A stretch of 64,000 bases of DNA from assembly GCA_019358985.1 (NCBI GenBank), contig JAHHIJ010000030.1, positions 1-64,000 on the forward strand, in the 5' to 3' direction. The translations under genes and the position numbers were made by a program. The notes under the pieces are model-generated. The model had not been told where the DNA came from and did no database searches. It saw only the letters and a list, made by a program, of their open reading frames with translations. Numbering within the stretch: the first letter of the stretch is position 1; every line of letters starts with the position of its first letter. Of this stretch, positions 1-64,000 are shown in pieces. The stretch is from Tolypothrix brevis GSE-NOS-MK-07-07A (GTDB lineage Bacteria > Cyanobacteriota > Cyanobacteriia > Cyanobacteriales > Nostocaceae).

Positions 1-150
1 TACAAACCCGTTTGCAGAACTGGTGCTCAAGCTCAAGGCTCTGTCCAACGTACAAGCCAAAGCGGTGCTGCATTTGGCGGTTCTGTCAATGCTCAAGATA
101 GCGTTACAACCAGCAATCAGCGTCAAGTTTTAGCTGCCGGTTGCCGCTAA
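1..150 (+). CDS. Q/N-rich secreted protein, 3' part only
   Basis: The reading frame is open from the first base of the window and ends in TAA at 148-150. Its 49 residues match the C-terminal part of the next gene (271-639) with a single difference (GTT for GCT near position 126). The 5' end, with the expected signal peptide, lies outside the window. It is one member of a tandem family of at least four short exported proteins. No function is recognised. Confidence 0.8.
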   Translation, partial: YKPVCRTGAQAQGSVQRTSQSGAAFGGSVNAQDSVTTSNQRQVLAAGCR

Positions 151-270
151 TTAGTGCATAAATTTCCAAGGCGTTACCTACTTAATAAAAGAATCAGAAA
201 AACGATTCCACAAGTCTTATAACGCCTTCTCCCAATCAACAACACACTCAATTAATTAGGTATAAAAACA

Positions 271-639
271 ATGTTGAAGAATTTTGCTTTCGGTATTTTG
301 GCTGCTGCAATAGCGATCGCTCCTGGTGCTGCATTTGCTGGTCAATCTCAAAGCAACATCCAAGTCACCGAACAAAACGGCGTTGCAGAAAATGGTAGCA
401 CCAACGCTCAAAGCTCCACCAGCACCAACGTACAACAACAAATTCAACGCGCTAATCAAGCTGGTAATCGTTATAACCGTGGCAGATATTACAAACCCGT
501 TTGCAGAACTGGTGCTCAAGCTCAAGGCTCTGTCCAACGTACAAGCCAAAGCGGTGCTGCATTTGGCGGTTCTGTCAATGCTCAAGATAGCGTTACAACC
601 AGCAATCAGCGTCAAGCTTTAGCTGCCGGTTGCCGCTAA
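271..639 (+). CDS. small secreted Q/N-rich protein, tandem family member
   Basis: This 122-residue protein starts with a Sec signal peptide (MLKN, a hydrophobic Ala/Ile core, then AFA|GQ near residue 23). The mature part has two similar motifs of the form Q-N/S-G-x-A-(x)3-S-x-N-A-Q, near residues 34-47 and 93-106. They flank a basic, tyrosine-rich linker (NRYNRGRYYKPVC). Regular Q, N, S and G spacing recalls curlin-type amyloid repeats, but this is only a resemblance. The gene is followed within about 120 bases by a paralogue with the same signal peptide. Export is well supported; function is unknown. Confidence 0.8.
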   Translation: MLKNFAFGILAAAIAIAPGAAFAGQSQSNIQVTEQNGVAENGSTNAQSSTSTNVQQQIQRANQAGNRYNRGRYYKPVCRTGAQAQGSVQRTSQSGAAFGGSVNAQDSVTTSNQRQALAAGCR

Positions 640-735
640 TTAGTGCATAAATTTCCAAGGCGTTACCTACTTAATAAAAGAATCAGAAAAACGATTCCAC
701 AAGTCTTATAACGCCTTCTCCCAATCAACAACACA
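490..735 (+). repeat. second copy of a very recent tandem duplication (first copy 1-246)
   Basis: Positions 490-735 repeat 1-246 at an offset of 489 bases, with one mismatch seen in the coding part. The copy covers the 3' half of the gene and the whole following spacer up to the next leader. The near identity, including non-coding sequence, means a recent unequal-crossover duplication. The copies diverge just before the next start codon. Confidence 0.85.
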
Positions 736-757
736 CAAATTTTTAGGTATAAAAACA

Positions 758-1123
758 ATGTTGAAGAATTTTGCTTTCGGTATTTTAGCTGCTGCAATAG
801 CGATCGCTCCTGGTGCTGCATTTGCTGGTCAATCTCAAAGCAGCGTCCAAGGTACCAATCAAAGCGGTTTTGCAGAAAATGGTAGCACCAACGCTCAAAG
901 CTCCACCAGCACCAACAATCAACAACAAATTCAACGCGCACAGAAAAAAGCTGGTGGATACCGTGGCAGCTACTACAAGCCCCGCTATCCCAAAGCTAAC
1001 ACAAATCAATCTCAAGGCTCTAGACAAGGTACGAACCAAAGCGGTGCAGCATTTGGCAATTCTGTGAATGCTCAAGATAGCAACACCAGCAACAACCAAA
1101 ACCAAAGTGTTCGCCGTCGCTAA
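758..1123 (+). CDS. small secreted Q/N-rich protein, tandem family member
   Basis: This 121-residue paralogue of the gene at 271-639 has an identical signal peptide (residues 1-24). The same two Q-S-G-x-A motifs are present (about residues 36-47 and 93-106), but the linker has diverged (GGYRGSYYKPRYPK) and the C-terminus is NQSVRRR instead of a Cys-containing tail. The leader just upstream is also duplicated. The divergence lies in the linker and tail while the motifs are kept, which suggests selection on the repeats. Function is unknown. Confidence 0.8.
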   Translation: MLKNFAFGILAAAIAIAPGAAFAGQSQSSVQGTNQSGFAENGSTNAQSSTSTNNQQQIQRAQKKAGGYRGSYYKPRYPKANTNQSQGSRQGTNQSGAAFGNSVNAQDSNTSNNQNQSVRRR

Positions 1124-1236
1124 TTATTAATTGAGTTATTAGGCGTTGCAAAATTGAAGGAATCAGCCAAATTATTCCGCTTCTAGAGCAACGCCAACTC
1201 GAAATCACTAATAAATTTCAAATCGGATTCAAAAAT

Positions 1237-1587
1237 ATGTTGAAGAAAACTTACGCTTTTAGTCTTTTAGCCGCAGCAATGATTATAGCACCATCTGCTG
1301 CCTTCGCAGGCGATTCAGGTACTCGCCAAGAGCTTAATCAAAGTGCTACTTCGATTAACAACAGCCGAGTTAATCAAGGAGCTAGCCAAACAAGCTACCA
1401 GTACCGCAGCAACAGAGCAGGTTCTCGCTACGGTGGTTACAACTGCCGACCAAACCAGCAATCACAACGCTCAAATCAGCGTCTTGACCAAAATGGTGTA
1501 GCGATCAATGATAGCGTTGTCAGCCAACGTGCTGACCAAACAAACTTGCAACGTCAAGTTGGTGCCGCTCAACAGTACTGCCGCTAA
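1237..1587 (+). CDS. small secreted Q/N-rich protein, divergent family member
   Basis: This 116-residue protein has a Sec signal peptide (MLKKTYAFSLLAAAMIIAPSAAFA|GD). The two repeat motifs are of a changed type (LNQSATSINNSRVNQ near residue 32 and LDQNGVAINDSVVSQ near residue 83). They are separated by a linker rich in Tyr, Arg and Gly that contains one Cys, and the protein ends in QQYCR. It is clearly homologous to the three genes upstream but older than their duplication. Function is unknown; an extracellular structural role is a guess. Confidence 0.75.
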   Translation: MLKKTYAFSLLAAAMIIAPSAAFAGDSGTRQELNQSATSINNSRVNQGASQTSYQYRSNRAGSRYGGYNCRPNQQSQRSNQRLDQNGVAINDSVVSQRADQTNLQRQVGAAQQYCR

Positions 1588-1873
1588 AGCACTTGTGTTA
1601 TCAGCTATCAGCTATCAAGTTTGGAACTTAAAATACTGCTGCTGTGGCTGCTAACTAAACCCTTGATTAATTCTACTACCACGAGAAAGGCGTTGTTAAA
1701 TAATTAATTTTCAAAGCCGCCCGGATGGTGAAAGCAAATTGCTTTCAAGTCGAATTAGTCTTTTAGTAAGCCTGTGGTGTGGTGCTAACAGCTTTTACAG
1801 GGGTATTACCGATTTGCTAGCTTGCGAAGCAGAAAAAAAAATCGGTTTTTTCTATTAGGAGAGTGATTAAGTT

Positions 1874-2383
1874 ATGTTTCCCAAACAAACAGTTTCATTA
1901 CTAGCAGTCTTATCTGTGCTAATTGCATTACCAAGTGGAATTGCCAGAGCCGGTGACATCTACGTTCAAACTGATAACGTTGAAGTCTCGGTTGGCAACG
2001 ACAGCGGTATCCAGATTAACACTACTCCCACACACACATACTTGTTTCCCCGTTGGCTTTCTGCACCAATCGCATCACCTCGCGGCATTATCACAGCAGG
2101 TAACACGATAGTTCAAACTGACGACTTAATGGTCGATGATGACGACGATGACGACGATATCAGGGTTAACACAATTCCACAAAGAACAACTATTATTCGC
2201 ACTCCACAGCGGATTTATCAACCAAATAGTGTTCGGACTTACAGAATTTTGAAAACCCCCCGCTCAACTTCGTCGATGCGGTGTAATGGCAGAAATATAA
2301 CAAGGACAACCACTCAAAGGCATAGTTCTGGTAGAGCAGTTAACCGCAGTTATAGTTCGATGACAACAACAAGTTGTCAATAG
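1874..2383 (+). CDS. exported protein with poly-Asp stretch
   Basis: This 169-residue protein starts after an AGGAGAG ribosome site (1857-1863). A signal peptide ends near residue 26 (IARA|GD). The mature part has two related segments, GDIYVQTDNVEV near residue 27 and GNTIVQTDDLMV near residue 75, each followed by an acidic run; the second is a block of consecutive Asp. The C-terminal half is rich in Arg, Thr and Ser with two Cys. The acidic block could bind cations. No family is recognised. Confidence 0.65.
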   Translation: MFPKQTVSLLAVLSVLIALPSGIARAGDIYVQTDNVEVSVGNDSGIQINTTPTHTYLFPRWLSAPIASPRGIITAGNTIVQTDDLMVDDDDDDDDIRVNTIPQRTTIIRTPQRIYQPNSVRTYRILKTPRSTSSMRCNGRNITRTTTQRHSSGRAVNRSYSSMTTTSCQ

Positions 2384-2418
2384 TTAACGTTTTGTTTATT
2401 TCCCATTAGGATACAACC

Positions 2419-2802
2419 ATGAATTTAAAATTACTTTCTCTTGGTATTTTCTCAGTTGTAAGTGTATCTCCTTTCTTGATGCCTTCGTTTACTCCTAAAG
2501 CTGAAGCTGGATGTGTTGCAGTTGATGTGGGAGTGCAAGTAGCAGTTGACGGTTCCAGAAGAGGTTCTCAATCGAATAACGTTAGCCAACGCTTTGATCC
2601 CAATTGCAGCGGTGGCAGTGTCACCAGCGTTGGTAAGCAAGTTTGTGTTTCTACTAAGTGCGAACAAAGACGGACTAGCAATCAGTCTGTTAGTGGAAAT
2701 GGCAGATACACTGGTGGTCGAAATATTCCGATTAGAGTCAATGTTCCAGTGCATGTACACAACCCAGCTGCTGACCCCAACTTTCCCTTTAACAAGAGAT
2801 AA
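2419..2802 (+). CDS. small exported Cys-containing protein
   Basis: This 127-residue protein starts with an N-terminal signal sequence (hydrophobic stretch to about residue 28, then KAEAGC). The mature part is Ser/Asn-rich with several cysteines (C32, the pair in GKQVCVSTKC and others) and a C-terminus with His and Pro. It lies 35 bases after the poly-Asp gene on the same strand and may be cotranscribed with it. No family is recognised. Confidence 0.6.
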   Translation: MNLKLLSLGIFSVVSVSPFLMPSFTPKAEAGCVAVDVGVQVAVDGSRRGSQSNNVSQRFDPNCSGGSVTSVGKQVCVSTKCEQRRTSNQSVSGNGRYTGGRNIPIRVNVPVHVHNPAADPNFPFNKR

Positions 2803-2838
2803 ATTAGCCCAATATTTATAGATTGGGTGTAACGATTT

Positions 2839-2951
2839 GGTGTTGCTGATTTCATGTATGACGCAGGATTTTACATAATACCAAAATCCTTGATTAGACG
2901 TAGCAGTGCTACGTCTCTACATCCAGATTCATACCTCAATTCAGCAACGCC
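2839..2951. mobile_element. MITE-like element with 8-bp target duplication
   Basis: The 113-bp segment begins GGTGTTGCTGA and ends in the inverted copy TCAGCAACGCC, with further matching inside the ends. It is flanked on both sides by AACGATTT (2831-2838 and 2952-2959), a likely target-site duplication. A family-II palindrome (2892-2920) sits inside. A related element with the same termini lies at 63509-63643. It contains no reading frame. Confidence 0.75.
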
Positions 2952-3085
2952 AACGATTTTAATCGTTTTGAATTCCCCTCCAGGGGAATTTTTTAATAAA
3001 TATTTTCTTAACATTACTTTGGGGAGTTTCCCTCCTTGAGCAGTTGAGCTTAAGCTCATACTATATAGTCAAGGGAGTAAATCTA

Positions 3086-3637
3086 ATGATGAAAAACATT
3101 CTTATGGTTTTCGGAGGCAGCGTTGCTTTTCTTCTAGCGACGATGTTTGTAGTTCAAAGCTTAACTCAAAGCAACCAAAATCAAAATACTTTTCTGCCAT
3201 CGGATAACACTAGTATTAACTCAGACAGCACTAGCGTTAACTCAGCTACCAATAATGACGATGATGATATGAAAGATTCTGGAACTTTTATTAGCGAACA
3301 AAACGATCAATCATCTCAATATCAACGAAGCACTCTCAATGTGGATGCAGCTAGTCTTAGTCAACCTCATATTCTCAGCATTAATAGTTCTGCAACTCAA
3401 TTGAGAGGTCAGATTCTTGTAGATGGTAAAGTGGTGAAAAGGCTCAACAAAAATAGTTCTGAGATTAATCTCTCACCTTATCTATCAATGGGACAACACA
3501 ATGTTGAAATTACTGCGCGTTATTCTCCCCCAACCTCTGGGGTGAATATACAAATAAATGGTCCCGGCACAAATGTCGCTCAACAAAATAGCGGTGATGG
3601 TGCTTTAAATTACAAAATTGATGTTAACGTTAAATAG
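3086..3637 (+). CDS. membrane-anchored or exported Ser/Asn-rich protein
   Basis: The start at 3086 follows GGGAG (3074-3078) and begins MMKNILMVFGG. The frame is open further upstream but without a better ribosome site. The protein has about 183 residues. A hydrophobic segment (residues 4-22) is an anchor or signal, followed by a low-complexity stretch rich in Ser, Asn and Asp. The C-terminal 90 residues (about LRGQILVDGKVVKRLN to the end) look like a compact beta domain. No family is recognised. Confidence 0.65.
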   Translation: MMKNILMVFGGSVAFLLATMFVVQSLTQSNQNQNTFLPSDNTSINSDSTSVNSATNNDDDDMKDSGTFISEQNDQSSQYQRSTLNVDAASLSQPHILSINSSATQLRGQILVDGKVVKRLNKNSSEINLSPYLSMGQHNVEITARYSPPTSGVNIQINGPGTNVAQQNSGDGALNYKIDVNVK

Positions 3638-3681
3638 GGCGAATCAAGTTTTGTTTAAATAACTGAGATGATAAAATGCAT

Positions 3682-3710
3682 GTAGAGACGTAGCAATGCT
3701 ACGTCTCTAC
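3682..3710. repeat. dispersed 29-bp palindrome, family II
   Basis: Arms GTAGAGACGT and ACGTCTCTAC surround the core AGCAATGCT. Other family-II copies lie at 2892-2920, 40371-40399, 49725-49753, 52163-52191 and 63663-63691. Confidence 0.85.
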
Positions 3711-3754
3711 ATTCACGAAGTTAAAAAAGTTCCGCTTTGAATAGGAAAATAAGT

Positions 3755-5020
3755 TTATTTCTTGGACTTAAGTAGCAGATAATATAGTTGTCCATTACTG
3801 ACTGTGACGCCAGCGCGATCGCCTGCCACTTTCCCAGTACCTAAAAAATAATCCACCCTTCCCGCACCTTTAATCGCACCTCCAGTATCTTGATCGAGAA
3901 CGTAACGGCTGACAATTCGATGCTCCATTTCACCATTAGGCTTAACAAAGGGAAAAGGAGCGCGAATTAACGCTAAAGCACCAGGAGGCATCAGAGATTT
4001 ATCTGTAGCAATTGAACGCTCTGGAGAAAGTGCCACTTGGATAGAACCTTGGGCTGCTGCACCATAGTTTTCTTGAAAAAAAACAAAGCTAGGATCGCGG
4101 GGAATATAGATATTTAGCGCTTGTGGTTGCTTCTGAAAATAATCAAGGATAATTGGCATTGTCATCCCTTCTAGAGGTAATATTCGATCATTTGCCAATT
4201 CTCGTCCGATGCTTTTGTAGTTGTAAGCTGTATTACCGGCATAGCCTACGGTGGTTTGTGTGCCATCGGTAAGATGAAGTTTAGCAGATCCTTGGATTTG
4301 AATCATATATGGTTCGAGGCGATCGCGAAACCAAAACAACTCTAAAGAGCGCAACTTTCCTACTCGGAATTGCAAACCATCAACTCCCTCTAGTTCCGCT
4401 CGTGTAGGATGAGGTTTAGACCAAGATTGGATATCACCAGGCAATTTATAAATCGGATAGCGATACTCTGGGGTAGGAACGCGACTAGCAGTATAAAGTG
4501 GTTCATAATAAGCGGTGAACAAAACTGAACCTTTGTTGTCTTTACCGATTGACTGATAAAGAACAAATTCGCGCTCAATAGCTGCATGAAGTTGTGTGGC
4601 AGATTTAGATTTTAGCAGCAATTGGCGGAATCTTTGCAGACTTTTATTCACGCGATCGCGTGTAATTCCCGGCACTTGATAGTTTTTGTAAGCAACATCA
4701 GCATTACTAGTTTGCAAATATCCCAAACTGCGATCGATCGCTTGTAACAGTATTTTTTTATCTGGTAATTGAGCGTTTTCACTTATAAATAAAACTTGAT
4801 CCAAACAAGAGATATCATCTTGACAACAAACAACTGGCGACCTTTCAATAAGTACTGTGGATGCTTTATTTTTGCTTTTCAATAAGACTGGTAGATCCCA
4901 CTTTTTAACTTGACATTCCGGTGGACTGAGTTCCCGTTGTCCAAAACCTTGTATCCGTACTAAAAGTATCAATAGAACCACGGGTATGCTGAGAGTGATG
5001 ATTGCCAGAGTCTTTTTCAT
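3755..5020 (-). CDS. mltA: MltA-type murein lytic transglycosylase
   Basis: This 421-residue protein has an N-terminal membrane anchor or signal (MKKTLAIITLSIPVVLLILLV). The MltA core runs from about residue 165 (VLFTAYYEPLYTASR) to 300. A C-terminal 3D domain carries the family aspartates (GGAIKGAGRVDYFLGTG, near residues 378-394). Proteins of this family cleave the glycosidic bond in peptidoglycan to give 1,6-anhydromuramyl products, in the periplasm. The length fits cyanobacterial members. It stands alone, convergent with the gene upstream. The family assignment is firm; the cellular role is inferred. Confidence 0.9.
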   Translation of the reverse strand: MKKTLAIITLSIPVVLLILLVRIQGFGQRELSPPECQVKKWDLPVLLKSKNKASTVLIERSPVVCCQDDISCLDQVLFISENAQLPDKKILLQAIDRSLGYLQTSNADVAYKNYQVPGITRDRVNKSLQRFRQLLLKSKSATQLHAAIEREFVLYQSIGKDNKGSVLFTAYYEPLYTASRVPTPEYRYPIYKLPGDIQSWSKPHPTRAELEGVDGLQFRVGKLRSLELFWFRDRLEPYMIQIQGSAKLHLTDGTQTTVGYAGNTAYNYKSIGRELANDRILPLEGMTMPIILDYFQKQPQALNIYIPRDPSFVFFQENYGAAAQGSIQVALSPERSIATDKSLMPPGALALIRAPFPFVKPNGEMEHRIVSRYVLDQDTGGAIKGAGRVDYFLGTGKVAGDRAGVTVSNGQLYYLLLKSKK

Positions 5021-5150
5021 CGAGAAAATGGATATTTAAAAAAATATTAACCTCCTTTTCAATTCTCTGATCGCGTTACTTAAAAAACTGGGAATAACCT
5101 GAATCGAGGGAATGCCGAATCAGGATATTAGTTTTACCGAAAAAATGGGT

Positions 5151-5304
5151 TTAAAGCCCCGTGCTTCTAGCACGGCTTTTATTTAATTTCCGAATTATTT
5201 CTCTGAGTACATCATTTTGAGTGCGATCTTTTTGGGCGCAGTATTCCACAAGCATCTTGTATTCTTCATCAGAGCATCGGATGTTAATTTTTTTATGCCG
5301 TCAT
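5151..5304 (-). pseudogene. decayed small ribbon-helix-helix-like gene of the IS element
   Basis: On the minus strand, ATG at 5304 gives M-T-A and then a stop. Removing one base near the A-tract restores a frame reading KKINIRCSDEEYKML, then RTQNDVLREIIRKL, to a stop at 5151. This looks like the short RHH/CopG-like protein often encoded divergently from tnpB in cyanobacteria. The shift is at a homopolymer, so a sequencing error cannot be excluded. The family assignment is by pattern only. Confidence 0.5.
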
Positions 5305-5334
5305 AATGCCATCGATTTCTGGTATAATGTTAGC

Positions 5335-6459
5335 ATGAAAACCCTGAAATTCAAGTTGTACCAACACAAGCGAAATAGATACCTCAAGCGGTCAATAAAT
5401 GCTGCTGGGTTAATTTATAACCGTTGTATTGCTCTCCACAAAAGATATTATCGGATGTGGGGTAAACACTTGAATTGCAGCAAACTTCAAGCTCATATTG
5501 CCAAGCTGAGAAAACGTAACCCTTTCTGGCAATCAGTAGGCTCTCAGGCAGTACAAGATATTTGTCAACGCATTGAGAAAGCCTATCAGTTATTTTTTAA
5601 ACACAATAAGAAGGGAGTTAGACCGCCAGGGTTTAAGAAGGTCAGAAAGTACAAATCATTCACCTTAAAGCAAGCCGGATATAAGTTTCTGGATGGTAAT
5701 CGAGTTAAAATAGGTCAGAGGACTTATCAATTTTGTCCTGCTAGGGAAATTGAGGGAGCAGTCAAGACACTAACTATTAAACGGACACCCTTGGGTGAAT
5801 TGTTTATGGTTGTGGTTGTTGATAATTGTCCTGAGACTCAAAATAAAATCACGACTAGTAATATAGCGGGTTTTGATTTTGGACTTAAGACATTTCTCAC
5901 TTGCTCAGACGGCACTAAGATTGAGTCTCCCCTCTTTTTTAAGCAATCACTTAATATCGTTAAAAAAGCCAGTAGATATCACTCCAAAAAGTTAAAAGGT
6001 TCAGCCAACCGAGAACGGGCAAGAAAGAACTTAGTACGCAGACACGAGGATATTTCTAACCGAAGACGCGATTGGTTTTGGAAATTAGCCCATAAGTTAA
6101 CCGATAAGTTCGATATCTTATGCTTTGAGACATTAAATCTTAAGGGGATGCAACGCCTTTGGGGGCGCAAGATATCAGACTTGGCTTTTGGTGAGTTTCT
6201 ACAAATACTAGCTCTTGTTGCCAAGAAGAAAAACAAACTTGTTGTATTTATTGATAGGTGGTATCCCAGCAGTAAAACTTGTTCTAACTGTGGGCACATT
6301 CTAGAGAGTTTAGATTTGTCAGTCAGAGAGTGGCGTTGCCCAACATGTCAGTCGATTAATGGACGTGATGAAAACGCTGCTAAGAACATTCAAGCAGTCG
6401 GGGCATCGACTGTTGAGCTAGGTGATGTAAGTCGGGCAGTGCCTGCAATTGCTGTTTGA
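5335..6459 (+). CDS. tnpB: TnpB RNA-guided endonuclease of IS605 type
   Basis: The start at 5335 (MKTLKFKLYQHKRNR) fits the family N-terminus; the frame is open further upstream but that part is not TnpB-like. The 374-residue protein has an N-terminal helix-turn-helix part and a RuvC-like nuclease. The catalytic acids are visible as D181 (GFDFGLK), E265 (CFETLNL) and D345 (NGRDENAA). A zinc ribbon (CSNCG and CPTC) lies between the last two. TnpB enzymes cut DNA guided by a short RNA derived from the element's right end. The protein looks intact. No tnpA is present. Confidence 0.92.
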   Translation: MKTLKFKLYQHKRNRYLKRSINAAGLIYNRCIALHKRYYRMWGKHLNCSKLQAHIAKLRKRNPFWQSVGSQAVQDICQRIEKAYQLFFKHNKKGVRPPGFKKVRKYKSFTLKQAGYKFLDGNRVKIGQRTYQFCPAREIEGAVKTLTIKRTPLGELFMVVVVDNCPETQNKITTSNIAGFDFGLKTFLTCSDGTKIESPLFFKQSLNIVKKASRYHSKKLKGSANRERARKNLVRRHEDISNRRRDWFWKLAHKLTDKFDILCFETLNLKGMQRLWGRKISDLAFGEFLQILALVAKKKNKLVVFIDRWYPSSKTCSNCGHILESLDLSVREWRCPTCQSINGRDENAAKNIQAVGASTVELGDVSRAVPAIAV

Positions 6460-6463
6460 CCTC

Positions 6464-6498
6464 AGAATCCCCGTCCCTTGCAGGGCGGGGAGTATGTC
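6464..6498 (+). other. IS right end hairpin, probable 3' part of omegaRNA
   Basis: Just after tnpB the sequence GAATCCCCGTCCC folds with GGGCGGGG (arms about 6468-6475 and 6483-6490), then AGTATGTCAA. This is the conserved right end of cyanobacterial TnpB elements. In related elements this region gives the scaffold of the guide RNA, and the guide would be the flanking patB 3' sequence after about 6498. The RNA itself is inferred. Confidence 0.6.
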
Positions 6499-8104
6499 AA
6501 GCCATATTCAACACTTTCCTTAACACTGCTTGGTCTTCTGACTTCGCTTTTAAGCGACCATTTTCGATATCTCGAATCCAACTTTGGCTTTTACCCGTCA
6601 ACTTTGCTAATTCTCTTTGGGAGAGATTGAGATTTTTTCGTCCTTGTAAAATCTGTTCCCCAAGCAAATCCCCGGTAGTTTTTATCTTTTTTCTAGTAGT
6701 AACACTTTGTCGCCGATTTTTCTCAGATTTCGGAATTGGCTGCTGCCATTCTAGAGGTAGTTCAAAGGACAAAATTCGAGCATTCATCAGCAAATTCCAC
6801 TTCCCACGGGGACCAGCGTCTGTCAAGCGAGTGTCAGCACCACCGTCAGTAGTCCAAAATTCTAATGCTTCTTCTGGATCTTCAGGAATATCAATCAACT
6901 TTGCCCACAAAGGTTGAATTAGTGGTGGATAAGTAATCGGGTCGAAAACTGATTTGATTCCATAATGATGCAGAATTTCCAAATCGCTTTCAAAAGTTCG
7001 CAACAATCGCTTGCGTTCTTCACGATGTCTGGTTGCGTGGTTCACTTTTTCCTCACCGTAAGCAACACGCAGCAAGGTAGGAACGGTGATGCGTTGGGAA
7101 GTGCCCATTTTAGTTTTAAACAGCAGCCATAGCATTAATCGTGCTGTGCCTTCATGTTGTTGCCAAATGCTCATGATTGTGCTTAACAAAGATTTGGGCA
7201 GACTGCGATATTGATAAAATGCAGTTCCTTCTTTGCATCCTTGTTTATTTAAGAAATACCGCGTCCAAATGCCAGCTTTGACTTTAAAAGTTAGCCCGAC
7301 TAAATATTTACACCCCAGATTATCTTCTTGAAAATAGTGCTGAATGTCTACTATGTGCCACAAGCGACTGCCTTTAACTGAAAAGCCTTTGACTCGACCT
7401 TGTTGGGGCCAGTCAATGGTGGCAATCAGCGAGCAAGCTTGCAGTACAATATTTTTCATGAGAGCGAGTTTGGTGTTTTTACTCAAATCTTTGCGTTTCT
7501 CTAACCCTAAATATTTCTCGATTTGGCGATCGTCGATGGCAAACTCTTGCTCCCAAGGTTGATCGCAAGCTGTAGCATAAGCGGCAAAAATTAGATGGAT
7601 ACAAGCAGCTCTGATATCAAGTGCTTCAATTGCTTGTAGGTTTGTTGCGCTTCCGCGAAGGGAAGGAGTATCGCTTACTTTAAATGGATCGCTAATATGA
7701 AATGCGATCGCTCCTTTACCTTGGTTAACTTGTCTGCCATAACACAAGAAACCTTGTTCATCGATTTGCCAAGGTAAAGATGTTCGCTGTGCCAACACGT
7801 TGCAAGCTTCCCAAATCACCATCGCTGATGCAAACGGGTTACTTTTGCCATTAGCAAACAAATCTAAACTTGTAGCATCTCTAGGTTCAACTTTACATCT
7901 TCCCTTTTTCGCTTGCCAAGGAATTGGTGATTTTGTGGGACAGGCAATCACGCATTGCGGTTCAGGGTAATAACCTTCGCAATTGTTACAAAGACTAGGG
8001 TCAATCCAATATTCATTGTTCTCTATTTTAATTGCACCTGTGGGACATTGAGGACGGCAGTTATCACATCCAACGCAACTGTTGTTAGGAATTGTATAAG
8101 GCAT
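6497..8104 (-). CDS. patB: PatB/CnfR transcriptional regulator of nif genes
   Basis: This 535-residue protein begins with a bacterial-type ferredoxin domain (CVGCDNCRPQCP near residues 12-23, then CNNCEGYYPEPQCVIACP). Its C-terminal helix-turn-helix of the Xre type (LSQRELAKLTGKSQSWIRDIENGR) lies at about residues 490-515. This arrangement and length are those of PatB of Anabaena and CnfR, the activator of nif genes in micro-oxic or heterocyst cells. The Fe-S centres may sense oxygen or redox state. The stop codon TGA (6497-6499) lies in the right end of the adjacent IS element, so the very last residues may have been altered by the insertion. Confidence 0.93.
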   Translation of the reverse strand: MPYTIPNNSCVGCDNCRPQCPTGAIKIENNEYWIDPSLCNNCEGYYPEPQCVIACPTKSPIPWQAKKGRCKVEPRDATSLDLFANGKSNPFASAMVIWEACNVLAQRTSLPWQIDEQGFLCYGRQVNQGKGAIAFHISDPFKVSDTPSLRGSATNLQAIEALDIRAACIHLIFAAYATACDQPWEQEFAIDDRQIEKYLGLEKRKDLSKNTKLALMKNIVLQACSLIATIDWPQQGRVKGFSVKGSRLWHIVDIQHYFQEDNLGCKYLVGLTFKVKAGIWTRYFLNKQGCKEGTAFYQYRSLPKSLLSTIMSIWQQHEGTARLMLWLLFKTKMGTSQRITVPTLLRVAYGEEKVNHATRHREERKRLLRTFESDLEILHHYGIKSVFDPITYPPLIQPLWAKLIDIPEDPEEALEFWTTDGGADTRLTDAGPRGKWNLLMNARILSFELPLEWQQPIPKSEKNRRQSVTTRKKIKTTGDLLGEQILQGRKNLNLSQRELAKLTGKSQSWIRDIENGRLKAKSEDQAVLRKVLNMA

Positions 8105-9101
8105 ACGGCAATTGCCACTCTACTCGCTCTCGATATCTGGCTCAAGTCTAAGAATGGATGTATTTACTTTGTTTAATCCTCACCACCACACCACAATATT
8201 TCCCTTGCAAGAATATTATTTTCTTGCCAAATCAATCAAGAAAAATCGATATTCAGTACTTTGCATCGAACTGAATGCTATAAACGCTTTTAACGAAAGC
8301 CTAATATTACTTATTTATATATTTCACCAATCTGAAAATAACGTTGTTCACAATGATCTGATAAATCTTTTTTAATATCTTACATCATCGGATATATATA
8401 AACATTTGCTTGTTGAACATAAAAAAAGTTCATAATTGTTATTCACGAACATTTAGCTTTTTAACGATAGATTTTCTGGGGCTTATTAATATTATTAATA
8501 TTTGAATTGAGTAATTGTTTTGTTAGCTAATTTACAGTTATTAATAACAAATTAAATGTGTTGAATTGATGGAAATAGTCAAAAACATGATATTGAGCTT
8601 GTATTTATTTATGTAGGCGATCGCTTAAAAAGTAAATTTCACATCATTTGCTTTGCCCAATATAGATTCAGGATATACATAAACCAATAAAAAAGCAATT
8701 TCGTATATAAAAACACTATTGATTATTTTTAATTTGTAACGTATCTTTCTCCAAAACGACTATCATCGGTCATAAAAAGTTTACCAAAAATTGCCAAGCT
8801 AAACATCAGTTATTTATTTGTATTTATCAGTAAATAAACAATTTGATTTATCAGCAATCGACTCTTAATAAAAACCTTAAATCGACAAAAATAGGCTACA
8901 AAAGCATATAATTGGTCAAAATTTAATTCAAACTATTGGCAAAGAGTTTCATTTAAAGCATTCACGATATTAAATTAAAGTCATCAAAAATTGATAGAGA
9001 AAATAATCATGTGTGAACAATAAACTCAGCTAATTAAGATTAAGTTAGGATGAGAAGAATAGTTCAGATAAATTAGTAAGCAAAATTGCTGAGGTAGATT
9101 C
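8105..9101. other. long AT-rich divergent spacer between patB and fdxB
   Basis: There is no credible gene in these 997 bases. The DNA is very AT-rich and must contain the promoters of patB (minus) and fdxB (plus). I saw no perfect GTA-N8-TAC NtcA site; GTATTTATCAGTAA near 8820 is only a partial match. The length suggests long leaders or several regulator sites. Confidence 0.5.
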
Positions 9102-9395
9102 ATGGCACAACTAACAGGCTTGACATTTGGCGGTAAAACTTGGATACCTAAATTTGCTCAAGAGATCAATCAAGAAAAGTGTATTGGCTGTGGCAGATGC
9201 TTTAAAATTTGCGGGCATAATGTGCTATCTTTGGCAGCACTAAACGAAGAAGGCGAACTTGTAGACGATGAAGATGGTGATGAAATCGAACGGAAAATAA
9301 TGGTAGTAGCTAATCCAGAAAACTGTGTTGGTTGTGAGGCTTGTGCAAGAATTTGTCCAAAGAATTGCTACACCCATGTTGCCTTAGTAAGCTAA
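9102..9395 (+). CDS. fdxB: nif-type ferredoxin III, two [4Fe-4S] clusters
   Basis: This 97-residue protein carries two cluster motifs. The first is [14 protein letters not shown] (from about residue 27). The second is [15 protein letters not shown] (from about residue 76). An acidic linker (DDEDGDE) separates them. It matches the nif-specific ferredoxin III (FdxB) family. It likely acts as an electron carrier for nitrogenase or for FeMo-cofactor assembly. It lies divergent from patB and upstream of coxBAC, the arrangement known in Nostoc-type genomes. Confidence 0.9.
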
Positions 9396-10154
9396 GGTTT
9401 ATGCGCTTTTTTCAGGCGCTATTGCCGGAAGCGGAGTTAGAAAACGAACTGCATTCGTAGCAGAGAACACAGAGGAAGAGGAACAGAGAAAGATTCTTTT
9501 TCCTTCGTTTACTCTGCAATGTTGATGTGGTGGACTACTAGAGGGGAATGCCGGATATTTACCGAAACTACGCAAAAAGTTAGCAGTAGAACAATGCAGA
9601 AATAGGAAAATGTTAGCCATTAACAAATTTAAATTTGCGGCTAATATAGCCTAGATCAGTGGTGATAAAGGTAAAAGGATGAAAAAATAAATCTGTACGA
9701 TTGAGCGAATTAATTTGCGAGTTTAACTTCATCCTTATTTTTTTACTGAGAGTTGATTTGTGAATGCTTGTTGTATCATGCCCAGCGTAGAGACGTTCCA
9801 CCGGAACGTCTCTACTGCGGGTAAAGACGTTCCATCGGAACGTCTCTACGAAGGTTGCGATATTTTTATTATTGTTAATTAAGCGGACATGAGATTAACT
9901 ATAAGCATAAATTTTGTTGTCGCTTTGCCTGACAAAAGATATTAAAAAATATAGGGATTTTTCCCTGATTATCTATAATAAACAGAGAAAATATATAGGT
10001 GAAAGCAAATAATTCTGCTTGTTGTGATGCTCTGACAAGTGAGAAAACTATTCTTTTTCCTGACTAGGGATATACATCAAGAGTACAGGATATGAATCCT
10101 GGGTAAAAAGAAAGAAAATCACACCTTTAACGATGTTGTACACAGCAGGTATGT
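9396..10154. other. intergenic region upstream of coxB
   Basis: The 759 bases contain no convincing gene. Two adjacent family-I palindromes lie at 9787-9849. The remaining AT-rich DNA should hold the cox promoter and a long leader. No clear ribosome site precedes the coxB ATG. Confidence 0.5.
9787..9849. repeat. two adjacent 29-bp palindromes, family I
   Basis: Copies at 9787-9815 and 9821-9849 have arms GTAGAGACGT or GTAAAGACGT with ACGTCTCTAC, and cores TCCACCGGA and TCCATCGGA. Five bases separate them. Other single copies lie at 21150, 35083, 35760, 40243, 47252 and 63577, with a cluster at 43228-43450. Confidence 0.9.
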
Positions 10155-11150
10155 ATGCAAGAGATTCCTGTTTCATTATTAACTTTAGTTGCTGGAGCAT
10201 TCGTCACAGTTTTAAGCATCTGGCTTGGTCACAATCATAATTTGCTGCCGGTGCAAGCTTCAGCACAAGCGCCTTTGGTGGACGGGTTTTTCAACATTAT
10301 GTTCAGCATTGCGATCGCTCTATTTTTGATAGTAGAAGGAACCATCTTAATTTTTGTAATTAAATATCGTCGCCGTAAAGGTGATGATACGGATGGTGTT
10401 CATATTGAGGGCAATCTTCCTTTAGAAGTTTTTTGGACGGCAGTTCCAACAATCATTGTCCTCTGCTTAGGAGTATACAGTGTTGATGTGTTTACCCGCA
10501 TGGGCGGAATTGAAGCACCAGGACATATGATGGCTCATAGCCATTCTCCAGCTCACGTTGCTCAGATGCCAGGAACCGCACTCGCAGCTACATTGAGTGA
10601 TGCTTCAGCTTCGGAAATGGAAATACCAGTACCCCCACGAAAAATAGGCATTGGTGGAACTTCCCAAGATGGCAAAGTTGCCGACTTAGTTGTTGATGTC
10701 ACCGGGATGCAGTTTGCTTGGATATTTAACTATCCTGAAAGTGGCGTTAATTCTGGAGAATTACACGTTCCAATTGGTGCTGATGTCCAAATCAACTTGT
10801 CGGCAACAGATGTAATTCACTCATTTTGGGTGCCGCAATTTAGATTGAAGCAAGACGCAATTCCTGGTATCCCGACTCAATTGCGATTCGTCGCTACGAA
10901 AACTGGTACATACCCGATAGTTTGTACAGAATTATGCGGTGGCTATCATGGTTCAATGCGATCGCAAGTAATTGTGGAAACACCAGAAGAGTATGAGAAC
11001 TGGCTGACAGAAAACAAAGTTGCTCAAAACCAAGAACGAAATCAAGCTGTTGCACTCAAACCATCTGAGTTATCAACTTCAGAGTTTCTTGCTCCCTACG
11101 CTCATGATATGGGGATTAGTTCAGCGACTTTAGAGTCTATCAATCATTAG
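10155..11150 (+). CDS. coxB: cytochrome c oxidase subunit II
   Basis: This 331-residue protein has two N-terminal membrane helices (about residues 5-25 and 45-70) and a C-terminal cupredoxin domain outside the membrane. The CuA ligands are visible in CTELCGGYHGSMRSQVIV (C-x3-C-x3-H-x2-M) with the earlier His in VIHSFWVPQ. It passes electrons from a soluble donor to CoxA. It is first in coxBAC; next to patB and fdxB this fits the heterocyst oxidase Cox2, which lowers oxygen for nitrogenase. A His/Met-rich insertion (MMAHSHSPAHVAQM) lies between the helices and the CuA domain. Confidence 0.95.
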   Translation: MQEIPVSLLTLVAGAFVTVLSIWLGHNHNLLPVQASAQAPLVDGFFNIMFSIAIALFLIVEGTILIFVIKYRRRKGDDTDGVHIEGNLPLEVFWTAVPTIIVLCLGVYSVDVFTRMGGIEAPGHMMAHSHSPAHVAQMPGTALAATLSDASASEMEIPVPPRKIGIGGTSQDGKVADLVVDVTGMQFAWIFNYPESGVNSGELHVPIGADVQINLSATDVIHSFWVPQFRLKQDAIPGIPTQLRFVATKTGTYPIVCTELCGGYHGSMRSQVIVETPEEYENWLTENKVAQNQERNQAVALKPSELSTSEFLAPYAHDMGISSATLESINH

Positions 11151-11231
11151 TCAAAAGTCATTAGTCAAGAGTCAAAACATCTTGGACTATGGACTTTTGA
11201 CTTCCAGAAGCGGTTGGACAAAGGAAAAAAT

Positions 11232-12923
11232 ATGACGCAAGTAGAATTTCCACCGAATACTCCACACGAAGACAATAAAAATCAATTGGTGAGTGCTCAT
11301 ACGATCCATCCTGAAGCGTGGAAATGGTACGACTACTTCACTTTTAATGTTGACCATAAAGTTATTGGCATCCAATATCTAGTTACAGCATTTGTCTTCT
11401 ATCTCATCGGTGGATTGATGGCTGTTGTGATGCGTGTAGAATTAGCAACACCAGATGCAGACCTCATTGACCCTAACCTGTACAATGCTTTCATGACGAA
11501 TCATGGAACAATCATGATTTTTCTGTGGATTGTACCGAGTGCAATTGGGGGATTTGGTAATTATCTGGTGCCGTTGATGATTGGCGCCAGAGATATGGCT
11601 TTTCCGAAGTTGAATGCGATCGCCTTTTGGTTGAACCCAGTAGCAGGTGCATTAATTCTCGGTAGTTTCTTTTTTGGTGGTTCGCAATCTGGCTGGACTG
11701 CTTACCCACCATTAAGTTTAGTTACCGCTAACACCGCACAATCGATGTGGATTTTAGCGATCGTTTTGGTGGGAACTTCCTCAATTTTGGGTTCGGTGAA
11801 CTTTGTCATCACCATCTTGAAGATGAAAGTCCCTAGCATGAAATGGGATCAAGTTCCCTTATTTTGTTGGGCAACTTTAGCAACCGCTATTTTAGCGCTT
11901 CTTTCGACACCTGTGTTAGCAGCTGGTTTGGTGCTGTTGTTGTTTGACATCAACTTTGGCACTTCCTTCTTTAAACCAGATGCTGGCGGTAATGTGGTAA
12001 TTTACCAACATTTGTTCTGGTTTTATTCGCATCCGGCAGTTTATTTGATGATTCTGCCCATCTTCGGCATCATGTCCGAAGTAATACCAGTACACGCTCG
12101 CAAACCGATTTTTGGTTATAAAGCGATCGCCTATTCCAGCGTAGCCATCTGCGTTGTCGGTTTGTTCGTCTGGGTACACCACATGTTTACCAGCGGTACA
12201 CCAGGTTGGATGCGGATGTTCTTCACCATCTCCACCCTCATCGTGGCTGTTCCCACAGGCATCAAGATTTTCGGTTGGGTAGCAACCCTTTGGGGTGGTA
12301 AAATTCGCTTCACCAGCGCCATGCTATTCGCCATTGGCTTGCTATCCATGTTTGTCATGGGCGGCTTAAGCGGTGTAACAATGGGAACAGCCCCCTTTGA
12401 TATTCACGTACACGACACATATTATGTAGTGGCGCACTTCCACTATGTATTATTTGGCGGCTCCGTCTTCGGTATTTACGCGGGCATTTACCATTGGTTC
12501 CCGAAAATGACCGGACGGATGATGAATGAAACTTGGGGTCGCGTTCACTTCGTCCTCACCTTCATTGGCACTAATCTGACATTCCTGCCGATGCACGAGT
12601 TAGGTTTGCAAGGAATGCCTCGACGAGTTGCCATGTACGATCCACAATTTATCAGCCTCAATCAGCTTTGTACCGTTGGTTCTTTTGTGTTGGCAGCTTC
12701 AGTGATTCCCTTCACCATCAACGTCATTTGGAGTTGGATTGCTGGACAAAAAGCCGGTGATAATCCTTGGCAAGCTTTGACTTTAGAATGGACAACCAGT
12801 TCACCACCAATAGTAGAAAACTGGGAAGTATTGCCCGTTGTCACTCACGGTCCCTACGACTACGGCATCAATAATCATAGCGCTGAATTGCCGCCATCTA
12901 CTGCGACCGAAGCCAGTGCTTAG
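11232..12923 (+). CDS. coxA: cytochrome c oxidase subunit I
   Basis: The start at 11232 (MTQVEFPPN) is preceded by AAAGGA, so the upstream TTG is not used. The 563-residue, twelve-helix protein has the family signatures. These include WxWxPxxIGGFGNYLVPLMIG near residue 105, HPAVYLMILPIFG (CuB and Tyr region), HHMFTSG, and the heme ligands in HDTYYVVAHFHYVL. It reduces oxygen at the heme-CuB centre. It is 81 bases downstream of coxB and followed by coxC. Confidence 0.96.
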   Translation: MTQVEFPPNTPHEDNKNQLVSAHTIHPEAWKWYDYFTFNVDHKVIGIQYLVTAFVFYLIGGLMAVVMRVELATPDADLIDPNLYNAFMTNHGTIMIFLWIVPSAIGGFGNYLVPLMIGARDMAFPKLNAIAFWLNPVAGALILGSFFFGGSQSGWTAYPPLSLVTANTAQSMWILAIVLVGTSSILGSVNFVITILKMKVPSMKWDQVPLFCWATLATAILALLSTPVLAAGLVLLLFDINFGTSFFKPDAGGNVVIYQHLFWFYSHPAVYLMILPIFGIMSEVIPVHARKPIFGYKAIAYSSVAICVVGLFVWVHHMFTSGTPGWMRMFFTISTLIVAVPTGIKIFGWVATLWGGKIRFTSAMLFAIGLLSMFVMGGLSGVTMGTAPFDIHVHDTYYVVAHFHYVLFGGSVFGIYAGIYHWFPKMTGRMMNETWGRVHFVLTFIGTNLTFLPMHELGLQGMPRRVAMYDPQFISLNQLCTVGSFVLAASVIPFTINVIWSWIAGQKAGDNPWQALTLEWTTSSPPIVENWEVLPVVTHGPYDYGINNHSAELPPSTATEASA

Positions 12924-12932
12924 TTAGTTGTT

Positions 12933-12962
12933 CGTAGTAAGCGCGAAGAGCGCTTATTACGA
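12933..12962. repeat. dispersed hairpin, family III (CGTAGTAAGCGC type)
   Basis: CGTAGTAAGCGC and GCGCTTATTACG form inverted arms between coxA and coxC. Related hairpins lie at 14179-14218, 25146-25171, 33414-33470 and 40796-40850, all between genes. In this place it could act as an RNA stability or attenuation element. Confidence 0.75.
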
Positions 12963-12997
12963 TTTCTTTTTGGAAATTTATTTACAGCGTAAATAAT

Positions 12998-13594
12998 ATG
13001 GCGATCGCAACATCAAGTGCAGAACATCACGCAGAACACAGCGAACATCAAGATTTGCGAGTATTAGGATTATTGACCTTTCTTGCTTCTGAATCTTTAA
13101 TGTTTGGCGGCTTTTTTGCGACTTATTTGTTTTTTCGAGGAATAACGGAAGTTTGGCCCCCAGAAAATACTGAAGTAGAGCTTTTATTGCCGACAATTAA
13201 CACTATCATTCTGGTTTCTAGTAGTTTCGTCATTCATTTTGGTGACGCAGCGATTAAAAGGAATGATGTCAAAGGAATGCGACGGTGGTATACCATCACT
13301 GCAATTATGGGGGCAGTTTTCTTACTTGGTCAGGTTGTTGAGTATCTAACTTTAGGATACGGCATGACGACCAATGTATTTTCCAACTGTTTCTATTTAA
13401 TGACAGGTTTTCACGGTTTGCATGTGTTTATAGGACTGTTATTAATTCTAGGTGTGTTGTGGCGATCGCGTCGTCCCGGTCACTATTCTGCTACCAAGCA
13501 CGTTGGTATTGAAATGGCAGAAATATACTGGCACTTTGTAGACATCATCTGGATTATTCTCTTCTCCCTGCTGTACATTCTCAGCTTGTTTTAA
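12998..13594 (+). CDS. coxC: cytochrome c oxidase subunit III
   Basis: This 198-residue protein has five predicted membrane helices. Family features include ESLMFGGFFATYLFFRG (helix 1), FYLMTGFHGLHVFIGLLLI and the C-terminal EIYWHFVDIIWIILFSLLYIL. This length is typical for short bacterial CoxC. The His-rich N-terminus (HHAEHSEHQ) is unusual but mild. It is the third gene of coxBAC. Confidence 0.95.
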   Translation: MAIATSSAEHHAEHSEHQDLRVLGLLTFLASESLMFGGFFATYLFFRGITEVWPPENTEVELLLPTINTIILVSSSFVIHFGDAAIKRNDVKGMRRWYTITAIMGAVFLLGQVVEYLTLGYGMTTNVFSNCFYLMTGFHGLHVFIGLLLILGVLWRSRRPGHYSATKHVGIEMAEIYWHFVDIIWIILFSLLYILSLF

Positions 13595-13682
13595 AACGGT
13601 AATAGGTAATTGGGAACGCGGTAATTTCATTTTCCATTACCCATTTTCCATTACCTATTACCCATTCCCAAAGGTTATTTTT

Positions 13683-14171
13683 ATGAAAATTGACTCAGAA
13701 GCATTTTCCTGGTTTCAAGTTCCAGAAGATATCAAAAATTTATTGATATTAGCCGCCAAAAGCTGGGAAAATACCGCAGAATCAGAAAAGTATATGCAGC
13801 AAGCTTTAGCTAAAACACAAGATAATCTAGACGTATTAGTCGCCGCATATAGATATTTTTACTATAAAAATAATTATCTACTAGCACTGGAAACCGCAGT
13901 CAAAGTTATAAATAAAATTCATAATTCCGAAAACCTACCTGATGATTGGCAACAACTAAAGCCAATATTAGTTAGTCGCAAAGATAACCCCTCAATTAGG
14001 CTATATTTAACCGCTTACGCCGCTTCTGGATTAGTCTTAGCTAAGTTAGGAGAGATAGAACAAGCTAAAGAAATAAGTGCAAAAGTTAAAGAAGTTGATG
14101 ATAAAAAAGAATTTGGTGGGGGACTTATACTTGATATTTTGACACGTCCAGCGGAAGAAGATGAAGAATAA
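13683..14171 (+). CDS. TPR-like alpha-helical protein of the cox2 region
   Basis: This 162-residue soluble protein is mainly helical, with two or three degenerate tetratricopeptide-like helix pairs (YMQQALAKTQDNLDVLVAAYRYFYYKNNYLLALETAVKVI near residues 37-77, and VLAKLGEIEQAKEI near 123). The C-terminus is acidic (PAEEDEE). It is 88 bases downstream of coxC, with short repeated sequence between, so cotranscription is possible. It may be an assembly or scaffold protein; this is inferred from fold and place only. Confidence 0.65.
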   Translation: MKIDSEAFSWFQVPEDIKNLLILAAKSWENTAESEKYMQQALAKTQDNLDVLVAAYRYFYYKNNYLLALETAVKVINKIHNSENLPDDWQQLKPILVSRKDNPSIRLYLTAYAASGLVLAKLGEIEQAKEISAKVKEVDDKKEFGGGLILDILTRPAEEDEE

Positions 14172-14178
14172 TTATCTT

Positions 14179-14218
14179 CGTAGTAAGCACTAACTAAAGC
14201 GCTAAAGCGCTTACTACA
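14179..14218. repeat. dispersed hairpin, family III
   Basis: The segment has CGTAGTAAGC at the left and GCTTACTACA at the right, with an inner hairpin AGCGCTAAAGCGCT. It lies between two genes on the same strand and could end or stabilise the upstream transcript. Confidence 0.7.
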
Positions 14219-14248
14219 AAACACACTCTATCTTAAAATACGGAATTT

Positions 14249-14860
14249 ATGAAAAATAAAGATTGGCTTGTAACTGGAGATGGTCAGTATCAAGCATGTA
14301 AATCAGCCAGAGAATGGGATTTATTAAGAGAAAATTATCGCCTGTATCGGTTTCTAACTGAGGTAGAAGATGTTCTTGATAACGTTGACGAAGAATCAAG
14401 TCACCTTCCAGAAATTCGCATGTTGGTAAGGCGATTGATTACTAATTCCTATTGGGTGCAAAGTCAAAAATTACAACCTTCACCACAAACTGGAACTTCT
14501 GTTTTACTACTGTATGATGAATTAGGTTTTCCTTTAACTGTGCAAATAGTAACATTTTTACCAGGAATAAAGTCACCGATTCACAACCACGGAACTTGGG
14601 GAGTAGTAGCAGTATTAAAAGGACAGGAAAAAACTACTTGTTGGCAAAGAAGTCCTAGTGCAGAATTTCCAGATAAAATTGAAACTACAGGCAATATAAC
14701 TTTAGATCCAGGAAATATTATAAGCTTTACTCCTGATGCAATTCATAGCGTAGAAGCGTTAGGTGATGAACCAACCGTAACTTTTAATATTTATGGCGAA
14801 ACTGACCCAAAAGAAAGATTTGAGTTTGACATAGTTAGTCAGACTGCGAAAAAGTTTTAG
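14249..14860 (+). CDS. cupin of the cysteine dioxygenase type I family
   Basis: This 203-residue protein has a cupin barrel. The iron-binding motif PIHNHGTWGVVAVLKG is at about residues 111-126, and the second motif TPDAIHSVEALG is near 168-179. The overall pattern matches the cysteine dioxygenase-like (PF05995) family. Such enzymes oxidise thiols such as cysteine with oxygen and iron. Substrate here is unproven. It is next to the cox2 genes and not far from cysK, so a link to cysteine turnover or oxygen use in the heterocyst is conceivable. Confidence 0.8.
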   Translation: MKNKDWLVTGDGQYQACKSAREWDLLRENYRLYRFLTEVEDVLDNVDEESSHLPEIRMLVRRLITNSYWVQSQKLQPSPQTGTSVLLLYDELGFPLTVQIVTFLPGIKSPIHNHGTWGVVAVLKGQEKTTCWQRSPSAEFPDKIETTGNITLDPGNIISFTPDAIHSVEALGDEPTVTFNIYGETDPKERFEFDIVSQTAKKF

Positions 14861-14984
14861 TTACTGTATTTTGATAATTATTAATGGCAAATATATAATA
14901 ATTTTAATTAGAATTTATGTATGGTTAGGCATTGTCCAATAAAGTTTTTGATATCAGATAATGTCTATTCAAATGATTTTTGTT

Positions 14985-15260
14985 TATAGCGGTTTGCACT
15001 TGGATGTTATGTAAGATTGACCTATCTCCAACTGTAAAGACGCGATATAAGTAGGTGGACAAAAATATTTACAGTCATTGCGAACGAAGTGAAGCAATCC
15101 CAAGCCCTTGCGATTGCTTCGTTTCACTTCGTTACACTCGCAATGACATTGTGTAATTAATTCTGTCCGACTACTTATCGCGTTTCTCCCCCTTCCCTTG
15201 TAGGGAACGGGGTTGGGGGGGGTCAGGTTTGTGTATTTTATTCACTTGAAAACCGCTATA
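14985..15260. mobile_element. MITE-like nested inverted repeat element
   Basis: The 276-bp segment has terminal inverted repeats TATAGCGGTTTGCACTTG (left) and, read in reverse, TATAGCGGTTTTCAAGTG (right). Inside is a second inverted pair (near 15041 and 15180, GCGATATAAGTAG against CTACTTATCGC). In the centre is a third long palindrome (15074-15147, GTCATTGCGAACGAAG to CACTCGCAATGAC). No reading frame is present. It fills most of the spacer between the cupin gene and the next gene. Confidence 0.7.
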
Positions 15261-15290
15261 CATCTATCTACTTATTAAGGAGATAATTCA

Positions 15291-15755
15291 ATGGCAAGAG
15301 TAATTTTCTATGAAAAACCAGGCTGCAAAAACAATACGAAACAGAAAACTTTGCTGACAGCCGCAGGTCATGAAGTTGTGCCGTATAATCTGTTAACTGA
15401 ACCTTGGACAGTTGAGCGTTTGCGTTCCTTTTTTGGCGATCGCCCTGTGGTTGAGTGGATTAACCGCGCCGCCCCAGTGGTAAAATCTGGTGAGGTAGAT
15501 CCAGAAAAATTAGACGCAGAAACTGCTTTAGTATTGATGCTGCGCGATCCGCTGTTAATTCGGCGTCCTTTAATTCAAGTAGGCGATCGCCGTGAAGCCG
15601 GTTTCGACGTGGAAAAAATCAATGCTTGGATTGGTTTAAAAGCTGCGGATGAGTCTCTCCAAGAAATGAGCGAAAAACTCATGAACCAAGACCTACAAGG
15701 CTGCGCTCACGGTCACGATCATCAACACCATCAGCAAGGTAAATGTAACCATTAG
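15291..15755 (+). CDS. nitrogenase-associated ArsC/Spx-like protein
   Basis: This 154-residue protein has a thioredoxin fold of the ArsC/Spx type (MARVIFYEKPGCKNNTKQ). A single Cys sits at position 12 where arsenate reductase has its catalytic Cys. RRPLIQVGDR near residue 100 is the family substrate-loop motif. It matches the nitrogenase-associated protein family (TIGR01616). The C-terminus is His-rich (HGHDHQHHQQGKCNH) and may bind metal. It has an AAGGAG ribosome site at 15278-15283. Its exact role in nitrogen fixation is unknown. Confidence 0.85.
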   Translation: MARVIFYEKPGCKNNTKQKTLLTAAGHEVVPYNLLTEPWTVERLRSFFGDRPVVEWINRAAPVVKSGEVDPEKLDAETALVLMLRDPLLIRRPLIQVGDRREAGFDVEKINAWIGLKAADESLQEMSEKLMNQDLQGCAHGHDHQHHQQGKCNH

Positions 15756-15800
15756 GGAGATGAGGGAGATGAGGGAGATGAGGGAGATGAGGGAGATGGA
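15753..15800. repeat. 9-bp short tandem repeat (GAGGGAGAT)
   Basis: About five head-to-tail copies of GAGGGAGAT lie between two convergent genes, just after the stop of the nitrogenase-associated gene. Short tandemly repeated repetitive (STRR) sequences are common in Nostocales. Confidence 0.9.
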
Positions 15801-15847
15801 GAGACAACCTCCCCCTTGTCCCCCGCTCTCCCACTCCCCCGCTCTCC

Positions 15848-16807
15848 CTAACGGACAGCCGTAGGTTCGGCTTCCAAGTTTTGGAACATGGGGGTGCTGA
15901 GGTAGCGTTCGCCAAAGGAAGGCTGAATCATGACGATTAAGCGATCGGCGTTTTCTGGACGTTTAGCAACCTCAATTGCTGCATATAAAGCAGCACCGGA
16001 GGAGATACCAGATAACAATCCTTCTTCTTTCGCCAAACGACGCCCATAAGCGATCGCCTGATCGTCACTGACTTTAATCACTTCGTCAATCAGGTCAGTA
16101 CGGAGAACGCCGGGGATAAACCCGGCACCAATGCCTTGAATTTTATGTGGTCCTGGTTCACCACCAGAGAGGACAGGGCTATTGCTAGGTTCAACAGCGA
16201 TCGCCTGAAAAGTTGGCTTGCGTTGTTTAATTGCTTCCGCAACTCCAGTAATTGTCCCGCCGGTACCTACCCCAGCGATGAGAATATCCACCTCCCCGTC
16301 TGTATCTTCCCAAATTTCTTCGGCGGTAGTTTTGCGGTGAATTTCCGGATTTGCTGGGTTGCGAAACTGTTGCAGCATAAAAGCGTTGGGAGTTTTAGCG
16401 ACAATTTCCTCCGCTTTGCGAATTGCCCCTCGCATTCCCTCTGCCCCCGGAGTTAACTCCAAAGTAGCACCATAAGCGCGTAGCATGGCGCGTCTTTCTA
16501 AACTCATCGTTTCTGGCATTGTTAAAATCAAACTGTAGCCCCGCGCTGCTGCCACCATTGCCAGGGCAATCCCCGTATTACCTGAGGTTGGCTCGACTAA
16601 AATGGTTTTTCCTGGCGCAATCCAGCCCGTTGCTTCTGCTTGCTGCACCATGCTGATGCCGATGCGGTCTTTGACTGAAGCGGCTGGGTTCATTCCTTCC
16701 AACTTCACCACAATTCTGGCTACACAGCCTTCAGATTGGGGGATCTTATTCAGAGCAACTAAAGGAGTCCGTCCAATAAGTTCTGTTACGTCTTTAGCTA
16801 TCCGCAC
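15848..16807 (-). CDS. cysK: cysteine synthase A
   Basis: This 319-residue PLP enzyme makes cysteine from O-acetylserine and sulfide. The PLP lysine is in the motif [10 protein letters not shown] (about residue 46). The phosphate loop is GTGGTITG near residue 181, and SGNTG lies near residue 73. Length and motifs are full. Cysteine supply supports Fe-S assembly near nif genes, but this copy may simply be housekeeping. It is transcribed toward the nitrogenase-associated gene. Confidence 0.95.
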
Positions 16808-17950
16808 GAATTAACTCCTAAAATTCTAAATTTAGTAAAGTGTCACACATTTTATTTTCTTACAATTAGTTGTATATATTTAAATTTATTAATTTTTTTC
16901 TTTGAATGAGTTGTTGATGTAAGTTGCACTCTTTGAGCGCAAGTGTATTTATAAACATATATAAATTATATACTCTAACTTACCCAGAATCTTGAAAATA
17001 TTTGAGCATGAGCAGAGTGATAATCTGGCTGTTGAGTTGTGTAATGCGAGTGAGATTGGATTCAATACGGTTCGCTCGTCTGATTTTTTGTGGTGATTTA
17101 GGGCATGTAGAGACACGATACCCTTGCGTCTCTATAAGGTTTTTGGTTTATCGAATTTTCTTATCCTAAGCCTATTGGGATTGGATTTGGGTATTGGGCA
17201 ATTGTCCGCTTTTGCTTTGACAAGTCTGGCTTATTAACAAACTATTTTATAAATCAATGGAGATTCTTTCTGTAGTGTTTAGATGATTTTTCAAATTCTC
17301 TAGTTCCTAAATACAAATATTTAATACAATATTAATGTTTTATTGATTCAATTTAAGTTATTTGCGTGTATATTTACCAAGTAATATGATTTGCTTTGAG
17401 TACAAACTTTAAGAAGCAAAAATTAGCTCAAAAATAGTCTTTAATCAAAGCCTGGATGGGTTTGATGTTGAGTACAAAAATGCTAGAACCCCAGAACGTA
17501 AATACTAGTACCCCTACCAAAAAATACTAGTACCCCTACCCCAAGAAAATTTTGTAAGTCTTATCAAATATGAATTACAGGCTTTGAGTACAAATCTAAT
17601 TAATTTAATAATCTTAATCCACACAGATAAATAGTTGTGTGCAGAGACGACTGATATAAAACGTATAGGATTTACGCAGAGATTCCCCTCTACCCCCCGA
17701 CATTCTAATGGTGCAAACCTAAAGAACGAGGGGGGACTTCTTAACCCCCTATTGTAGATAAGGGAAAGACGTGCGTCAATTCTGTCAGTAGTGCTTTCTT
17801 ACTAACGAAGAGTCAATCTGAAGGTTGAAGTATGAAGTATAAAATTAACCCACTCATACCAAAATTTGAACTATGAAGGATATTTAATCCTTCATATTTA
17901 TAAAGCTTGTATCAACTTCATCCTTTACACTTCACACTTCTTTAGTCAAG
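16808..17950. other. 1.1-kb intergenic region without a gene
   Basis: I see no credible gene. It contains a degenerate palindrome (17107-17135) with arms GTAGAGAC and GTCTCTAT. It also has a tandem pair of an 18-bp sequence (TACTAGTACCCCTACC, near 17503-17540). AT-rich spacer makes up the rest. Open frames here are short and not convincing. Confidence 0.5.
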
Positions 17951-18364
17951 ATGAGAGCCAGAATTGTAAATATTATCACAGTTTGTTTAGTAACATTAGC
18001 AGTGCTTTCTCCAGGAGTAGTAGTATTTGGCATAATTTGGGGACGGCATATCGAGTTATTGGAAATAAAGAATTCAACTTATGCAGTTAATCAAATTGGG
18101 AAAGATACTACTGATGAAGTCCTGAACCAAAGCTTATTAACTACTAAGCAAGAAGATACAAAACCCAATCCTGCCCAAGAAATGCTAACTACTATTGAGC
18201 AATATAAAATTGCCACTTTGTTAGAATGGTTTTTCTTATTTTTCCCTATTTGTATTGGCTTGGCAATTCTTTTTTACGATAGGTATCTTGTATATCGATC
18301 TGCGGTTTTGCAAGAACAGATCGAAATGTTGGAAAGACTTTGGCATCAAAGCATCGAGCAATAA
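17951..18364 (+). CDS. small membrane protein with two transmembrane segments
   Basis: This 137-residue protein has a first hydrophobic helix at about residues 5-30 (IITVCLVTLAVLSPGVVVFGIIWG). A polar middle loop follows, and then a second helix at about 92-113 (LEWFFLFFPICIGLAILFY). The C-terminus is charged and helical. No family is recognised. Two more small genes follow on the same strand with 28 and 2 bases between, suggesting an operon. Confidence 0.6.
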   Translation: MRARIVNIITVCLVTLAVLSPGVVVFGIIWGRHIELLEIKNSTYAVNQIGKDTTDEVLNQSLLTTKQEDTKPNPAQEMLTTIEQYKIATLLEWFFLFFPICIGLAILFYDRYLVYRSAVLQEQIEMLERLWHQSIEQ

Positions 18365-18392
18365 ACAATTCGCGCATCAACAAACATAAATC

Positions 18393-18656
18393 ATGACAGA
18401 ACAAACCCAAGAACAACGCCAAAACCTATATTTTAATTTAATTGATAAGCTACTTAAGTGTCCTAACGGTCAAGAACCGGAAGTTTTAGAGCAAGAGCCA
18501 GAATTAATGGATAGTGGCTTGGTGCAAACAATGATGCAAGTAGGAACTATGTTTGCTCACGAAGGAAATCAAGATGGTGCCGAATTTTTATTTTTTGTTG
18601 CGCGTGAGCTAGCAAAGGAATTAGGATTGTATCCTGAAGTTTCAAATAAGGAGTAG
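18393..18656 (+). CDS. small helical protein resembling the N-terminal module of cyanobacterial CHAT/TPR proteins
   Basis: This 87-residue protein has the pattern LYFNLIDKLLKCPNGQEPEVLEQEPELMDSGLVQTM then FLFFVARELAKELG. It resembles a short module often seen at the start of cyanobacterial TPR and CHAT proteins, here alone. Function is unknown. The next gene starts 2 bases after its stop, so the two are probably co-translated. Confidence 0.65.
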   Translation: MTEQTQEQRQNLYFNLIDKLLKCPNGQEPEVLEQEPELMDSGLVQTMMQVGTMFAHEGNQDGAEFLFFVARELAKELGLYPEVSNKE

Positions 18657-18658
18657 AA

Positions 18659-18970
18659 ATGCTATTGACTTCAATAGATGCCGGACAAATCGCCTTAGAG
18701 TTCCTGATGGCAGATTGGAACATTTCCGAACCAAATAGAGAGTGGTTTACAATCTTTAACTCTCGTTTGATTGGTGAGTGTTGGTATATTGTAGAACTTG
18801 GCATTGCCGGATTTCCTGATAGGTGGTTTATTCAAGTTTACGACAATGGAGAGTGTGACCCAAACTATACATTTATCTCTCCTATGCGTGGTTCAGATGG
18901 ATATATTGACCTAATGGATTTGCCCGAATTGGTAGCTGAGGTTTTGGTGTCAGAGCGTAATGCTCGATAA
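18659..18970 (+). CDS. hypothetical protein rich in aromatic residues
   Basis: This 103-residue acidic protein contains many Trp and Tyr (DWNISEPNREWFTIFNSRL, WYIVELGIAGFPDRWFIQVYD) and is probably an alpha/beta single domain. The ribosome site is the AAGGAG inside the end of the preceding gene (18648-18653). No family is recognised; the size and acidity would fit an immunity- or partner-type protein, but nothing proves this. Confidence 0.6.
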   Translation: MLLTSIDAGQIALEFLMADWNISEPNREWFTIFNSRLIGECWYIVELGIAGFPDRWFIQVYDNGECDPNYTFISPMRGSDGYIDLMDLPELVAEVLVSERNAR

Positions 18971-19298
18971 TCACAGTTAATGATTGTTATGAGAGAAAAT
19001 TTTGAATCATAAATTTTCGACATCGCAATTCTGATGTTTTGCGGAAGCAATCAATTTAAATTATTTAACTGCCTTAGTTGGATTGGCGCTACATTTGATT
19101 CTTTTTCCAGTCACAGGCAAGTTTAAACAAAGTTTGGGTGCTATATCAAATTGATAGGAGGTATGCTAAAAGCATACCTCCTATTGTTTAATTATAATTA
19201 TAAAGCATTAATAAAAAATAGGTTTATTGTCAGTTTTATTTGACAATAAATGTGTTATATTAACATATGTGATGAGCGCTACGTAAATATGTTTTGTA
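18971..19298. other. intergenic region with a strong hairpin
   Basis: There is no gene in these 328 bases. The only clear structure is the perfect hairpin at 19154-19184. The stretch after it is AT-rich and probably contains the promoter of the next gene. Confidence 0.5.
19154..19184. terminator. perfect 14-bp-stem hairpin, probable terminator
   Basis: ATAGGAGGTATGCT pairs fully with AGCATACCTCCTAT across a loop AAA, followed by TGTTTAATT. It stands about 180 bases after the three-gene cluster and before the next gene, as expected for a Rho-independent terminator. The T tract is weak. Confidence 0.55.
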
Positions 19299-19634
19299 AT
19301 GATTACTGAAGATATCCTAGCCAAAGAATTCATCAGAGTCGTGGAAAACTATTACCCACAATTAGGGGAATTGTTACACGGCTGTTATGTCAAAGTCATT
19401 ACCTGTTATTGGGGACGACCTCCTAAACGCTTGCAATACATAGGGATTTATTGCTCTGCCGAAATATTGACTTATGTGCAAGCTAAAAAAGATGTACTTA
19501 GAGAAGTAGCAGACAACATGGGGTTAGTTCAGGTGGTGTTTCTGAATGCCTCACGACTGCTACGCGATCCGATGTCAAAACTAAAGCAGGCACATCCACG
19601 CTTGTGGTTAGATTTGCATTGGGTCGCAACTTAG
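19299..19634 (+). CDS. hypothetical protein upstream of the luciferase-like gene
   Basis: This 111-residue protein looks alpha/beta, with one Tyr- and Cys-containing core (LHGCYVKVITCYWGRPPKRL) and a basic middle. No family is recognised. Its stop is 17 bases before the next start, so it is probably cotranscribed with the flavin-dependent oxidoreductase gene and the small gene after that. Confidence 0.55.
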   Translation: MITEDILAKEFIRVVENYYPQLGELLHGCYVKVITCYWGRPPKRLQYIGIYCSAEILTYVQAKKDVLREVADNMGLVQVVFLNASRLLRDPMSKLKQAHPRLWLDLHWVAT

Positions 19635-19651
19635 AAATAATAGCGATCGCC

Positions 19652-20656
19652 ATGAAAATTGGACTGTTTTGTAATTATGAAAATCCTTACCAGGATGCCC
19701 ATCGCGCCATCTTCGAGCAAGTCGCGTTGGTGAAACATGCCGAATACCTCGGCTTTGACCAAGCCTGGGTCAGCGAACATCATTTCAATGAATTGAATAT
19801 CAGTTCATCAATGTTAGTCTTGCTGGCGCACCTAGCAGGCGTTACTTCCACAATTCGATTAGGAACTGGAGCGGTGTTGCTGGCGTTTCATAACCCGATT
19901 CGAGTCGCGGAAGATATTGCCACATTGGATAATTTATGCAGTGGTCGGTTAATATTTGGAATTGCCAAAGGTGGACCCTTTCCGCAACAAAACAAGCATT
20001 TTGCCACAGCAGCGAGTGAATCTCGTCCGAAAATGTTAGAAGCGATCGCGATGATTCAGCAATTGTTATATGAAAGGGATGTCACCTTTAATGGGCAATA
20101 TTATGAATGTGCAAAGTTGACAATTTACCCGAAACCATTGCAACCAAAAATTCCCGTCTTTGTGGCAACTGGGGATGATGAGGGGGTAGCCTTTGCTGCA
20201 AAAAATTCCTTCGGTTTGATGGGGGGACCGCCCTTTTCACTTAATAGATTGAAGAATACTGTTGCCAAATATCGTGCTTTGAATTCCAGCGGTGCTGAAA
20301 ATCTCATGCTGGCACGCTTCTTTTTTGCGGCAAAGACATACGATGAAGCGGTGAATGAAGCGATGCCTTTTATCCGCAAATACAGCCTGAAAATGAAAGC
20401 CAATTCTGCCCAACTTATGCAAGGCAGCCTCAATCAACAAGTCAAACAATTTGACCGCGACAACATTTGTTTTGATGAAGACTATTTGATTGAGAATTCG
20501 ATTATTGGTGATGTGGCTACTTGTCGCGACAAAATCAAAAAATTTCAGGATGAATTAAATATAGGCACGCTGGCACTCAAACCCTCGTCTTTTGACTTGC
20601 AAAAAAACCTAGAGAGTTTGACTCGCTACAACCAGGAGGTGCAAAATTATGTGTAA
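19652..20656 (+). CDS. luciferase-like flavin-dependent monooxygenase (LLM class)
   Basis: The start at 19652 (MKIGLFCNYENPYQ) is the family N-terminus; an upstream in-frame start would overlap the preceding gene. The 334-residue protein has the LLM TIM-barrel pattern with AWVSEHHFNELNISSS, IRLGTGAVLLAFHNPIRVAEDIATLDNLCSGRLIFGIAKGGP and a C-terminal GDVATCRDKIKKFQ. These enzymes use reduced flavin and oxygen on diverse substrates. The substrate is unknown. Its stop overlaps the next gene's start (ATGTGTAA), so translation is coupled. Confidence 0.85.
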   Translation: MKIGLFCNYENPYQDAHRAIFEQVALVKHAEYLGFDQAWVSEHHFNELNISSSMLVLLAHLAGVTSTIRLGTGAVLLAFHNPIRVAEDIATLDNLCSGRLIFGIAKGGPFPQQNKHFATAASESRPKMLEAIAMIQQLLYERDVTFNGQYYECAKLTIYPKPLQPKIPVFVATGDDEGVAFAAKNSFGLMGGPPFSLNRLKNTVAKYRALNSSGAENLMLARFFFAAKTYDEAVNEAMPFIRKYSLKMKANSAQLMQGSLNQQVKQFDRDNICFDEDYLIENSIIGDVATCRDKIKKFQDELNIGTLALKPSSFDLQKNLESLTRYNQEVQNYV

Positions 20657-21020
20657 ACCACCCTCATTACCTGCGGATGATTTACCGCCAATAGAGGTGA
20701 CAAAACTTGATAAAATGCTGCATCAAGAGCTAGAACAATCTACTGGCAGATGCTTTTATCAAGCGTGCGATCGCATTACCCGCACATTACTCTCTAATTG
20801 TCATTGGTACATCACCACAAATGCCGATAGCCTGACTTTAATAATTGACAGTCCTGACATCGTATCTTACTGGCATATAGTCAGCAACATTCCTCAATTT
20901 GGCAATCGATTAGAACGATTTTCTAGTAACGCTAACATCCGCGTTTATCCCCCATTTGGCAAAGGGGGAGCGTTTGAAATTAGCGTCAAAGAAATCTCAG
21001 GTTATCGAGATTGGCTTTGA
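20649..21020 (+). CDS. hypothetical protein, paralogue of the gene at 36949-37317
   Basis: This 123-residue protein overlaps the end of the LLM gene by 8 bases. It shares with the protein at 36949-37317 the pattern (C/Y)FY-x2-CDR, (S/T)LLS-x-C-x-WY(I/V)TT-x-A-(D/N)-(A/S)LTL(I/V)I and a C-terminal YRDWL or YKDWA. A pair of Cys residues is conserved in both. The two paralogues flank the hyp/hup block. The family has no function known to me. Confidence 0.7.
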   Translation: MCKPPSLPADDLPPIEVTKLDKMLHQELEQSTGRCFYQACDRITRTLLSNCHWYITTNADSLTLIIDSPDIVSYWHIVSNIPQFGNRLERFSSNANIRVYPPFGKGGAFEISVKEISGYRDWL

Positions 21021-21149
21021 GACAAAGCTGTTATATTACTCCCTTACCACTCAAAGAATACCTAATTTAACGAACCGCCAAAATGCCAAGGACACAAAGG
21101 AAGAAAAAAGAGGATAGGTAATCTTAAACTGGGAAGGGAGTAATATATT

Positions 21150-21178
21150 GTAAAGACGTTCCGGCGGAACGTCTCTAC
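21150..21178. repeat. dispersed 29-bp palindrome, family I
   Basis: Arms GTAAAGACGT and ACGTCTCTAC surround the core TCCGGCGGA. It lies 7 bases beyond the hypB stop, in the spacer between the convergent 123-residue gene and hypB. Confidence 0.85.
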
Positions 21179-21185
21179 GATGTTG

Positions 21186-22034
21186 CTAATAGCTAATGGC
21201 TTTTTGCGCTAACCAATCATACCAATTATTTAACCCTATTCCCGTTTCCGCCGAAACTTGAAAAATCTGAATTTGCGGATTGACTTGCTTTGCGTATTCT
21301 ATACAGCGTTGCACATCAAACTTGACATAAGGCAGCAAATCAATTTTTGTCAAAATCATTATCTCACTAGCGCGGAACATATAGGGGTATTTTATCGGTT
21401 TATCTTCTCCTTCTGTCACCGATAAAATTACAACCTTTGCCTGTTCTCCCAAATCAAATAAAGCCGGACAAACAAGATTGCCAACATTTTCAATCATTAC
21501 TATCGAATCCAAAGGTGGATTGAGTTGTTGCAAACCTTGTTCTACCATTGCTGCATCTAAATGACAGCCACTACCCGTATTTACTTGAACAACTTTGCAG
21601 CCAGTATCTTTGATTTTTTCTGCATCATTAGTAGTTTCTTGATCCCCTTCAATTACACTAAGAGACAATTGCTTTTTTAAATCATTGATTGTCCGAGTTA
21701 AAAGAGTTGTTTTTCCCGAACCAGGAGAACTGACTAAATTTAATGCCAGAATATTTCTACCTTTAAACCAGCCGCGATTTTGAGCAGCTATCAAATTATT
21801 TTTACCTAAAATTTCATGTTCTAATGATATAGTTCTGCCATGTATTTTGGCATGAATTTGAGATACTTCATTAATATCGTGACTGTGAGAATGGGTGACA
21901 ACCTTTCCATCGGGTAACACATGAGTATGATGGTGGTGAGTTTCACTTTCAGGCTTAATAGCCACTACTGTACCAGTTTGCAAATTAGAAACTTTAGCTT
22001 CAGCATCATCAGAACAGCCGCAAGTTACACACAT
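21186..22034 (-). CDS. hypB: hydrogenase nickel incorporation GTPase HypB
   Basis: This 282-residue GTPase inserts nickel during [NiFe]-hydrogenase maturation. The N-terminal CVTCGCS motif and a His-rich segment (HHHHTHVLPDGKVVTHSHSHD, residues 33-53) bind metal. The P-loop SSPGSGKTTLL is near residues 103-113, followed by IEGDQETTND and the guanine-binding TKID. It is the last gene of a long minus-strand run and overlaps the end of hypA by 10 bases. Confidence 0.97.
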   Translation of the reverse strand: MCVTCGCSDDAEAKVSNLQTGTVVAIKPESETHHHHTHVLPDGKVVTHSHSHDINEVSQIHAKIHGRTISLEHEILGKNNLIAAQNRGWFKGRNILALNLVSSPGSGKTTLLTRTINDLKKQLSLSVIEGDQETTNDAEKIKDTGCKVVQVNTGSGCHLDAAMVEQGLQQLNPPLDSIVMIENVGNLVCPALFDLGEQAKVVILSVTEGEDKPIKYPYMFRASEIMILTKIDLLPYVKFDVQRCIEYAKQVNPQIQIFQVSAETGIGLNNWYDWLAQKAISY

Positions 22035-22366
22035 ATTTCCTCTATCTCAATTTCTTTTATTTTTAATTCTTCGCCAGCAATTAAATCTAGTTGAAGGCTG
22101 CCACAACTACAAACACCAAAGGGCTTTTCTAGAGTAATTTCTGCACCACATTGACGACATTTTGCTAAACCGGGAGTTTGCAATATTTCTAATATTGCCC
22201 CTTCTAAAACTGTGCCTTGAGAACAAATATCAAAACAAAAAGATACGGCATCAGGCATAATAGCTGAAAGCTTGCCAATTTCTAATAAGACTCGTCGCAC
22301 TTTTGCACCATTGGCGTATTCAGATACAATTGCTACGACATTTTGAGTAATTCCTATTTCGTGCAT
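22025..22366 (-). CDS. hypA: hydrogenase nickel chaperone HypA
   Basis: This 113-residue protein begins with the nickel-binding MHEIGITQ (His2). The zinc site consists of CRQCG (near residue 73) and CSCGS. HypA hands nickel to the hydrogenase large subunit together with HypB. Its stop overlaps the hypB start, indicating coupled translation. A 256-base AT-rich gap separates it from hypE. Confidence 0.96.
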   Translation of the reverse strand: MHEIGITQNVVAIVSEYANGAKVRRVLLEIGKLSAIMPDAVSFCFDICSQGTVLEGAILEILQTPGLAKCRQCGAEITLEKPFGVCSCGSLQLDLIAGEELKIKEIEIEEICV

Positions 22367-22622
22367 AAAACTCAGGCGATCGCTCTTTTTTTAAATCAGA
22401 TGTAAGGTGGGTTAACGCAGTGTAACGCACCAGATAAATTAGGTACGTTACTATACATTAAGCTTGTATAATTAATAAAAAAATTACTTAATTCACCAAC
22501 AAACTAACTTTTGATTGCTTAACTTTCACAAATCCTATCAATAGCCTTTTGATGAAAAAGTCCGATTGACTACAAATATCTATATAAAAACTTAATAAAT
22601 TATATAAAATCATCATCATAAC

Positions 22623-23714
22623 TTAACAAATACGTGGTAACTGATCGCCAACAAGCATATCAACAATGCGTTCAGCACCGAAAATAGTGTTTAATAATAC
22701 AATTCCCGGAGGCGAGGAAATAACTTCACCGATAATACAAGCATCTTTTCCGGCTGGATGAGACTTCATAGCTGATAAAACAGTGTCCGCATTATCACCT
22801 TTCACCACTACAACTAACTTACCTTCATTCGCCAAATACAACGGATCTAAACCGAGAATTTCGCACACACCTTTTACTTCTTCACGCACTGGGATAGACT
22901 TTTCATCCAGACGAATTCCTACATTTGAACTAACAGCAAATTCATTTAATACTGTAGCTAAACCGCCGCGTGTTGCATCCCGCATTGCATGAACTTCGGG
23001 ACAAATATTGAGAATAGTTTTAACTAAATCATGTAACGGCTGACAGTCACTTTCAATATCAGTATCTAATGCTAATTCACCACGAGCAATTAAAATTGCA
23101 GCACCATGATTGCCCAATTCACCATTAATTATTATCGCATCTCCCGGTTGAATATTGTGTGCCGAAATAGCAACTCCTGCTGGAATTACGCCAATACCAG
23201 CAGTATTAATAAACAACTTGTCTACAGCACCGCGCTGCACAACTTTCGTGTCACCTGTCACAATTTGTATGCCAATTTTTTGCGCGGCTATTTTCATACT
23301 TATAGCGACGCGCCGCAATATTTCTACAGGTAATCCTTCTTCTAAAATAACACTACAACTAAGATATAAAGGTTTAGCACCGCTCACCGCTAAATCATTT
23401 ATAGTGCCATAAATTGCTAATTCTCCGATATCACCACCAGGAAAAAATAAAGGGTCTACAACATAAGAATCAGTGGTGAAAGCTAGTCTATCTCCGTGTT
23501 GCGTGAAACTTGCTAAATCAAAGCTTGCTTGGTCTTCTAATTGCGAGAGAATTGGATTATCAAAATTCCTGATAAAGATATCATCAATTAAATCGCGCAT
23601 TGCTTTACCACCGCTACCATGCGCTAGAGTAATATGAGTGTCTCGCAGTTTACCCCGGCGAGGTACTTTTTGAAATAGAGGATTTTCCGCTGAGTTATTG
23701 GGAGAAAGTTTCAT
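22623..23714 (-). CDS. hypE: hydrogenase maturation protein HypE
   Basis: This 363-residue protein belongs to the PurM/ThiL-like fold (ITLAHGSGGKAMRDLI near residue 27, FTTDSYVVDPLFFPGGDIG near residue 77). It ends with the invariant PRIC, whose terminal Cys carries the carbamoyl group that HypE dehydrates to a thiocyanate. This supplies the CN ligands of the NiFe centre. It follows hypD in the run. Confidence 0.97.
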   Translation of the reverse strand: MKLSPNNSAENPLFQKVPRRGKLRDTHITLAHGSGGKAMRDLIDDIFIRNFDNPILSQLEDQASFDLASFTQHGDRLAFTTDSYVVDPLFFPGGDIGELAIYGTINDLAVSGAKPLYLSCSVILEEGLPVEILRRVAISMKIAAQKIGIQIVTGDTKVVQRGAVDKLFINTAGIGVIPAGVAISAHNIQPGDAIIINGELGNHGAAILIARGELALDTDIESDCQPLHDLVKTILNICPEVHAMRDATRGGLATVLNEFAVSSNVGIRLDEKSIPVREEVKGVCEILGLDPLYLANEGKLVVVVKGDNADTVLSAMKSHPAGKDACIIGEVISSPPGIVLLNTIFGAERIVDMLVGDQLPRIC

Positions 23715-23750
23715 ATTAAAATATTTTGCAAAATATCATTGAGTTTGTAG

Positions 23751-23780
23751 TATAGCGTTTCCTAGTCTGCTGAGGTACAA
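23751..23780. repeat. terminal repeat resembling the MITE end at 36162
   Basis: TATAGCGTTTCCTAGTCTG then CTGAGGTAC matches the left end of the element at 36162-36300. No matching right terminus was found, so only one end of such an element, or a remnant, can be supported. It lies in the 217-base gap between hypD and hypE. Confidence 0.5.
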
Positions 23781-23931
23781 ACTTATCTGCGTTCATCGGC
23801 GTTTATCTATCTTCATCTGCGGTTAATTCAATATAGTGGTTATCAGTTGGGTGCAATACATCAAAGAATTAAGGAACCGCAGATGAACGCAGATGGACGC
23901 AGATAAAGATAAATGGCATATAACCTCCTTT

Positions 23932-25113
23932 TTATCGAGAATTACCGCAAGCGGGGAGAGGTTCTTGAGATATTGTTAGCTGTGATTTGTCCGGTATATT
24001 TTTCTTCGCAACTTTAGAAAGACGACCATATTTGTAATAAGCTGCACAAGCACCTTCAGAAGAAACCATGCAAGTTCCAATCGGTGTTTCTGGGGTGCAA
24101 GCTGTACCAAATACTTTGCATTCCCAAGGCTTCAATACTCCTTTGAGAATTTCGCCACATTTACAAGCTTTATGGTCAGCAACTTTGAGATTAGGAATGG
24201 TATATTTAAGTTCAGCATCAAATTGAGCATACTTTGTCCGAATTTTTAAGCCCGAATTAGGAATTTCACCCAAACCGCGCCAATCAAAGTTTTCTCGTAC
24301 TGTAAAAACTTCGTTTATAGCTTCTATCGCAACAATATTTCCCTGTTTTTCTACGATTCGATTATATTGATTCTCGACTTCACAACGATTTTCAACTAGC
24401 TGCTGTAATAGCATCCAAATTGATTGAAAAATATCTAAAGGTTCAAATCCAGAAATAACAATTGGCTTATGATACTGTTGAGAAATAAATTGATAAGGGT
24501 CTGTGCCAATTACCATACTGACATGACCGGGACCGATAAATCCATCAAGTTGTAAATCGGGATTATCTAGCAGTGCTTCCAATGCGGGAATCACGAGGAC
24601 GTGATTGGAAAACATGCTGAAGTTGTGAATTTTTGCAGATGCTGCTTGTAAGATGGTAAAAGCAGTGCTGGGCGCCGTTGTTTCAAACCCAAGTGCGAAA
24701 AAGACAATTTCTTTGTCGGGGTTTTCTCTAGCGATTTGCAGGCTATCTAGGGGAGAGTAAACCATGCGAATATCTGCGCCTTTTGCCCTAGCTTGCAGTA
24801 AGCTGGTTGTGGAACCGGGAACCCGCATGGCATCACCAAAGGTGGTGAAAATGACGTTGGGATGTTGGGAGATAGCGATCGCATCATCTAATCTCCCCTT
24901 TGGCATCACACACACCGGACAACCAGGACCGTGAATTAATTCTATTGTGTCCGGCAAAATTTCTTCAATGCCATACTTAAAAATAGAATGGGTATGACCA
25001 CCGCATACTTCCATTAATTTGATAGGCTTTCCTAAAATTTGACATAATCTTCCAATTTCGTGGAGTAATGCTTCAGCTTTTTGTGGTTCGCGAAATTCAT
25101 CAACGTATTTCAT
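23932..25113 (-). CDS. hypD: hydrogenase maturation protein HypD
   Basis: This 393-residue Fe-S protein works with HypC as the scaffold for the Fe(CN)2CO group. Signatures are MEVCGGHTHSIFKYG (near residue 38), HGPGCPVCVMP (near residue 61) and the C-terminal CKCGEILKGVLKPWECKVFGTACTPE with SEGACAAYYKY, which bind the [4Fe-4S] cluster. It is in order after hypC. Confidence 0.97.
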   Translation of the reverse strand: MKYVDEFREPQKAEALLHEIGRLCQILGKPIKLMEVCGGHTHSIFKYGIEEILPDTIELIHGPGCPVCVMPKGRLDDAIAISQHPNVIFTTFGDAMRVPGSTTSLLQARAKGADIRMVYSPLDSLQIARENPDKEIVFFALGFETTAPSTAFTILQAASAKIHNFSMFSNHVLVIPALEALLDNPDLQLDGFIGPGHVSMVIGTDPYQFISQQYHKPIVISGFEPLDIFQSIWMLLQQLVENRCEVENQYNRIVEKQGNIVAIEAINEVFTVRENFDWRGLGEIPNSGLKIRTKYAQFDAELKYTIPNLKVADHKACKCGEILKGVLKPWECKVFGTACTPETPIGTCMVSSEGACAAYYKYGRLSKVAKKNIPDKSQLTISQEPLPACGNSR

Positions 25114-25145
25114 ATTAACTTTTAATTTTAGATTAATAATTTACT

Positions 25146-25171
25146 CGTAGTAAGCGCTTTAGCGCTTATTC
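25146..25171. repeat. dispersed hairpin, family III
   Basis: CGTAGTAAGCGCTTTAGCGCTTATTCC forms an inverted pair (AAGCGCT and AGCGCTT) in the 58-base gap between hypC and hypD. Confidence 0.65.
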
Positions 25172-25420
25172 CTAACCCATCGCTTCTGCTAACTCTTCCA
25201 ATAACTTTAATGTTTCTGCCGCTTCTTTTTCATTAATTCGATTCATGGCAAAGCCAACATGAAGCAAGACCCAATCTCCAACACAAGATTCGGCGGGATG
25301 CTGTTCGTTAACGATGCAAGCAATATTAATTTGACGTTTTACACCACCAACGTTAACAATAGCTAGTTTTTGATTTATGTCGGTTATTTCTGTAATTTGA
25401 CCGGGAATTCCTAAACACAT
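25172..25420 (-). CDS. hypC: hydrogenase assembly chaperone HypC
   Basis: This 82-residue protein begins with the invariant MCLGIPGQI, with Cys2 for iron and hydrogenase binding, and has the LLHVGFAMNRINEKEA motif near residues 51-66. It forms the complex with HypD and chaperones the hydrogenase large-subunit precursor. Only one hypC is present in the window, as expected for HupL. Confidence 0.97.
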   Translation of the reverse strand: MCLGIPGQITEITDINQKLAIVNVGGVKRQINIACIVNEQHPAESCVGDWVLLHVGFAMNRINEKEAAETLKLLEELAEAMG

Positions 25421-25523
25421 TTTTATTGTCCTTGTAAAGAGAAACGAACCGCCAAAAAGCTAAGAACGCCAAGAGAAGAAAGAATTAAGGAATTATTTAG
25501 GGCTGTCATATTTAGAATATGAC

Positions 25524-27878
25524 TTATGGATTTATTAATTTAGCGGCTGCTATAACAGCTTGTCCTAGTGATAAACCGCCATCGTTTGAGGGGACTAAAC
25601 TGTGAGTTAGTACTTTTATTTCTAATGCTTCTAAGTGTTTAGTCACTTGCTGTAATAAAATATTATTTTGAAAAACTCCTCCGGTGAGAATGACTTGATT
25701 TATTACATTTTCTGTACGGAGATGTTTAACCATTTCTACAATGGCATTAGCTAAACTTTTGTGAAATTTAGCAGCGATGACAGGTTGAGAAATCTGTTGT
25801 TGCAAGTCGTGGAGTAAAGCTTGCCACATTGGGCGCGGGTCTATACAATAAATACTATCTAAAATGTCAACTTCAAAAGGATATATTTGCGTTTCTTCAT
25901 AATCATTTAAGCTCTGGACATCGACTAAGGCTTCCATTGCGATCGCTGCTTGTCCTTCATAGCTGCATTCTTCGCGACAAATGCCGATAGCAGCAGCAAC
26001 TGCATCAAATAAACGCCCGACAGATGAAGCTTGGGGAGAGTTAATTTCTTTTTCTATAAGCTGATTGAGAAGTTTGAGAGGCTTTTTGTCGAGAAATTGT
26101 AAGATTTCTAACTCACCGTATTTGTGTTTTAAATTATCCCAAGTATCGGTTGATATCAAGTGGGCATAGGTGTTACGCCAAGGCTGATAAATTGCTTGTT
26201 TACCTCCAATCATTGCTACTGGTTTAAATGTTGCTAGTCGTTTAAATTGGCGATAATCTGCTAACATAAATTCTCCGCCCCACAGTGTACCATCTTCGCC
26301 ATAACCTAGTCCATCTAAAGCGATTCCTAAAACAGGGTTACTATCTAAAGGAATATTATTTTCTGCCATGCAAGCGGCAATATGGGCGTGATGATGCTGG
26401 ATATTATAAACTTTTATTTTATTAGCGATCGCTAGTTCTTTACCTAGTTTTGTTGAAAGATATTCAGGATGTAGATCCACAGATATAATTTTGGATTTAT
26501 GCTCAAATAAATTTAAATATAAATTTAGCGTATTTTGATAAGTGTTAAAAGTAGCAGCATTTTCTAAATCTCCTAAATGTTGAGAGAGAATAGCTTGTCC
26601 ATCTCGCAATAGACAAAAGGTATTTTTTAACTCACTACCCATTGCTAATATATGAGGAACGTTGTTAAATCCTGGTGGTAAATTAATAGGTGTTGGTGCG
26701 TATCCTCTAGCGCGGCGAATTGTTTGCACTTTATCATCAACAACCCGTATCACCGAATCATCTACCCGGTTAACAAGTTCACGATCATGTAGGAGAAAAT
26801 AATCTGCAATTTTCCCTAACTTTTGCCGCGCTTCTTCATTATCAATACATTGCGGTTCATCAGAAATATTGCCACTTGTTAAAACAATTGGACGATTCAT
26901 CCGTTTGAGAATTAGATGATGCAAGGGCGTATAAGGTAGCATAAAACCGAGAGTATTTTGCCCAGGTGCGACGGAATATGCTATTTTGCGTTCCCCCGTT
27001 AGTCCCTTTATTTGCATTAAAACAATCGGTGCTGCGGGACTTTCTAATAATCCTTTTTCCTTTGCATTGGGAGTACAATATTCTTCAATGACCGTTATAT
27101 CTCGCGCCATTAAAGCAAAGGGTTTATGGTAACGTTTTTTGCGATCGCGCAATTTTTGCACTGCTGTTTCCTGCGTAGCATCGCAAGCAAGATGAATACC
27201 ACCTAACCCCTTAATTGCCACAATCTCGCCTTTTTGCAATAAGGTACAAACAGCATCAATATCATCCAGCATGGAGAACATGGAAGCGGTAATCGGCTTA
27301 CCATCTGCACGTTCTAAAGTCACTTGGGGACCACAGATATGGCAAGCAATAGGTTGGGCGTGAAATCGACGGTTTTCGACATCGTTGTATTCCTTCGCAC
27401 ATTCTGGACACATAGGAAAAGCAGCCATGCTAGTATTATTTCGGTCGTAAGGAATGGCGCGAATAATACTCAAACGGGGACCACAATGAGTACAGTTAGT
27501 AAAGGGGTAACGATACCAACGGCTAAGAGGATTAAAAATTTCTGATTGACATTGCGGACAAGTAGCAGCATCAGGGGTAATTGCTGTTTTTACCGCATTA
27601 CTAACACTCGTAGAAATGACAAAATCATTAAAGGTAAATTCACCTTGATAATAAGTTCGAGTTAGTTGATTAATTTTTGCTAAAGGAGGACATTCTTGTT
27701 GCAATCTTTGAACAAATTCTGTTATAAATTCATCACTTCCAGATACCCGAATTAACACACCTTGACCATCATTACAAACTTCCCCAAGTAATCCGCAAGC
27801 TTTTGCCAAACGATACACAGTAGGGCGAAATCCTACCCCTTGAACAGTACCATAAACTCTGATTTCTTCAATTGGCAT
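25524..27878 (-). CDS. hypF: carbamoyltransferase HypF
   Basis: This 784-residue protein makes carbamoyl groups for the CN ligands. In order it has an acylphosphatase domain (GTVQGVGFRPTVYRLA, residues 10-25), two zinc fingers (CPQC/CTHC and CPEC/CHICGP, about 108-185), a YrdC domain (about 200-385) and a Kae1-like C-terminal domain (HHHAHIAACMAE near residue 480, LTGGVFQNN near the end). Length and all domains are complete. Confidence 0.97.
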   Translation of the reverse strand: MPIEEIRVYGTVQGVGFRPTVYRLAKACGLLGEVCNDGQGVLIRVSGSDEFITEFVQRLQQECPPLAKINQLTRTYYQGEFTFNDFVISTSVSNAVKTAITPDAATCPQCQSEIFNPLSRWYRYPFTNCTHCGPRLSIIRAIPYDRNNTSMAAFPMCPECAKEYNDVENRRFHAQPIACHICGPQVTLERADGKPITASMFSMLDDIDAVCTLLQKGEIVAIKGLGGIHLACDATQETAVQKLRDRKKRYHKPFALMARDITVIEEYCTPNAKEKGLLESPAAPIVLMQIKGLTGERKIAYSVAPGQNTLGFMLPYTPLHHLILKRMNRPIVLTSGNISDEPQCIDNEEARQKLGKIADYFLLHDRELVNRVDDSVIRVVDDKVQTIRRARGYAPTPINLPPGFNNVPHILAMGSELKNTFCLLRDGQAILSQHLGDLENAATFNTYQNTLNLYLNLFEHKSKIISVDLHPEYLSTKLGKELAIANKIKVYNIQHHHAHIAACMAENNIPLDSNPVLGIALDGLGYGEDGTLWGGEFMLADYRQFKRLATFKPVAMIGGKQAIYQPWRNTYAHLISTDTWDNLKHKYGELEILQFLDKKPLKLLNQLIEKEINSPQASSVGRLFDAVAAAIGICREECSYEGQAAIAMEALVDVQSLNDYEETQIYPFEVDILDSIYCIDPRPMWQALLHDLQQQISQPVIAAKFHKSLANAIVEMVKHLRTENVINQVILTGGVFQNNILLQQVTKHLEALEIKVLTHSLVPSNDGGLSLGQAVIAAAKLINP

Positions 27879-27917
27879 AAATCTTTTTATTCACTGCGTC
27901 GTTATGTGAGATAATAT

Positions 27918-29132
27918 CTATACTTCCATTTTCCAAATTAAAACTCGATTATTTCCAGAATCAGCGATGATCGCAGTATTGCCACATACTTTTATTCCAT
28001 AACACCAATTTAAACTATCTCTCTTTGGCAATGCAAAATCGCGATTCTCACCTTTGGTTTGAAAATGTATTTGTCCAGCCAAAGCATCCGCAATGGCACC
28101 TTGCAAAGATATAATTGATTCTGGCTTTTTCCAACCCAATAAACGAGAATTAGCAGTATCCGCAACTAACAACCAATCACCACTAGCTGTCACACCATAA
28201 GGCATACTTAAACTGCTAGCGCTAGGAAAATAAACACCTTGATTTATTTCGACTAAATCAAAGTTTTTTTGTCCTAACACCACCGCACAAGGAGTATTAT
28301 TTTCTGTTGGTATTCTTTGCCAAATCATTACCCGGTTATTACCCGCGTCAGTGACAACTAAATTGTCTCCCCAAATGGTGATATCATGACACCAACGCAT
28401 ACTTGATGCTGAGGGACTAGCACCACCATTTTCGTTACGCGATCGCATGTCTGGTTGTCCCAACACTAAATCCGCTGGTTGACCATTTTCTGACGGTAAT
28501 TCATCCCAAATTAAAACCCGACGATTCCCCGTATCAGCAACAAACAACCTCCCTTGATAATAGTAAACACCATAACACCAATTTAAAGTGTTTGCTGCGG
28601 CTTCTTGCTTTCCCCGATTCGGTTCGTTGTCAATAAAATTAGCTTGACCTAACACCAAATCTGCCGGAACATTGTTATCTTCCGGCACATTTTTCCAAAT
28701 TAAAACGCGGTGATTCCAAGCATCCGCTACTGCTAAACCTTCCCCACAAGCACAAATCCCTGTTGGGACACTTAAAGTTGCCCTTCCTGGTGTAGTTTTA
28801 GCATTTTGTCCCTCATGATTAAAGTCAGGTTGTCCAATTACCCAATCCGCAGGTTGATTGTCTGTAGTGGGTAAATTTCGCCATCCTAATAAGCGATGAT
28901 GTCCCGTATCTGACACCCACAAAGAACCAGTTTCGGATAGCAAACATGCACCACGCGGCGCGAACATTGTTGTGGAACTCGGTGCTAGAGGTATTACTAA
29001 TGTCTCTGATTCAATACTATTACCTAAAATTACTTTCGCACCAGTAAACGACAGAGGTAATCTTTGGGCAATTTCTGTTGCTTCTCGCTTTAATTTTGAT
29101 GTTCGAGTAATTTTAATTGGGCTATGCATCAA
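27918..29132 (-). CDS. NHL-repeat protein of the cyanobacterial hyp operon
   Basis: This 404-residue protein has about six beta-propeller blades. Each carries a (N/H)R(V/L)L(I/G)W motif, and most have a (V/L)LGQ or GQPDF turn. An NHL protein at this place, next to hypF, is one of the extra ORFs found between hupSL and hypF in filamentous cyanobacteria and suggested to help mature the hydrogenase small subunit. That role is a proposal in the literature. Its N-terminal 60 residues are less repeated. Confidence 0.8.
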   Translation of the reverse strand: MMHSPIKITRTSKLKREATEIAQRLPLSFTGAKVILGNSIESETLVIPLAPSSTTMFAPRGACLLSETGSLWVSDTGHHRLLGWRNLPTTDNQPADWVIGQPDFNHEGQNAKTTPGRATLSVPTGICACGEGLAVADAWNHRVLIWKNVPEDNNVPADLVLGQANFIDNEPNRGKQEAAANTLNWCYGVYYYQGRLFVADTGNRRVLIWDELPSENGQPADLVLGQPDMRSRNENGGASPSASSMRWCHDITIWGDNLVVTDAGNNRVMIWQRIPTENNTPCAVVLGQKNFDLVEINQGVYFPSASSLSMPYGVTASGDWLLVADTANSRLLGWKKPESIISLQGAIADALAGQIHFQTKGENRDFALPKRDSLNWCYGIKVCGNTAIIADSGNNRVLIWKMEV

Positions 29133-29137
29133 TTTTT

Positions 29138-29992
29138 TTAGATTTTCAATAGGAGTTGCACAAAAACTTTATCACCCTTAATCTTTACAGGATACGACTG
29201 TAGAGAAACATCAGGCGCTGTTAAACATTCTCCTGTATCTAACCTGTACTGAAATCCGTGAGAAGGACAGGTGAGAATATCATTTTCAACTGTACCCTCA
29301 TCTAAAGGAAAAGCTAAGTGAGCGCAAGCATTTTTGTAACAGGTTATCTTAATACCTTGACGATGTAAAATCAGCGAGTTACCTGCAAAGTTAACTGCCA
29401 ATACAACAGATTCCGGAACTTGATCAACAGTTGTTAGCTTAACCCAAGGAGGATTTCTATTTTGAGAAAATGGACTGGTTAAACCAGAGTTAGCACTATG
29501 AACAATAGGTTTTTTATCGACGGCAATAACTTTGGTAATCTCTGGACAATATTTTTTAATAGCTTGTTCAATTCCCTGAGATAAAGTTAAAGTTGAAGAA
29601 GGACAATGACTACAAGTTCCGATGAACCTGACCTCAACTGTATCTGGTAATTTAATTGCTACTAATTCCACATCACCGTTATGACTTTTTAAGCTAGGAC
29701 GAACTTCATCAATGGCTGTTTGAATGCGTTGTGATAAAGGCGGTTTTGGCGATTTTACGAGTTCGTGATATAGCAGTACTCCGTACACTACTTCATCATC
29801 TACTGCCTGACGTAAAGCGGAAATTGATTCTTCTTTTTTTAAGCTTTTAATCAACCGCATTAAAGCTACTTTATGTAAAGCTTCAATCGCTCTTTTCAGC
29901 CCCACTACTACACAGCGCTGGCTTTCATCCCACTCAGCTACAATTGCTTCAAAGCGGTTGATTTCTTGAATTAATTCCTCAAGCTTGGTCAT
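29138..29992 (-). CDS. NifU-like domain fused to a Rieske [2Fe-2S] domain
   Basis: This 284-residue protein begins with a helical region (residues 1-85). Next comes a NifU C-terminal-type domain (about 90-160, with GTCSHCPSST carrying C-x2-C). The last part is a Rieske domain (about 185-280, CAHLAFPLD and CPSHGFQYR giving C-x-H and C-x2-H ligands). It belongs to the set of extra genes linked to hup/hyp in filamentous cyanobacteria. A role in building or inserting Fe-S clusters of HupS is likely but unproven. Confidence 0.85.
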   Translation of the reverse strand: MTKLEELIQEINRFEAIVAEWDESQRCVVVGLKRAIEALHKVALMRLIKSLKKEESISALRQAVDDEVVYGVLLYHELVKSPKPPLSQRIQTAIDEVRPSLKSHNGDVELVAIKLPDTVEVRFIGTCSHCPSSTLTLSQGIEQAIKKYCPEITKVIAVDKKPIVHSANSGLTSPFSQNRNPPWVKLTTVDQVPESVVLAVNFAGNSLILHRQGIKITCYKNACAHLAFPLDEGTVENDILTCPSHGFQYRLDTGECLTAPDVSLQSYPVKIKGDKVFVQLLLKI

Positions 29993-30126
29993 TATTTATT
30001 GGATAGTGGATAGTTGTTAGTCGATAGTGGATAGTGGATAGTTGTTAGTTGTTAGTGGATAGTGTATAATTTTTGGCTGTTAACCGTCAACCAACAAACA
30101 AGAACTATCCACCAACAATTAACAAC

Positions 30127-30351
30127 TCACTTCGTTTTAAAATCTTTAAGTAAAAATGGCATGATTGCGCCAGTCAATAAGCTAGTTACTATTATTGGTA
30201 GCCATAAGGGAACGTTGACTTGGGCAATTGATACCAACAATAACAAACCTATCACAGTGCCTATTGTAGTTTGCTGGATAAAATACATAGGATCGCGTAT
30301 TAGCTTTCCTTTGAGAAATAATTTAAGAGAAAACCAGCCCATCTCAAACAT
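30127..30351 (-). CDS. small membrane protein of the hup/hyp region
   Basis: This 74-residue protein has two hydrophobic segments (about residues 26-44 and 48-66, IGTVIGLLLLVSIA and LPIIVTSLLTGAIMPFLL). It follows the next small membrane gene by 8 bases. Small membrane ORFs are part of the conserved hup-hyp intermediate genes in filamentous cyanobacteria; a role in membrane attachment of the hydrogenase is a guess. Confidence 0.65.
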   Translation of the reverse strand: MFEMGWFSLKLFLKGKLIRDPMYFIQQTTIGTVIGLLLLVSIAQVNVPLWLPIIVTSLLTGAIMPFLLKDFKTK

Positions 30352-30359
30352 AATTACTC

Positions 30360-30599
30360 CTAGAAATTATTCAAGTAATTTAGAAGAACTAGCCCTATAA
30401 ATACCGCTGGAATCACACCAGCCGGTCCTAATAATCCACCAGTCATTGCGGCTAATTCATAACCTAAATCTTTGCCAGCTAAAAGTATGCCGCCAATCGC
30501 ACCCCCAACTATAGATAAACCTGCTGCTATTGCTAGCCATACTAAGGATGTAATTAAGTTAATGTCACCAGACAGCAAGCTTGAGAGAAAATCTGTCAT
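30360..30599 (-). CDS. small Gly-rich membrane protein of the hup/hyp region
   Basis: This 79-residue protein has two hydrophobic, Gly/Ala-rich segments (LAIAAGLSIVGGAIGGILLAG, about residues 22-42, and MTGGLLGPAGVIPAVFIGLVLL, about 52-73). Its start overlaps the stop of the upstream TPR gene by 4 bases, indicating translational coupling. No function is known. Confidence 0.65.
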   Translation of the reverse strand: MTDFLSSLLSGDINLITSLVWLAIAAGLSIVGGAIGGILLAGKDLGYELAAMTGGLLGPAGVIPAVFIGLVLLNYLNNF

Positions 30600-31600
30600 T
30601 CTATTTCTTCCTTTATTGAAAAATGAGAGTTATTCTTTAATACTTCTATCTCGACTTCTTGCAAAGCTTGGGTGACAATTTCTGCTTGTTCTATTTGTTC
30701 GTGCTGTTGAAATATTTCCCTAGCTTCTTGATAGTAATCACGAACTCGCAACAGATTTTTATAATTCCCGGCTTCTGCTTTTTCTGGGTCATCTGGTAAG
30801 TTGAATAAGGCATTAGCTTTGTTAGAAATTGTGTTGGCGTATTCTAAGGGTGTATCTTTAGCAGATCGCACTTTTAATGCCTCGTCATAAGCAGCGATCG
30901 CTCGGAAAATATTTTCTAGTGGATGCGAACTCGGTAAATATTGCAGTGCGTTGCCTAAGTTATTCTGTAACATCGCATATTCTCTGGGGTGGTCAATCAG
31001 CTTGATGTGCTTCAATGCAACCTCAAATGACTGCACAGCCAACCCTTGACGCAAGTATTCTCTTTCTGATGCTAAGGGCATAGAAAGGTAAGCGATCGCT
31101 ATATTGTTGTATAAAATCGCATACTCTTGTGGGTAATCCTGCCAGGTAAATACCCGCAAAGCCTCGTGATAAGCTTGGATGCTATCTGTCGTCCGCGCCA
31201 AATTGAATGGCACTAAGGACTGCAACACCAACCCCAAATTCATCTGCACTTCTGCTACTTCCTCAGGTGAGGCAAATTGTTGCAAAATTGGCAGCGCTTC
31301 TTCATAACCTGCTTTCGCTTGGAGTAGCAATTGCGACCCAACATCCGGAATTGTCTGTAAGCCGAGTGCCATTCCCGCATTAGCGCGGGCTTTGAGGAGA
31401 GGATAATCATCAGCGCACAATTCATAAGCCCGATAATACAGCCCAACCGCATTTCGCAAATCTTGGGCTGTTTTAGGCTGTTTCAGAAAAGATTGCGCCA
31501 TCGAAATCAGCATTTCGATTTTTTCTTCTGTCGTTGCTGATTCCGATGCGATCGCCGCGATCGCCGCTTTCACAGCTGAATCTGTAATACTAGGGGTCAT
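30596..31600 (-). CDS. TPR protein of the hup/hyp region
   Basis: The start at 31600 (MTPSITDSAVKAAIAAI) fits the conserved N-terminus; the frame extends 87 bases upstream but without support. The 334-residue protein consists of helix pairs with TPR periodicity (for example YPQEYAILYNNIAIAYLSMP and HPREYAMLQNNLGNALQYLP). A TPR protein belongs to the hup-hyp intermediate genes. It is the first gene of the minus-strand run to hypB and probably shares its promoter. It may act as a docking scaffold in hydrogenase maturation. Confidence 0.75.
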   Translation of the reverse strand: MTPSITDSAVKAAIAAIASESATTEEKIEMLISMAQSFLKQPKTAQDLRNAVGLYYRAYELCADDYPLLKARANAGMALGLQTIPDVGSQLLLQAKAGYEEALPILQQFASPEEVAEVQMNLGLVLQSLVPFNLARTTDSIQAYHEALRVFTWQDYPQEYAILYNNIAIAYLSMPLASEREYLRQGLAVQSFEVALKHIKLIDHPREYAMLQNNLGNALQYLPSSHPLENIFRAIAAYDEALKVRSAKDTPLEYANTISNKANALFNLPDDPEKAEAGNYKNLLRVRDYYQEAREIFQQHEQIEQAEIVTQALQEVEIEVLKNNSHFSIKEEIE

Positions 31601-32448
31601 CACCACTCTTTTATTGTCAGTTCGGGAATTGAATCTTTCAACGCCCACAAGACATGGAGACGCATTTGTTCTTGCGTGTCTAATCAAGGGTTATACAAAC
31701 TGCACCCTTGTGTTTTCCCCCGATATTCAAAGCTGTTTCCGATCTCTCCTCACCACTCTTTATCTACACCTTTTCCTTCGTTTGTTACTTTCCCTCTGGG
31801 CTGAGGAAAAGCCGCAATTTCAATTACCAAGTGTTTTCGCACTTATAAAGAATGAATTCTCCTTCCATTCAATTAGTCAATTTTCTGGAGCTACAAAACA
31901 CTCTATTGTTAGAAGCATAGAGGAAAATTGCATTGTTTGACGTTATTTTTAAACATTTTCCATATATCTTAATACTTTTATTTTTTATTGATTGTCAAAG
32001 AAATCAAATATTAATTTATATATTTTGTAAATTTATATATTACTTGTTTTGTATACATGCAGTACATTTATTATTTCCAGAATAAATTATTTTTGGTATT
32101 AGCTTTATATAACAAGCCTTTTATCTATATGTTTTTTTATTTTAATGGTCAGTATGGTGATGATTGCGTTTTATATTTTATTACTGTTTAATTAAAAAAT
32201 CTGTTCCAACGAGAACTTTTTCCAAATATCAAATTGTATTTATCTAATACAAAAAATAAAATCTTATTTAATCACATTCAACGCAGGTAAAAACTACCTA
32301 ATATTGAAAAATAGACGTTTGAAAATAGGTGATGCCTGACAAATTTCGTTGCGCGAAAGGATAAAGTATGAATAATGAAAAATTTTATACTTTATCCTGT
32401 TTTAGTTGTTTGAATTAGGCATGGTAAACAACATAGACAATATAACTG
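31601..32448. other. divergent control region between the hyp run and hupS
   Basis: The 848 bases hold no credible gene. They must hold promoters for the TPR-to-hypB run (minus) and hupSL (plus). The last 500 bases are strongly AT-rich. One palindrome (32236-32250) resembles an NtcA site with wrong spacing. Confidence 0.55.
32236..32250 (+). promoter_or_regulatory. NtcA-like palindrome upstream of hupS (spacing off by one)
   Basis: GTATTTATCTAATAC is a 5-bp-arm palindrome containing GTA and TAC separated by 9 bases, one more than the GTA-N8-TAC consensus. It lies about 200 bases upstream of hupS. NtcA control of hupSL is known in Nostoc species; this particular site is only a weak candidate. 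Confidence 0.25.
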
Positions 32449-33411
32449 ATGACTAACTTACTATGGCTACAAGGTGGTGCTTGTTCGGGCAACACCATGT
32501 CATTTCTAAACGCTGAAGAACCCACAGCTTGCGATTTAATTGCTGACTTTGGCATCAACATACTTTGGCATCCATCTTTAGGGTTGGAACTAGGTACAAA
32601 CTTGCAGAACTTGCTGTGGGATTGCATTTCTGGGAAAATTCCCCTAGATATTCTCGTATTTGAAGGCAGCGTCATCAACGCTCCCAACGGTACGGGAGAA
32701 TGGAATCGGTTTGCTGATCGCCCGATGAAAGACTGGTTAAACGACTTATCCAAAGTCGCCAACTTCGTCGTAGCGGTAGGAGACTGTGCCACCTGGGGAG
32801 GAATACCCGCAATGTCACCCAACCCCAGCGAATCTCAAGGATTGCAATTTCTCAAACGTCAAAAAGGCGGCTTTTTAGGGAAAGATTTTCATTCATTATC
32901 AGGATTACCCGTTATCAACATACCTGGATGTCCCGCACACCCCGATTGGATAACGCAGATATTAGTAGCGATCGCCACAGGAAGAATCGCTGACATCAGC
33001 TTAGATGAATTGCATCGTCCGGAAACCTTCTTTAAGAGTTTTACCCAAACAGGCTGTACTCGCAACGTCCACTTTGCCTACAAAGCATCAACTGCCGAAT
33101 TTGGTCAACGTAAAGGATGTCTCTTTTACGACTTAGGCTGTCGCGGACCCATGACCCATTCTTCCTGCAACCGCATTTTATGGAATCGCGTCTCATCCAA
33201 AACCCGCGCTGGGATGCCTTGTATAGGTTGTACAGAACCAGAATTTCCCTTCCACGACCTGAAACCGGGAACCGTATTTAAAACCCAAACCGTCATGGGA
33301 GTTCCCAAAGAATTGCCCACAGGAGTCAATAAAAAAAACTACGCGTTGTTAACAATGGTGGCAAAAGATTCAATGCCAGCTTGGGCAGAAGAAGACTTTT
33401 TTACAGTTTAA
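32449..33411 (+). CDS. hupS: uptake hydrogenase small subunit
   Basis: This 320-residue protein carries the Fe-S clusters that take electrons from the NiFe site. The proximal cluster ligands are in LQGGACSGNTMS (residues 8-19), VGDCATWGGIP and PGCPAHPDW. The medial and distal cluster ligands lie in the C-terminal half (CLFYDLGCRGP, CIGCTEPEFPF). There is no Tat signal peptide, as known for cyanobacterial HupS. It is first in hupSL. Confidence 0.96.
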   Translation: MTNLLWLQGGACSGNTMSFLNAEEPTACDLIADFGINILWHPSLGLELGTNLQNLLWDCISGKIPLDILVFEGSVINAPNGTGEWNRFADRPMKDWLNDLSKVANFVVAVGDCATWGGIPAMSPNPSESQGLQFLKRQKGGFLGKDFHSLSGLPVINIPGCPAHPDWITQILVAIATGRIADISLDELHRPETFFKSFTQTGCTRNVHFAYKASTAEFGQRKGCLFYDLGCRGPMTHSSCNRILWNRVSSKTRAGMPCIGCTEPEFPFHDLKPGTVFKTQTVMGVPKELPTGVNKKNYALLTMVAKDSMPAWAEEDFFTV

Positions 33412-33413
33412 TT

Positions 33414-33470
33414 CGTAGTAAGCGCTGAAGCGCTTAAAAGTATTTCAAAGCACTAAAGTGCTTACTACAA
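33414..33470. repeat. double hairpin between hupS and hupL, family III
   Basis: The spacer is almost filled by inverted sequences: CGTAGTAAGCGCTGAAGCGC in the left half and GCACTAAAGTGCTTACTACA in the right half. Hairpins in the hupS-hupL spacer have been noted in other cyanobacteria and proposed to affect mRNA stability or relative expression. The ribosome site AAAGGAG follows directly. Confidence 0.75.
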
Positions 33471-33480
33471 AGGAGAAAAA

Positions 33481-35076
33481 ATGACAATCAAAACATTAGA
33501 TATTTCTCCCGTTGGGAGAGTGGAAGGCGATTTAGATGTGCGCGTAGAAATCGATGATGGACAGGTAGTAAATGCCTGGACTCATGCCGAACTATTTCGC
33601 GGATTTGAAGTTATTCTACGCGGCAAAGACCCCCAAGCCGGATTAATTGTTACACCTCGCGTTTGCGGCATTTGTGGTGCTTCTCACCTCACCTCCGCTG
33701 CTTGGGCGTTAGATACAGCTTGGGGAACAGAAGTTCCCCGCAACGCTATTTTGGCGAGAAACTTAGGTCAAATTGTCGAAACAATTCAAAGCATCCCGCG
33801 CTACTTTTATGGTCTATTTGCTATCGACTTGACCAATAAAAAGTATCAGCACAGTCGCTTTTATGAAGAAGCTTGTAGACGCTTTGCCGCTTTCACAGGT
33901 AAATCTTATGAAATAGGCATTACAATTTCTAGCAAACCTGTAGAAATTTACGCTTTATTTGGCGGACAATGGCCCCATTCTAGTTACATGGTTCCTGGTG
34001 GCGTAATGTGTTCCCCCACATTAACAGATGTTACCCGCGCCTGGTCAATTTTGGAATATTTCCGCACTAATTGGTTAGAACCAGTTTGGTTGGGTTGTTC
34101 TTTAGAACGCTATGAACAAATTAATACTTATGATGACTTTATGGCGTGGCTAGATGAAAACCCAAATCATGCAAATTCTGACTTAGGTTTTTATTGGCGA
34201 ATGGGTTTAGAAATCGGTTTGGATAAATACGGTGTTGGTGTTGGAAAATATGTCACTTGGGGATATTTACCTCACGAAGATAGATACCAAAAACCGACAA
34301 TTGAAGGGCGAAATGCTGCCACAATTATGAAGAGTGGTGTGTATGACAGCTTTACTGATACTCATGTTTTAATGGATCAAAGCTTCACCCGCGAAAATAC
34401 AATTCGCTCCTGGTATGATGAAGGAACGGCAGACGTTCACCCCTTCGATCGCACGACCAAACCAAGCCAAAAAAATACCAAAGACTTTGACAAGGCTTAT
34501 TCTTGGTCAAGCGCTGTCACCCACGCACAATTTGGACGTTTGGAAGCAGGACCTCTGGCGCGTCAGTTAGTCGCAGGTGGCAAACATGGCGAATCTTGGC
34601 AACACCAGGACGGCTTTATTTTAGATGCATTCAAGCAAATGGGCGGTGCGAATATCCATATCCGTCAGTTAGCACGAGTTCACGAAATTGTCAAGTTATA
34701 TCGCCAAGCCGAACACTGTTTGCGTGAATTTAAGTTAAATGACCCCTGGTACATTAAACCCCAAGAAAAAGACGGACGTGGTTGGGGTGCAACTGAAGCG
34801 TCGCGGGGTGCGCTGTGTCACTGGGTCGATATTGAGGGAGGCAAGATTAAGAATTATCAAATCATGGCTCCCAGCACCTGGAATATTGGACCCCGCGACG
34901 GTGAAGGATTGCGCGGACCCATTGAAGAAGCTTTGGTAGGAACACCGATTTTCGATCCTACCGATCCGGTGGAAGTGGGACATGTGGCGCGATCGTTTGA
35001 TTCTTGCTTAGTTTGCACCGTTCACGCTCACGATGCGAAAACAGGTGAGGAATTAGCGCGTTTCCGTACTGCGTAA
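33481..35076 (+). CDS. hupL: uptake hydrogenase large subunit, uninterrupted
   Basis: This 531-residue protein bears the NiFe site. Ligand motifs are RVCGICGASH (L1, near residue 60) and DSCLVCTVHAHD (L2, near residue 510), with the C-terminal extension AKTGEELARFRTA removed by HupW. The gene is continuous. In Anabaena PCC 7120 hupL is split by an excised element; there is no such element here. The enzyme recovers the hydrogen made by nitrogenase. Confidence 0.97.
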   Translation: MTIKTLDISPVGRVEGDLDVRVEIDDGQVVNAWTHAELFRGFEVILRGKDPQAGLIVTPRVCGICGASHLTSAAWALDTAWGTEVPRNAILARNLGQIVETIQSIPRYFYGLFAIDLTNKKYQHSRFYEEACRRFAAFTGKSYEIGITISSKPVEIYALFGGQWPHSSYMVPGGVMCSPTLTDVTRAWSILEYFRTNWLEPVWLGCSLERYEQINTYDDFMAWLDENPNHANSDLGFYWRMGLEIGLDKYGVGVGKYVTWGYLPHEDRYQKPTIEGRNAATIMKSGVYDSFTDTHVLMDQSFTRENTIRSWYDEGTADVHPFDRTTKPSQKNTKDFDKAYSWSSAVTHAQFGRLEAGPLARQLVAGGKHGESWQHQDGFILDAFKQMGGANIHIRQLARVHEIVKLYRQAEHCLREFKLNDPWYIKPQEKDGRGWGATEASRGALCHWVDIEGGKIKNYQIMAPSTWNIGPRDGEGLRGPIEEALVGTPIFDPTDPVEVGHVARSFDSCLVCTVHAHDAKTGEELARFRTA

Positions 35077-35082
35077 GCCGTC

Positions 35083-35111
35083 GTAAAGACGTTCCAGTGG
35101 AACGTCTCTAC
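35083..35111. repeat. dispersed 29-bp palindrome, family I
   Basis: Arms GTAAAGACGT and ACGTCTCTAC flank the core TCCAGTGGA, 6 bases after the hupL stop. It could fold in the hupL transcript tail. Confidence 0.85.
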
Positions 35112-35236
35112 AGTATGTGTGATAAGCCTGTCATGGTATGACATCTTCAAGAAGTCGGGAATCTGACCAACCTAACCCCTCATAGTTTGGCAGAACCTGT
35201 GAACGAAAAAACATTGAAATTTACACGGGTATTATT

Positions 35237-35665
35237 GTGACTGAATTGGCATTACACAATCATCTTTCTCATCTTCCTGAAGAAGCACTGCAAGAGTTTA
35301 CAGAATGGTGTGTTCTAGAGCTTGCAAAAGAAGCGGGATATAAACTTACTCCAGATAGAAGTAAGTTAGATAAATTATCCACAGGAGACTATATTTATCA
35401 ACTTGTGGATCAATTCATGAAAGTTAAACCAGACCCAATTAGAACTGGTTTAGCAGGAGCGATCGCCGGTAAGCAAGCCGACAATCACGCTTTATCAGGT
35501 ACAGCGGCTATAGTCGATTTTGTTTCACTTTATATTAGGTATTTACTTCCTAAAGAAGGTAGCGAACAAGAAAAGGCGGAAGCAATTTTAAGTCAAGCAT
35601 CACAACAGCAGTTTGAGAAACTATCTCAAATTGCTAAAAAATATGATGTAGAAATTTCCAGCTAA
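35237..35665 (+). CDS. conserved-looking hypothetical protein after hupL
   Basis: This 142-residue soluble, mostly helical protein carries a Gly/Ala-rich middle (RTGLAGAIAGKQADNHALSGTAAIVDF). The frame starts with GTG or ATG around 35237; the ribosome site is unclear. It sits between hupL and hupW on the same strand. No family is recognised. Confidence 0.55.
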   Translation: MTELALHNHLSHLPEEALQEFTEWCVLELAKEAGYKLTPDRSKLDKLSTGDYIYQLVDQFMKVKPDPIRTGLAGAIAGKQADNHALSGTAAIVDFVSLYIRYLLPKEGSEQEKAEAILSQASQQQFEKLSQIAKKYDVEISS

Positions 35666-35975
35666 ACCACTTCATCTTTTTGATTATCTCTCGTTACCGG
35701 CAGTCCAATACGAACGATAAACAAGATTCCGGACTTCTTTAAGAATACTGCTGGCGATTGTAGAGACGTTCCGCCGGAACGTCTCTACGAGGTTTTTTAA
35801 TCAAATGAGGGGTCAGACCTACCATTCGCAATAGCTGTATCCTTAGAGAAGTTGGGAATCTGAATCAAAGTCAGAAACCCGATATAAAAGCGATCGCCTG
35901 AACAAAAACTGCTTACACGGGTGAATATTGATTTAAAATGGTTTTACAATAAACTTAAATTTAATAGTAATATCA
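35666..35975. other. intergenic region with one family-I palindrome
   Basis: There is no gene. A palindrome with core TCCGCCGGA lies at 35760-35788. The rest is unremarkable AT-rich spacer. Confidence 0.5.
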
Positions 35976-36176
35976 ATGGACGCTCTAGTAGAAAAATTGG
36001 ATACAAAATTGCGCCAGTGGCAGCCTGATATTGCTGAACGGGTACGCCAATATATAGAAGAAATAATTGAAGTTGCAGATCAAGACGCGCTGGACATTCT
36101 ACGTTCAAGAGTTGTTGAGCAAGAAGTTTTGGACTTGTTAGATGAACCTGAACACCGTAGATATAGCGTTTCCTAA
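35976..36176 (+). CDS. short hypothetical protein, 3' end supplied by a MITE
   Basis: This 66-residue helical acidic protein (MDALVEKLDTKLRQWQPDIAERVRQYI) has no recognised family. Its last codons (TAT AGC GTT TCC TAA) are the terminal repeat of the element starting at 36162, so the stop codon comes from the insertion. The original protein may have been a little longer. Confidence 0.5.
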   Translation: MDALVEKLDTKLRQWQPDIAERVRQYIEEIIEVADQDALDILRSRVVEQEVLDLLDEPEHRRYSVS

Positions 36177-36300
36177 TAAGCGTAAGGTACAGTTTAACCT
36201 CGCCCCGATAAAGCATAGCTTTATCTCCCCTCTCCTTACCAAGGAGAGGGGTTGGGGGTGAGGTTTTGATATGTACTTCATGCACCTGACAATCGCTATA
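36162..36300. mobile_element. MITE-like element between the 66-residue gene and hupW
   Basis: The 139-bp segment starts TATAGCGTTTCCTA and ends with ATCGCTATA, imperfect inverted termini. The inside has a hairpin-rich core (CTCTCCTTACC AAGGAGAG). A matching left end is seen at 23751. It carries no reading frame. Confidence 0.6.
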
Positions 36301-36346
36301 AACTCTTTGCGCGAAACTTAATTATTAAGAACAAAAATATTATCCT

Positions 36347-36823
36347 ATGCTCACAATTATTGGTTGTGGTAATCTTAACCGCAGTGACGATGCGGTAGGC
36401 GTAATAATTGCTCAACGCCTACAGCAATATCTTACCAAACATCCTCATCCTGATGTGCAAATTTACGACTGTGGCACCGCCGGCATGGAAGTCATGTTTC
36501 AAGCACGAGGTAGCAAAGAATTAATAATTATTGATGCAAGTTCAACGAATTCCGAACCTGGTGCAGTATTTAAAGTTCCTGGAAAAGAATTAGAAACTTT
36601 ACCGGAACCCAGTTATAACTTGCACGATTTTCGTTGGGATAATGCTTTAGTCGCTGGTAGGAAAATCTTTAAAGATGACTTTCCTTTATTGGTGACAGTT
36701 TACCTAATTGAAGCGGAAAATCTTGGCTTCGGACTAGAATTAAGTCCCGCTATCAAACATTCTGCTGATGTGGTTTTTGAAGAAATAACCACAATCATCA
36801 AGCAAAAAGTTGAGCTATTTTAG
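36347..36823 (+). CDS. hupW: hydrogenase maturation protease HupW
   Basis: This 158-residue peptidase of the HyaD/HupD (M52-like) type cuts the C-terminal extension of HupL after nickel insertion. It has the N-terminal GCGNLNRSDDAVGV (residues 6-19, Asp for Ni recognition), a second conserved Asp in IIDASST (near residue 64) and His near LHDFRWDN. The short length is usual. It lies downstream of hupSL on the same strand, separated from it by two small genes. Confidence 0.92.
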   Translation: MLTIIGCGNLNRSDDAVGVIIAQRLQQYLTKHPHPDVQIYDCGTAGMEVMFQARGSKELIIIDASSTNSEPGAVFKVPGKELETLPEPSYNLHDFRWDNALVAGRKIFKDDFPLLVTVYLIEAENLGFGLELSPAIKHSADVVFEEITTIIKQKVELF

Positions 36824-36832
36824 ATTTATTAG

Positions 36833-36893
36833 TCAAGAGTCAAGAGTCAAAAGTCAAAAGTCAAGAGTCAAAAGTCAAAAGTCAAAAATTATC
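36833..36893. repeat. 7-bp short tandem repeat (AGTCAAA/AGTCAAG)
   Basis: Seven to eight head-to-tail copies of a heptamer AGTCAA(A/G) follow hupW. Heptamer STRRs are common in Nostocales genomes. Similar shorter tracts are at 11151-11180 and 30001-30060. Confidence 0.85.
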
Positions 36894-36948
36894 TCCCTTG
36901 TCCCCCTTGTCTCCCATGTCCCCCTGTCTCCCCTTCTTTGCTTCAGCA

Positions 36949-37317
36949 TCAAGCCCAATCTTTGTAAACTGATAATTCATCTACCCTCATTTCAAAAGGC
37001 ATTCCCTGGCTTTCTGGGGGACAAACGCGAATTTTAGCACTGCTGACAATTTTATGTAGCAATGTCGCCATTGGTACAATTTTTTGTAACACACGCCAGT
37101 TAGTAACTTGGTCTGGACATTCAATTACCAAAGTTAAAGCATTAGCATGGGTTGTGACATACCATCGACAACTAGATAATAATTTTTGAATACAGCGATC
37201 GCAATCTTCATAAAAGTACTTGCTAATAGAATATTCTAATTGCTGGCGCAGTATAATATCTGCTGATGTGGGTTGAATTGGACGTGAATCTTCATTCTGC
37301 CAGAAATAGTTTGTCAT
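36949..37317 (-). CDS. hypothetical protein, paralogue of the gene at 20649-21020
   Basis: This 122-residue protein shares the CDR, LLSSCRWYVTTHANALTLVI and C-terminal YKDWA patterns with the 123-residue protein near hypB. It is the last gene of the minus-strand group that includes the SagB-like and ankyrin genes, 25 bases downstream of the former. Function is unknown; neighbourhood suggests a role linked to nitrogenase or hydrogenase. Confidence 0.7.
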   Translation of the reverse strand: MTNYFWQNEDSRPIQPTSADIILRQQLEYSISKYFYEDCDRCIQKLLSSCRWYVTTHANALTLVIECPDQVTNWRVLQKIVPMATLLHKIVSSAKIRVCPPESQGMPFEMRVDELSVYKDWA

Positions 37318-37342
37318 AGTTGTGCCTCTTTATTTTTTCCAG

Positions 37343-38632
37343 TTATATGCCAATTGCCATTGCGTAAAGGACATCTTTATCTGTCTCTAGAAATTCTTGA
37401 GTTTCATCGTCATAATAAGCACCAATTCCACTACAATTAATTCCCCAATAATTACTTACTAGATACAGCCTTTGTCCTAAAAAACCAGCCATTTGCATGG
37501 CAGTTTGATAATTTGTATAGTTGGAAACAAAAAACCAAGTTACTGCACTAGATGAAGCGATCGCCTGATTAACGCACAAGTAACCTGTCTTCTCACTGAA
37601 ATTACCCTCCTTGACTAAATCCGTTCCTTTGTATAACCCTGATGACATTCCCTCGACTCGATGGACAACCGCGTAAATTTCGATTTCCTCAAAACTTTCT
37701 GTCGGTATCGCTTGCTTAATTTGCTGCAAAATACTAAAATAAAGTTCCTGGGAAATAGATTGTTTTTCAAAACGCCTAATTGAGCGTCTGTTCCAAACAG
37801 CTTGAGAAAATCTATCCTTATCAAAGTTCAATTGAGGATGCTTGATTTCTTGCTGACAACTTTTTTGCAAAGCTGTTTCTTTATAAGCTTCTTCAATGAA
37901 TTGATTCTGTTCAAAATAATCAGTTCCACAAACAAAAGGGACTTTCAGTCTTAAGCGTCGAACCTTCTTCTCTTGAACTTCTCCGGAAATCGCACAAGCA
38001 GTAATAAACTCTTTATTCTCAAATCCTAAATCTGCATTGAGAGCGAGTTTATCAAAATCGAAAACTAGTTGTATATCTCTATCGTGAAGAAAAGCTGAAG
38101 CTGCGATCGCACCCAAATGGTGTCCGCTATCTAACCAACAATACCTGATGCTCCTGTCTTTATATTTCCAACTAGACCTATAATAGACACAACTAATTAA
38201 AAAAATGAATCCGATGATACGATTATTCGGTAAAATATAACCCTCTAATCCATCATCAATTAATTCATAGATAAGTACCAGACAATTATTCTCAACTTCT
38301 AGATGATAGATTCCATCTATCATTCCCTGTATTCCGCGAATCTGCACGTAAACCTCAGTCGGATATAAAGCACCTGCTGATGGATTCACTCGCAATTTAT
38401 CGACAGTATTTTTATACGTCTTTTCGAGGGTAATGGCACTCGTTAACCAGAGAAAAGAATGGATAGAATTATTGAGAAAATCTAGACTTATTCGGCGATA
38501 AAACTTTGGATAAAATTTAAAGGAAGACGGTTGAGTTGACGAATCTACATAATTTGGATCGATTTGCACTGATAAGTAAGAATGCTTAGTAGCATCGTGA
38601 TATGCTTTCCCTGTCATCTTATTTACTTGCAT
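37343..38632 (-). CDS. SagB/ThcOx-like nitroreductase-fold oxidoreductase
   Basis: This 429-residue protein has two nitroreductase-like halves, each about 200 residues. The first has RVNPSAGALYPTEVYV (near residue 81) and GHHLGAIAASAFL. The second has AVWNRRSIRRFEKQSIS (near residue 279) and the C-terminal part. This tandem organisation is seen in SagB-type and related FMN proteins. FMN use is inferred. The substrate is unknown. Its start overlaps the stop of the ankyrin gene by 14 bases, so they are coupled. Confidence 0.75.
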   Translation of the reverse strand: MQVNKMTGKAYHDATKHSYLSVQIDPNYVDSSTQPSSFKFYPKFYRRISLDFLNNSIHSFLWLTSAITLEKTYKNTVDKLRVNPSAGALYPTEVYVQIRGIQGMIDGIYHLEVENNCLVLIYELIDDGLEGYILPNNRIIGFIFLISCVYYRSSWKYKDRSIRYCWLDSGHHLGAIAASAFLHDRDIQLVFDFDKLALNADLGFENKEFITACAISGEVQEKKVRRLRLKVPFVCGTDYFEQNQFIEEAYKETALQKSCQQEIKHPQLNFDKDRFSQAVWNRRSIRRFEKQSISQELYFSILQQIKQAIPTESFEEIEIYAVVHRVEGMSSGLYKGTDLVKEGNFSEKTGYLCVNQAIASSSAVTWFFVSNYTNYQTAMQMAGFLGQRLYLVSNYWGINCSGIGAYYDDETQEFLETDKDVLYAMAIGI

Positions 38633-39083
38633 TTTTCAAAATCCTTAAAACGTCTACGTTGCTAGCGAAATCTACGGCTTTATAGTCGTCTAAATTTTTC
38701 AACTCTAGATTGGGGTGATATTGCAAAAGCAACTTCACAACTTCTGTTTTTCCGGCTGATGCTGCGTACATCAAAACAGTTGCACCATTATCATTTTGGT
38801 TGTTGATGTTAATTTTCGCAGCCAGCAATAAACGAATTAAATCGTAGTGATTGCCAAAACAAGCAAACCACAAAGCATTGTTATTGTCGTTATTTGTGGC
38901 ATTAATATCTGCCCCGGCGTTAATTAGTTCTTCAACTACTGCGTAAACTCCTTCTCTTGTCGCTTTCATCAAAGGCGTATCGCCATTTTCACCACGCTGA
39001 TTTAAATTGTTTGAATCGTAGCCGTTAGCTGTCATCCATTGGCTTGTAGTTGCGCTCAAATTAAAGCTATTTGGTTGAGTCAT
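38619..39083 (-). CDS. ankyrin-repeat protein of the nif region
   Basis: This 154-residue protein consists of about four ankyrin repeats: GDTPLMKATREGVYAVVEELINAGADIN, then NNALWFACFGNHYDLIRLLLAAKININ, GATVLMYAASAGKTEVVKLLLQYHPNLELKN and a short last one. It probably binds a protein partner. It overlaps the SagB-like gene. Confidence 0.85.
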   Translation of the reverse strand: MTQPNSFNLSATTSQWMTANGYDSNNLNQRGENGDTPLMKATREGVYAVVEELINAGADINATNNDNNNALWFACFGNHYDLIRLLLAAKININNQNDNGATVLMYAASAGKTEVVKLLLQYHPNLELKNLDDYKAVDFASNVDVLRILKNASK

Positions 39084-39145
39084 AATTACTCCTTTCTTGG
39101 GTTATGAGAAGGGCGAATATAATTTGAATCTACACAGACAAAACC

Positions 39146-39199
39146 CGCCTATGCGGGTTTCAAAGCCACAATTTTCTATTAGTCCGCGTAGGCGGACTT
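39146..39199. repeat. two strong hairpins downstream of ctaB
   Basis: AACCCGCCTATGCGGGTTT and, 15 bases on, AGTCCGCGTAGGCGGACTT are both strong hairpins. They lie downstream of ctaB (minus strand) and upstream of the ankyrin gene, and could stop ctaB transcription. A related hairpin is near 40461-40478. Confidence 0.6.
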
Positions 39200-39235
39200 C
39201 GTTCGTTTAGCCGCGATTTTAATCGTCGGGGCTTA

Positions 39236-40177
39236 TTACCGAAAAGCTAAAATTGCCTCTATCAAATGATGAGTGATGGGTAGACTATCAACTACCATTG
39301 CAGCGCACAGCAACATCATGTAGAGAATTGAGTAGAGAAAAAGCGATCGCGCGAATTGTTTATCATCTGGATTGTGCAACAGCGTCCAAGCTTTCATAAT
39401 AAAAATCGCCCCTAAAATAAAGGCGATCGCACCATAAATTACCCCCGAAGCGTGAAGAGGATAAATTAATAAAAACGTACTGGGAATAACCACCAAAGTG
39501 TATCGCCAAATCTGACGAGCCGTGGCAATATTATCAGTAACCACCGGCAACATAGGCACACCCACCTTGGCATATTCATCGCGGATCATTAACGCCAATG
39601 CCCAAAAATGAGGAGGTGTCCACAAGAAGACGATCGCAAAAATCGTCCATGCTGTCCAGCTTAAGGTATTTGTCACCGCTGCCCAACCCACCAACGCTGG
39701 AATTGCACCTGCTGCGCCGCCAATGACGATATTGTAGGGAGTATGGCGTTTGAGCAAATGGGTGTAAATGCCCACGTAGAATGCGATTCCAGACATCGCT
39801 AACAAAGCACTTAACAGATTAACAAATACTGCCAGCACCGAGAAAGAAATACAGGCAAGAGCGATCGCAAATATGAGAGCATGTAATGGCTGCACGCGAC
39901 CAGAAGGCATCGGTCTATTGCGCGTGCGTTCCATTTCATAATCAATATCACTATCGTAGATACAATTGATTGTCTGAGCGCTAGCAGTGGCACAAGTACC
40001 ACCAATCATGGTTAGTAGCAGCAATAACGGGTCTAATTTTCCTTCTGAGGCGATCGCCATACTAGCACCCGTAGTAATCAGCAGCAGCGGAATAATCCGG
40101 GGCTTTGTTAGCTGATAGTAATCTTGAAAAACTTGTAAAACATTTTGATAGTGGCGTTGTGCCGTCGTCCCATTCAT
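39236..40177 (-). CDS. ctaB: heme O synthase (protoheme IX farnesyltransferase)
   Basis: This 313-residue UbiA-family membrane protein farnesylates heme b to heme O, the precursor of heme A for cytochrome c oxidase. The two Asp-rich motifs are NCIYDSDIDYEMERTRNRPMP (near residue 71) and RDEYAKVG; LTKPRIIPLLLITT is at the N-terminus. There are about nine helices. No ctaA is nearby. Its place in the nif/hup region, away from coxBAC, suggests supply for the heterocyst oxidase. Confidence 0.93.
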   Translation of the reverse strand: MNGTTAQRHYQNVLQVFQDYYQLTKPRIIPLLLITTGASMAIASEGKLDPLLLLLTMIGGTCATASAQTINCIYDSDIDYEMERTRNRPMPSGRVQPLHALIFAIALACISFSVLAVFVNLLSALLAMSGIAFYVGIYTHLLKRHTPYNIVIGGAAGAIPALVGWAAVTNTLSWTAWTIFAIVFLWTPPHFWALALMIRDEYAKVGVPMLPVVTDNIATARQIWRYTLVVIPSTFLLIYPLHASGVIYGAIAFILGAIFIMKAWTLLHNPDDKQFARSLFLYSILYMMLLCAAMVVDSLPITHHLIEAILAFR

Positions 40178-40534
40178 AAGTTCACGAATTCCTCAATTGT
40201 GGAAAATATCCGTTATTTCATGTCCGACAAATCACATATATTGTAGAGACGTTCCGGCGGAACGTCTTTACGACAGATGCAATGTTTTTATTAATGGTAA
40301 TAATGAAGCGGACATGATATTATTTCCTGATAGACATCGACCGAATTTAAATATGCCTTATCTAGAACCCATAGAGACGTAGCAATACTACGTCTCTACA
40401 TTCTTTTTCACTTCTTGTGTCTAATAGCTAAAACTCCACTCTTGCACTTAATTTTTCCTCAGTCCGCGCAGGCGGACTTTGTTCGTGTAGCCCCAGGCTT
40501 CCAGCCTGAGGGCGAATAATACGCGACATCATAA
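40178..40534. other. repeat-rich spacer between feoA-like gene and ctaB
   Basis: No gene is seen. It holds a family-I palindrome (40243-40271, core TCCGGCGGA), a family-II palindrome (40371-40399) and a GC-rich hairpin (AGTCCGCGCAGGCGGACTT near 40460-40478). Confidence 0.6.
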
Positions 40535-40795
40535 TCAGCCACTATTAACAACGCGCACATAAATAGCACAAGCGACATCCTTATCTATTTGCCAGCGCCT
40601 GTTTCCTACTTTGATGACAACAGAAGGGAGTTTCTCTTCTAAAGTGATGATAGTTCCTGGCACCACTTCCATTGATACCAGTTTTTTTAAAACAATTTCG
40701 TCCTGATTTTTACAGAAAGTGACAATTCCTTGTTCTCCCTCCTGCAACAATATTAATGAAGATCCAGTAACATCAAATGGAGTAAACATGTACAT
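40535..40795 (-). CDS. FeoA-domain protein
   Basis: This 86-residue protein has the SH3-like FeoA pattern (GEQGIVTFCKNQDEIVLKKLVSMEVVPGTIITLEEKLPSVVIKVGNRRWQIDKDVACAIYV). FeoA proteins assist ferrous iron uptake, or act as small regulators. There is no feoB next to it. Nearby Fe-S genes (fdxH, hesB) suggest an iron role for nitrogenase. Confidence 0.85.
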   Translation of the reverse strand: MYMFTPFDVTGSSLILLQEGEQGIVTFCKNQDEIVLKKLVSMEVVPGTIITLEEKLPSVVIKVGNRRWQIDKDVACAIYVRVVNSG

Positions 40796-40850
40796 TACGT
40801 AGTGAGCGCTTCAGCGCTCATAATTACGAGCGCTGGAGCGCTCACTACAA
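40796..40850. repeat. double hairpin, family III
   Basis: Two nested hairpins (AGTGAGCGCTTCAGCGCT and GAGCGCTGGAGCGCTC) lie directly upstream of the feoA-like gene, overlapping the place where its ribosome site should be. They may affect its translation. Confidence 0.7.
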
Positions 40851-40936
40851 AAATAAAAATAAATATAATTAAGAAGCCATAGCTTTAAAAAAGCTACGAC
40901 TTCAACATTAGGCGAGACTAAAAAACAATCAACACG

Positions 40937-41236
40937 TTAGACCAAATATGGTTCTTGATGAGTGCGAATCGTGCAATCAGAACGTGGATAGGTAACACAA
41001 AGTAGAGCGAATCCTTTCTCCATCTGCTCATCATCCAAGAAAGATTGGTCAGATTGATCTATTTCACCTTCAACAACTTTGCCAACACAACTAGAGCAAG
41101 CACCTGCGTGACAAGAGAAAGGTAATTCAATACCATTTTCTTCTGCGGCGTCTAAAATGGTAGTCTCTTCGTCAACTTCAATTGTTGTGTCAATTTCTTG
41201 CTTTTTGTTGATTAATCTAACTTGGTAACTAGCCAT
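40937..41236 (-). CDS. fdxH: heterocyst-type [2Fe-2S] ferredoxin
   Basis: The start at 41236 ([12 protein letters not shown]) follows a GAGGAG ribosome site, so the longer frame is not used. The 99-residue plant-type ferredoxin has the ligands CHAGACSSC and [11 protein letters not shown] (C-x4-C-x2-C and a distant C). The basic N-terminal RLINKK is typical for FdxH. It is the main electron donor to nitrogenase reductase in heterocysts. It follows hesB in the nif order. Confidence 0.95.
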
Positions 41237-41399
41237 TTCGTGATTCTCCTCAGATTTTAATACAATCAGGTTTGATGACTCCACAAAAGTGGGATTTAAA
41301 ACTTCCTACTTGTGTAGTTGTTTAAGATTCAAAATCCAAACTACCCAATCTAAAATTATGATCAGATATGGGTTTTATCAGTTGAGATTTTGAATTTTT

Positions 41400-41777
41400 T
41401 TAGCTGCAAGGTACAGCCTCAGGCGTACAGTCACCAGCTTTAAATGACTTACCACAACTACAGTTATCAGTTGCATTGGGATTGGTAAACTTAAAGCCGC
41501 TTTCCATTACACCGTCGATGAAATCGATTACCACACCTTCTAATAAAGGCGCACTTTTCGCATCAACATAAAGCAGCACTTTACCTTGGGAAATCACCAA
41601 ATCATCTGGTTGTGGTTTGCTGGTGATCTCAATTGCATACTCATAGCCACTGCAACCGCCATCTTTAACAGATAGGCGAACACCTTTAGTTGCTACTGTA
41701 TTGTTATCGGGTGTAGAACCCAGCAGAAATGTTCGCAGGCGAAATTCTGCTTTTTCTGTCAAAGTAACAGTCATCAA
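41400..41777 (-). CDS. hesB: HesB/IscA-type Fe-S assembly protein
   Basis: This 125-residue A-type scaffold has three conserved Cys: in KDGGCSGYEY (near residue 41) and NCSCGKSF (near residue 105). It has an extra Cys-containing tail (AGDCTPEAVPCS). Two adjacent ATGs (41775-41777 and 41772-41774) are possible starts. It is between hesA and fdxH and probably cotranscribed. Confidence 0.93.
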   Translation of the reverse strand: MMTVTLTEKAEFRLRTFLLGSTPDNNTVATKGVRLSVKDGGCSGYEYAIEITSKPQPDDLVISQGKVLLYVDAKSAPLLEGVVIDFIDGVMESGFKFTNPNATDNCSCGKSFKAGDCTPEAVPCS

Positions 41778-41851
41778 ATCTCCTGATAAGTTGCGATTAA
41801 TTGTTCTGATAAAATGTCTTTGGTGCGGAAGGATTGGGCTTTCTCCAGTCC

Positions 41852-42655
41852 CTAGTCTCTAGTCCCCATACTGGTAGTTTCCATATCTTGGGACTGCACA
41901 TATCGCCAGGGTGCGTTGTTACCACACACAGGACAAGAGCGATCGCGGTGAGAACGGCGCTTGGCAAATTCCATCCTGGTAAAATCTATAGTCAGCAATT
42001 GCGACAACAAAGGCTGACTAAACCCAGTGATCAACTTGACAGCTTCCAGCGCTGTGAGACAAGCCAATGTCCCAGAAACAGCACCCAAAACAGAAAAACC
42101 ACGGCGATCCCAATCAGGTTTTTCCGGAAACAGACAAGACAAACAAGGAGTCACACCAGGAATAATCGTTGTCAGATAAGCCTCCATCCCGTCCATAGCC
42201 GCTTCTACCATCGGTTTGCGCCACCGCACGCAAGCTTCATTGAGCAAATTGCGCTCCGTAAAATTGTGAGCGCAATCGAGAGCCATATCTGCCGATTGCA
42301 CCAGCGCATCCACATTTTCCGGGGTGATATAATCATGAACTACTTCCACTTGGACATCAGGATTAACGGCTTGCAAAGTCTCTTGTGCTTTGAATACCCT
42401 CGGCTTACCTACCCAATCATCCGTCATGAGAACCTGACGATTCATATCATCAAGTCGCAGATCGCCACCCCGGACTAGGATTAGTTTTCCGACACCCGCT
42501 ACTGCTAAATAAAGCGCTGCCGTACCACCCAATCCCCCCACACCTGTAACCAGAACACTCGCTGACTTAAGGCGCTTCTGAGCCAGTTCGCCAAAATTAG
42601 GGAGCATCATTTGGCGGCTGTAACGTTCTAACTCGGTAGGCGTCAGGTTAACCAA
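41852..42655 (-). CDS. hesA: HesA (ThiF/MoeB-like adenylating enzyme)
   Basis: This 267-residue E1-like protein has the ATP-binding GVGGLGGTAALYLAVAGVG (near residue 36), RQVLMTDDW near residue 72, and the zinc ligands CLSC (near residue 173) and CPVCGNNAPW (near 246). HesA in the nif cluster is required for normal nitrogenase activity, perhaps in cofactor or sulfur transfer; the substrate is not settled. Confidence 0.93.
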   Translation of the reverse strand: MVNLTPTELERYSRQMMLPNFGELAQKRLKSASVLVTGVGGLGGTAALYLAVAGVGKLILVRGGDLRLDDMNRQVLMTDDWVGKPRVFKAQETLQAVNPDVQVEVVHDYITPENVDALVQSADMALDCAHNFTERNLLNEACVRWRKPMVEAAMDGMEAYLTTIIPGVTPCLSCLFPEKPDWDRRGFSVLGAVSGTLACLTALEAVKLITGFSQPLLSQLLTIDFTRMEFAKRRSHRDRSCPVCGNNAPWRYVQSQDMETTSMGTRD

Positions 42656-42665
42656 TTTTTACCTC

Positions 42666-42983
42666 CTAATCAGACGTGATTTCTGTCAGCGTGACTACAT
42701 TTTTCTGCTTATCGTTAAACACCTTGAACAACTTTTGTTCTTGGGGTGTTGATTCCTCAAATAACTGATAAGCTTTTTGCAAAGCCTCACAATATTGCTT
42801 TAGTTTATCTTCAATACTCAAATCAGGAGAATTGCTATCAATTTCCTTCATGTATTGAGAAAACTTTTTTAAAATATGCAAACGATTCACATTTACAAAT
42901 TTTTGGTCATAAGGGAGTTGGAAAAATTCAAAATACTCCTCTGCATCGACAATTTTATTGAATTTTTCAAGATTGGTGTTCAT
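42666..42983 (-). CDS. nifW: nitrogenase-stabilising/protective protein NifW
   Basis: This 105-residue protein shows the family pattern EEYFEFFQLPYDQKFVNVNRLHILKKFSQYMKEI (near residues 15-48) and YQLFEESTPQEQKLFKVFN. NifW protects the MoFe protein from oxygen in other diazotrophs. Its start overlaps the end of the next upstream gene by 4 bases. Confidence 0.93.
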   Translation of the reverse strand: MNTNLEKFNKIVDAEEYFEFFQLPYDQKFVNVNRLHILKKFSQYMKEIDSNSPDLSIEDKLKQYCEALQKAYQLFEESTPQEQKLFKVFNDKQKNVVTLTEITSD

Positions 42984-43198
42984 TTTTGCTGCTCCAATTT
43001 ATTTACTCGTTGCTTCAGTTCATCTAACTGACGATATATTTCATAAGTACTCGCAGCAACATCCATAAGTGTTTTGTAATCTGTGGGTAAACCCTCAGCT
43101 AAATCGTGCAGATCCATCTTCATTTGACCTGCTTTACTATTGAGGCGTTTAATTTGAGTTTTTAGCTCCTCAACACTTGTTTCTTCCACTTGCGCCAT
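42980..43198 (-). CDS. small coiled-coil protein of the CCE_0567 family
   Basis: The start at 43198 (MAQVEETSVEELKTQ) has GGAG 7 bases ahead. The 72-residue protein is a helical hairpin with heptad patterns (LKTQIKRLNSKAGQMKMDLHDLAEGLP and QLDELKQRVNKLEQQK). It matches the small proteins (DUF683/CCE_0567 type) found between nifX-associated genes and nifW in cyanobacteria. Metal binding has been reported for a family member. Function is unknown. Confidence 0.85.
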   Translation of the reverse strand: MAQVEETSVEELKTQIKRLNSKAGQMKMDLHDLAEGLPTDYKTLMDVAASTYEIYRQLDELKQRVNKLEQQK

Positions 43199-43227
43199 AA
43201 GCATCTCCATTTATAGAAATCCCTTTC

Positions 43228-43450
43228 GTAGAGACGTTCCGGCGGAACGTCTTTACTCCTAATTCCCGTAAGACGTTCCAGCGGAACGTCTCTACCTAAT
43301 TCCCGTAAGACGTTCCAGCGGAACGTCTCTACCCCTAATTCCTGTACAGACGTTCCAGCGGAACGTCTCTACCTAATTCCCGTAAGACGTTCCAGCGGAA
43401 CGTCTCTACCCCTAATTCCTGTACAGACGTTCCAGCGGAACGTCTCTACT
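43228..43450. repeat. tandem cluster of six family-I palindromes in the nif operon
   Basis: Six near-identical palindromes (core TCCAGCGGA, first one TCCGGCGGA) are separated by CCTAATTCC(C/T). The last four form two copies of a two-palindrome unit. The cluster fills the whole gap between the nifX-associated gene and the CCE_0567-family gene. The transcript would form a series of hairpins. It is not a CRISPR array: spacers are identical and short. Confidence 0.9.
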
Positions 43451-43452
43451 TC

Positions 43453-43929
43453 TTACACTTGGCTAGCTTCGGGAAAAGTTTTCGCTAATTCCAGACCTTT
43501 AGCTACTAGTTGTTCTCCTTCTTCTGCTAACTTTTCTAAAGAGTCAAAGCCAAAGCGGTGAGCATCTCGCAAAGCTCTTTTCACCAGCAAAAGACGACCA
43601 GAAAATACTAGCACCCAGCCAAATCCTTCGTGGTTCAAATCAACCACAACTTGAGAAATGAGATTTGTTTCTTTTTCAATACTGGCGGCTATCGCTCGAA
43701 AAAATACCATAATCCGGGCTTGAGTTGCCGGATCAACTTCACCTTCAAGAGAGATTTCGCGTTTCTTTTGTTTAGTGACAACAAAAGGTTTCAAAATCAA
43801 ATCATCAGTCCAATTACGGTAAAATCCATAGCTATCTTGACCACGGATTTGGCTGATTAATGTCTTCAGGAAAGGTGTGTTTAAAATCTCACTTTGAGCA
43901 GTTCCATTAAGACTGTTGTTTATGGTCAT
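43453..43929 (-). CDS. NifX-associated nitrogen fixation protein (DUF269)
   Basis: This 158-residue protein matches the family found next to nifX (FLKTLISQIRGQDSYGFYRNWTDDLILKPFVVTKQKKREI near residues 20-60, then LNHEGFGWVLVFSGRLLLVKRALRDAHRFGFDS). Function is unclear, perhaps linked to FeMo-cofactor supply. Its start overlaps the nifX stop by 4 bases. Confidence 0.92.
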   Translation of the reverse strand: MTINNSLNGTAQSEILNTPFLKTLISQIRGQDSYGFYRNWTDDLILKPFVVTKQKKREISLEGEVDPATQARIMVFFRAIAASIEKETNLISQVVVDLNHEGFGWVLVFSGRLLLVKRALRDAHRFGFDSLEKLAEEGEQLVAKGLELAKTFPEASQV

Positions 43930-44339
43930 ACCTTTGCTTCCTCTTCCAATTCATCTTCAAAATTAGAGGTTTTTTGTTGTAAGGCTTTACGCAGCCAAGG
44001 TGGGGGATTTCCTTTGAGAGTTGTCACCAACTTATTCAACACCTCAGCAATCTCTTCTTCTTCCGATCGCGCTTTAATTGGTGTGACATTTTTCTTGATT
44101 AATCGAGCTGCTGCACTACCACCGATCGCCGTCACATAAACAATCGTACAATCAGCTAAAGCCTCAAGCTTTGGTGCTAATTTATCCTCATTTCCATCTT
44201 CTTTCAAATCACCCGCAAACTTCAGAGTTTCGACAAATTGATATCCATCATCAGAGATTTCATAAACATCAATTTCCTTTGTCGAACCAAAGTGAGCATT
44301 AATATGAACTCTATCACTAGTCGTGAAAGCAATTTTCAT
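43926..44339 (-). CDS. nifX: FeMo-cofactor carrier NifX
   Basis: This 137-residue protein starts MKIAFTTSDRVHINAHFGSTKEIDVYEI, with the conserved His of the NafY/NifX fold, and has TAIGGSAAARLIKKNVTPIK in the middle. It carries the NifB-co/VK-cluster precursor between NifB and NifEN. It is between nifN and the nifX-associated gene. Confidence 0.95.
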   Translation of the reverse strand: MKIAFTTSDRVHINAHFGSTKEIDVYEISDDGYQFVETLKFAGDLKEDGNEDKLAPKLEALADCTIVYVTAIGGSAAARLIKKNVTPIKARSEEEEIAEVLNKLVTTLKGNPPPWLRKALQQKTSNFEDELEEEAKV

Positions 44340-44413
44340 TCCTTCTCCTCATGTTTGGTGGTAATTGCGCTCTTAGTAATTGAGAATTGGTAACAGGAGA
44401 ATGCTATTGCCGA

Positions 44414-45733
44414 TTACCAATTACCAGAAAAATGTTTTGCTTTTTCTTCTTCCTGTTCTAAAAACAGATTGCCAATATCAAACAAAAGCTGCATAGTGCC
44501 TCGATAACCAACTTTGGTAAACTGACCATTACCCAAGCGGTCATAAATGGGAATACCAAGACGATAAAGAGGAATATCGAGACGTTTAGCGATCGCTTTC
44601 ACATTCGAGTTACCCATCAGCAAATCAGAACCTACGGCTAATTCCTCAAAATCTTCCAAATCACCGATGGTCACATTTTTTACTGGCATTTTTTCTAATA
44701 AAGGCGATCGCGTTGTCGTCACCGCAGCATGTACTTGCGTCCCCATCGATTGCAGAAAACGCACTATAGACCAAAGTAAATCCGGTTCCAATGCCAAAGA
44801 AACACGCTTCGCACCAAAATAAAAGTGTGTATCTAACATTGCATCTTGTAACTGACGGCGTTGGTGACGATATTTTTCTGGTACACTAATACCACTAAGG
44901 TCTGACAAAGCTTGTAAAAACTCGTCCATCGCTTCCAAACCAGTCAGTTCAGTAAACAACTCATAGGGTATAGCAAACCGTTGTTGTAAAATCTCTGCTG
45001 CACCCCTCATACTCTCACCCAGCGCTAAAGTAAACGCCGAACTACCTATTTCTCGCAATTCTGCTAGAGTCGTACCACTACCTGTTATGGCACTATAAGA
45101 ATCATCTAAGTGACCATCTAATGAAGCGGAAAGATCGGGTACAAAGATAGGCTTTAGTCCAAAGGCAGTGACAATTTCTTTTACTTCCTGTACATCCCCT
45201 GGTGTGAAAGCAGAACCCGCCAAAATCGTGATTTGGTCTGGTTTGGTGATACCTTCAGTGGGAACTTCTCTTACTATACTTTCAACGGCAGCAGCAAAAC
45301 CGTCTTGTAGCGCACCTTTAAAATCTGGTGTTGGGGCAAAAACGATCGCCAGATAATCCAATTCTGGATGACGTTTGCGGATTTCCTTCAGAAAACCCTC
45401 AATGTCATCCCCTCTGGTTTCCGTCAAACCAGTGCTACATAAACCGATAATTTCTGGCTTTGACTTCTCCACCAGCGTCAAAATTGCCTGTTCTACATTC
45501 TCCTCACCACCTAAAATGGTAGTGACTTCCGTCATCGCTGTCGTCGCAAGGGGAATCGCTTCCCGGAAATGTCGCACCAAAACAACTTTCGCAAAAGCAG
45601 TACAGCCTTGGGAACCGTGGAATAAAGGTATCGTCCCCTTTAAGCCCAAAAAGGCTAAAGATGCACCCAAAGCTTGGCTTTGCTTCAGGGGATTAACAGT
45701 CAGTGATTTGTTAGGAACAGTAACGATCGCCAT
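44414..45733 (-). CDS. nifN: FeMo-cofactor scaffold subunit NifN
   Basis: The start at 45733 ([20 protein letters not shown]) fits the family; the longer frame runs into nifE. The 439-residue protein has LFHGSQGCTAFAKVVLVRHFRE (near residue 36) and CSTGLTETRGDD. With NifE it forms the scaffold where the cofactor matures. The stop of nifE and start of nifN overlap in TAATG, so translation is coupled. Confidence 0.96.
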   Translation of the reverse strand: MAIVTVPNKSLTVNPLKQSQALGASLAFLGLKGTIPLFHGSQGCTAFAKVVLVRHFREAIPLATTAMTEVTTILGGEENVEQAILTLVEKSKPEIIGLCSTGLTETRGDDIEGFLKEIRKRHPELDYLAIVFAPTPDFKGALQDGFAAAVESIVREVPTEGITKPDQITILAGSAFTPGDVQEVKEIVTAFGLKPIFVPDLSASLDGHLDDSYSAITGSGTTLAELREIGSSAFTLALGESMRGAAEILQQRFAIPYELFTELTGLEAMDEFLQALSDLSGISVPEKYRHQRRQLQDAMLDTHFYFGAKRVSLALEPDLLWSIVRFLQSMGTQVHAAVTTTRSPLLEKMPVKNVTIGDLEDFEELAVGSDLLMGNSNVKAIAKRLDIPLYRLGIPIYDRLGNGQFTKVGYRGTMQLLFDIGNLFLEQEEEKAKHFSGNW

Positions 45734-47142
45734 TACAATCCCTCCAATAAAGCCGAGAAAGTCCCCATGTCTCCAGTCTCCCACGGTGCAGGTTTACGGA
45801 TTTGCTCCCACACTGGGCTGTAGAGAGCCTCATACAGTTCTCTTGCCATCTCTACCATCCCTGTATAACCAGCGTAAGGATGATGGCGTTCTTGGTTAAT
45901 ATCTAAGAAAGGAATCCGCGCTTTCAGAGCGGTGTATTGATTGCGACCACCCGCAATTAACATATCAGCTTTCGTGTCTTTAACTAGTTGCAACAGTTCT
46001 TTGGCGTTGCCCTTTTCCATCATGATGCCATCGCTACCGATCAACTTTCTGATTCGGGCTTTGTCCTCTTCCGTACTCTTTCTTGTACTGGTAGCAACAA
46101 CTTCGATTCCCAAGTCCTTCGCTGCGGAGATAATTGACCAACTCTTTACGCCTCCGGTATAAAGGACAACTCGTTTGCCTTTGAGTCGAGCGCGGTAAGG
46201 AGCTAGTGCTAAATCTAAAGCAGCGGTTTCTTCAGCAATTAGCTTTTCGGTACGTTGTTTTAAATCTTCATCCCCAAGCTTTTCGGCAATATTCCGCAGA
46301 CAGCGGTTCATGTCATCTACACCGTAAAATGACTCTTCAATGTAAGGAATGTCGTAGCGCTCTTCCATCTTTCTTGCCATGTTGAGCAGCGCTTTTGAGC
46401 AAATCATCACATTCAGTTTGGCACGGTGAGCGTGACAAACTTCGTCGTAGCGAGCATCACCAGTGATTTTCGACAAAACGCGGATGCCGAGTTTTTCAAA
46501 TAATTTCAGAACTGTCCACATTTCCCCGGCGATGTTGTACTCACCGATGATATTAATGTCAAATGGTGTGGTATACTCAGGTTCGCGAGTGCCAATAACG
46601 TATTCTAATAAAGCTTCACCGCCGAAGCGATTACCGAGATTTTTGCTACCAATGAAACCTGGGGAAACTACGGGGATAACAGGCGTTCCTATTTTCTCAC
46701 CCGCAGCTTTGCAAACAGCATCGATATCATCGCCAGTTAAAGCGGGGACACAAGTAGTGTAGACAAATATCGCCGCCGGGTTGTAGCGTTGGTGCAATTC
46801 CAAAATGGCTTTGTAGAGCTTCTTTTCGCCACCGAAGATAACATCATTTTCGTTTAAATCGGTGGTGAAACCCATTTTGTAAAGCTGAGGACCCGAAGAT
46901 AGACTACCACGACTTCCCCAAGAATTACCAGCGCAGGCGATCGGACCGTGGACTAAATGAGCAGCATCAGTAATTGGCACTAGGGCAATCATTGCACCAT
47001 CAAAAGCGCATCCCCCTTGAGCAGCTCCTGGTTGTGCTTGTTGCGTGCAAGATTTATTTTTCTTTTCTCCATGTTTTTGGCTATTATGTTCGCATCCCGT
47101 TTCACTGAGCAGCTCGTTAATTTTGCCTTGGGTAATTTTCAT
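45733..47142 (-). CDS. nifE: FeMo-cofactor scaffold subunit NifE
   Basis: This 469-residue homologue of NifD has [33 protein letters not shown] (near residues 43-75) and [16 protein letters not shown], with the cluster-ligand Cys residues. It is complete and uninterrupted here. It lies downstream of the Mo_nitro_C gene and partners with NifN. Confidence 0.96.
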
Positions 47143-47251
47143 TTCATTCCTCGCGCTGGATGGAAGTTGTGAGTAGTTGGTTGTTAGTTGTTAGTTGTTG
47201 GTTGTTGGGTGTTAGTTGTTATTTCTCAAAAACAACTAACTCTTAACTTCC

Positions 47252-47280
47252 GTACAGACGTTCCGCCGGAACGTCTCTTC
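47252..47280. repeat. dispersed 29-bp palindrome, family I
   Basis: Arms GTACAGACGT and ACGTCTCTTC flank the core TCCGCCGGA, 6 bases past the stop of the Mo_nitro_C gene and ahead of nifE. Another STRR-like stretch (TAGTTGT repeats) is next to it at about 47170-47220. Confidence 0.8.
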
Positions 47281-47285
47281 AACTA

Positions 47286-47627
47286 TTAACAAATATATTT
47301 TGTGACATCTTCGCCACAAACATCAGTAAGATAAGATAAGGCACGGAAACGCAATCCGATAAACTCATCGTATAAGGGATTCAGTTTACACAGTGGGGGG
47401 ATGTGTAAAGTTCGTCCAAATAAGTTAAGACTTCGCTCAAACGGGCAACCGCAAGGAATGATTTGGCAGATTAGATGAGCGATACGAGCATTTTTAACTT
47501 GGACGTTATCCACCAGTCGGCGCAAAGGATATAAAATATCAAATGAGCCGGGTTTTTTATAGCTGGGTGGACGTAAACTAGGGTGTGGATGGGTATGTTC
47601 GTGAGCAGGAGTTATAGATTTCATCAT
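47286..47627 (-). CDS. Mo-dependent nitrogenase C-terminal domain protein
   Basis: This 113-residue protein has a His/Pro-rich start (HEHTHPHPSLRPPSYKK) followed by a Cys-containing domain (VKNARIAHLICQIIPCGCPFERSLNLFGRTLHIPPLCKLNPLYDEFIGLRFRALSYL). It matches the Mo_nitro_C family that sits between nifK and nifE in Nostoc-type clusters. Function is unknown. Confidence 0.88.
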   Translation of the reverse strand: MMKSITPAHEHTHPHPSLRPPSYKKPGSFDILYPLRRLVDNVQVKNARIAHLICQIIPCGCPFERSLNLFGRTLHIPPLCKLNPLYDEFIGLRFRALSYLTDVCGEDVTKYIC

Positions 47628-47802
47628 AGAAACCTCAAGAAACAGTTAAAAGGAAAAAGGAAAAGTAGAGATTGGGTAATGGGGGTTGTTAGTTGGAGCG
47701 TTGTTGGTTGGAAAACAATATTAATAACCAACTACTAACCACTACCCACTACCCAGTTACCTTACTCCTTTTCCTTTTTTTGGCACGCGAAGAATGAAAT
47801 TT

Positions 47803-48062
47803 CTAACGAATTAAGTCGTAAGAAATATCAGTTTTAGAAGGAATGTTGGTGTTTTGATCGATGTCCTCGAACACGGTGTTAACAACCCAACTGAGCAAGT
47901 TGATCACACCTTGATAACCGACGGTGGCGTAACGGTGCATGTGGTGACGATCCATAATTGGATAGCCGATGCGAACCAGGGGAACTTTGCAATCGCGCCA
48001 CAGGTACTTACCATAGGAGTTACCGATGAGCAAGTCTACGGGTTCGGTGAACAGCAAAGAAC
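47803..48062 (-). CDS. nifK: nifK, 3' exon-like part downstream of the element
   Basis: The frame encodes the last 84 residues of the MoFe protein beta subunit: LLFTEPVDLLIGNSYGKYLWRD (after the junction), then GYPIMDRHHMHRYATVGYQG and the C-terminal SYDLIR. There is no native start; it begins at the GTTC junction (48059-48062). Joined to the 5' part (52248-53527) it gives a full NifK of about 511 residues. It is expressed only after the intervening DNA is removed. Confidence 0.93.
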
Positions 48063-48113
48063 CAATGCGCTCACTATCAGGTAATATTTATATATTGCTG
48101 TGAGGTGCGGTAT

Positions 48114-49682
48114 ATGGAAGTTTGGGCTTATGCGAGGGTATCGACTGACGAACAAGCGGAGGATGAAGGAGCGTTAATTAAACAGATGCGTCGTTTGCGG
48201 AGTGCTGGAGCCACGAAAATATATTACGATGTCGAGAGTCGTACTAGCGATAAGCGCAAAGGTCTTTTGCAATTAATTGAGGATGTGGATGCGATACCTC
48301 CGGTAAGCTCTGCGATCGCATTTGGTAAAGTCTCAAAGTTGTTATTTATCCGCATCGACCGTTTAACATCGTCATCAATCATGTTTTATCGATTGATGGA
48401 TGCATTAAAGAAAAAGGGTATCCAACCGACAGCAATTGATGAGCCATTTGAGATGTCAAGTATTGGTGGAGAACTAACAATTGATGTGCGGTTAGCAGCA
48501 GCAAAATATGAGGTGAAAATGTTAGCGATGCGTGTAAAAAAGGAACGCGAAACTCGCAAGACGAATAAAAAGCCCCACTGGAACGCGCCATTAGGATACA
48601 TAACAGATGGACAGAAGTACGTCAAAGATAACCGTCCCTGCGTTTGCTTAATTGCGAATAAGTCAGAAATGAATGTTTCCCAATTGGCGCGATTTGTGTT
48701 TGATATTTTTTTTAGTGTGGGTACAGTGTCAGAGACTGCCAGACAATTGCATGATATTTTTGGGATTCAGGCTCAGGCAGTTTCCAAATCAAAAAATAAC
48801 CGAAATAATGTACTTGGGGAAATAGAAGAAATAGCGATTGAAAATATTAATAAAACTCGTGGTTCTGGACTAAATCTGCGTTATCCGCACACGGGATTGA
48901 AATGGTCAATTTCTGGCTTGCGATCGCAGCTAGTAAATCCCATCTATGCAGGGGGAACAGCATATGATACAGTGCATTATAGTGGCGGGCATCGCAAGCC
49001 CTTTGATGAGTGGCAAGTTGCCTGGGAAACTCACGATGAAATTATTATTACCCGTGAGGAACACGAGCGGGTAAAAACGATGATTCGCGAAAATCGCAAT
49101 AATCGCTGGGCAAATGAACAAAAATATACCAACGTATTTGCTAACATAGTTAAATGCGCTCATTGTGGGGCTGCTTACAGTCGTCAATCGAAAAAATTGG
49201 TAAAACGTACCGGATTAATTCGTCATCACTACCAATGCAGTTTTTACCGCACTGGAGCTTGCGACAACAAGCGGATGATTTCTAATGATGAACTAGAAAA
49301 GCAAGTTATCGAATGGTTGATACGGGAAGCTGAAAGGTTAGCAGCATCTTTTGAGCAAGAAGTTCAAGTGACAGAAGAACCCCCAGAAGTTAAAACTCTG
49401 CGAGCATCTTTGAATATCCTGGATGGTTTACCATCAAATCCAGCGATTGAAAAAGCTAAAGAAGACATTTTGAACCAGATTGCGGATGCGATCGCTACCA
49501 CAAACGAAACTTCCAAGCAATACCTAATTGCCAAAGAACGGATTGTTTTGGCATTTTCAAACCAGAGGTATTGGCAAAGTTTAGAATCGCAAGATAAACA
49601 AGCTTTACTTAAAGGGTGTATAAGAAAAATAACGGTAGATGGCAACAAAGTCATTGAGGTAAAATTACTGCATTTATATTAG
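48114..49682 (+). CDS. xisF-like: XisF-like large serine recombinase
   Basis: The start at 48114 (MEVWAYARVSTDEQAED) is chosen for its distance to TGAGG and for the family; a GTG 9 bases upstream is also possible. The 522-residue protein has the N-terminal resolvase domain with catalytic Ser10 in ARVST. Next come a recombinase domain (about 160-290) and a zinc ribbon (CAHCG, then CSFYRTGAC, near 340-375). A C-terminal coiled part follows. It resembles XisF, which excises the fdxN element in Anabaena. It lies 52 bases inside the element edge and should catalyse nifK excision. XisH/XisI-type accessory genes are not seen. Confidence 0.92.
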   Translation: MEVWAYARVSTDEQAEDEGALIKQMRRLRSAGATKIYYDVESRTSDKRKGLLQLIEDVDAIPPVSSAIAFGKVSKLLFIRIDRLTSSSIMFYRLMDALKKKGIQPTAIDEPFEMSSIGGELTIDVRLAAAKYEVKMLAMRVKKERETRKTNKKPHWNAPLGYITDGQKYVKDNRPCVCLIANKSEMNVSQLARFVFDIFFSVGTVSETARQLHDIFGIQAQAVSKSKNNRNNVLGEIEEIAIENINKTRGSGLNLRYPHTGLKWSISGLRSQLVNPIYAGGTAYDTVHYSGGHRKPFDEWQVAWETHDEIIITREEHERVKTMIRENRNNRWANEQKYTNVFANIVKCAHCGAAYSRQSKKLVKRTGLIRHHYQCSFYRTGACDNKRMISNDELEKQVIEWLIREAERLAASFEQEVQVTEEPPEVKTLRASLNILDGLPSNPAIEKAKEDILNQIADAIATTNETSKQYLIAKERIVLAFSNQRYWQSLESQDKQALLKGCIRKITVDGNKVIEVKLLHLY

Positions 49683-49724
49683 GCATAGAAAGTATAAATT
49701 AATTATGCGTTGCCCGAAACCCTT

Positions 49725-49753
49725 GTAGAGACGTAGCAATGCTACGTCTCTTT
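49725..49753. repeat. dispersed palindrome, family II, inside the nifK element
   Basis: Arms GTAGAGACGT and ACGTCTC surround AGCAATGCT; the right arm is shortened. It lies just after the recombinase gene. A second copy (52163-52191) is near the other end of the same element. Confidence 0.75.
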
Positions 49754-49772
49754 TCTGGAGAAGTCTATTTGC

Positions 49773-49916
49773 TTAGGCAGCTTTGGACTTGCGGGGTTTA
49801 GGTTTGTCATGTTTTTGCTGTTGTATCGGATCTTGTTGTTTTTGTAGCAGTGCCTCGCGTTTTTCAAACTCAATTACAGTACGAGCAACTAATTCTGCTA
49901 GGGTTTCACGTTTCAT
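49773..49916 (-). CDS. 47-residue basic helical ORF in the nifK element
   Basis: On the minus strand ATG at 49916 opens a frame of 47 codons ending at 49773. It reads MKRETLAELVARTVIEFEKREALL, then QQQKHDKPKPRKSKAA. The protein would be a charged helix with a basic Pro/Lys tail. It is opposite the recombinase gene and close to it. It is too short for routine calling. It could be a helper of excision, but there is no homology known to me. Confidence 0.45.
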   Translation of the reverse strand: MKRETLAELVARTVIEFEKREALLQKQQDPIQQQKHDKPKPRKSKAA

Positions 49917-50143
49917 AGTTGATGTTTATCGCTTCTTTGACGATAACTGCGATGTCAAAAACTTCTGTTAGCTATGAGCTTTTTAGATTGCTACATAATA
50001 TTTAGCGTGACTTTGTGTTAAAATGAAAGTGTATTTAATACATTCAAAAAGTTGTCCTGCGTGCAGAAAGCGTTTAAAATCACACAAATTCCTACACACA
50101 ATCAACAAGTCTTAACCAAAAATAGAAATTGAAGCTAAAAATA

Positions 50144-50689
50144 ATGAAAGACGATTTGGAAAAAATGTTAAAACACAATCATATAGATTGGTCTAATCTT
50201 AGTTATTTACAAAGAATTATCTTGATAACTGATGGAACCTTGACAGACATATTAGAAGCGTATTTATTAGAAGATATTCAAGTCATAAAAATATCAGAGA
50301 AAGTAGAAGTTACTAGCAAAGATATTCCGATATTAGAGTTAGAAGCAGGAAGCGAAGTCATTGAGAGAAAAATATTTTTACAAGGAAAAAATAGTAGTAA
50401 AAATTTTCTTTATGCAGAATCAAAAATTGTTCTTGGAAGACTAGATGAAGATTTAAAAAATGGTTTATTAAAATCTCAAATACCGATAGGTCATCTTTGG
50501 TCACAATTCCGATTGGAAACTTTTAAAGAGATTATTGAATCGGGCAAAGAACCAGTTAATGAACTGTCTGCTTATTTTATAGATACGGAACCAAAAGACC
50601 AATTACTTTTTCGTACTTACCGCGTTTTTTCTAATCGAAAACCTATCATGATGATTACAGAAAAATTTCCCCAAAGCTACTTCATGTGA
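50144..50689 (+). CDS. chorismate lyase-like (DUF98) protein, cargo of the nifK element
   Basis: The ATG at 50144 (MKDDLEKMLKHN) is the likely start; a TTG 15 bases upstream is less likely. The 181-residue protein has the family pattern LSYLQRIILITDGTLTDILEAYL, GSEVIERKIFLQG, YAESKIVLGRLDEDLKNGLLKS and IGHLW. Members convert chorismate to 4-hydroxybenzoate and pyruvate or act as related enzymes. A metabolic gene is unexpected in an excision element. Low GC compared with nif genes suggests foreign origin. Confidence 0.8.
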   Translation: MKDDLEKMLKHNHIDWSNLSYLQRIILITDGTLTDILEAYLLEDIQVIKISEKVEVTSKDIPILELEAGSEVIERKIFLQGKNSSKNFLYAESKIVLGRLDEDLKNGLLKSQIPIGHLWSQFRLETFKEIIESGKEPVNELSAYFIDTEPKDQLLFRTYRVFSNRKPIMMITEKFPQSYFM

Positions 50690-51067
50690 AATTTTCATTC
50701 CTTAGTCAATCAAAAAGCTTGGATATAAGTGCCCGCTAATTTGTTTTTTGGACTAATTTTAAATAGTTTAATTGTAATTTTGTTGTTTTCTAAATTAGAG
50801 ATGAATGAATACGTGGCAAAATTGATAGCAATTATTTGTGTTCCCCTCTGGAATTTTTCGCTTAACTGGAAGCTAAACTAGCAAATAACGGAGACATAAG
50901 TATATTTGATAAATAATATTTAGATTAACAGATATTCTTATAATAAAAGACTCCGGATACGGATTTTTGAAATGTCGATATCATATATGTACGCCTTAAT
51001 TAATAGAGGCGAATTTATCCACCATAATCTGCTACATTTCAACCGATCACAAATTGAGTACAAGACA
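50690..51067. other. AT-rich gap inside the nifK element
   Basis: No gene is seen in these 378 bases, apart from a possible N-terminal extension of the next gene that starts at 50972. Confidence 0.5.
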
Positions 51068-51934
51068 ATGACTACCTCTGAAATAACTACTGTTGAACAC
51101 AAAAACCAGAGAGGAAATTCCTCTTTGGGAGAAAACTCATCCTCTTCGTCAGGTCAAAAAATCTTATTTACCTTGAAGGCGCTTGAGTATTTATTACTGG
51201 CTGCTATTATCAGTTCTGGGATAATTATTATTATGTTACCAGATAATAAAAAGGCTGTAATTGGTGGAGCAGTTTCTCTGACTATTTCGATTTTTTTGTT
51301 ACTCATCAACAAACAAGCATTTGAAGAGTCTAAGAATGCGGCTAACCAATATGGTATTATCCAAAAAGCTGAAATATATACTTCTCTGTTGAGTAATAAC
51401 AATTCCTTGGAGAAAAATACGTTCATTCCAGCAAGAGCAAAAGCTTTACAGTATTGCCAAGATATGATTTACGATTATAAAAAAACTCGCAATCTATCGA
51501 GAAACCTTTACTATGTTTTGCAAATTGCAACTGTTATTTTATCAGGAGTCACACCAATTTTAGTTTTGGTAGACAAATTGGAAGCGGGACAAGCTTGGCT
51601 GAAGTGGCTCCCCGTAATCTGTCCGGCTATTGCTTCTATAGTTGCGAGTATAGTTACCTCTTTTCCTTTTCAGAAGAATTCGCTTGCTGCTAACACAGCC
51701 ATTGAATTGTTAGAGGCTGAACAAGAGAAGTTTATATTAGGAGTAACTCCGTCTTACCGTTGCTATGATGTGTCTGACGAAACTGAACGACAACAGAAGG
51801 CAAGTCAGGCAATAGAACAGTTTATTGTTCAAGTGAATAACATTCATCTCCAGCAACTGCAACCAACGGAAGAGAAGCAGTCACAGAAGACAGAATCATC
51901 TGCATCTAACGAGTCTAAATCTGAGCAAAGTTAA
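51068..51934 (+). CDS. DUF4231-type membrane protein, cargo of the nifK element
   Basis: The start at 51068 (MTTSEITTVEHKNQRG) is preferred; the frame is open from 50972. The 288-residue protein has two close hydrophobic pairs: LEYLLLAAIISSGIIIIMLP with KAVIGGAVSLTISIFLLLIN, and YVLQIATVILSGVTPILVLV with LPVICPAIASIVASIVTSFPF. The middle has YCQDMIYDYKKTRNLSR. This two-by-two membrane helix pattern is that of DUF4231/SLATT-type proteins, some of which are effectors in conflict systems. Function is not established. Confidence 0.7.
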   Translation: MTTSEITTVEHKNQRGNSSLGENSSSSSGQKILFTLKALEYLLLAAIISSGIIIIMLPDNKKAVIGGAVSLTISIFLLLINKQAFEESKNAANQYGIIQKAEIYTSLLSNNNSLEKNTFIPARAKALQYCQDMIYDYKKTRNLSRNLYYVLQIATVILSGVTPILVLVDKLEAGQAWLKWLPVICPAIASIVASIVTSFPFQKNSLAANTAIELLEAEQEKFILGVTPSYRCYDVSDETERQQKASQAIEQFIVQVNNIHLQQLQPTEEKQSQKTESSASNESKSEQS

Positions 51935-52162
51935 CACTTTGCCCTTGGTCAGATTTCCGACAACTTGTGCGAATATACAAGAGCAATTAGACATATAGGA
52001 TTCCTATTTGATTTTTGAACAAACACGTAGGGTGTGTTAGCGGCGAGAGTACGGCACTTTTTCTAGGGGGAGGAGTGCGTTACGACGTTCTGTCTAACGC
52101 ACCCTACAATACTTAAATTTTTTCATAAATCAAACCGGATTCCTATAGGAGTGAAAATGAAT

Positions 52163-52191
52163 GTAGAGACGTAGCAGTGCTACGTCTCTTT
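52163..52191. repeat. dispersed palindrome, family II, inside the nifK element
   Basis: Arms GTAGAGACGT and ACGTCTCTT flank AGCAGTGCT, 57 bases from the junction with nifK. A further inverted repeat (TAGGGTGTGTTAG with CTAACGCACCCTA, about 52028-52108) lies just before it. Confidence 0.8.
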
Positions 52192-52247
52192 CTTGGTGAA
52201 AATGGACGTTTTCTACATTTATTTAACCTGATAGCAAACACATGCCT

Positions 52248-53527
52248 GAACGCATGTGCCACAAATCTTTACCAGCCCACAGAGTAGCACTATTACCGTT
52301 AGCGTAAGAAGCTAGCAACTCTTTGAGTTCTTTATCAAAGATTTCATTGCTGTTGTGGACAAGGATATGCACGGGTTCAGCACCCATTTCCAGCATGAAG
52401 CCGACTACGCTGTAAACTAAATCTGGATCGCCGTAGATAGCGAAGCGCTTGCCGTGTAACCATGAATGGGAGTCAGTCATCGCATCAACTGCGCGACCAC
52501 GTTCGATTTCTAGTTCTTTGGGAATCGCTTTACCAGTTAGTTCGCTGAGTTTCATCAAAAACTCATCAGTACCTTTGATACCCCAAGGACGAGAAACAAC
52601 AGTTGGTTGCTTCCACTCTTTCTCAATGTATTCGCGGGTTTTGGCGGTAGAGTGGGCTTGCAGGGCGATTGTAGCTTTACCATTAATTGAGTCTGCTGCA
52701 TCTTCCAGCTTTGTACCACCTGGGTACATATCAAATTCACCTGTGTTGGGTGAATCCAGATAATCGCTGTTATCTGCTAAGATGGTGTAATCGATGCCCA
52801 TCATTTCGCAAATCCGCTTGATTTCCCGGTTGTTACCAACGTAGGTATCAAAGCCAGGAATAAAGTTGATTTTGCCATTGCTGGTTTCTTTCTTATGACC
52901 TGCGGTCAAGTTAGAAAGAATACCCTTCATCATGTTGTCGTAGCCAGTGATGTGGGAACCAACAAAGCTAGGAGTGTGAGCGTAAGGTACTGGAAATTCT
53001 TGAGGAACTGAACCAGAACTCTTAGAGGTGTTGATGAAAGCTTGCAAGTCATCACCGATAACTTCTGCCATACAGGTGGTGCAGACAGCGATCATCTTTG
53101 GCTTGTAGAGTTGGTAGGAGTTTGCCAAGCCATCAATCATGTTTTGCAGACCACCAAACACCGCTGCGTCTTCAGTCATTGAAGAACTGACGCCAGAAAA
53201 CGGCTCTTTGTAGTGACGGGTTAAGTGGGTGCGGAAGTAAGCTACGCAACCTTGAGAACCTTGGACAAAAGGTAGAGTGCCTTCAAAACCAACAGCAGCA
53301 AAGATTGCGCCCAATGGTTGGCAACCTTTAGCGGGGTTGACGGTTAATGCTTCACGGGCGAAGTTCTTTTCACGGTAGTCCCAACCCTTCGTCCATTCTG
53401 CAACACGCGCAACTTCTTCGGCGCTGTGTCCGTTTTCAAATTGCTTTTTGTTTTCAAATAACTGTTGGTATTCCGGTTGGTGGAATAGTTCGACGTGATC
53501 TTGAATATTTTCCGGATTCTGAGGCAT
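52248..53527 (-). CDS. nifK: nifK, 5' part upstream of the element
   Basis: The part encodes residues 1-427 of the MoFe protein beta subunit. The P-cluster Cys are in KGCQPLGA (near residue 69), GSQGCVAYF (near 94) and CTTCMAEVIGDD (near 152). At the junction after WHMRS the frame runs on 7 codons into the element (GMCLLSG) and stops at 52223. Without excision a shortened protein lacking the last 84 residues would be made. It starts 177 bases after the nifD stop. Confidence 0.95.
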
Positions 53528-53704
53528 TTCTAGTTCTCCAAGCTGCTGTAGTCGTTACGTGTGGGGAGGGATGGAAAGGGGGAATATGATTCAAAAGTCA
53601 GAATGCAAAATTCAGAACTTCTGAATTTTGAATTTTGATTTTTGTATTCCCGACTTTCTCCTGGGGTTTTAGCCCCAGGCTATCCCTTTTTTTGCAATTT
53701 TTGT

Positions 53705-53855
53705 TTAGGCGATCGCCTTAGCTGCTGTTTTAGCTTCTGCTTTTTTGCTCCAAGGAGCGCCAATTAATCCCCAGGTTGGGCTGTTCAATGCTAGATCCAT
53801 GTCGCGAGCGAAGATAGCGAAGCCATCATAACCGTGATAAGGACCGGAGTAATCC
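53705..53855 (-). CDS. nifD: nifD, 3' part next to the nifD element
   Basis: The frame from the 11-bp site to the stop at 53705 reads [35 protein letters not shown] and a Lys/Ala-rich tail. This is the C-terminus of the MoFe protein alpha subunit. The 5' part of nifD is not in the window. It is joined only after excision of the element. Confidence 0.95.
53845..53855 (-). other. nifD element attachment site (GGATTACTCCG)
   Basis: GGATTACTCCG on the minus strand is the exact 11-bp direct repeat known from the nifD element of Anabaena PCC 7120. The NifD reading frame ends in foreign DNA directly after it. The partner repeat must lie beyond position 64000; I did not find one in the window. Confidence 0.93.
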
Positions 53856-53973
53856 TTTTTATGATTTAATGGCTAAAAATAGCCTAATGTTTACAGTAAG
53901 CAGTGTGAGTTTTAAGCATTGTTCGCTGATAACACATTTATTTTTAGGCTAAATATAGGCTAAAAACACAGAG

Positions 53974-55392
53974 ATGCATAACCAGGATTTTGACAAGTAT
54001 CAGCAAGCTTTTGCAGACTTGGAGCCATTTTCATCTACCGACGGCAGTTTTATTGGCTCCAGTCTGCAAACACAGCAACAACAAGAGCATATGAGAACAA
54101 AAGTACTATTAGAGTTAGAGAAAGTTAATCAACGTTTAAAGTCTGCAAAGGCAAAGGTGACAATCAGGGAATCAAATGGAAGTCTGCAATTACGAGCGAC
54201 GTTACCTATTAAACCGGGAGATAAAGACACAAACGGCACTGGAAGAAAACAATACAATATCAGTTTGAATATTCCTGCTAATTTCGATGGATTAAAAACG
54301 GCTGAGGAAGAAGCATACGAATTAGGAAAGTTAATTGCAAGACATACTTTTGAATGGAATGATAAATATTTAGGAAATGAAGCACTTAAAAAAGACTTTA
54401 AAACAATAGGAGAGTTATTAGAAGAATTTGAAAATGAATATTTCAAAACTCATAAACGCACCACAAAAAGCGAACATACTTTTTTTTATTATTTTTCTCG
54501 AACTAAGCGATTCACTAATCCTCAAGATTTTGCTACTCCAGAAAATCTGATAAATTCAATTGAAAAAATTGATAAGGAATGGGCTAGATATAATGCGATG
54601 AGAGCTATTTCGGCGTTTTGTATAACATTCAATATCGAGATTGATTTATCTAAATATTCTAAAATGCCAGAGAATAATTCCCGCAATATACCAAGTGATG
54701 TGGAAATAGCCGCTGGAATTATCAAGTTTGCAGATTATCTGAATAATAGAGGTAATCAAGTTAATCCAGATGTAAAAGATAGTTGGCAACTTTGGCGATG
54801 GACTTATGGAATGTTAGCAACATTTGGTTTACGTCCACGGGAACTTTTTATTAATCCTGATATCGATTGGTGGTTAAGCGAAGAAAATGCAGATATGACA
54901 TGGAAGGTAGATAAAGAGTGTAAAACTGGAGAAAGACAAGCTCTCCCTTTACATAAAGAATGGATTGTAGATTTTGATTTAAGAAATCCTAAATATTTAG
55001 AAATGCTGGCAACAACAATTAGTAAAAAAGATAAAAGTAATCATGCAGAAATCACAGCATTAACACAACGAGTTAGTTGGTGGTTTCGGAAAATAGGATT
55101 GGATTTTAAGCCGTATGATTTACGTCATGCATGGGCAATTAGAGCGCATGTTTTAGGAATACCAATCAAAGCAGCGGCTGATAATTTGGGACATAGTGTG
55201 CAAGTTCATACCCAAACTTATCAGCGTTGGTTCTCCTTGGATATGCGGAAGTTAGCGATTAATCAAGCTTTGAGTAAGAGGGATGAAGTTGAGTTGATGA
55301 GGGAGGAGAATACTAAGTTGAGGATGGAAAATGAGAAGTTGAAAATGGAGATTGAGAAGTTAAAAATGGAGATGGTTTATAAGCGAAGTTAA
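53974..55392 (+). CDS. xisA: XisA-type tyrosine recombinase
   Basis: This 472-residue site-specific recombinase is 118 bases inside the element edge. The C-terminal catalytic part shows R287 (GLRPREL), Y381 and R384 in YDLRHAWAI, LGHSVQVHTQTY and the nucleophile Y416. Tyr replaces the usual His in the box, as described for XisA and XisC. A C-terminal coiled coil (about 435-470, repeats of K-M-E-x-E-K-L) follows. It should excise the nifD element between the GGATTACTCCG repeats during heterocyst development. Confidence 0.95.
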   Translation: MHNQDFDKYQQAFADLEPFSSTDGSFIGSSLQTQQQQEHMRTKVLLELEKVNQRLKSAKAKVTIRESNGSLQLRATLPIKPGDKDTNGTGRKQYNISLNIPANFDGLKTAEEEAYELGKLIARHTFEWNDKYLGNEALKKDFKTIGELLEEFENEYFKTHKRTTKSEHTFFYYFSRTKRFTNPQDFATPENLINSIEKIDKEWARYNAMRAISAFCITFNIEIDLSKYSKMPENNSRNIPSDVEIAAGIIKFADYLNNRGNQVNPDVKDSWQLWRWTYGMLATFGLRPRELFINPDIDWWLSEENADMTWKVDKECKTGERQALPLHKEWIVDFDLRNPKYLEMLATTISKKDKSNHAEITALTQRVSWWFRKIGLDFKPYDLRHAWAIRAHVLGIPIKAAADNLGHSVQVHTQTYQRWFSLDMRKLAINQALSKRDEVELMREENTKLRMENEKLKMEIEKLKMEMVYKRS

Positions 55393-55477
55393 ATTTACTG
55401 ATAAATCATAGCAATTTTAGAGAATTTGCTATAATTTATGAGTGAAAAATCTGGAGACGGAATAAAATAGAAAATCT

Positions 55478-55741
55478 ATGGCAATAGAAACTCTAAACCA
55501 AATAATTAAGCAGCTTGAAACACTTGAAATAAAAGAGCTTCAGCAGCTTAATCACACAATTCAAAAGTATCTTGCTGATAAAGAAGAAATTGTTAAGCAA
55601 GCAGCATTTCACCAAGCTTTGATTGATTCTGGCTTAGTGAAGCAGATCAAGCATCCTGCTTACCAGCCAATAACTCAGCGACAACTAGTTTATGTTGAGG
55701 GAAAGCCTGTTTCTGAAAGCATTATTGAGGAACGTCGTTAG
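55478..55741 (+). CDS. antitoxin of a PIN-type toxin-antitoxin pair
   Basis: This 87-residue protein is helical (ETLNQIIKQLETLEIKELQQLNHTIQKYL) with a C-terminal toxin-binding-like tail (QRQLVYVEGKPVSES). The PIN gene begins at the base after its stop codon. Such small helical partners are typical of cyanobacterial VapC-like pairs. The assignment rests on place and pattern. Confidence 0.7.
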   Translation: MAIETLNQIIKQLETLEIKELQQLNHTIQKYLADKEEIVKQAAFHQALIDSGLVKQIKHPAYQPITQRQLVYVEGKPVSESIIEERR

Positions 55742-56206
55742 ATGGCAATCTACTTCATAGATAGTAGTGGATTAGTCAAGCGTTATATCAGCGAAACTGG
55801 ATCGGCTTGGGTGTTGGGGCTATTTGATCCGGCTGTTAACAATGAGGTATTTATAGCAGCAATAACTAGTGTAGAAATTGTTGCTGCAATTACCAGGCGA
55901 TCGCGTAGTGGAAGTATTAGCATTATGGATGCAACAATAATACGCAATCAGTTCAAAAGTGATTTACAGAAAGACTATCAAATCGTTGAAATCACAGAAA
56001 ATATCATTAATTCTGGAATGGTATTGTCTGAAACTTACGGCTTACGAGGTTATGACGCTATTCAACTAGCAGTTGGTTGTGCAGTCAACTCTCTTTGCAT
56101 CGCTAATGGATTACCTCCTATTACCTTTGTGTCCGCAGATAATGAGTTAAATGCAGCAGTTGTAAGTGAGGGATTGATGATTCAAAACCCTAATAGCTAC
56201 CCATAA
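55742..56206 (+). CDS. PIN-domain (VapC-like) toxin
   Basis: This 154-residue ribonuclease-fold protein has the acidic residues of the PIN active site: D in YFIDSSGLVKRY (D7), E in TSVEIVAAI, D in GLRGYDAIQLA and D in FVSADNELN. It probably cleaves RNA. The start is the base after the stop of the antitoxin gene. The pair may stabilise the element in vegetative cells. Confidence 0.85.
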   Translation: MAIYFIDSSGLVKRYISETGSAWVLGLFDPAVNNEVFIAAITSVEIVAAITRRSRSGSISIMDATIIRNQFKSDLQKDYQIVEITENIINSGMVLSETYGLRGYDAIQLAVGCAVNSLCIANGLPPITFVSADNELNAAVVSEGLMIQNPNSYP

Positions 56207-56304
56207 TGCAGGCAATTACTAGTTGCATCAGGATTTTTGATATATGCTTGAAATGGAAGCAGCTTGGAAATAGTATATTTTTTGTATTCTCAAGAAAAAG
56301 ACTA

Positions 56305-56517
56305 ATGGAAATTCATGAACTTAAAGCATTAATTAAAGAGAGCATACGGGAAGTTTTGCGAGAAGAGCGAATGTTGCTCTGTCAAGTTCTCATACCCTAT
56401 GTGAGTGATGAAGAACAAGCAGAACTGAATGAAATCTTTGGTTCACCATCAGACTATGAAGAAGAGGAATCGGTTGATATGACAGAGTGGGTCAGATATG
56501 GCAATCAAATTCCGTAA
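56305..56517 (+). CDS. antitoxin-like partner of a RelE/ParE toxin
   Basis: The ATG at 56305 (MEIHELKALIKESIREVLREER) is preferred over the open frame from 56206. The 70-residue protein has a helical N-terminus and an acidic tail (DYEEEESVDMTEWVRYGNQIP), as in antitoxins. It overlaps the next gene by 20 bases. Confidence 0.7.
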   Translation: MEIHELKALIKESIREVLREERMLLCQVLIPYVSDEEQAELNEIFGSPSDYEEEESVDMTEWVRYGNQIP

Positions 56518-56776
56518 AAATGCGATTAAGTTTTTAGAAAAGGCAAATATTGAAGATACTGCTAAAATTCAAGACCAACTCAACCAACTCCTGATTTTTG
56601 TTGAGGAACAGGGGATTATTTCCTTTAGAGACCTTGACATTAAAAAAATGGAGGGAGATTGGGAAGGATTTTATAGACTGCGTATTGGTAAAATGAGAAT
56701 TATCTTTACAGTTAATATTGATTCGGGTGAAATTGAAATTTACACAATTGGCATGAGAGGAAATGTTTATAAATAA
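56498..56776 (+). CDS. RelE/ParE-family toxin
   Basis: This 92-residue protein shows the fold pattern FRKNAIKFLEKAN, then GDWEGFYRLRIGKMRIIFTVN, ending with IYTIGMRGNVYK. The YRLRIGKMRIIF segment is diagnostic of the RelE/ParE type. The overlap with the antitoxin gene shows a type II module. Confidence 0.88.
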   Translation: MAIKFRKNAIKFLEKANIEDTAKIQDQLNQLLIFVEEQGIISFRDLDIKKMEGDWEGFYRLRIGKMRIIFTVNIDSGEIEIYTIGMRGNVYK

Positions 56777-56847
56777 GGACTGTTTTAGCAAGTTTAGATA
56801 TAATCTGAGCTTATCACCGCAGCCAAATAGAATAATTATGCTTGCAG

Positions 56848-57336
56848 TTAAAATTGCTTAATAACTTCCAAGGGTAACTCTAACGCTTCTGCAATTTGCT
56901 CGTCAGTTAAGCCAAACTGCCGTAATTTATCAATCTTAGTTTGATTTTTGCTACCTTGCGGGGAGTTAGAAGTATCAGAATTATTTGTATTTGATTTAAT
57001 TTTAGGTTGTTTAGAGCTAACGTTTATACAACTAATTATATTACTGTTAATTGTATTTTCACCAAGAAAAATATTTATATTACGTTGACGTTCTAAAACT
57101 GATTTAAGATTACCTTTCTCAACTCGCTCATCAAAAATATTAGATAACATTTGCAAAAGTTCGTAACCTACATCTTTTGCATGACCTGGGCTACAACCAC
57201 AAGTGTCTGCAATATCAGAATACGTTTGATGTTTTAGTGTTCCCTCAATAACTCCACGCTGCAAGTCATTGAGATGCTTGCCTGTTTTAAGATAAACAGC
57301 TTCATCCACAAATTGTAATAGTTCGTGAACTTGCAT
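56848..57336 (-). CDS. VMAP-type N-terminal HTH protein
   Basis: This 162-residue protein begins with the helix-turn-helix module seen at the start of many cyanobacterial vWA-MoxR-associated proteins (LLQFVDEAVYLKTGKHLNDLQRGVIEGTLKHQTYSDIADTCGCSPGHAKDVGYELLQML, residues 5-63). A polar Asn/Ser-rich linker follows, then a second short HTH-like motif (GLTDEQIAEALELPLEVIKQF). It is divergent from the four-gene AAA cassette, so it may regulate it. The role is inferred. Confidence 0.75.
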   Translation of the reverse strand: MQVHELLQFVDEAVYLKTGKHLNDLQRGVIEGTLKHQTYSDIADTCGCSPGHAKDVGYELLQMLSNIFDERVEKGNLKSVLERQRNINIFLGENTINSNIISCINVSSKQPKIKSNTNNSDTSNSPQGSKNQTKIDKLRQFGLTDEQIAEALELPLEVIKQF

Positions 57337-57527
57337 ACTTAGGTATGTAAAGTATCACAAAATATTTTAGCAGACTTTATCCGTATTTTTCACACTTTTT
57401 CCGTCCTTTTAATATTTTTTTTTACAATCCGCTATTTTCCGCTTTTCATCTTTGTTGTGACGGGTTTAGTATAGAAAAAATAAAAGAAAAATCAGTATGT
57501 TGTAAAACCAGTAAATCGAAAGAAATT

Positions 57528-57959
57528 ATGTGGGATATTTTATTGCAAGCCGCAGCCGCATTTGTCGTAGGTGCAGCTGTGGGTTATGGGTTTGCAACCA
57601 TAGTTGAAGCTTTATCAAGAGCTTTTGCTAGGTTGTGGGAAAATCTTGTCATAGCATTTCAAGAAATTTTTGGATATCTCAGAGAAGCCACCAAATATTA
57701 TTTGGCATTAGTGGCTCAGTTTTTAGATAATAACTGGTCAGAGATTGAATTATATCTTCGACAAGAGTTTGGTTATCGAAGTGAGTGGCTGATCGGAATT
57801 TTTCGAGATGGTTTGGATATCTTAATTGCGATCGCCGATCCGAATCAGCAACATAAAGATCCAGTTGTTATTTCTATCACGGCTTTAGATAGTAAGCAAC
57901 AAGCTGAAGTCCAACTACCTACAGTTCAGAATCCAATTGTAACCGTACTAACTGTATAA
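57528..57959 (+). CDS. membrane-associated protein, first gene of the AAA cassette
   Basis: This 143-residue protein has an Ala/Gly-rich hydrophobic helix at residues 4-30 (LLQAAAAFVVGAAVGYGFATIVEAL). Amphipathic helices follow (FARLWENLVIAFQEIFGYL, NNWSEIELYLRQEFGYRSEWL). No family is recognised. Three genes follow on the same strand with gaps of 28, 48 and 54 bases. Confidence 0.65.
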   Translation: MWDILLQAAAAFVVGAAVGYGFATIVEALSRAFARLWENLVIAFQEIFGYLREATKYYLALVAQFLDNNWSEIELYLRQEFGYRSEWLIGIFRDGLDILIAIADPNQQHKDPVVISITALDSKQQAEVQLPTVQNPIVTVLTV

Positions 57960-57987
57960 TTTTACATGATAATTAGAGGTAACTTAA

Positions 57988-58329
57988 ATGGGCTTATTTA
58001 CATGGTTAGGTAGTCTGCTAAATCAGTTAATTACATGGCTGGGAAAAGTAGTTGCTGCTTTTCTAGAAGCTTTGATGTGGGCAATCCAAGCAGTATGGGA
58101 TACAGCAATTGCTAGTGTTTTAATTGTGGCATTTGGAGCAGATATTGTCTTACATGCAATCTTTTATGCAGGAGCAATAGCAGGTGAAACTTTAATGGAG
58201 GTTTGGGACCCTAGATACCACAACAGCAAACCCTCGGAAGTTTTTAGCGTTACGCAAGCTCCCCAAGACTCTCCTTTACCTACTCAGCGATCTAAAGCCA
58301 AAGTAGTAGCTTTAAAAAATTGGGCATGA
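57988..58329 (+). CDS. small membrane protein, second gene of the AAA cassette
   Basis: This 113-residue protein is preceded by AGAGGTAA. It is rich in Trp, Leu and Val with hydrophobic helices at about residues 3-37 and 42-66 (GLFTWLGSLLNQLITWLGKVVAAFLEALMWAIQ and SVLIVAFGADIVLHAIFYAGAIAG). The C-terminus is polar with a Pro-rich part. It may insert in a membrane with its neighbour. No family is recognised. Confidence 0.65.
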   Translation: MGLFTWLGSLLNQLITWLGKVVAAFLEALMWAIQAVWDTAIASVLIVAFGADIVLHAIFYAGAIAGETLMEVWDPRYHNSKPSEVFSVTQAPQDSPLPTQRSKAKVVALKNWA

Positions 58330-58377
58330 TGAAGTTTTTAGATATTTATCAACCATTTACATCTAACAGGATTATTT

Positions 58378-58950
58378 ATGCCACGCTATTCTGAGAACAT
58401 TTACACAGCAGTTAGTTTTCGTTCTTCTGAACCAGATGGAAGTTTGAAAATAATTGAAGTATTTGGCTTACCTGGTCAAAGAAATAAAAACGATCAAATA
58501 GTTGTTACTTCCAAAACGCAAAGTTTTTTTGATAATTTAATAGTTAGAAAAATTTTTCGCCAAAGTACCCGCATCAGGTATTGTTACTTTAAAAGTCTCA
58601 AAATATGGCTTTATGATACTGAAGTTAGGAATAAAGACAGGAGTTATGATGTACCTAGTATTGACCAACGTGATTTAGTAATACGCTCAAACGTTCCTTA
58701 TTCAAATTTAGAACAAATTTATGTTCTTGATAATGAGTTAAAAGGTGATGAATATCAGGAATGGGGAAGTATTGCTGAAGAACTTTTTACACCCTTATTT
58801 GTGGGATTTGTAGCTCCTCCAGAAGTACCCGAAATTATTGCGGAAAATCCTTTAGTCAAAACTATCGGCTCTTTATTTGAGCCTCTAGATCCCTATGGAA
58901 AAATGAAACAAAATCTTTTGTTTAATTCTTTGATTATTCAGATTGATTAA
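58378..58950 (+). CDS. unknown protein, third gene of the AAA cassette
   Basis: This 190-residue soluble protein begins MPRYSENIYTAVSFRSSEPDGS and has basic and aromatic patches (RIRYCYFKSLKIWLYD). The AAA protein downstream also begins MPRY. The C-terminal third is Pro- and Leu-rich (VPEIIAENPLVKTIGSLFEPLDPYG). It has no recognised family. The shared MPRY start may reflect a small conserved tag. Confidence 0.6.
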   Translation: MPRYSENIYTAVSFRSSEPDGSLKIIEVFGLPGQRNKNDQIVVTSKTQSFFDNLIVRKIFRQSTRIRYCYFKSLKIWLYDTEVRNKDRSYDVPSIDQRDLVIRSNVPYSNLEQIYVLDNELKGDEYQEWGSIAEELFTPLFVGFVAPPEVPEIIAENPLVKTIGSLFEPLDPYGKMKQNLLFNSLIIQID

Positions 58951-59004
58951 TCAAATCGCATTAACTCTAATTCCTGATTTAGAATATTTGTTGGAGAAAT
59001 TGCA

Positions 59005-60012
59005 ATGCCAAGATATGATAAAGAACCAGTATTTCGTCAAGTATCTGGCGAAATACCTCTTCCTCAAAATGAGAGAGGCAAGAATCAAAAAGAGTTGGAT
59101 GAATCGAACAAATCACCAGAATCAACAATAGATTTCACACCTTATTTGAGAGAACCAAAATATACTCTCGAAGATGTTATACTGCCGCAAAAGAGCAAAA
59201 ATCAAATCGAATCAACCATAGTTGAACTCCAATATCAAGACTTAATTTACAAAGAGTGGGGAATGGGTGAAAAACACAAATTGGATAAAGCCCTTTCTAT
59301 CAACTTATCTGGACCACCCGGTACAGGAAAAACACTTACTGCTGAAGCATTTGCTCATGCAGTGAAGAAGAAAATTTTAGTTGTTCCCTACCAACAGCTT
59401 GAATCCAAGTACGTTGGTGAAACTCCTAAAAATATTGCTAAAGCCTTTGAGTTTGCTGCTAGTCATAATGCAGTTTTATTCTTTGATGAAGCTGATTCAT
59501 TTTTAGGTAAACGTCTAGAAAATGTTAGTCAGTCAACTGATACAGCAGTTAATTTAACTCGGAGTGTCATGATATTACAGCTTTCGGCATACGAAGGAAT
59601 TGTAATATTTGCAACTAATTTAATCCAGAACTATGACCCGGCTTTTATTAGCAGAATTCGCTGGAAAATTCAGATTGATTTACCTGATAAAGATGCAAGA
59701 GCTAAAATTTGGCAAGTTCAAATTCCTCGGCAACTTCCTTTAGCTGAATCAGTAGATTTTGTCGAACTTGCATCCAAATTTGATCAAGTATCAGGTAGAG
59801 ATATTAAAAATGCAGTTTTAAGGGCTGTTGTTTCTGCTGCCAAAGGAGACGAAACTACAGAGCAAAAGCAAGTTACACAATCTCATTTTATAGAGGCAAT
59901 AACTGACATAATAGCAGCTAATCAGGCATCTGTAAAACCAGAATTTAAAGTAACTCCTGTCAATGGTCAAGTAGACTTACCTCCAGAGAGGCTGAACGCG
60001 ATCGCTAATTAA
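59005..60012 (+). CDS. classical AAA ATPase, fourth gene of the AAA cassette
   Basis: This 335-residue ATPase has Walker A GPPGTGKT at 103-111, Walker B FFDEADSF with D161-E162, and an SRH-like part FATNLIQNYDPAFISRIRWKI with Arg fingers. It is related to the CDC48/Vps4-like bacterial AAA group. The N-terminal 60 residues are polar and linker-like. GGAGAAATTGC precedes the start. It is the only recognised protein of the cassette and is probably its motor. Confidence 0.85.
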   Translation: MPRYDKEPVFRQVSGEIPLPQNERGKNQKELDESNKSPESTIDFTPYLREPKYTLEDVILPQKSKNQIESTIVELQYQDLIYKEWGMGEKHKLDKALSINLSGPPGTGKTLTAEAFAHAVKKKILVVPYQQLESKYVGETPKNIAKAFEFAASHNAVLFFDEADSFLGKRLENVSQSTDTAVNLTRSVMILQLSAYEGIVIFATNLIQNYDPAFISRIRWKIQIDLPDKDARAKIWQVQIPRQLPLAESVDFVELASKFDQVSGRDIKNAVLRAVVSAAKGDETTEQKQVTQSHFIEAITDIIAANQASVKPEFKVTPVNGQVDLPPERLNAIAN

Positions 60013-60174
60013 TTGTGAGATGAGTTTTTCACTTCTCGCGATCGCACTCCTTCCCATAGGTGCGTTGCCCCTTGTGACAACGCACCATGATCTCAAATTT
60101 ATAAAGCTGATGCCGCAGCATTTATGAAACTTGTGGAAAAATAGAGATGTTGATTCATCTCCAACATGACAATT

Positions 60175-60375
60175 ATGAACGCCGTAGAACTATTTCCTAC
60201 CCTGCGAAATTTAACTCGTGCAGAAAAACTAAAAGTGATGCAGTTCCTGGTTTCAGAATTATCTAGAGATGAGGAACCATCATTAGAGCAGGGTGCAACT
60301 TATCCTATTTGGTCGCCACTTAATTCCCACGCAGCTGCACATCAACTTGCTCAACTGCTAGAGTCTGACGGGTAA
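60175..60375 (+). CDS. short antitoxin-like protein
   Basis: The start is 60175 (MNAVELFPTLRNLTRAEKLKVMQFLVSELSRDEE) or 60166. This 66- to 69-residue protein resembles small cyanobacterial antitoxin-like proteins found before toxin-type genes. The next gene (60383) is truncated. Confidence 0.55.
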   Translation: MNAVELFPTLRNLTRAEKLKVMQFLVSELSRDEEPSLEQGATYPIWSPLNSHAAAHQLAQLLESDG

Positions 60376-60382
60376 ATGCACA

Positions 60383-60508
60383 ATGCGTAATCCTCAAAGA
60401 TTTTCCTTTACAGAGGGATACGATGCATTTGGTGTTCCGGATGCGCTGCCAAAGCTACCATTAAGATTAACCAAGTGTGCGATCGCCTACAATATCATGT
60501 CTGTTTAA
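60383..60508 (+). pseudogene. short ORF after the antitoxin-like gene, probably truncated
   Basis: ATG at 60383 gives 41 codons (MRNPQRFSFTEGYDAFGVPDALPKLPLRL) before a stop, 7 bases after the upstream gene. The start looks like a normal gene, but the end (CAIAYNIMSV) falls in a HIP1 site and spacer-like DNA. A truncated partner of the antitoxin-like gene is likely. Confidence 0.45.
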
Positions 60509-60562
60509 TTAACAGTAACAAAAACGCGGACAACCATGATAAGTCTTTAACCAAACACGATA

Positions 60563-61516
60563 TTATTCCGCAACAGATTTAATTGCTCCCTTACTACTTA
60601 AAGCAAGGTAAATACCTAAAATGATGATGGTAAAAGCCACCAAGTTTAACCAATTCAATGCCTCTGCAAAGATCATCCAAGCTAAAAAGCCAGTCACAGC
60701 CGGATCGAAAAGATTAATCATTGCTACAAAGCTAGAAGACAGGTATTTGAGACTATATACTAGCAGCATGTGACTGACAAGAAGAGCTAGAGCTAGAGTA
60801 ATTACAGCCAGCCAGCCATTCCAAGAATGGGGAAACCATTCATCTTTGACAGTCAATATAATCACCACAAAGAACAGTGTAACAATCCTATAAATCCAGG
60901 TCAAGATAGTTGTAACTGTTAATTGTGTTCGGAGTTTTTCAATTCCTAGAAAATAGGCAGCATAGAATAGTGCTGAGAGAAAAGCAAGTAAGTCACCTTG
61001 AAGTTTAATAGAGCCAATTTGCAGGTCACATAATCCAAGGAAAATTGTTCCTACAGTTGCGATAATCAGACCAAGCAGAAATTTATAATCAAAACGTTGA
61101 TTAAAGAGTAAGTATCCTCCGAGTGCAGTGAAAAATGGAGTCAAATTATGTATCACCGCTGCATTTGCAAGACTAGTTTGAGTCAAAGACCAAGCCCAGA
61201 AAAGCTGAGTGGCGCAGAAAAACACAGATGTTACTAACAATAGCAGGAATTGTTGTTTGTTTAATGACTGCTTCACAATAGGTTGCTCTCCCAACCAACG
61301 CTGATGTATAAGCGAAATCTCTTGCCACAATCCAAAAACTACAGCCGCTATCCAACAACGATTAAAGATTGTAGCATTGGGGCTAATTTCATTTTCGCTC
61401 CATCGGATTAAGATGGGCATAATGCCAAAAATTAATATAGTAATAAAAATCGCAATAATTGCCCTTGTTTCTTTACTATAAGATTGCTCGTTAGCGATTT
61501 TCAGCTGGTCGGTCAT
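60563..61516 (-). CDS. DMT-superfamily (EamA) permease
   Basis: The start at 61516 (MTDQLKIANEQ) is preferred; the frame extends upstream. The 317-residue protein has ten membrane helices in two EamA repeats (about residues 25-160 and 170-305), with NAAVIHNLTPFFTALGGYLLFNQRFDYKFLLGLIIATVG and MINLFDPAVTGFLAWMIFAEALNWLNLVAFTIIILGIYLA. The substrate cannot be told. A permease is unusual cargo in a nifD element. Confidence 0.85.
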   Translation of the reverse strand: MTDQLKIANEQSYSKETRAIIAIFITILIFGIMPILIRWSENEISPNATIFNRCWIAAVVFGLWQEISLIHQRWLGEQPIVKQSLNKQQFLLLLVTSVFFCATQLFWAWSLTQTSLANAAVIHNLTPFFTALGGYLLFNQRFDYKFLLGLIIATVGTIFLGLCDLQIGSIKLQGDLLAFLSALFYAAYFLGIEKLRTQLTVTTILTWIYRIVTLFFVVIILTVKDEWFPHSWNGWLAVITLALALLVSHMLLVYSLKYLSSSFVAMINLFDPAVTGFLAWMIFAEALNWLNLVAFTIIILGIYLALSSKGAIKSVAE

Positions 61517-61586
61517 ACAATTGGCGTAAGGATTTAGGTCTAATACAACTTCGATATAAAGATGCATTATAACTCCCATCTGTCGG

Positions 61587-61610
61587 AGTCCCTCCGATCT
61601 CGGAGGGACT
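61587..61610. repeat. perfect 11-bp-arm hairpin
   Basis: AGTCCCTCCGA and TCGGAGGGACT are exact inverted arms with loop TC, upstream of the permease gene. It could be a terminator for either direction or an IS end. Confidence 0.6.
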
Positions 61611-61770
61611 ATAGGGGAGTAAAATTAAATGTAACTTTATACAGAATTAGTATAACTATATAACAATTGTTCCAAAAATCGTTACAGAGTTTTTACAATA
61701 CGCAAAAGCAACTGCTATACCCCCCAATCCCCAGTCACAAACAGTAGAAGTTTTGATGCCGTAAGCGAAT

Positions 61771-61920
61771 ATTACATACGACTATTCTCGTGATCATAAA
61801 CCAGATTTTAAACAATTAATTGTAGATTTAATATGTTTAGTAAATGCACATATTCCGATATTTTTTAAATCAGTATCTGGAAATGAAGCAGATTTTTTGA
61901 GTTTTGCAAAAATATTCATT
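61771..61920 (+). pseudogene. fragment of an IS1634/IS4-type transposase
   Basis: The frame reads YDYSRDHKPDFKQLIVDLICLVNAHIPIFFKSVSGNEADFLSF. This is the conserved segment around the first catalytic Asp region of IS1634-like transposases. No start or rest of the gene is present. It is a remnant of a past insertion. Confidence 0.65.
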
Positions 61921-61924
61921 AATT

Positions 61925-62326
61925 TCACTTGTTGCCGTCTACACTGGCAATCAATGACTGTTGTTGTAAACTGGGAGTTGGCGATTCACCTCGCAGTCCC
62001 TTGCGATGCTGGTTTTTAGGAATTCCTCCTGCCATGCCATATTCTACACTGCTTTTGCCATATCGAGTTGCAACTGCCATTAGCATATGTTCTGTCATAT
62101 CTCCCAATTTGCTTTCTGTTTCTAGCATTTCACGGTACAATTTATCCAAAGTGGAAAGGGCAGTGTTGTAGGCATTTTCTCTAGTTCGCATCGTCTCAAT
62201 CAGGGTTAAGAAGGCAGGTAAGGTGAGTCCATTGCCTAAATCTAAATTCGGATCAATTGAGTTAATGCTAGCTCCACGACGCACTGCTCTTTCTAACACC
62301 AGGGAGGTTCTTTTTCTACGAGCCAT
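61925..62326 (-). CDS. conserved-looking hypothetical protein
   Basis: The start at 62326 (MARRKRTSLVLERAVRRGASINSI) is preferred over 62347. The 133-residue protein has a basic N-terminus, a helical middle (LDLGNGLTLPAFLTLIETMRTRENAYNTALSTLDKLYREMLETE) and a C-terminal Ser/Gln-rich tail. It may bind nucleic acid. No family is recognised. Confidence 0.6.
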   Translation of the reverse strand: MARRKRTSLVLERAVRRGASINSIDPNLDLGNGLTLPAFLTLIETMRTRENAYNTALSTLDKLYREMLETESKLGDMTEHMLMAVATRYGKSSVEYGMAGGIPKNQHRKGLRGESPTPSLQQQSLIASVDGNK

Positions 62327-62470
62327 GATATACACCTTGTAAGACAATACTGCTGATATTCTTTACCTTAAAAGACTTCCGTATAATTCAGCTTCAGAGA
62401 ATTCAGGTAAATATGCAATGATTTTTGATACAAGGGCGATATGTGTCATGAATGCGCGAATTACTTAAAT

Positions 62471-62702
62471 AAGTAAGTCAAAGCTTATTTTGAGTAAGTC
62501 AAAGCTTATTTGACTTGCGGAAAACACGCAAATGAGTAAGTCAAAGCTTATTTTGAGTAAGTCAAAGCTCATTTGACTTGCGGAAAACACCCAAATGAGT
62601 AAATCAAAGCTCATTTTGAGTAAGTCAAAGCTTATTTGACTTGCGGAAAACACCCAAATGAGTAAATCAAAGCTCATTTTGAGTAAGTCAAAGCTTATTT
62701 TG
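62471..62702. repeat. 63-bp tandem repeat, about 3.5 copies
   Basis: CGGAAAACAC recurs at 62518, 62581 and 62644, giving a 63-bp period. Each unit carries GAGTAAGTCAAAGCT boxes and an inverted AGCTTATTTGACTT. 63 is a multiple of 3, so the minus strand stays open with a 21-residue repeat (MSFDLLIWVFSASQ), but no proper gene start or context supports it. Confidence 0.9.
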
Positions 62703-62881
62703 CTAACTAAATTAGACTTTATCTATCTTTTTGCGCTGCACTCACTAGCAGTATGAAGTGTGGCGCGTTGGATTTTGCGACAACACACCCTACCAATTTG
62801 ATATTATTAACAAAGAAAGCGATCGCCTGCTTTGACCCAACAAACGTGCGATCGCACTCGTCACCGAGAAAGCAAAACACT
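62703..62881. other. spacer with hairpin repeat before the next gene
   Basis: The stretch includes a degenerate inverted sequence (TGTGGCGCGTTGG ... CGACAACACACC, about 62758-62790) and two HIP1 sites. No gene is seen. Confidence 0.5.
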
Positions 62882-63460
62882 ATGGCAAAGCGTAAAAAAA
62901 GCAATCTCCAGTGGATTAAAGAAACCCTTGAACTAAAACCCGACCACCGTTGGGAATCTCCATCAGGGTACAATATTTTTGTGCTAGATCGAGGATCTGT
63001 TCGCTTCAACGTTCCTCAAAAGTGGGTTTTGGAGCCACAAGAAAAATCGTTCAAATTTCTCGATAAAAAATCACCAGACGATGATTGCTGCCTGGAAGTG
63101 TCTTTCAATCGCTTGCCACCTAACGACTGGAGCCAGTTCCCCCTAAAATCAGCCTTGAAAAAAGCGATGGAAGATGACAGTCGTGATATCATTGAACGCG
63201 GAGAAATTTTTACCATCAAGCGCCAAACTGCCCGGATTGTCTGGACAGAAATTAAGTTTATTGACACCCAGGAAGAACCACGGGAAGCCTTTTCGCGAAC
63301 TTGTATTGGTTTGGGGTCTAATGTTCAGTGTTTGATTACATTCGATTATTGGGCAGATCAAGCAGAGCAGCTAACACCCGTTTGGGATGAAGTGTTGCGT
63401 AGTCTCACACTAGGATTGTATATTCGCGACCCCATGACTGGTCTGGCTTTCCCAGACTGA
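62882..63460 (+). CDS. conserved-looking cyanobacterial hypothetical protein
   Basis: The start at 62882 (MAKRKKSNLQWIKETLELKPDHRWESPSGYNIFVLDRGSVRFNVPQKWVLEP) follows GAGAAAG; the open frame before it has repeat sequence. The 192-residue soluble protein is probably a beta-rich domain (LEVSFNRLPPND, ITFDYWADQAEQLTPVWDEVLRSLTLG). The family is not recognised by name. Confidence 0.7.
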   Translation: MAKRKKSNLQWIKETLELKPDHRWESPSGYNIFVLDRGSVRFNVPQKWVLEPQEKSFKFLDKKSPDDDCCLEVSFNRLPPNDWSQFPLKSALKKAMEDDSRDIIERGEIFTIKRQTARIVWTEIKFIDTQEEPREAFSRTCIGLGSNVQCLITFDYWADQAEQLTPVWDEVLRSLTLGLYIRDPMTGLAFPD

Positions 63461-63508
63461 AGCTCAAGAATTAATTGTGAGCATTTATTAGACGTAGATG
63501 TGAAAATT

Positions 63509-63643
63509 GGCGTTGCTGATTTGAAATATGAAGAAAGAAATTTTGACGGATGATTCTAACATTAAAACCCGCCTTTGTAGAGACGTTCCGCCGGAACGTC
63601 TCTAGCAATAATTAGGAATTTCATATTAATATTCAGCAACGCC
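63509..63643. mobile_element. MITE-like element, same termini as 2839-2951
   Basis: The 135-bp segment begins GGCGTTGCTGATTTGAAATA and ends in the inverted TATTCAGCAACGCC. A family-I palindrome (63577-63605) lies inside. No target duplication is clear. It shows that this MITE group is present both in the chromosome part and inside the nifD element. Confidence 0.7.
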
Positions 63644-63662
63644 GACCTAGCAGTGCATCTTT

Positions 63663-63691
63663 GATTAGACGTAGCAGTGCTACGTCATTCA
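63663..63691. repeat. dispersed palindrome, family II
   Basis: GATTAGACGT and ACGTCATTC flank AGCAGTGCT. The left flank (TTGATTAGACGT) equals that of the copy at 2892-2920. Confidence 0.75.
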
Positions 63692-63837
63692 TTTTCGGCG
63701 AACTTCACAATTTCTATGTGCTAAATTTGAACTGGGATAGTCAAAAAGTTACAAAGCTATAGTTTAGGTTCTATATGCCTAACTGGTGCGCTAACTTCTG
63801 GTATGAGCGTATACCGCCGAGTACTTTAAACTATATC

Positions 63838-63913
63838 GTTTGATTAGCTCAGTTGGTAGAGCGATCGACTCATAATCGATTAGTCACAGGTTCGAGTCTT
63901 GTATCAAACCCCA
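63838..63913 (+). tRNA. tRNA with CAU anticodon (Met or Ile2)
   Basis: The 76 bases form a full cloverleaf. The acceptor is GTTTGAT/ATCAAAC, the D stem GCTC/GAGC, and the anticodon stem ATCGA/TCGAT with loop CTCATAA. The T stem is ACAGG/CTTGT with loop TTCGAGT. CCA is encoded (63911-63913). The anticodon is CAU; the loop and the stem next to it (CGACTCATAATCG) match tRNA-Ile2, whose C is changed to lysidine, but elongator Met cannot be excluded. It is inside the nifD element. Confidence 0.88.
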
Positions 63914-63987
63914 GAAAGTTAGCTCACTGGTAGAGCGGTTGGCTCATAACCAATTGGTTGTAGGTTCGATTCCTATACTTTCACCCA
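63913..63987 (+). tRNA. second tRNA with CAU anticodon, abutting the first
   Basis: The acceptor is AGAAAGT/ACTTTCA with a mismatched first pair (A-A). The D stem is GCTC/GAGC, the anticodon stem GTTGG/CCAAT with loop CTCATAA, and the T stem GTAGG/CCTAT. CCA is encoded at 63985-63987. Its first base is the last base of the preceding tRNA's CCA, so there is no spacer. A mismatch at 1-72 recalls initiator tRNA but other initiator features are missing. It could be decayed or belong to a tRNA array that continues past the window. Confidence 0.75.
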
Positions 63988-64000
63988 ACCCTGTCCGGGT

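Follow-up and report, generated by a model that had tools for sequence, protein, structure and literature searches.

Eight nifK interruption elements, in two position variants, have been described in heterocyst-forming cyanobacteria (Hilton, Meeks and Zehr 2016, PMC4874684), and nifK elements with XisF-like recombinases are thus already on record, with Calothrix PCC 7103 and C. desertica PCC 7102 named as carriers (PMC4874684). In the fdxN element, the genes xisH and xisI are also present and are required for excision (PMC4874684). The insert in the nifK gene of Tolypothrix described here belongs to this known kind of heterocyst-type excision element (Hilton 2016, PMC4874684). The genomes of PCC 7103 and PCC 7102 have the same insertion codon, and their recombinases are 73-74% identical to the one found here. 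Like other heterocyst interruption elements, the insert allows in-frame rejoining of the gene, has a direct repeat at its ends and carries its own recombinase near one end. What goes beyond the original finding is the two-base core predicted from the ends, and a cargo lyase that is accompanied by loss of the standard gene. It is probable that the locus as a whole represents a self-excising nifK element whose cargo includes the one chorismate pyruvate-lyase gene that could be detected in this genome.

The window, which is the whole 64-kb stretch of DNA analysed, contains nifK as two pieces on the minus strand. The 5′ part (52247..53527) covers residues 1-427, ends in WHMRS and matches positions 1-336 of PF00148 (351 bits), and the 3′ part (47803..48057) begins with LLFTEPVD, covers residues 428-511 plus the stop codon and continues at profile positions 338-398. 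The joined halves form 1,536 nt in frame, predicting 511 residues with a single stop, at the end. A break after residue 427, exact in-frame repair to about 511 residues, GTTC at both junctions and a small element of about 4.19 kb had all been proposed in a first-pass annotation, and each is borne out, with the element as predicted excised measuring 4,189 bp from core to core (48061..52249). Two checks suggested there were also run. An uninterrupted, full-length nifK is present in a congener (G070), where the junction reads ATGCGTTCTTTGCTG, and the NifK matches in the genome assembly are the two pieces only; the third row of that search is a different nitrogenase-family gene (30% identity). Two more inserts interrupt nifD in this genome.

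Close relatives or orthologs of the recombinase were found in 38 of 192 genomes of the family. Both nifK ends were recovered in 35 of these 38, and the break is at the same codon in all 35; the 3′ part was not found in G154, nor the 5′ part in G124 and G097. Of the 23 elements for which the two nifK parts share a contig and an orientation, the Tolypothrix element is the smallest.

The recombinase gene (48105..49682, plus strand) predicts a large serine recombinase of 525 residues with Resolvase, Recombinase and zinc-ribbon domains. The product passes the NCBIfam model for the fdxN element excision recombinase XisF (NF041201; 506.2 bits, cut-off 375), which agrees with its first description as XisF-type and likens the element to the fdxN element of Nostoc PCC 7120. 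However, the cargo proteins identified here include neither xisH nor xisI. No helper gene was found inside the element, and an XisH-family search of the genome gave 13 matches, 12 of them over the cut-off and none on contig C54. The gene lies near one edge, its GTG start (48105) being 42 bases and the next ATG 51 bases from GTTC. The same three domains occur in phage large serine integrases, for example that of Listeria A118/LI (PMC3783163). Unlike phage integrases, the recombinase here lies within a developmental gene, and no phage genes were recognised alongside it. A phage or plasmid origin was considered and rejected, as the relatives there are only distant (13 phage records, 20.7-34.5% identity; 154 plasmid records, all <60% identity).

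Two cargo genes were assigned, both on the plus strand. The first (50144..50689) predicts a divergent chorismate pyruvate-lyase-like protein of 181 residues (PF01947, 65 bits, cut-off 22), and the second (50972..51934) a DUF4231/SLATT membrane protein (NCBIfam SLATT_1, 90 bits, cut-off 41). A search of Rfam at gathering thresholds recovered two tRNAs, none inside the element. The first-pass annotation was right that the element is small but had treated its cargo as incidental, and the cargo is the most unusual part. Cyanobacterial chorismate pyruvate-lyase has the UbiC function, the first step of plastoquinone synthesis. The cargo lyase is in the same Pfam family but is below the cut-off of the cyanobacterial equivalog model NF037993 (37 bits, cut-off 175). 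It is the sole match in the genome in a profile search with PF01947 only, and by that profile the element carries the only chorismate pyruvate-lyase gene detected. BLAST gave no match at 1e-3 between this protein and the standard lyases, and divergent lyases from G193 and G207 are approximately 22% identical to the standard type where aligned. In an alignment of six divergent and two standard lyases, the Arg and the Glu that are catalytic in UbiC are kept. The predicted activity would be formation of 4-hydroxybenzoate from chorismate. A single-sequence fold (mean pLDDT 40) was set aside.

Among 39 relatives, the standard lyase is found in 34, only the divergent type in four, and both in two, and the one genome with neither is incomplete. 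The standard gene has been deleted from its syntenic place in this genome (G000), and is likewise absent there from G021 and G124, with differing junctions, but is present in G070 and G096, congeners without the cargo lyase. The congener G021 has a longer nifK element with the same divergent lyase inside. Since G000 and G021 are congeners, the cargo lyase in nifK constitutes one evolutionary case, not two. The peptide-synthetase parts of the G021 element are absent from the Tolypothrix element, and the lyase may have been brought in by a larger ancestral nifK element, together with a peptide-synthetase-type cluster.

Whether the element has become indispensable, as sole holder of a gene for the initial step towards plastoquinone once the chromosomal copy was lost, while heterocysts can excise it, is an evenly balanced question. 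The cargo lyase would then supply 4-hydroxybenzoate for plastoquinone. As no second copy of this plastoquinone-synthesis gene seems to exist outside the element, dividing cells may not be able to lose it. It is also quite possible, though short of an even chance, that this is an ordinary nifK excision element with an incidental lyase, making 4-hydroxybenzoate for another product or for nothing, and that the plastoquinone ring comes from an undetected enzyme. In G193 and G194 the divergent lyases are surrounded by peptide-synthetase genes, and the type can therefore serve secondary metabolism. The absence of a further lyase was judged by PF01947, which leaves room for other routes to 4-hydroxybenzoate, e.g. 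UbiC of PF04345. The dN/dS of the lyase (0.24) is the highest of four genes and not below that of the SLATT gene (0.22), with the recombinase at 0.10 and the nifK 5′ part at 0.08. Against an incidental role, all 37 genomes that are at least 90% complete carry one lyase type or the other, and G207, a single-contig genome, has the divergent type alone. Furthermore, the standard gene is lost in the lyase carriers G000 and G021 and kept in the non-carriers G070 and G096, and the lyase was retained here though the peptide-synthetase parts of G021 are absent.

The exact core had been given as GTTC, and comparison of the two ends over 35 genomes corrects this to a predicted crossover dinucleotide, TC, located on the minus strand at 48059..48060 (recombinase-gene end) and 52248..52249 (far end). 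Columns -3 and -2, the first two bases of the Ser427 codon, agree between the ends in 35/35 genomes (27 TC, 8 AG), and are the only columns both always common to the two ends and variable between genomes. At the distal end the third codon base varies freely (in four genomes the codon is AGA or AGG, Arg), as does the codon preceding Ser at the proximal end (AGT in 18, GGT in 9, and others besides), placing the exchange between them. GTTC is the direct repeat in this genome, and the ends in G021 have nine bases in common, ATGCGGTCT. However, an exchanged core of four bases is very improbable, as the ends differ at column -5 in 2/35 genomes, -4 in 4/35 and -1 in 17, these free codon bases flank the exchange, and the minimal core common to 35/35 is two bases. 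On a 34-row tree (omitting G104, in which the recombinase was not mapped) the core label, TC or AG, changes 5 times, with at least 4 changes forced. Thirty uninterrupted nifK genes have only TCN, but with 40 more distant genes added AGY occurs in 13/70, and the idea that an AG core marks an interrupted nifK was therefore dropped.

The same two bases are the centre of a dyad formed by the inner half-sites, ACCAATGCGCTCACTATCAGGTAAT... (48061..48088, plus strand) and AGGCATGTGTTTGCTATCAGGTTAA... (52220..52247, minus strand), which also argues against the four-base core. Matches average 15.3 of 22 at this centre versus 3.4-8.7 at 16 other centres, with p<0.01 in 34/35 genomes, and the separate nifD serine element likewise has its dyad centre on a TC. 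The inverted motif noticed at both edges, CTATCAGGT, occurs once per strand in the whole window, at 48074 (+) and 52226 (-). Its reading as part of a recombinase site is retained, with CTATCAGG as the outer portion of a half-site of ∼21 bases, but the spacing of 11 and 13 becomes 13 and 13 around TC. The predicted circle junction rebuilds a near-palindrome centred on the core bases, which is attP-like, as in phage-type serine integrases; the Listeria A118/LI integrase has a pseudo-palindromic site around the crossover dinucleotide (PMC3783163). In that system the outer (zinc-domain) motif lies 5 bases further inward in attB (PMC3783163). None of four half-site pairs gave a peak at such a 5-base shift in the empty site here, but this is not decisive because the shift was shown for the Listeria family.

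The sequence itself establishes that the gene is split, that an empty site occurs naturally, that the ends are paired around a two-base core with a palindrome, and which family the recombinase belongs to. In the proposed mechanism, as heterocysts differentiate, the XisF-type recombinase would cut both ends at TC of the Ser427 codon, the cut ends would rejoin to restore nifK exactly, and a 4,189-bp circle with a near-palindromic, attP-like junction would be released. That excision occurs, when it does so, and that it requires a directionality helper are inferred. Neither an excised junction nor a circle was seen. In 39 genome assemblies a circle-junction pattern, allowing up to 2 mismatches, matched 14 sites spread over 11 genomes, but no circle junction was among them (four sites are simply the distal end of nifK and the remainder are in unrelated places), and the exact pattern gave none in viral contigs. 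Least probable of all is a decayed fossil that has lost excision, leaving nifK dead in this strain: the far inner half-site is off consensus (GGC instead of CTA beside the core) and nifD is broken as well, but both nifK parts are open and, like the recombinase, under strong constraint by the dN/dS values above, the recombinase has no internal stop, and the core, frame and dyad are all intact.

The two-base core and ∼21-base half-sites open the XisF-type reaction to direct tests in vitro and permit exact junction-read searches. Whether interruption elements bring a benefit, do harm or are simply selfish has been described as an open question (PMC4874684). If the lyase has the role considered above, a small element taking over an essential-looking metabolic gene would provide a testable reason for retention and, for one lineage, an answer to why such elements persist. 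Dividing cells would have to keep the element while non-dividing heterocysts could excise it, and excision would therefore also be a metabolic one-way step.

The nifK gene of T. brevis lies in two pieces on the minus strand. The 5′ part (53527 to 52247) predicts 427 residues ending in WHMRS, and the 3′ part begins with LLFTEPVD at 48057 and ends with a stop codon at 47803. Both match PF00148, at consecutive profile positions, and joining them yields 511 residues in frame, in agreement with the split after WHMRS and the product of about 511 residues proposed in the first-pass annotation. These pieces are the sole NifK matches in the assembly, which is 99.75% complete at 6.52 Mb in 74 contigs, and no second intact copy is among them. 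The suggested comparison with an uninterrupted relative is provided by a congener, G070, in which nifK is full length and reads through the insertion point.

The element between the two parts includes a large serine recombinase gene (48105-49682, plus strand), which has the domain match and scores 506 bits against the NCBI XisF model (cut-off 375), bearing out the XisF-type label given earlier to the element. The other predicted products are a chorismate-lyase-like protein (50144-50689; PF01947) and a DUF4231/SLATT membrane protein (50972-51934). A 25-base palindrome with 96% complementarity, AGAGACGTAGCAATGCTACGTCTCT, also occurs twice within the element, at 49727-49751 and 52165-52189.

The distribution of the arrangement was examined across 192 family genomes taken from a larger set. 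Recombinase matches at E ≤1e-30 were found in 74 of these. The best copy is 68-100% identical in 38 genomes, and the next best beyond those is 53%. Both nifK ends were recovered in 35 of the 38, with the break at the same codon; the genomes left out are G124 and G097 (each with the 3′ part only) and G154 (5′ part only). A separate full-length nifK is additionally present in G097, G133, G140 and G108. Carriers include Hassallia byssoidea VB512170, Plectonema radiosum NIES-515, Calothrix PCC 7103 and Dulcicalothrix desertica PCC 7102. The nifK parts are 4.2 to 116 kb apart in the 23 genomes where they are co-oriented on one contig, the T. brevis element being the smallest. Hilton et al. (2016) described 8 nifK elements in two position variants, naming those of PCC 7103 and PCC 7102 (PMC4874684), and the insertion codon in both genomes is that of T. 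brevis. The element is of a known kind in a known place.

Further irregularities were seen. G083, G117, G147, G154 and G139 (loci L123 and L124) have an additional nifK break near residue 95, and G139 has another near residue 155, leaving the gene in four pieces. Two nifK variants are listed by Hilton et al. (PMC4874684), and the third insertion place may be new. In Westiellopsis prolifica (L018; G122:C1:3435-3704 and 11438-12727) the parts lie in opposite orientation on one contig; seven such cases were ascribed to mis-assembly (PMC4874684), and inversion is a possible alternative here. The recombinase gene is reversed relative to the nifK 3′ part in L014 and L050 (Scytonematopsis contorta; G022), unlike in other genomes, and in L011 (G124:C196) about 1.6 kb of additional DNA separates the recombinase start from the nifK 3′ part, the end site being intact.

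To locate the exchange, the two ends of the 35 elements were aligned on the nifK codon frame. The Ser427 codon agrees between the ends at its first two bases (columns -3 and -2) in 35/35 genomes, as TC in 27 and AG in 8. They are the only columns between -30 and 30 that are both variable and always shared; six further columns are end-identical in all 35, each with one invariant letter. Sharing falls to 33/35 at -5, 31/35 at -4 and 18/35 at both -1 and 0, and the GTTC core proposed earlier is therefore replaced by a two-base core. At the distal end the third base of the codon is unconstrained and can even yield Arg (AGA in G023, G122 and G095; AGG in G109). At the proximal end the codon preceding Ser need not be Arg (AGT in 18, GGT in 9, others besides). 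Because both vary freely, the exchange lies between them, and TC is very probably the exact crossover in this element. On the recombinase tree (34 genomes) 5 changes of core are required, at least 4 of them being forced by well-supported branches. The Ser codon is TCN in 57 and AGY in 13 of 70 uninterrupted nifK genes.

Joining the inner edges gives a predicted circle junction of ATTACCTGATAGTGAGCGCATTGGT-TC-AGGCATGTGTTTGCTATCAGGTTAA. A dyad centred on TC averages 15.3/22 matches across the 35 genomes, against 3.4 to 8.7 at 16 other centres, and is significant (p<0.01, one half shuffled) in 34; T. brevis itself has 14/21 (p 5e-5, one half shuffled). The half-site consensus, outward from the core, is about nCTAATGYGYTnnCTATCARG. 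The inverted motif reported previously, CTATCAGGT, is present at both edges as the outer part of the half-site, but its spacing is 13/13 counted from TC rather than 11/13. Phage serine integrases use an attP that is pseudo-palindromic around the crossover dinucleotide (PMC3783163), the same layout. Against the empty nifK site, the inner motif matches best in register, though modestly (3.8-4.4 of 9), and the outer motif has no clear shifted match.

A second XisF-type insert of T. brevis interrupts nifD; its shared repeat is 18 bases long, and the inner dyad is again centred on TC of a Ser codon (15/25, p 3e-4, the centre having been chosen after looking; best at 3 of 4 window widths tried and tied at the fourth). 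The nifD gene appears to be broken by further inserts. Its N-terminal piece is on another contig (C32:284601-285200, plus strand) and a middle piece lies beyond the window on the present contig, C54 (C54:72759-73343, minus strand). The xis genes are at 53974-55392 and C54:73884 (both plus strand), and an XisF-type recombinase adjoins the nifD junction that has the 18-base repeat. A tyrosine-recombinase-like gene begins about 0.4 kb past the nifK start. The presumptive nifD insert carries two CAT-anticodon tRNA genes back to back (63838-63985) and an AAA ATPase (59005-60012) matched at 117 bits by models of IetA, from the Ietas defence system; Hilton et al. mention an ATPase gene confined to elements (PMC4874684). 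In L189, L190 and L192 (G003, G133 and G088) a frame resembling the start of nifE, named by eye, ends after ~195-208 residues. It adjoins the nifK element and lies next to another serine-recombinase-like gene, the second, whose product has 468 residues.

The PF01947 gene of the element is the only match to that family in the T. brevis genome, and is alone matched, far under cut-off, by the cyanobacterial lyase model. A standard lyase gene (196-220 bits) is found in 34 of 39 relatives, T. brevis included. The divergent type (63-67 bits) occurs alone in T. brevis, G021 (a congener), G194 and G207 (a single contig), and with the standard type in G001 and G193. Only G124, 54% complete, has neither, and all 37 genomes ≥90% complete and ≤5% contaminated match one type or the other. 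If loss did not depend on carriage of the divergent type, all 4 standard-gene losses would fall among the 6 divergent carriers with probability 15/66045 (~2e-4, hand calculation), which overstates the case because T. brevis and G021 are congeners. At the standard locus, which adjoins a biotin-carboxylase-like gene (named from sequence only), T. brevis has contiguous DNA without the gene, G021 retains a stretch matching the first 18 codons, and G124 also lacks the gene; all three junctions differ. The standard gene is whole in G070, which has no nifK element, and in the congener G096, which has one and whose single PF01947 match is the standard gene.

Divergent lyases are 88% identical between T. 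brevis and G021 and 52-68% between lineages; in the BLAST alignments obtained with the standard type, identity is ~22%. The Arg and the Glu that are catalytic in UbiC are kept in an alignment of 6 divergent and 2 standard lyases. Among solved structures the closest is 2nwi (E 1.9e-13), annotated as a "hypothetical protein". The cargo lyase is slightly more likely than not to be the sole source of 4-hydroxybenzoate.

In G021 the divergent gene (C366:36906-37358) is also within the nifK element, flanked by the gene's two parts at 25256 and 52196. This ~27 kb element contains peptide-synthetase domain fragments, carbamoyltransferase, methyltransferase and glycosyltransferase genes, and transporters, and that of G096 a peptide synthetase of 2,088 residues. 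The divergent lyase lies amid peptide-synthetase genes in G193, where a DAHP-synthase gene also adjoins, and in G194, and apparently lacks this setting in G001 and G207. The T. brevis and G021 elements align in four blocks (91-96%), at the recombinase side, the lyase, the SLATT gene and the far edge, separated in G021 by 9.6, 0.85 and 12.7 kb of unmatched DNA. We infer that the T. brevis element shrank and retained the lyase; alternatively, the G021 element may have grown. Values of dN/dS between the two are 0.10 for the recombinase, 0.24 for the lyase, 0.22 for the SLATT gene and 0.08 for the nifK 5′ part, indicating that the cargo lyase is under constraint, but not beyond the SLATT gene.

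In the open-access full text searched, a two-base core with paired switching, a circle palindrome of an XisF-type nif element and an interruption element with a core metabolic gene present nowhere else in the genome were not found. Since interruption elements reach nearly 1 Mb (PMC4874684) and must then hold many genes, core genes within elements may not be unique.

By the usual heterocyst route, the recombinase would act on both hybrid ends late in differentiation, and the element is very probably excised in heterocysts. A helper perhaps assists; the XisH-family search found none on the element's contig and 13 matches elsewhere in the genome, 12 over cut-off. The excised circle is not expected to replicate, and may remain expressed in the heterocyst. 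As heterocysts do not divide, a non-replicating circle would be harmless there, and its loss would matter in a dividing cell. A synthetic E. coli circuit, citing heterocysts, limits the growth of integrase-differentiated cells (PMC9649629). UbiC is the first enzyme in the synthesis of plastoquinone, an essential electron carrier (PMC7133116). Vegetative cells would retain the element and be supplied with the lyase from it, and there is an even chance that their growth depends on it.
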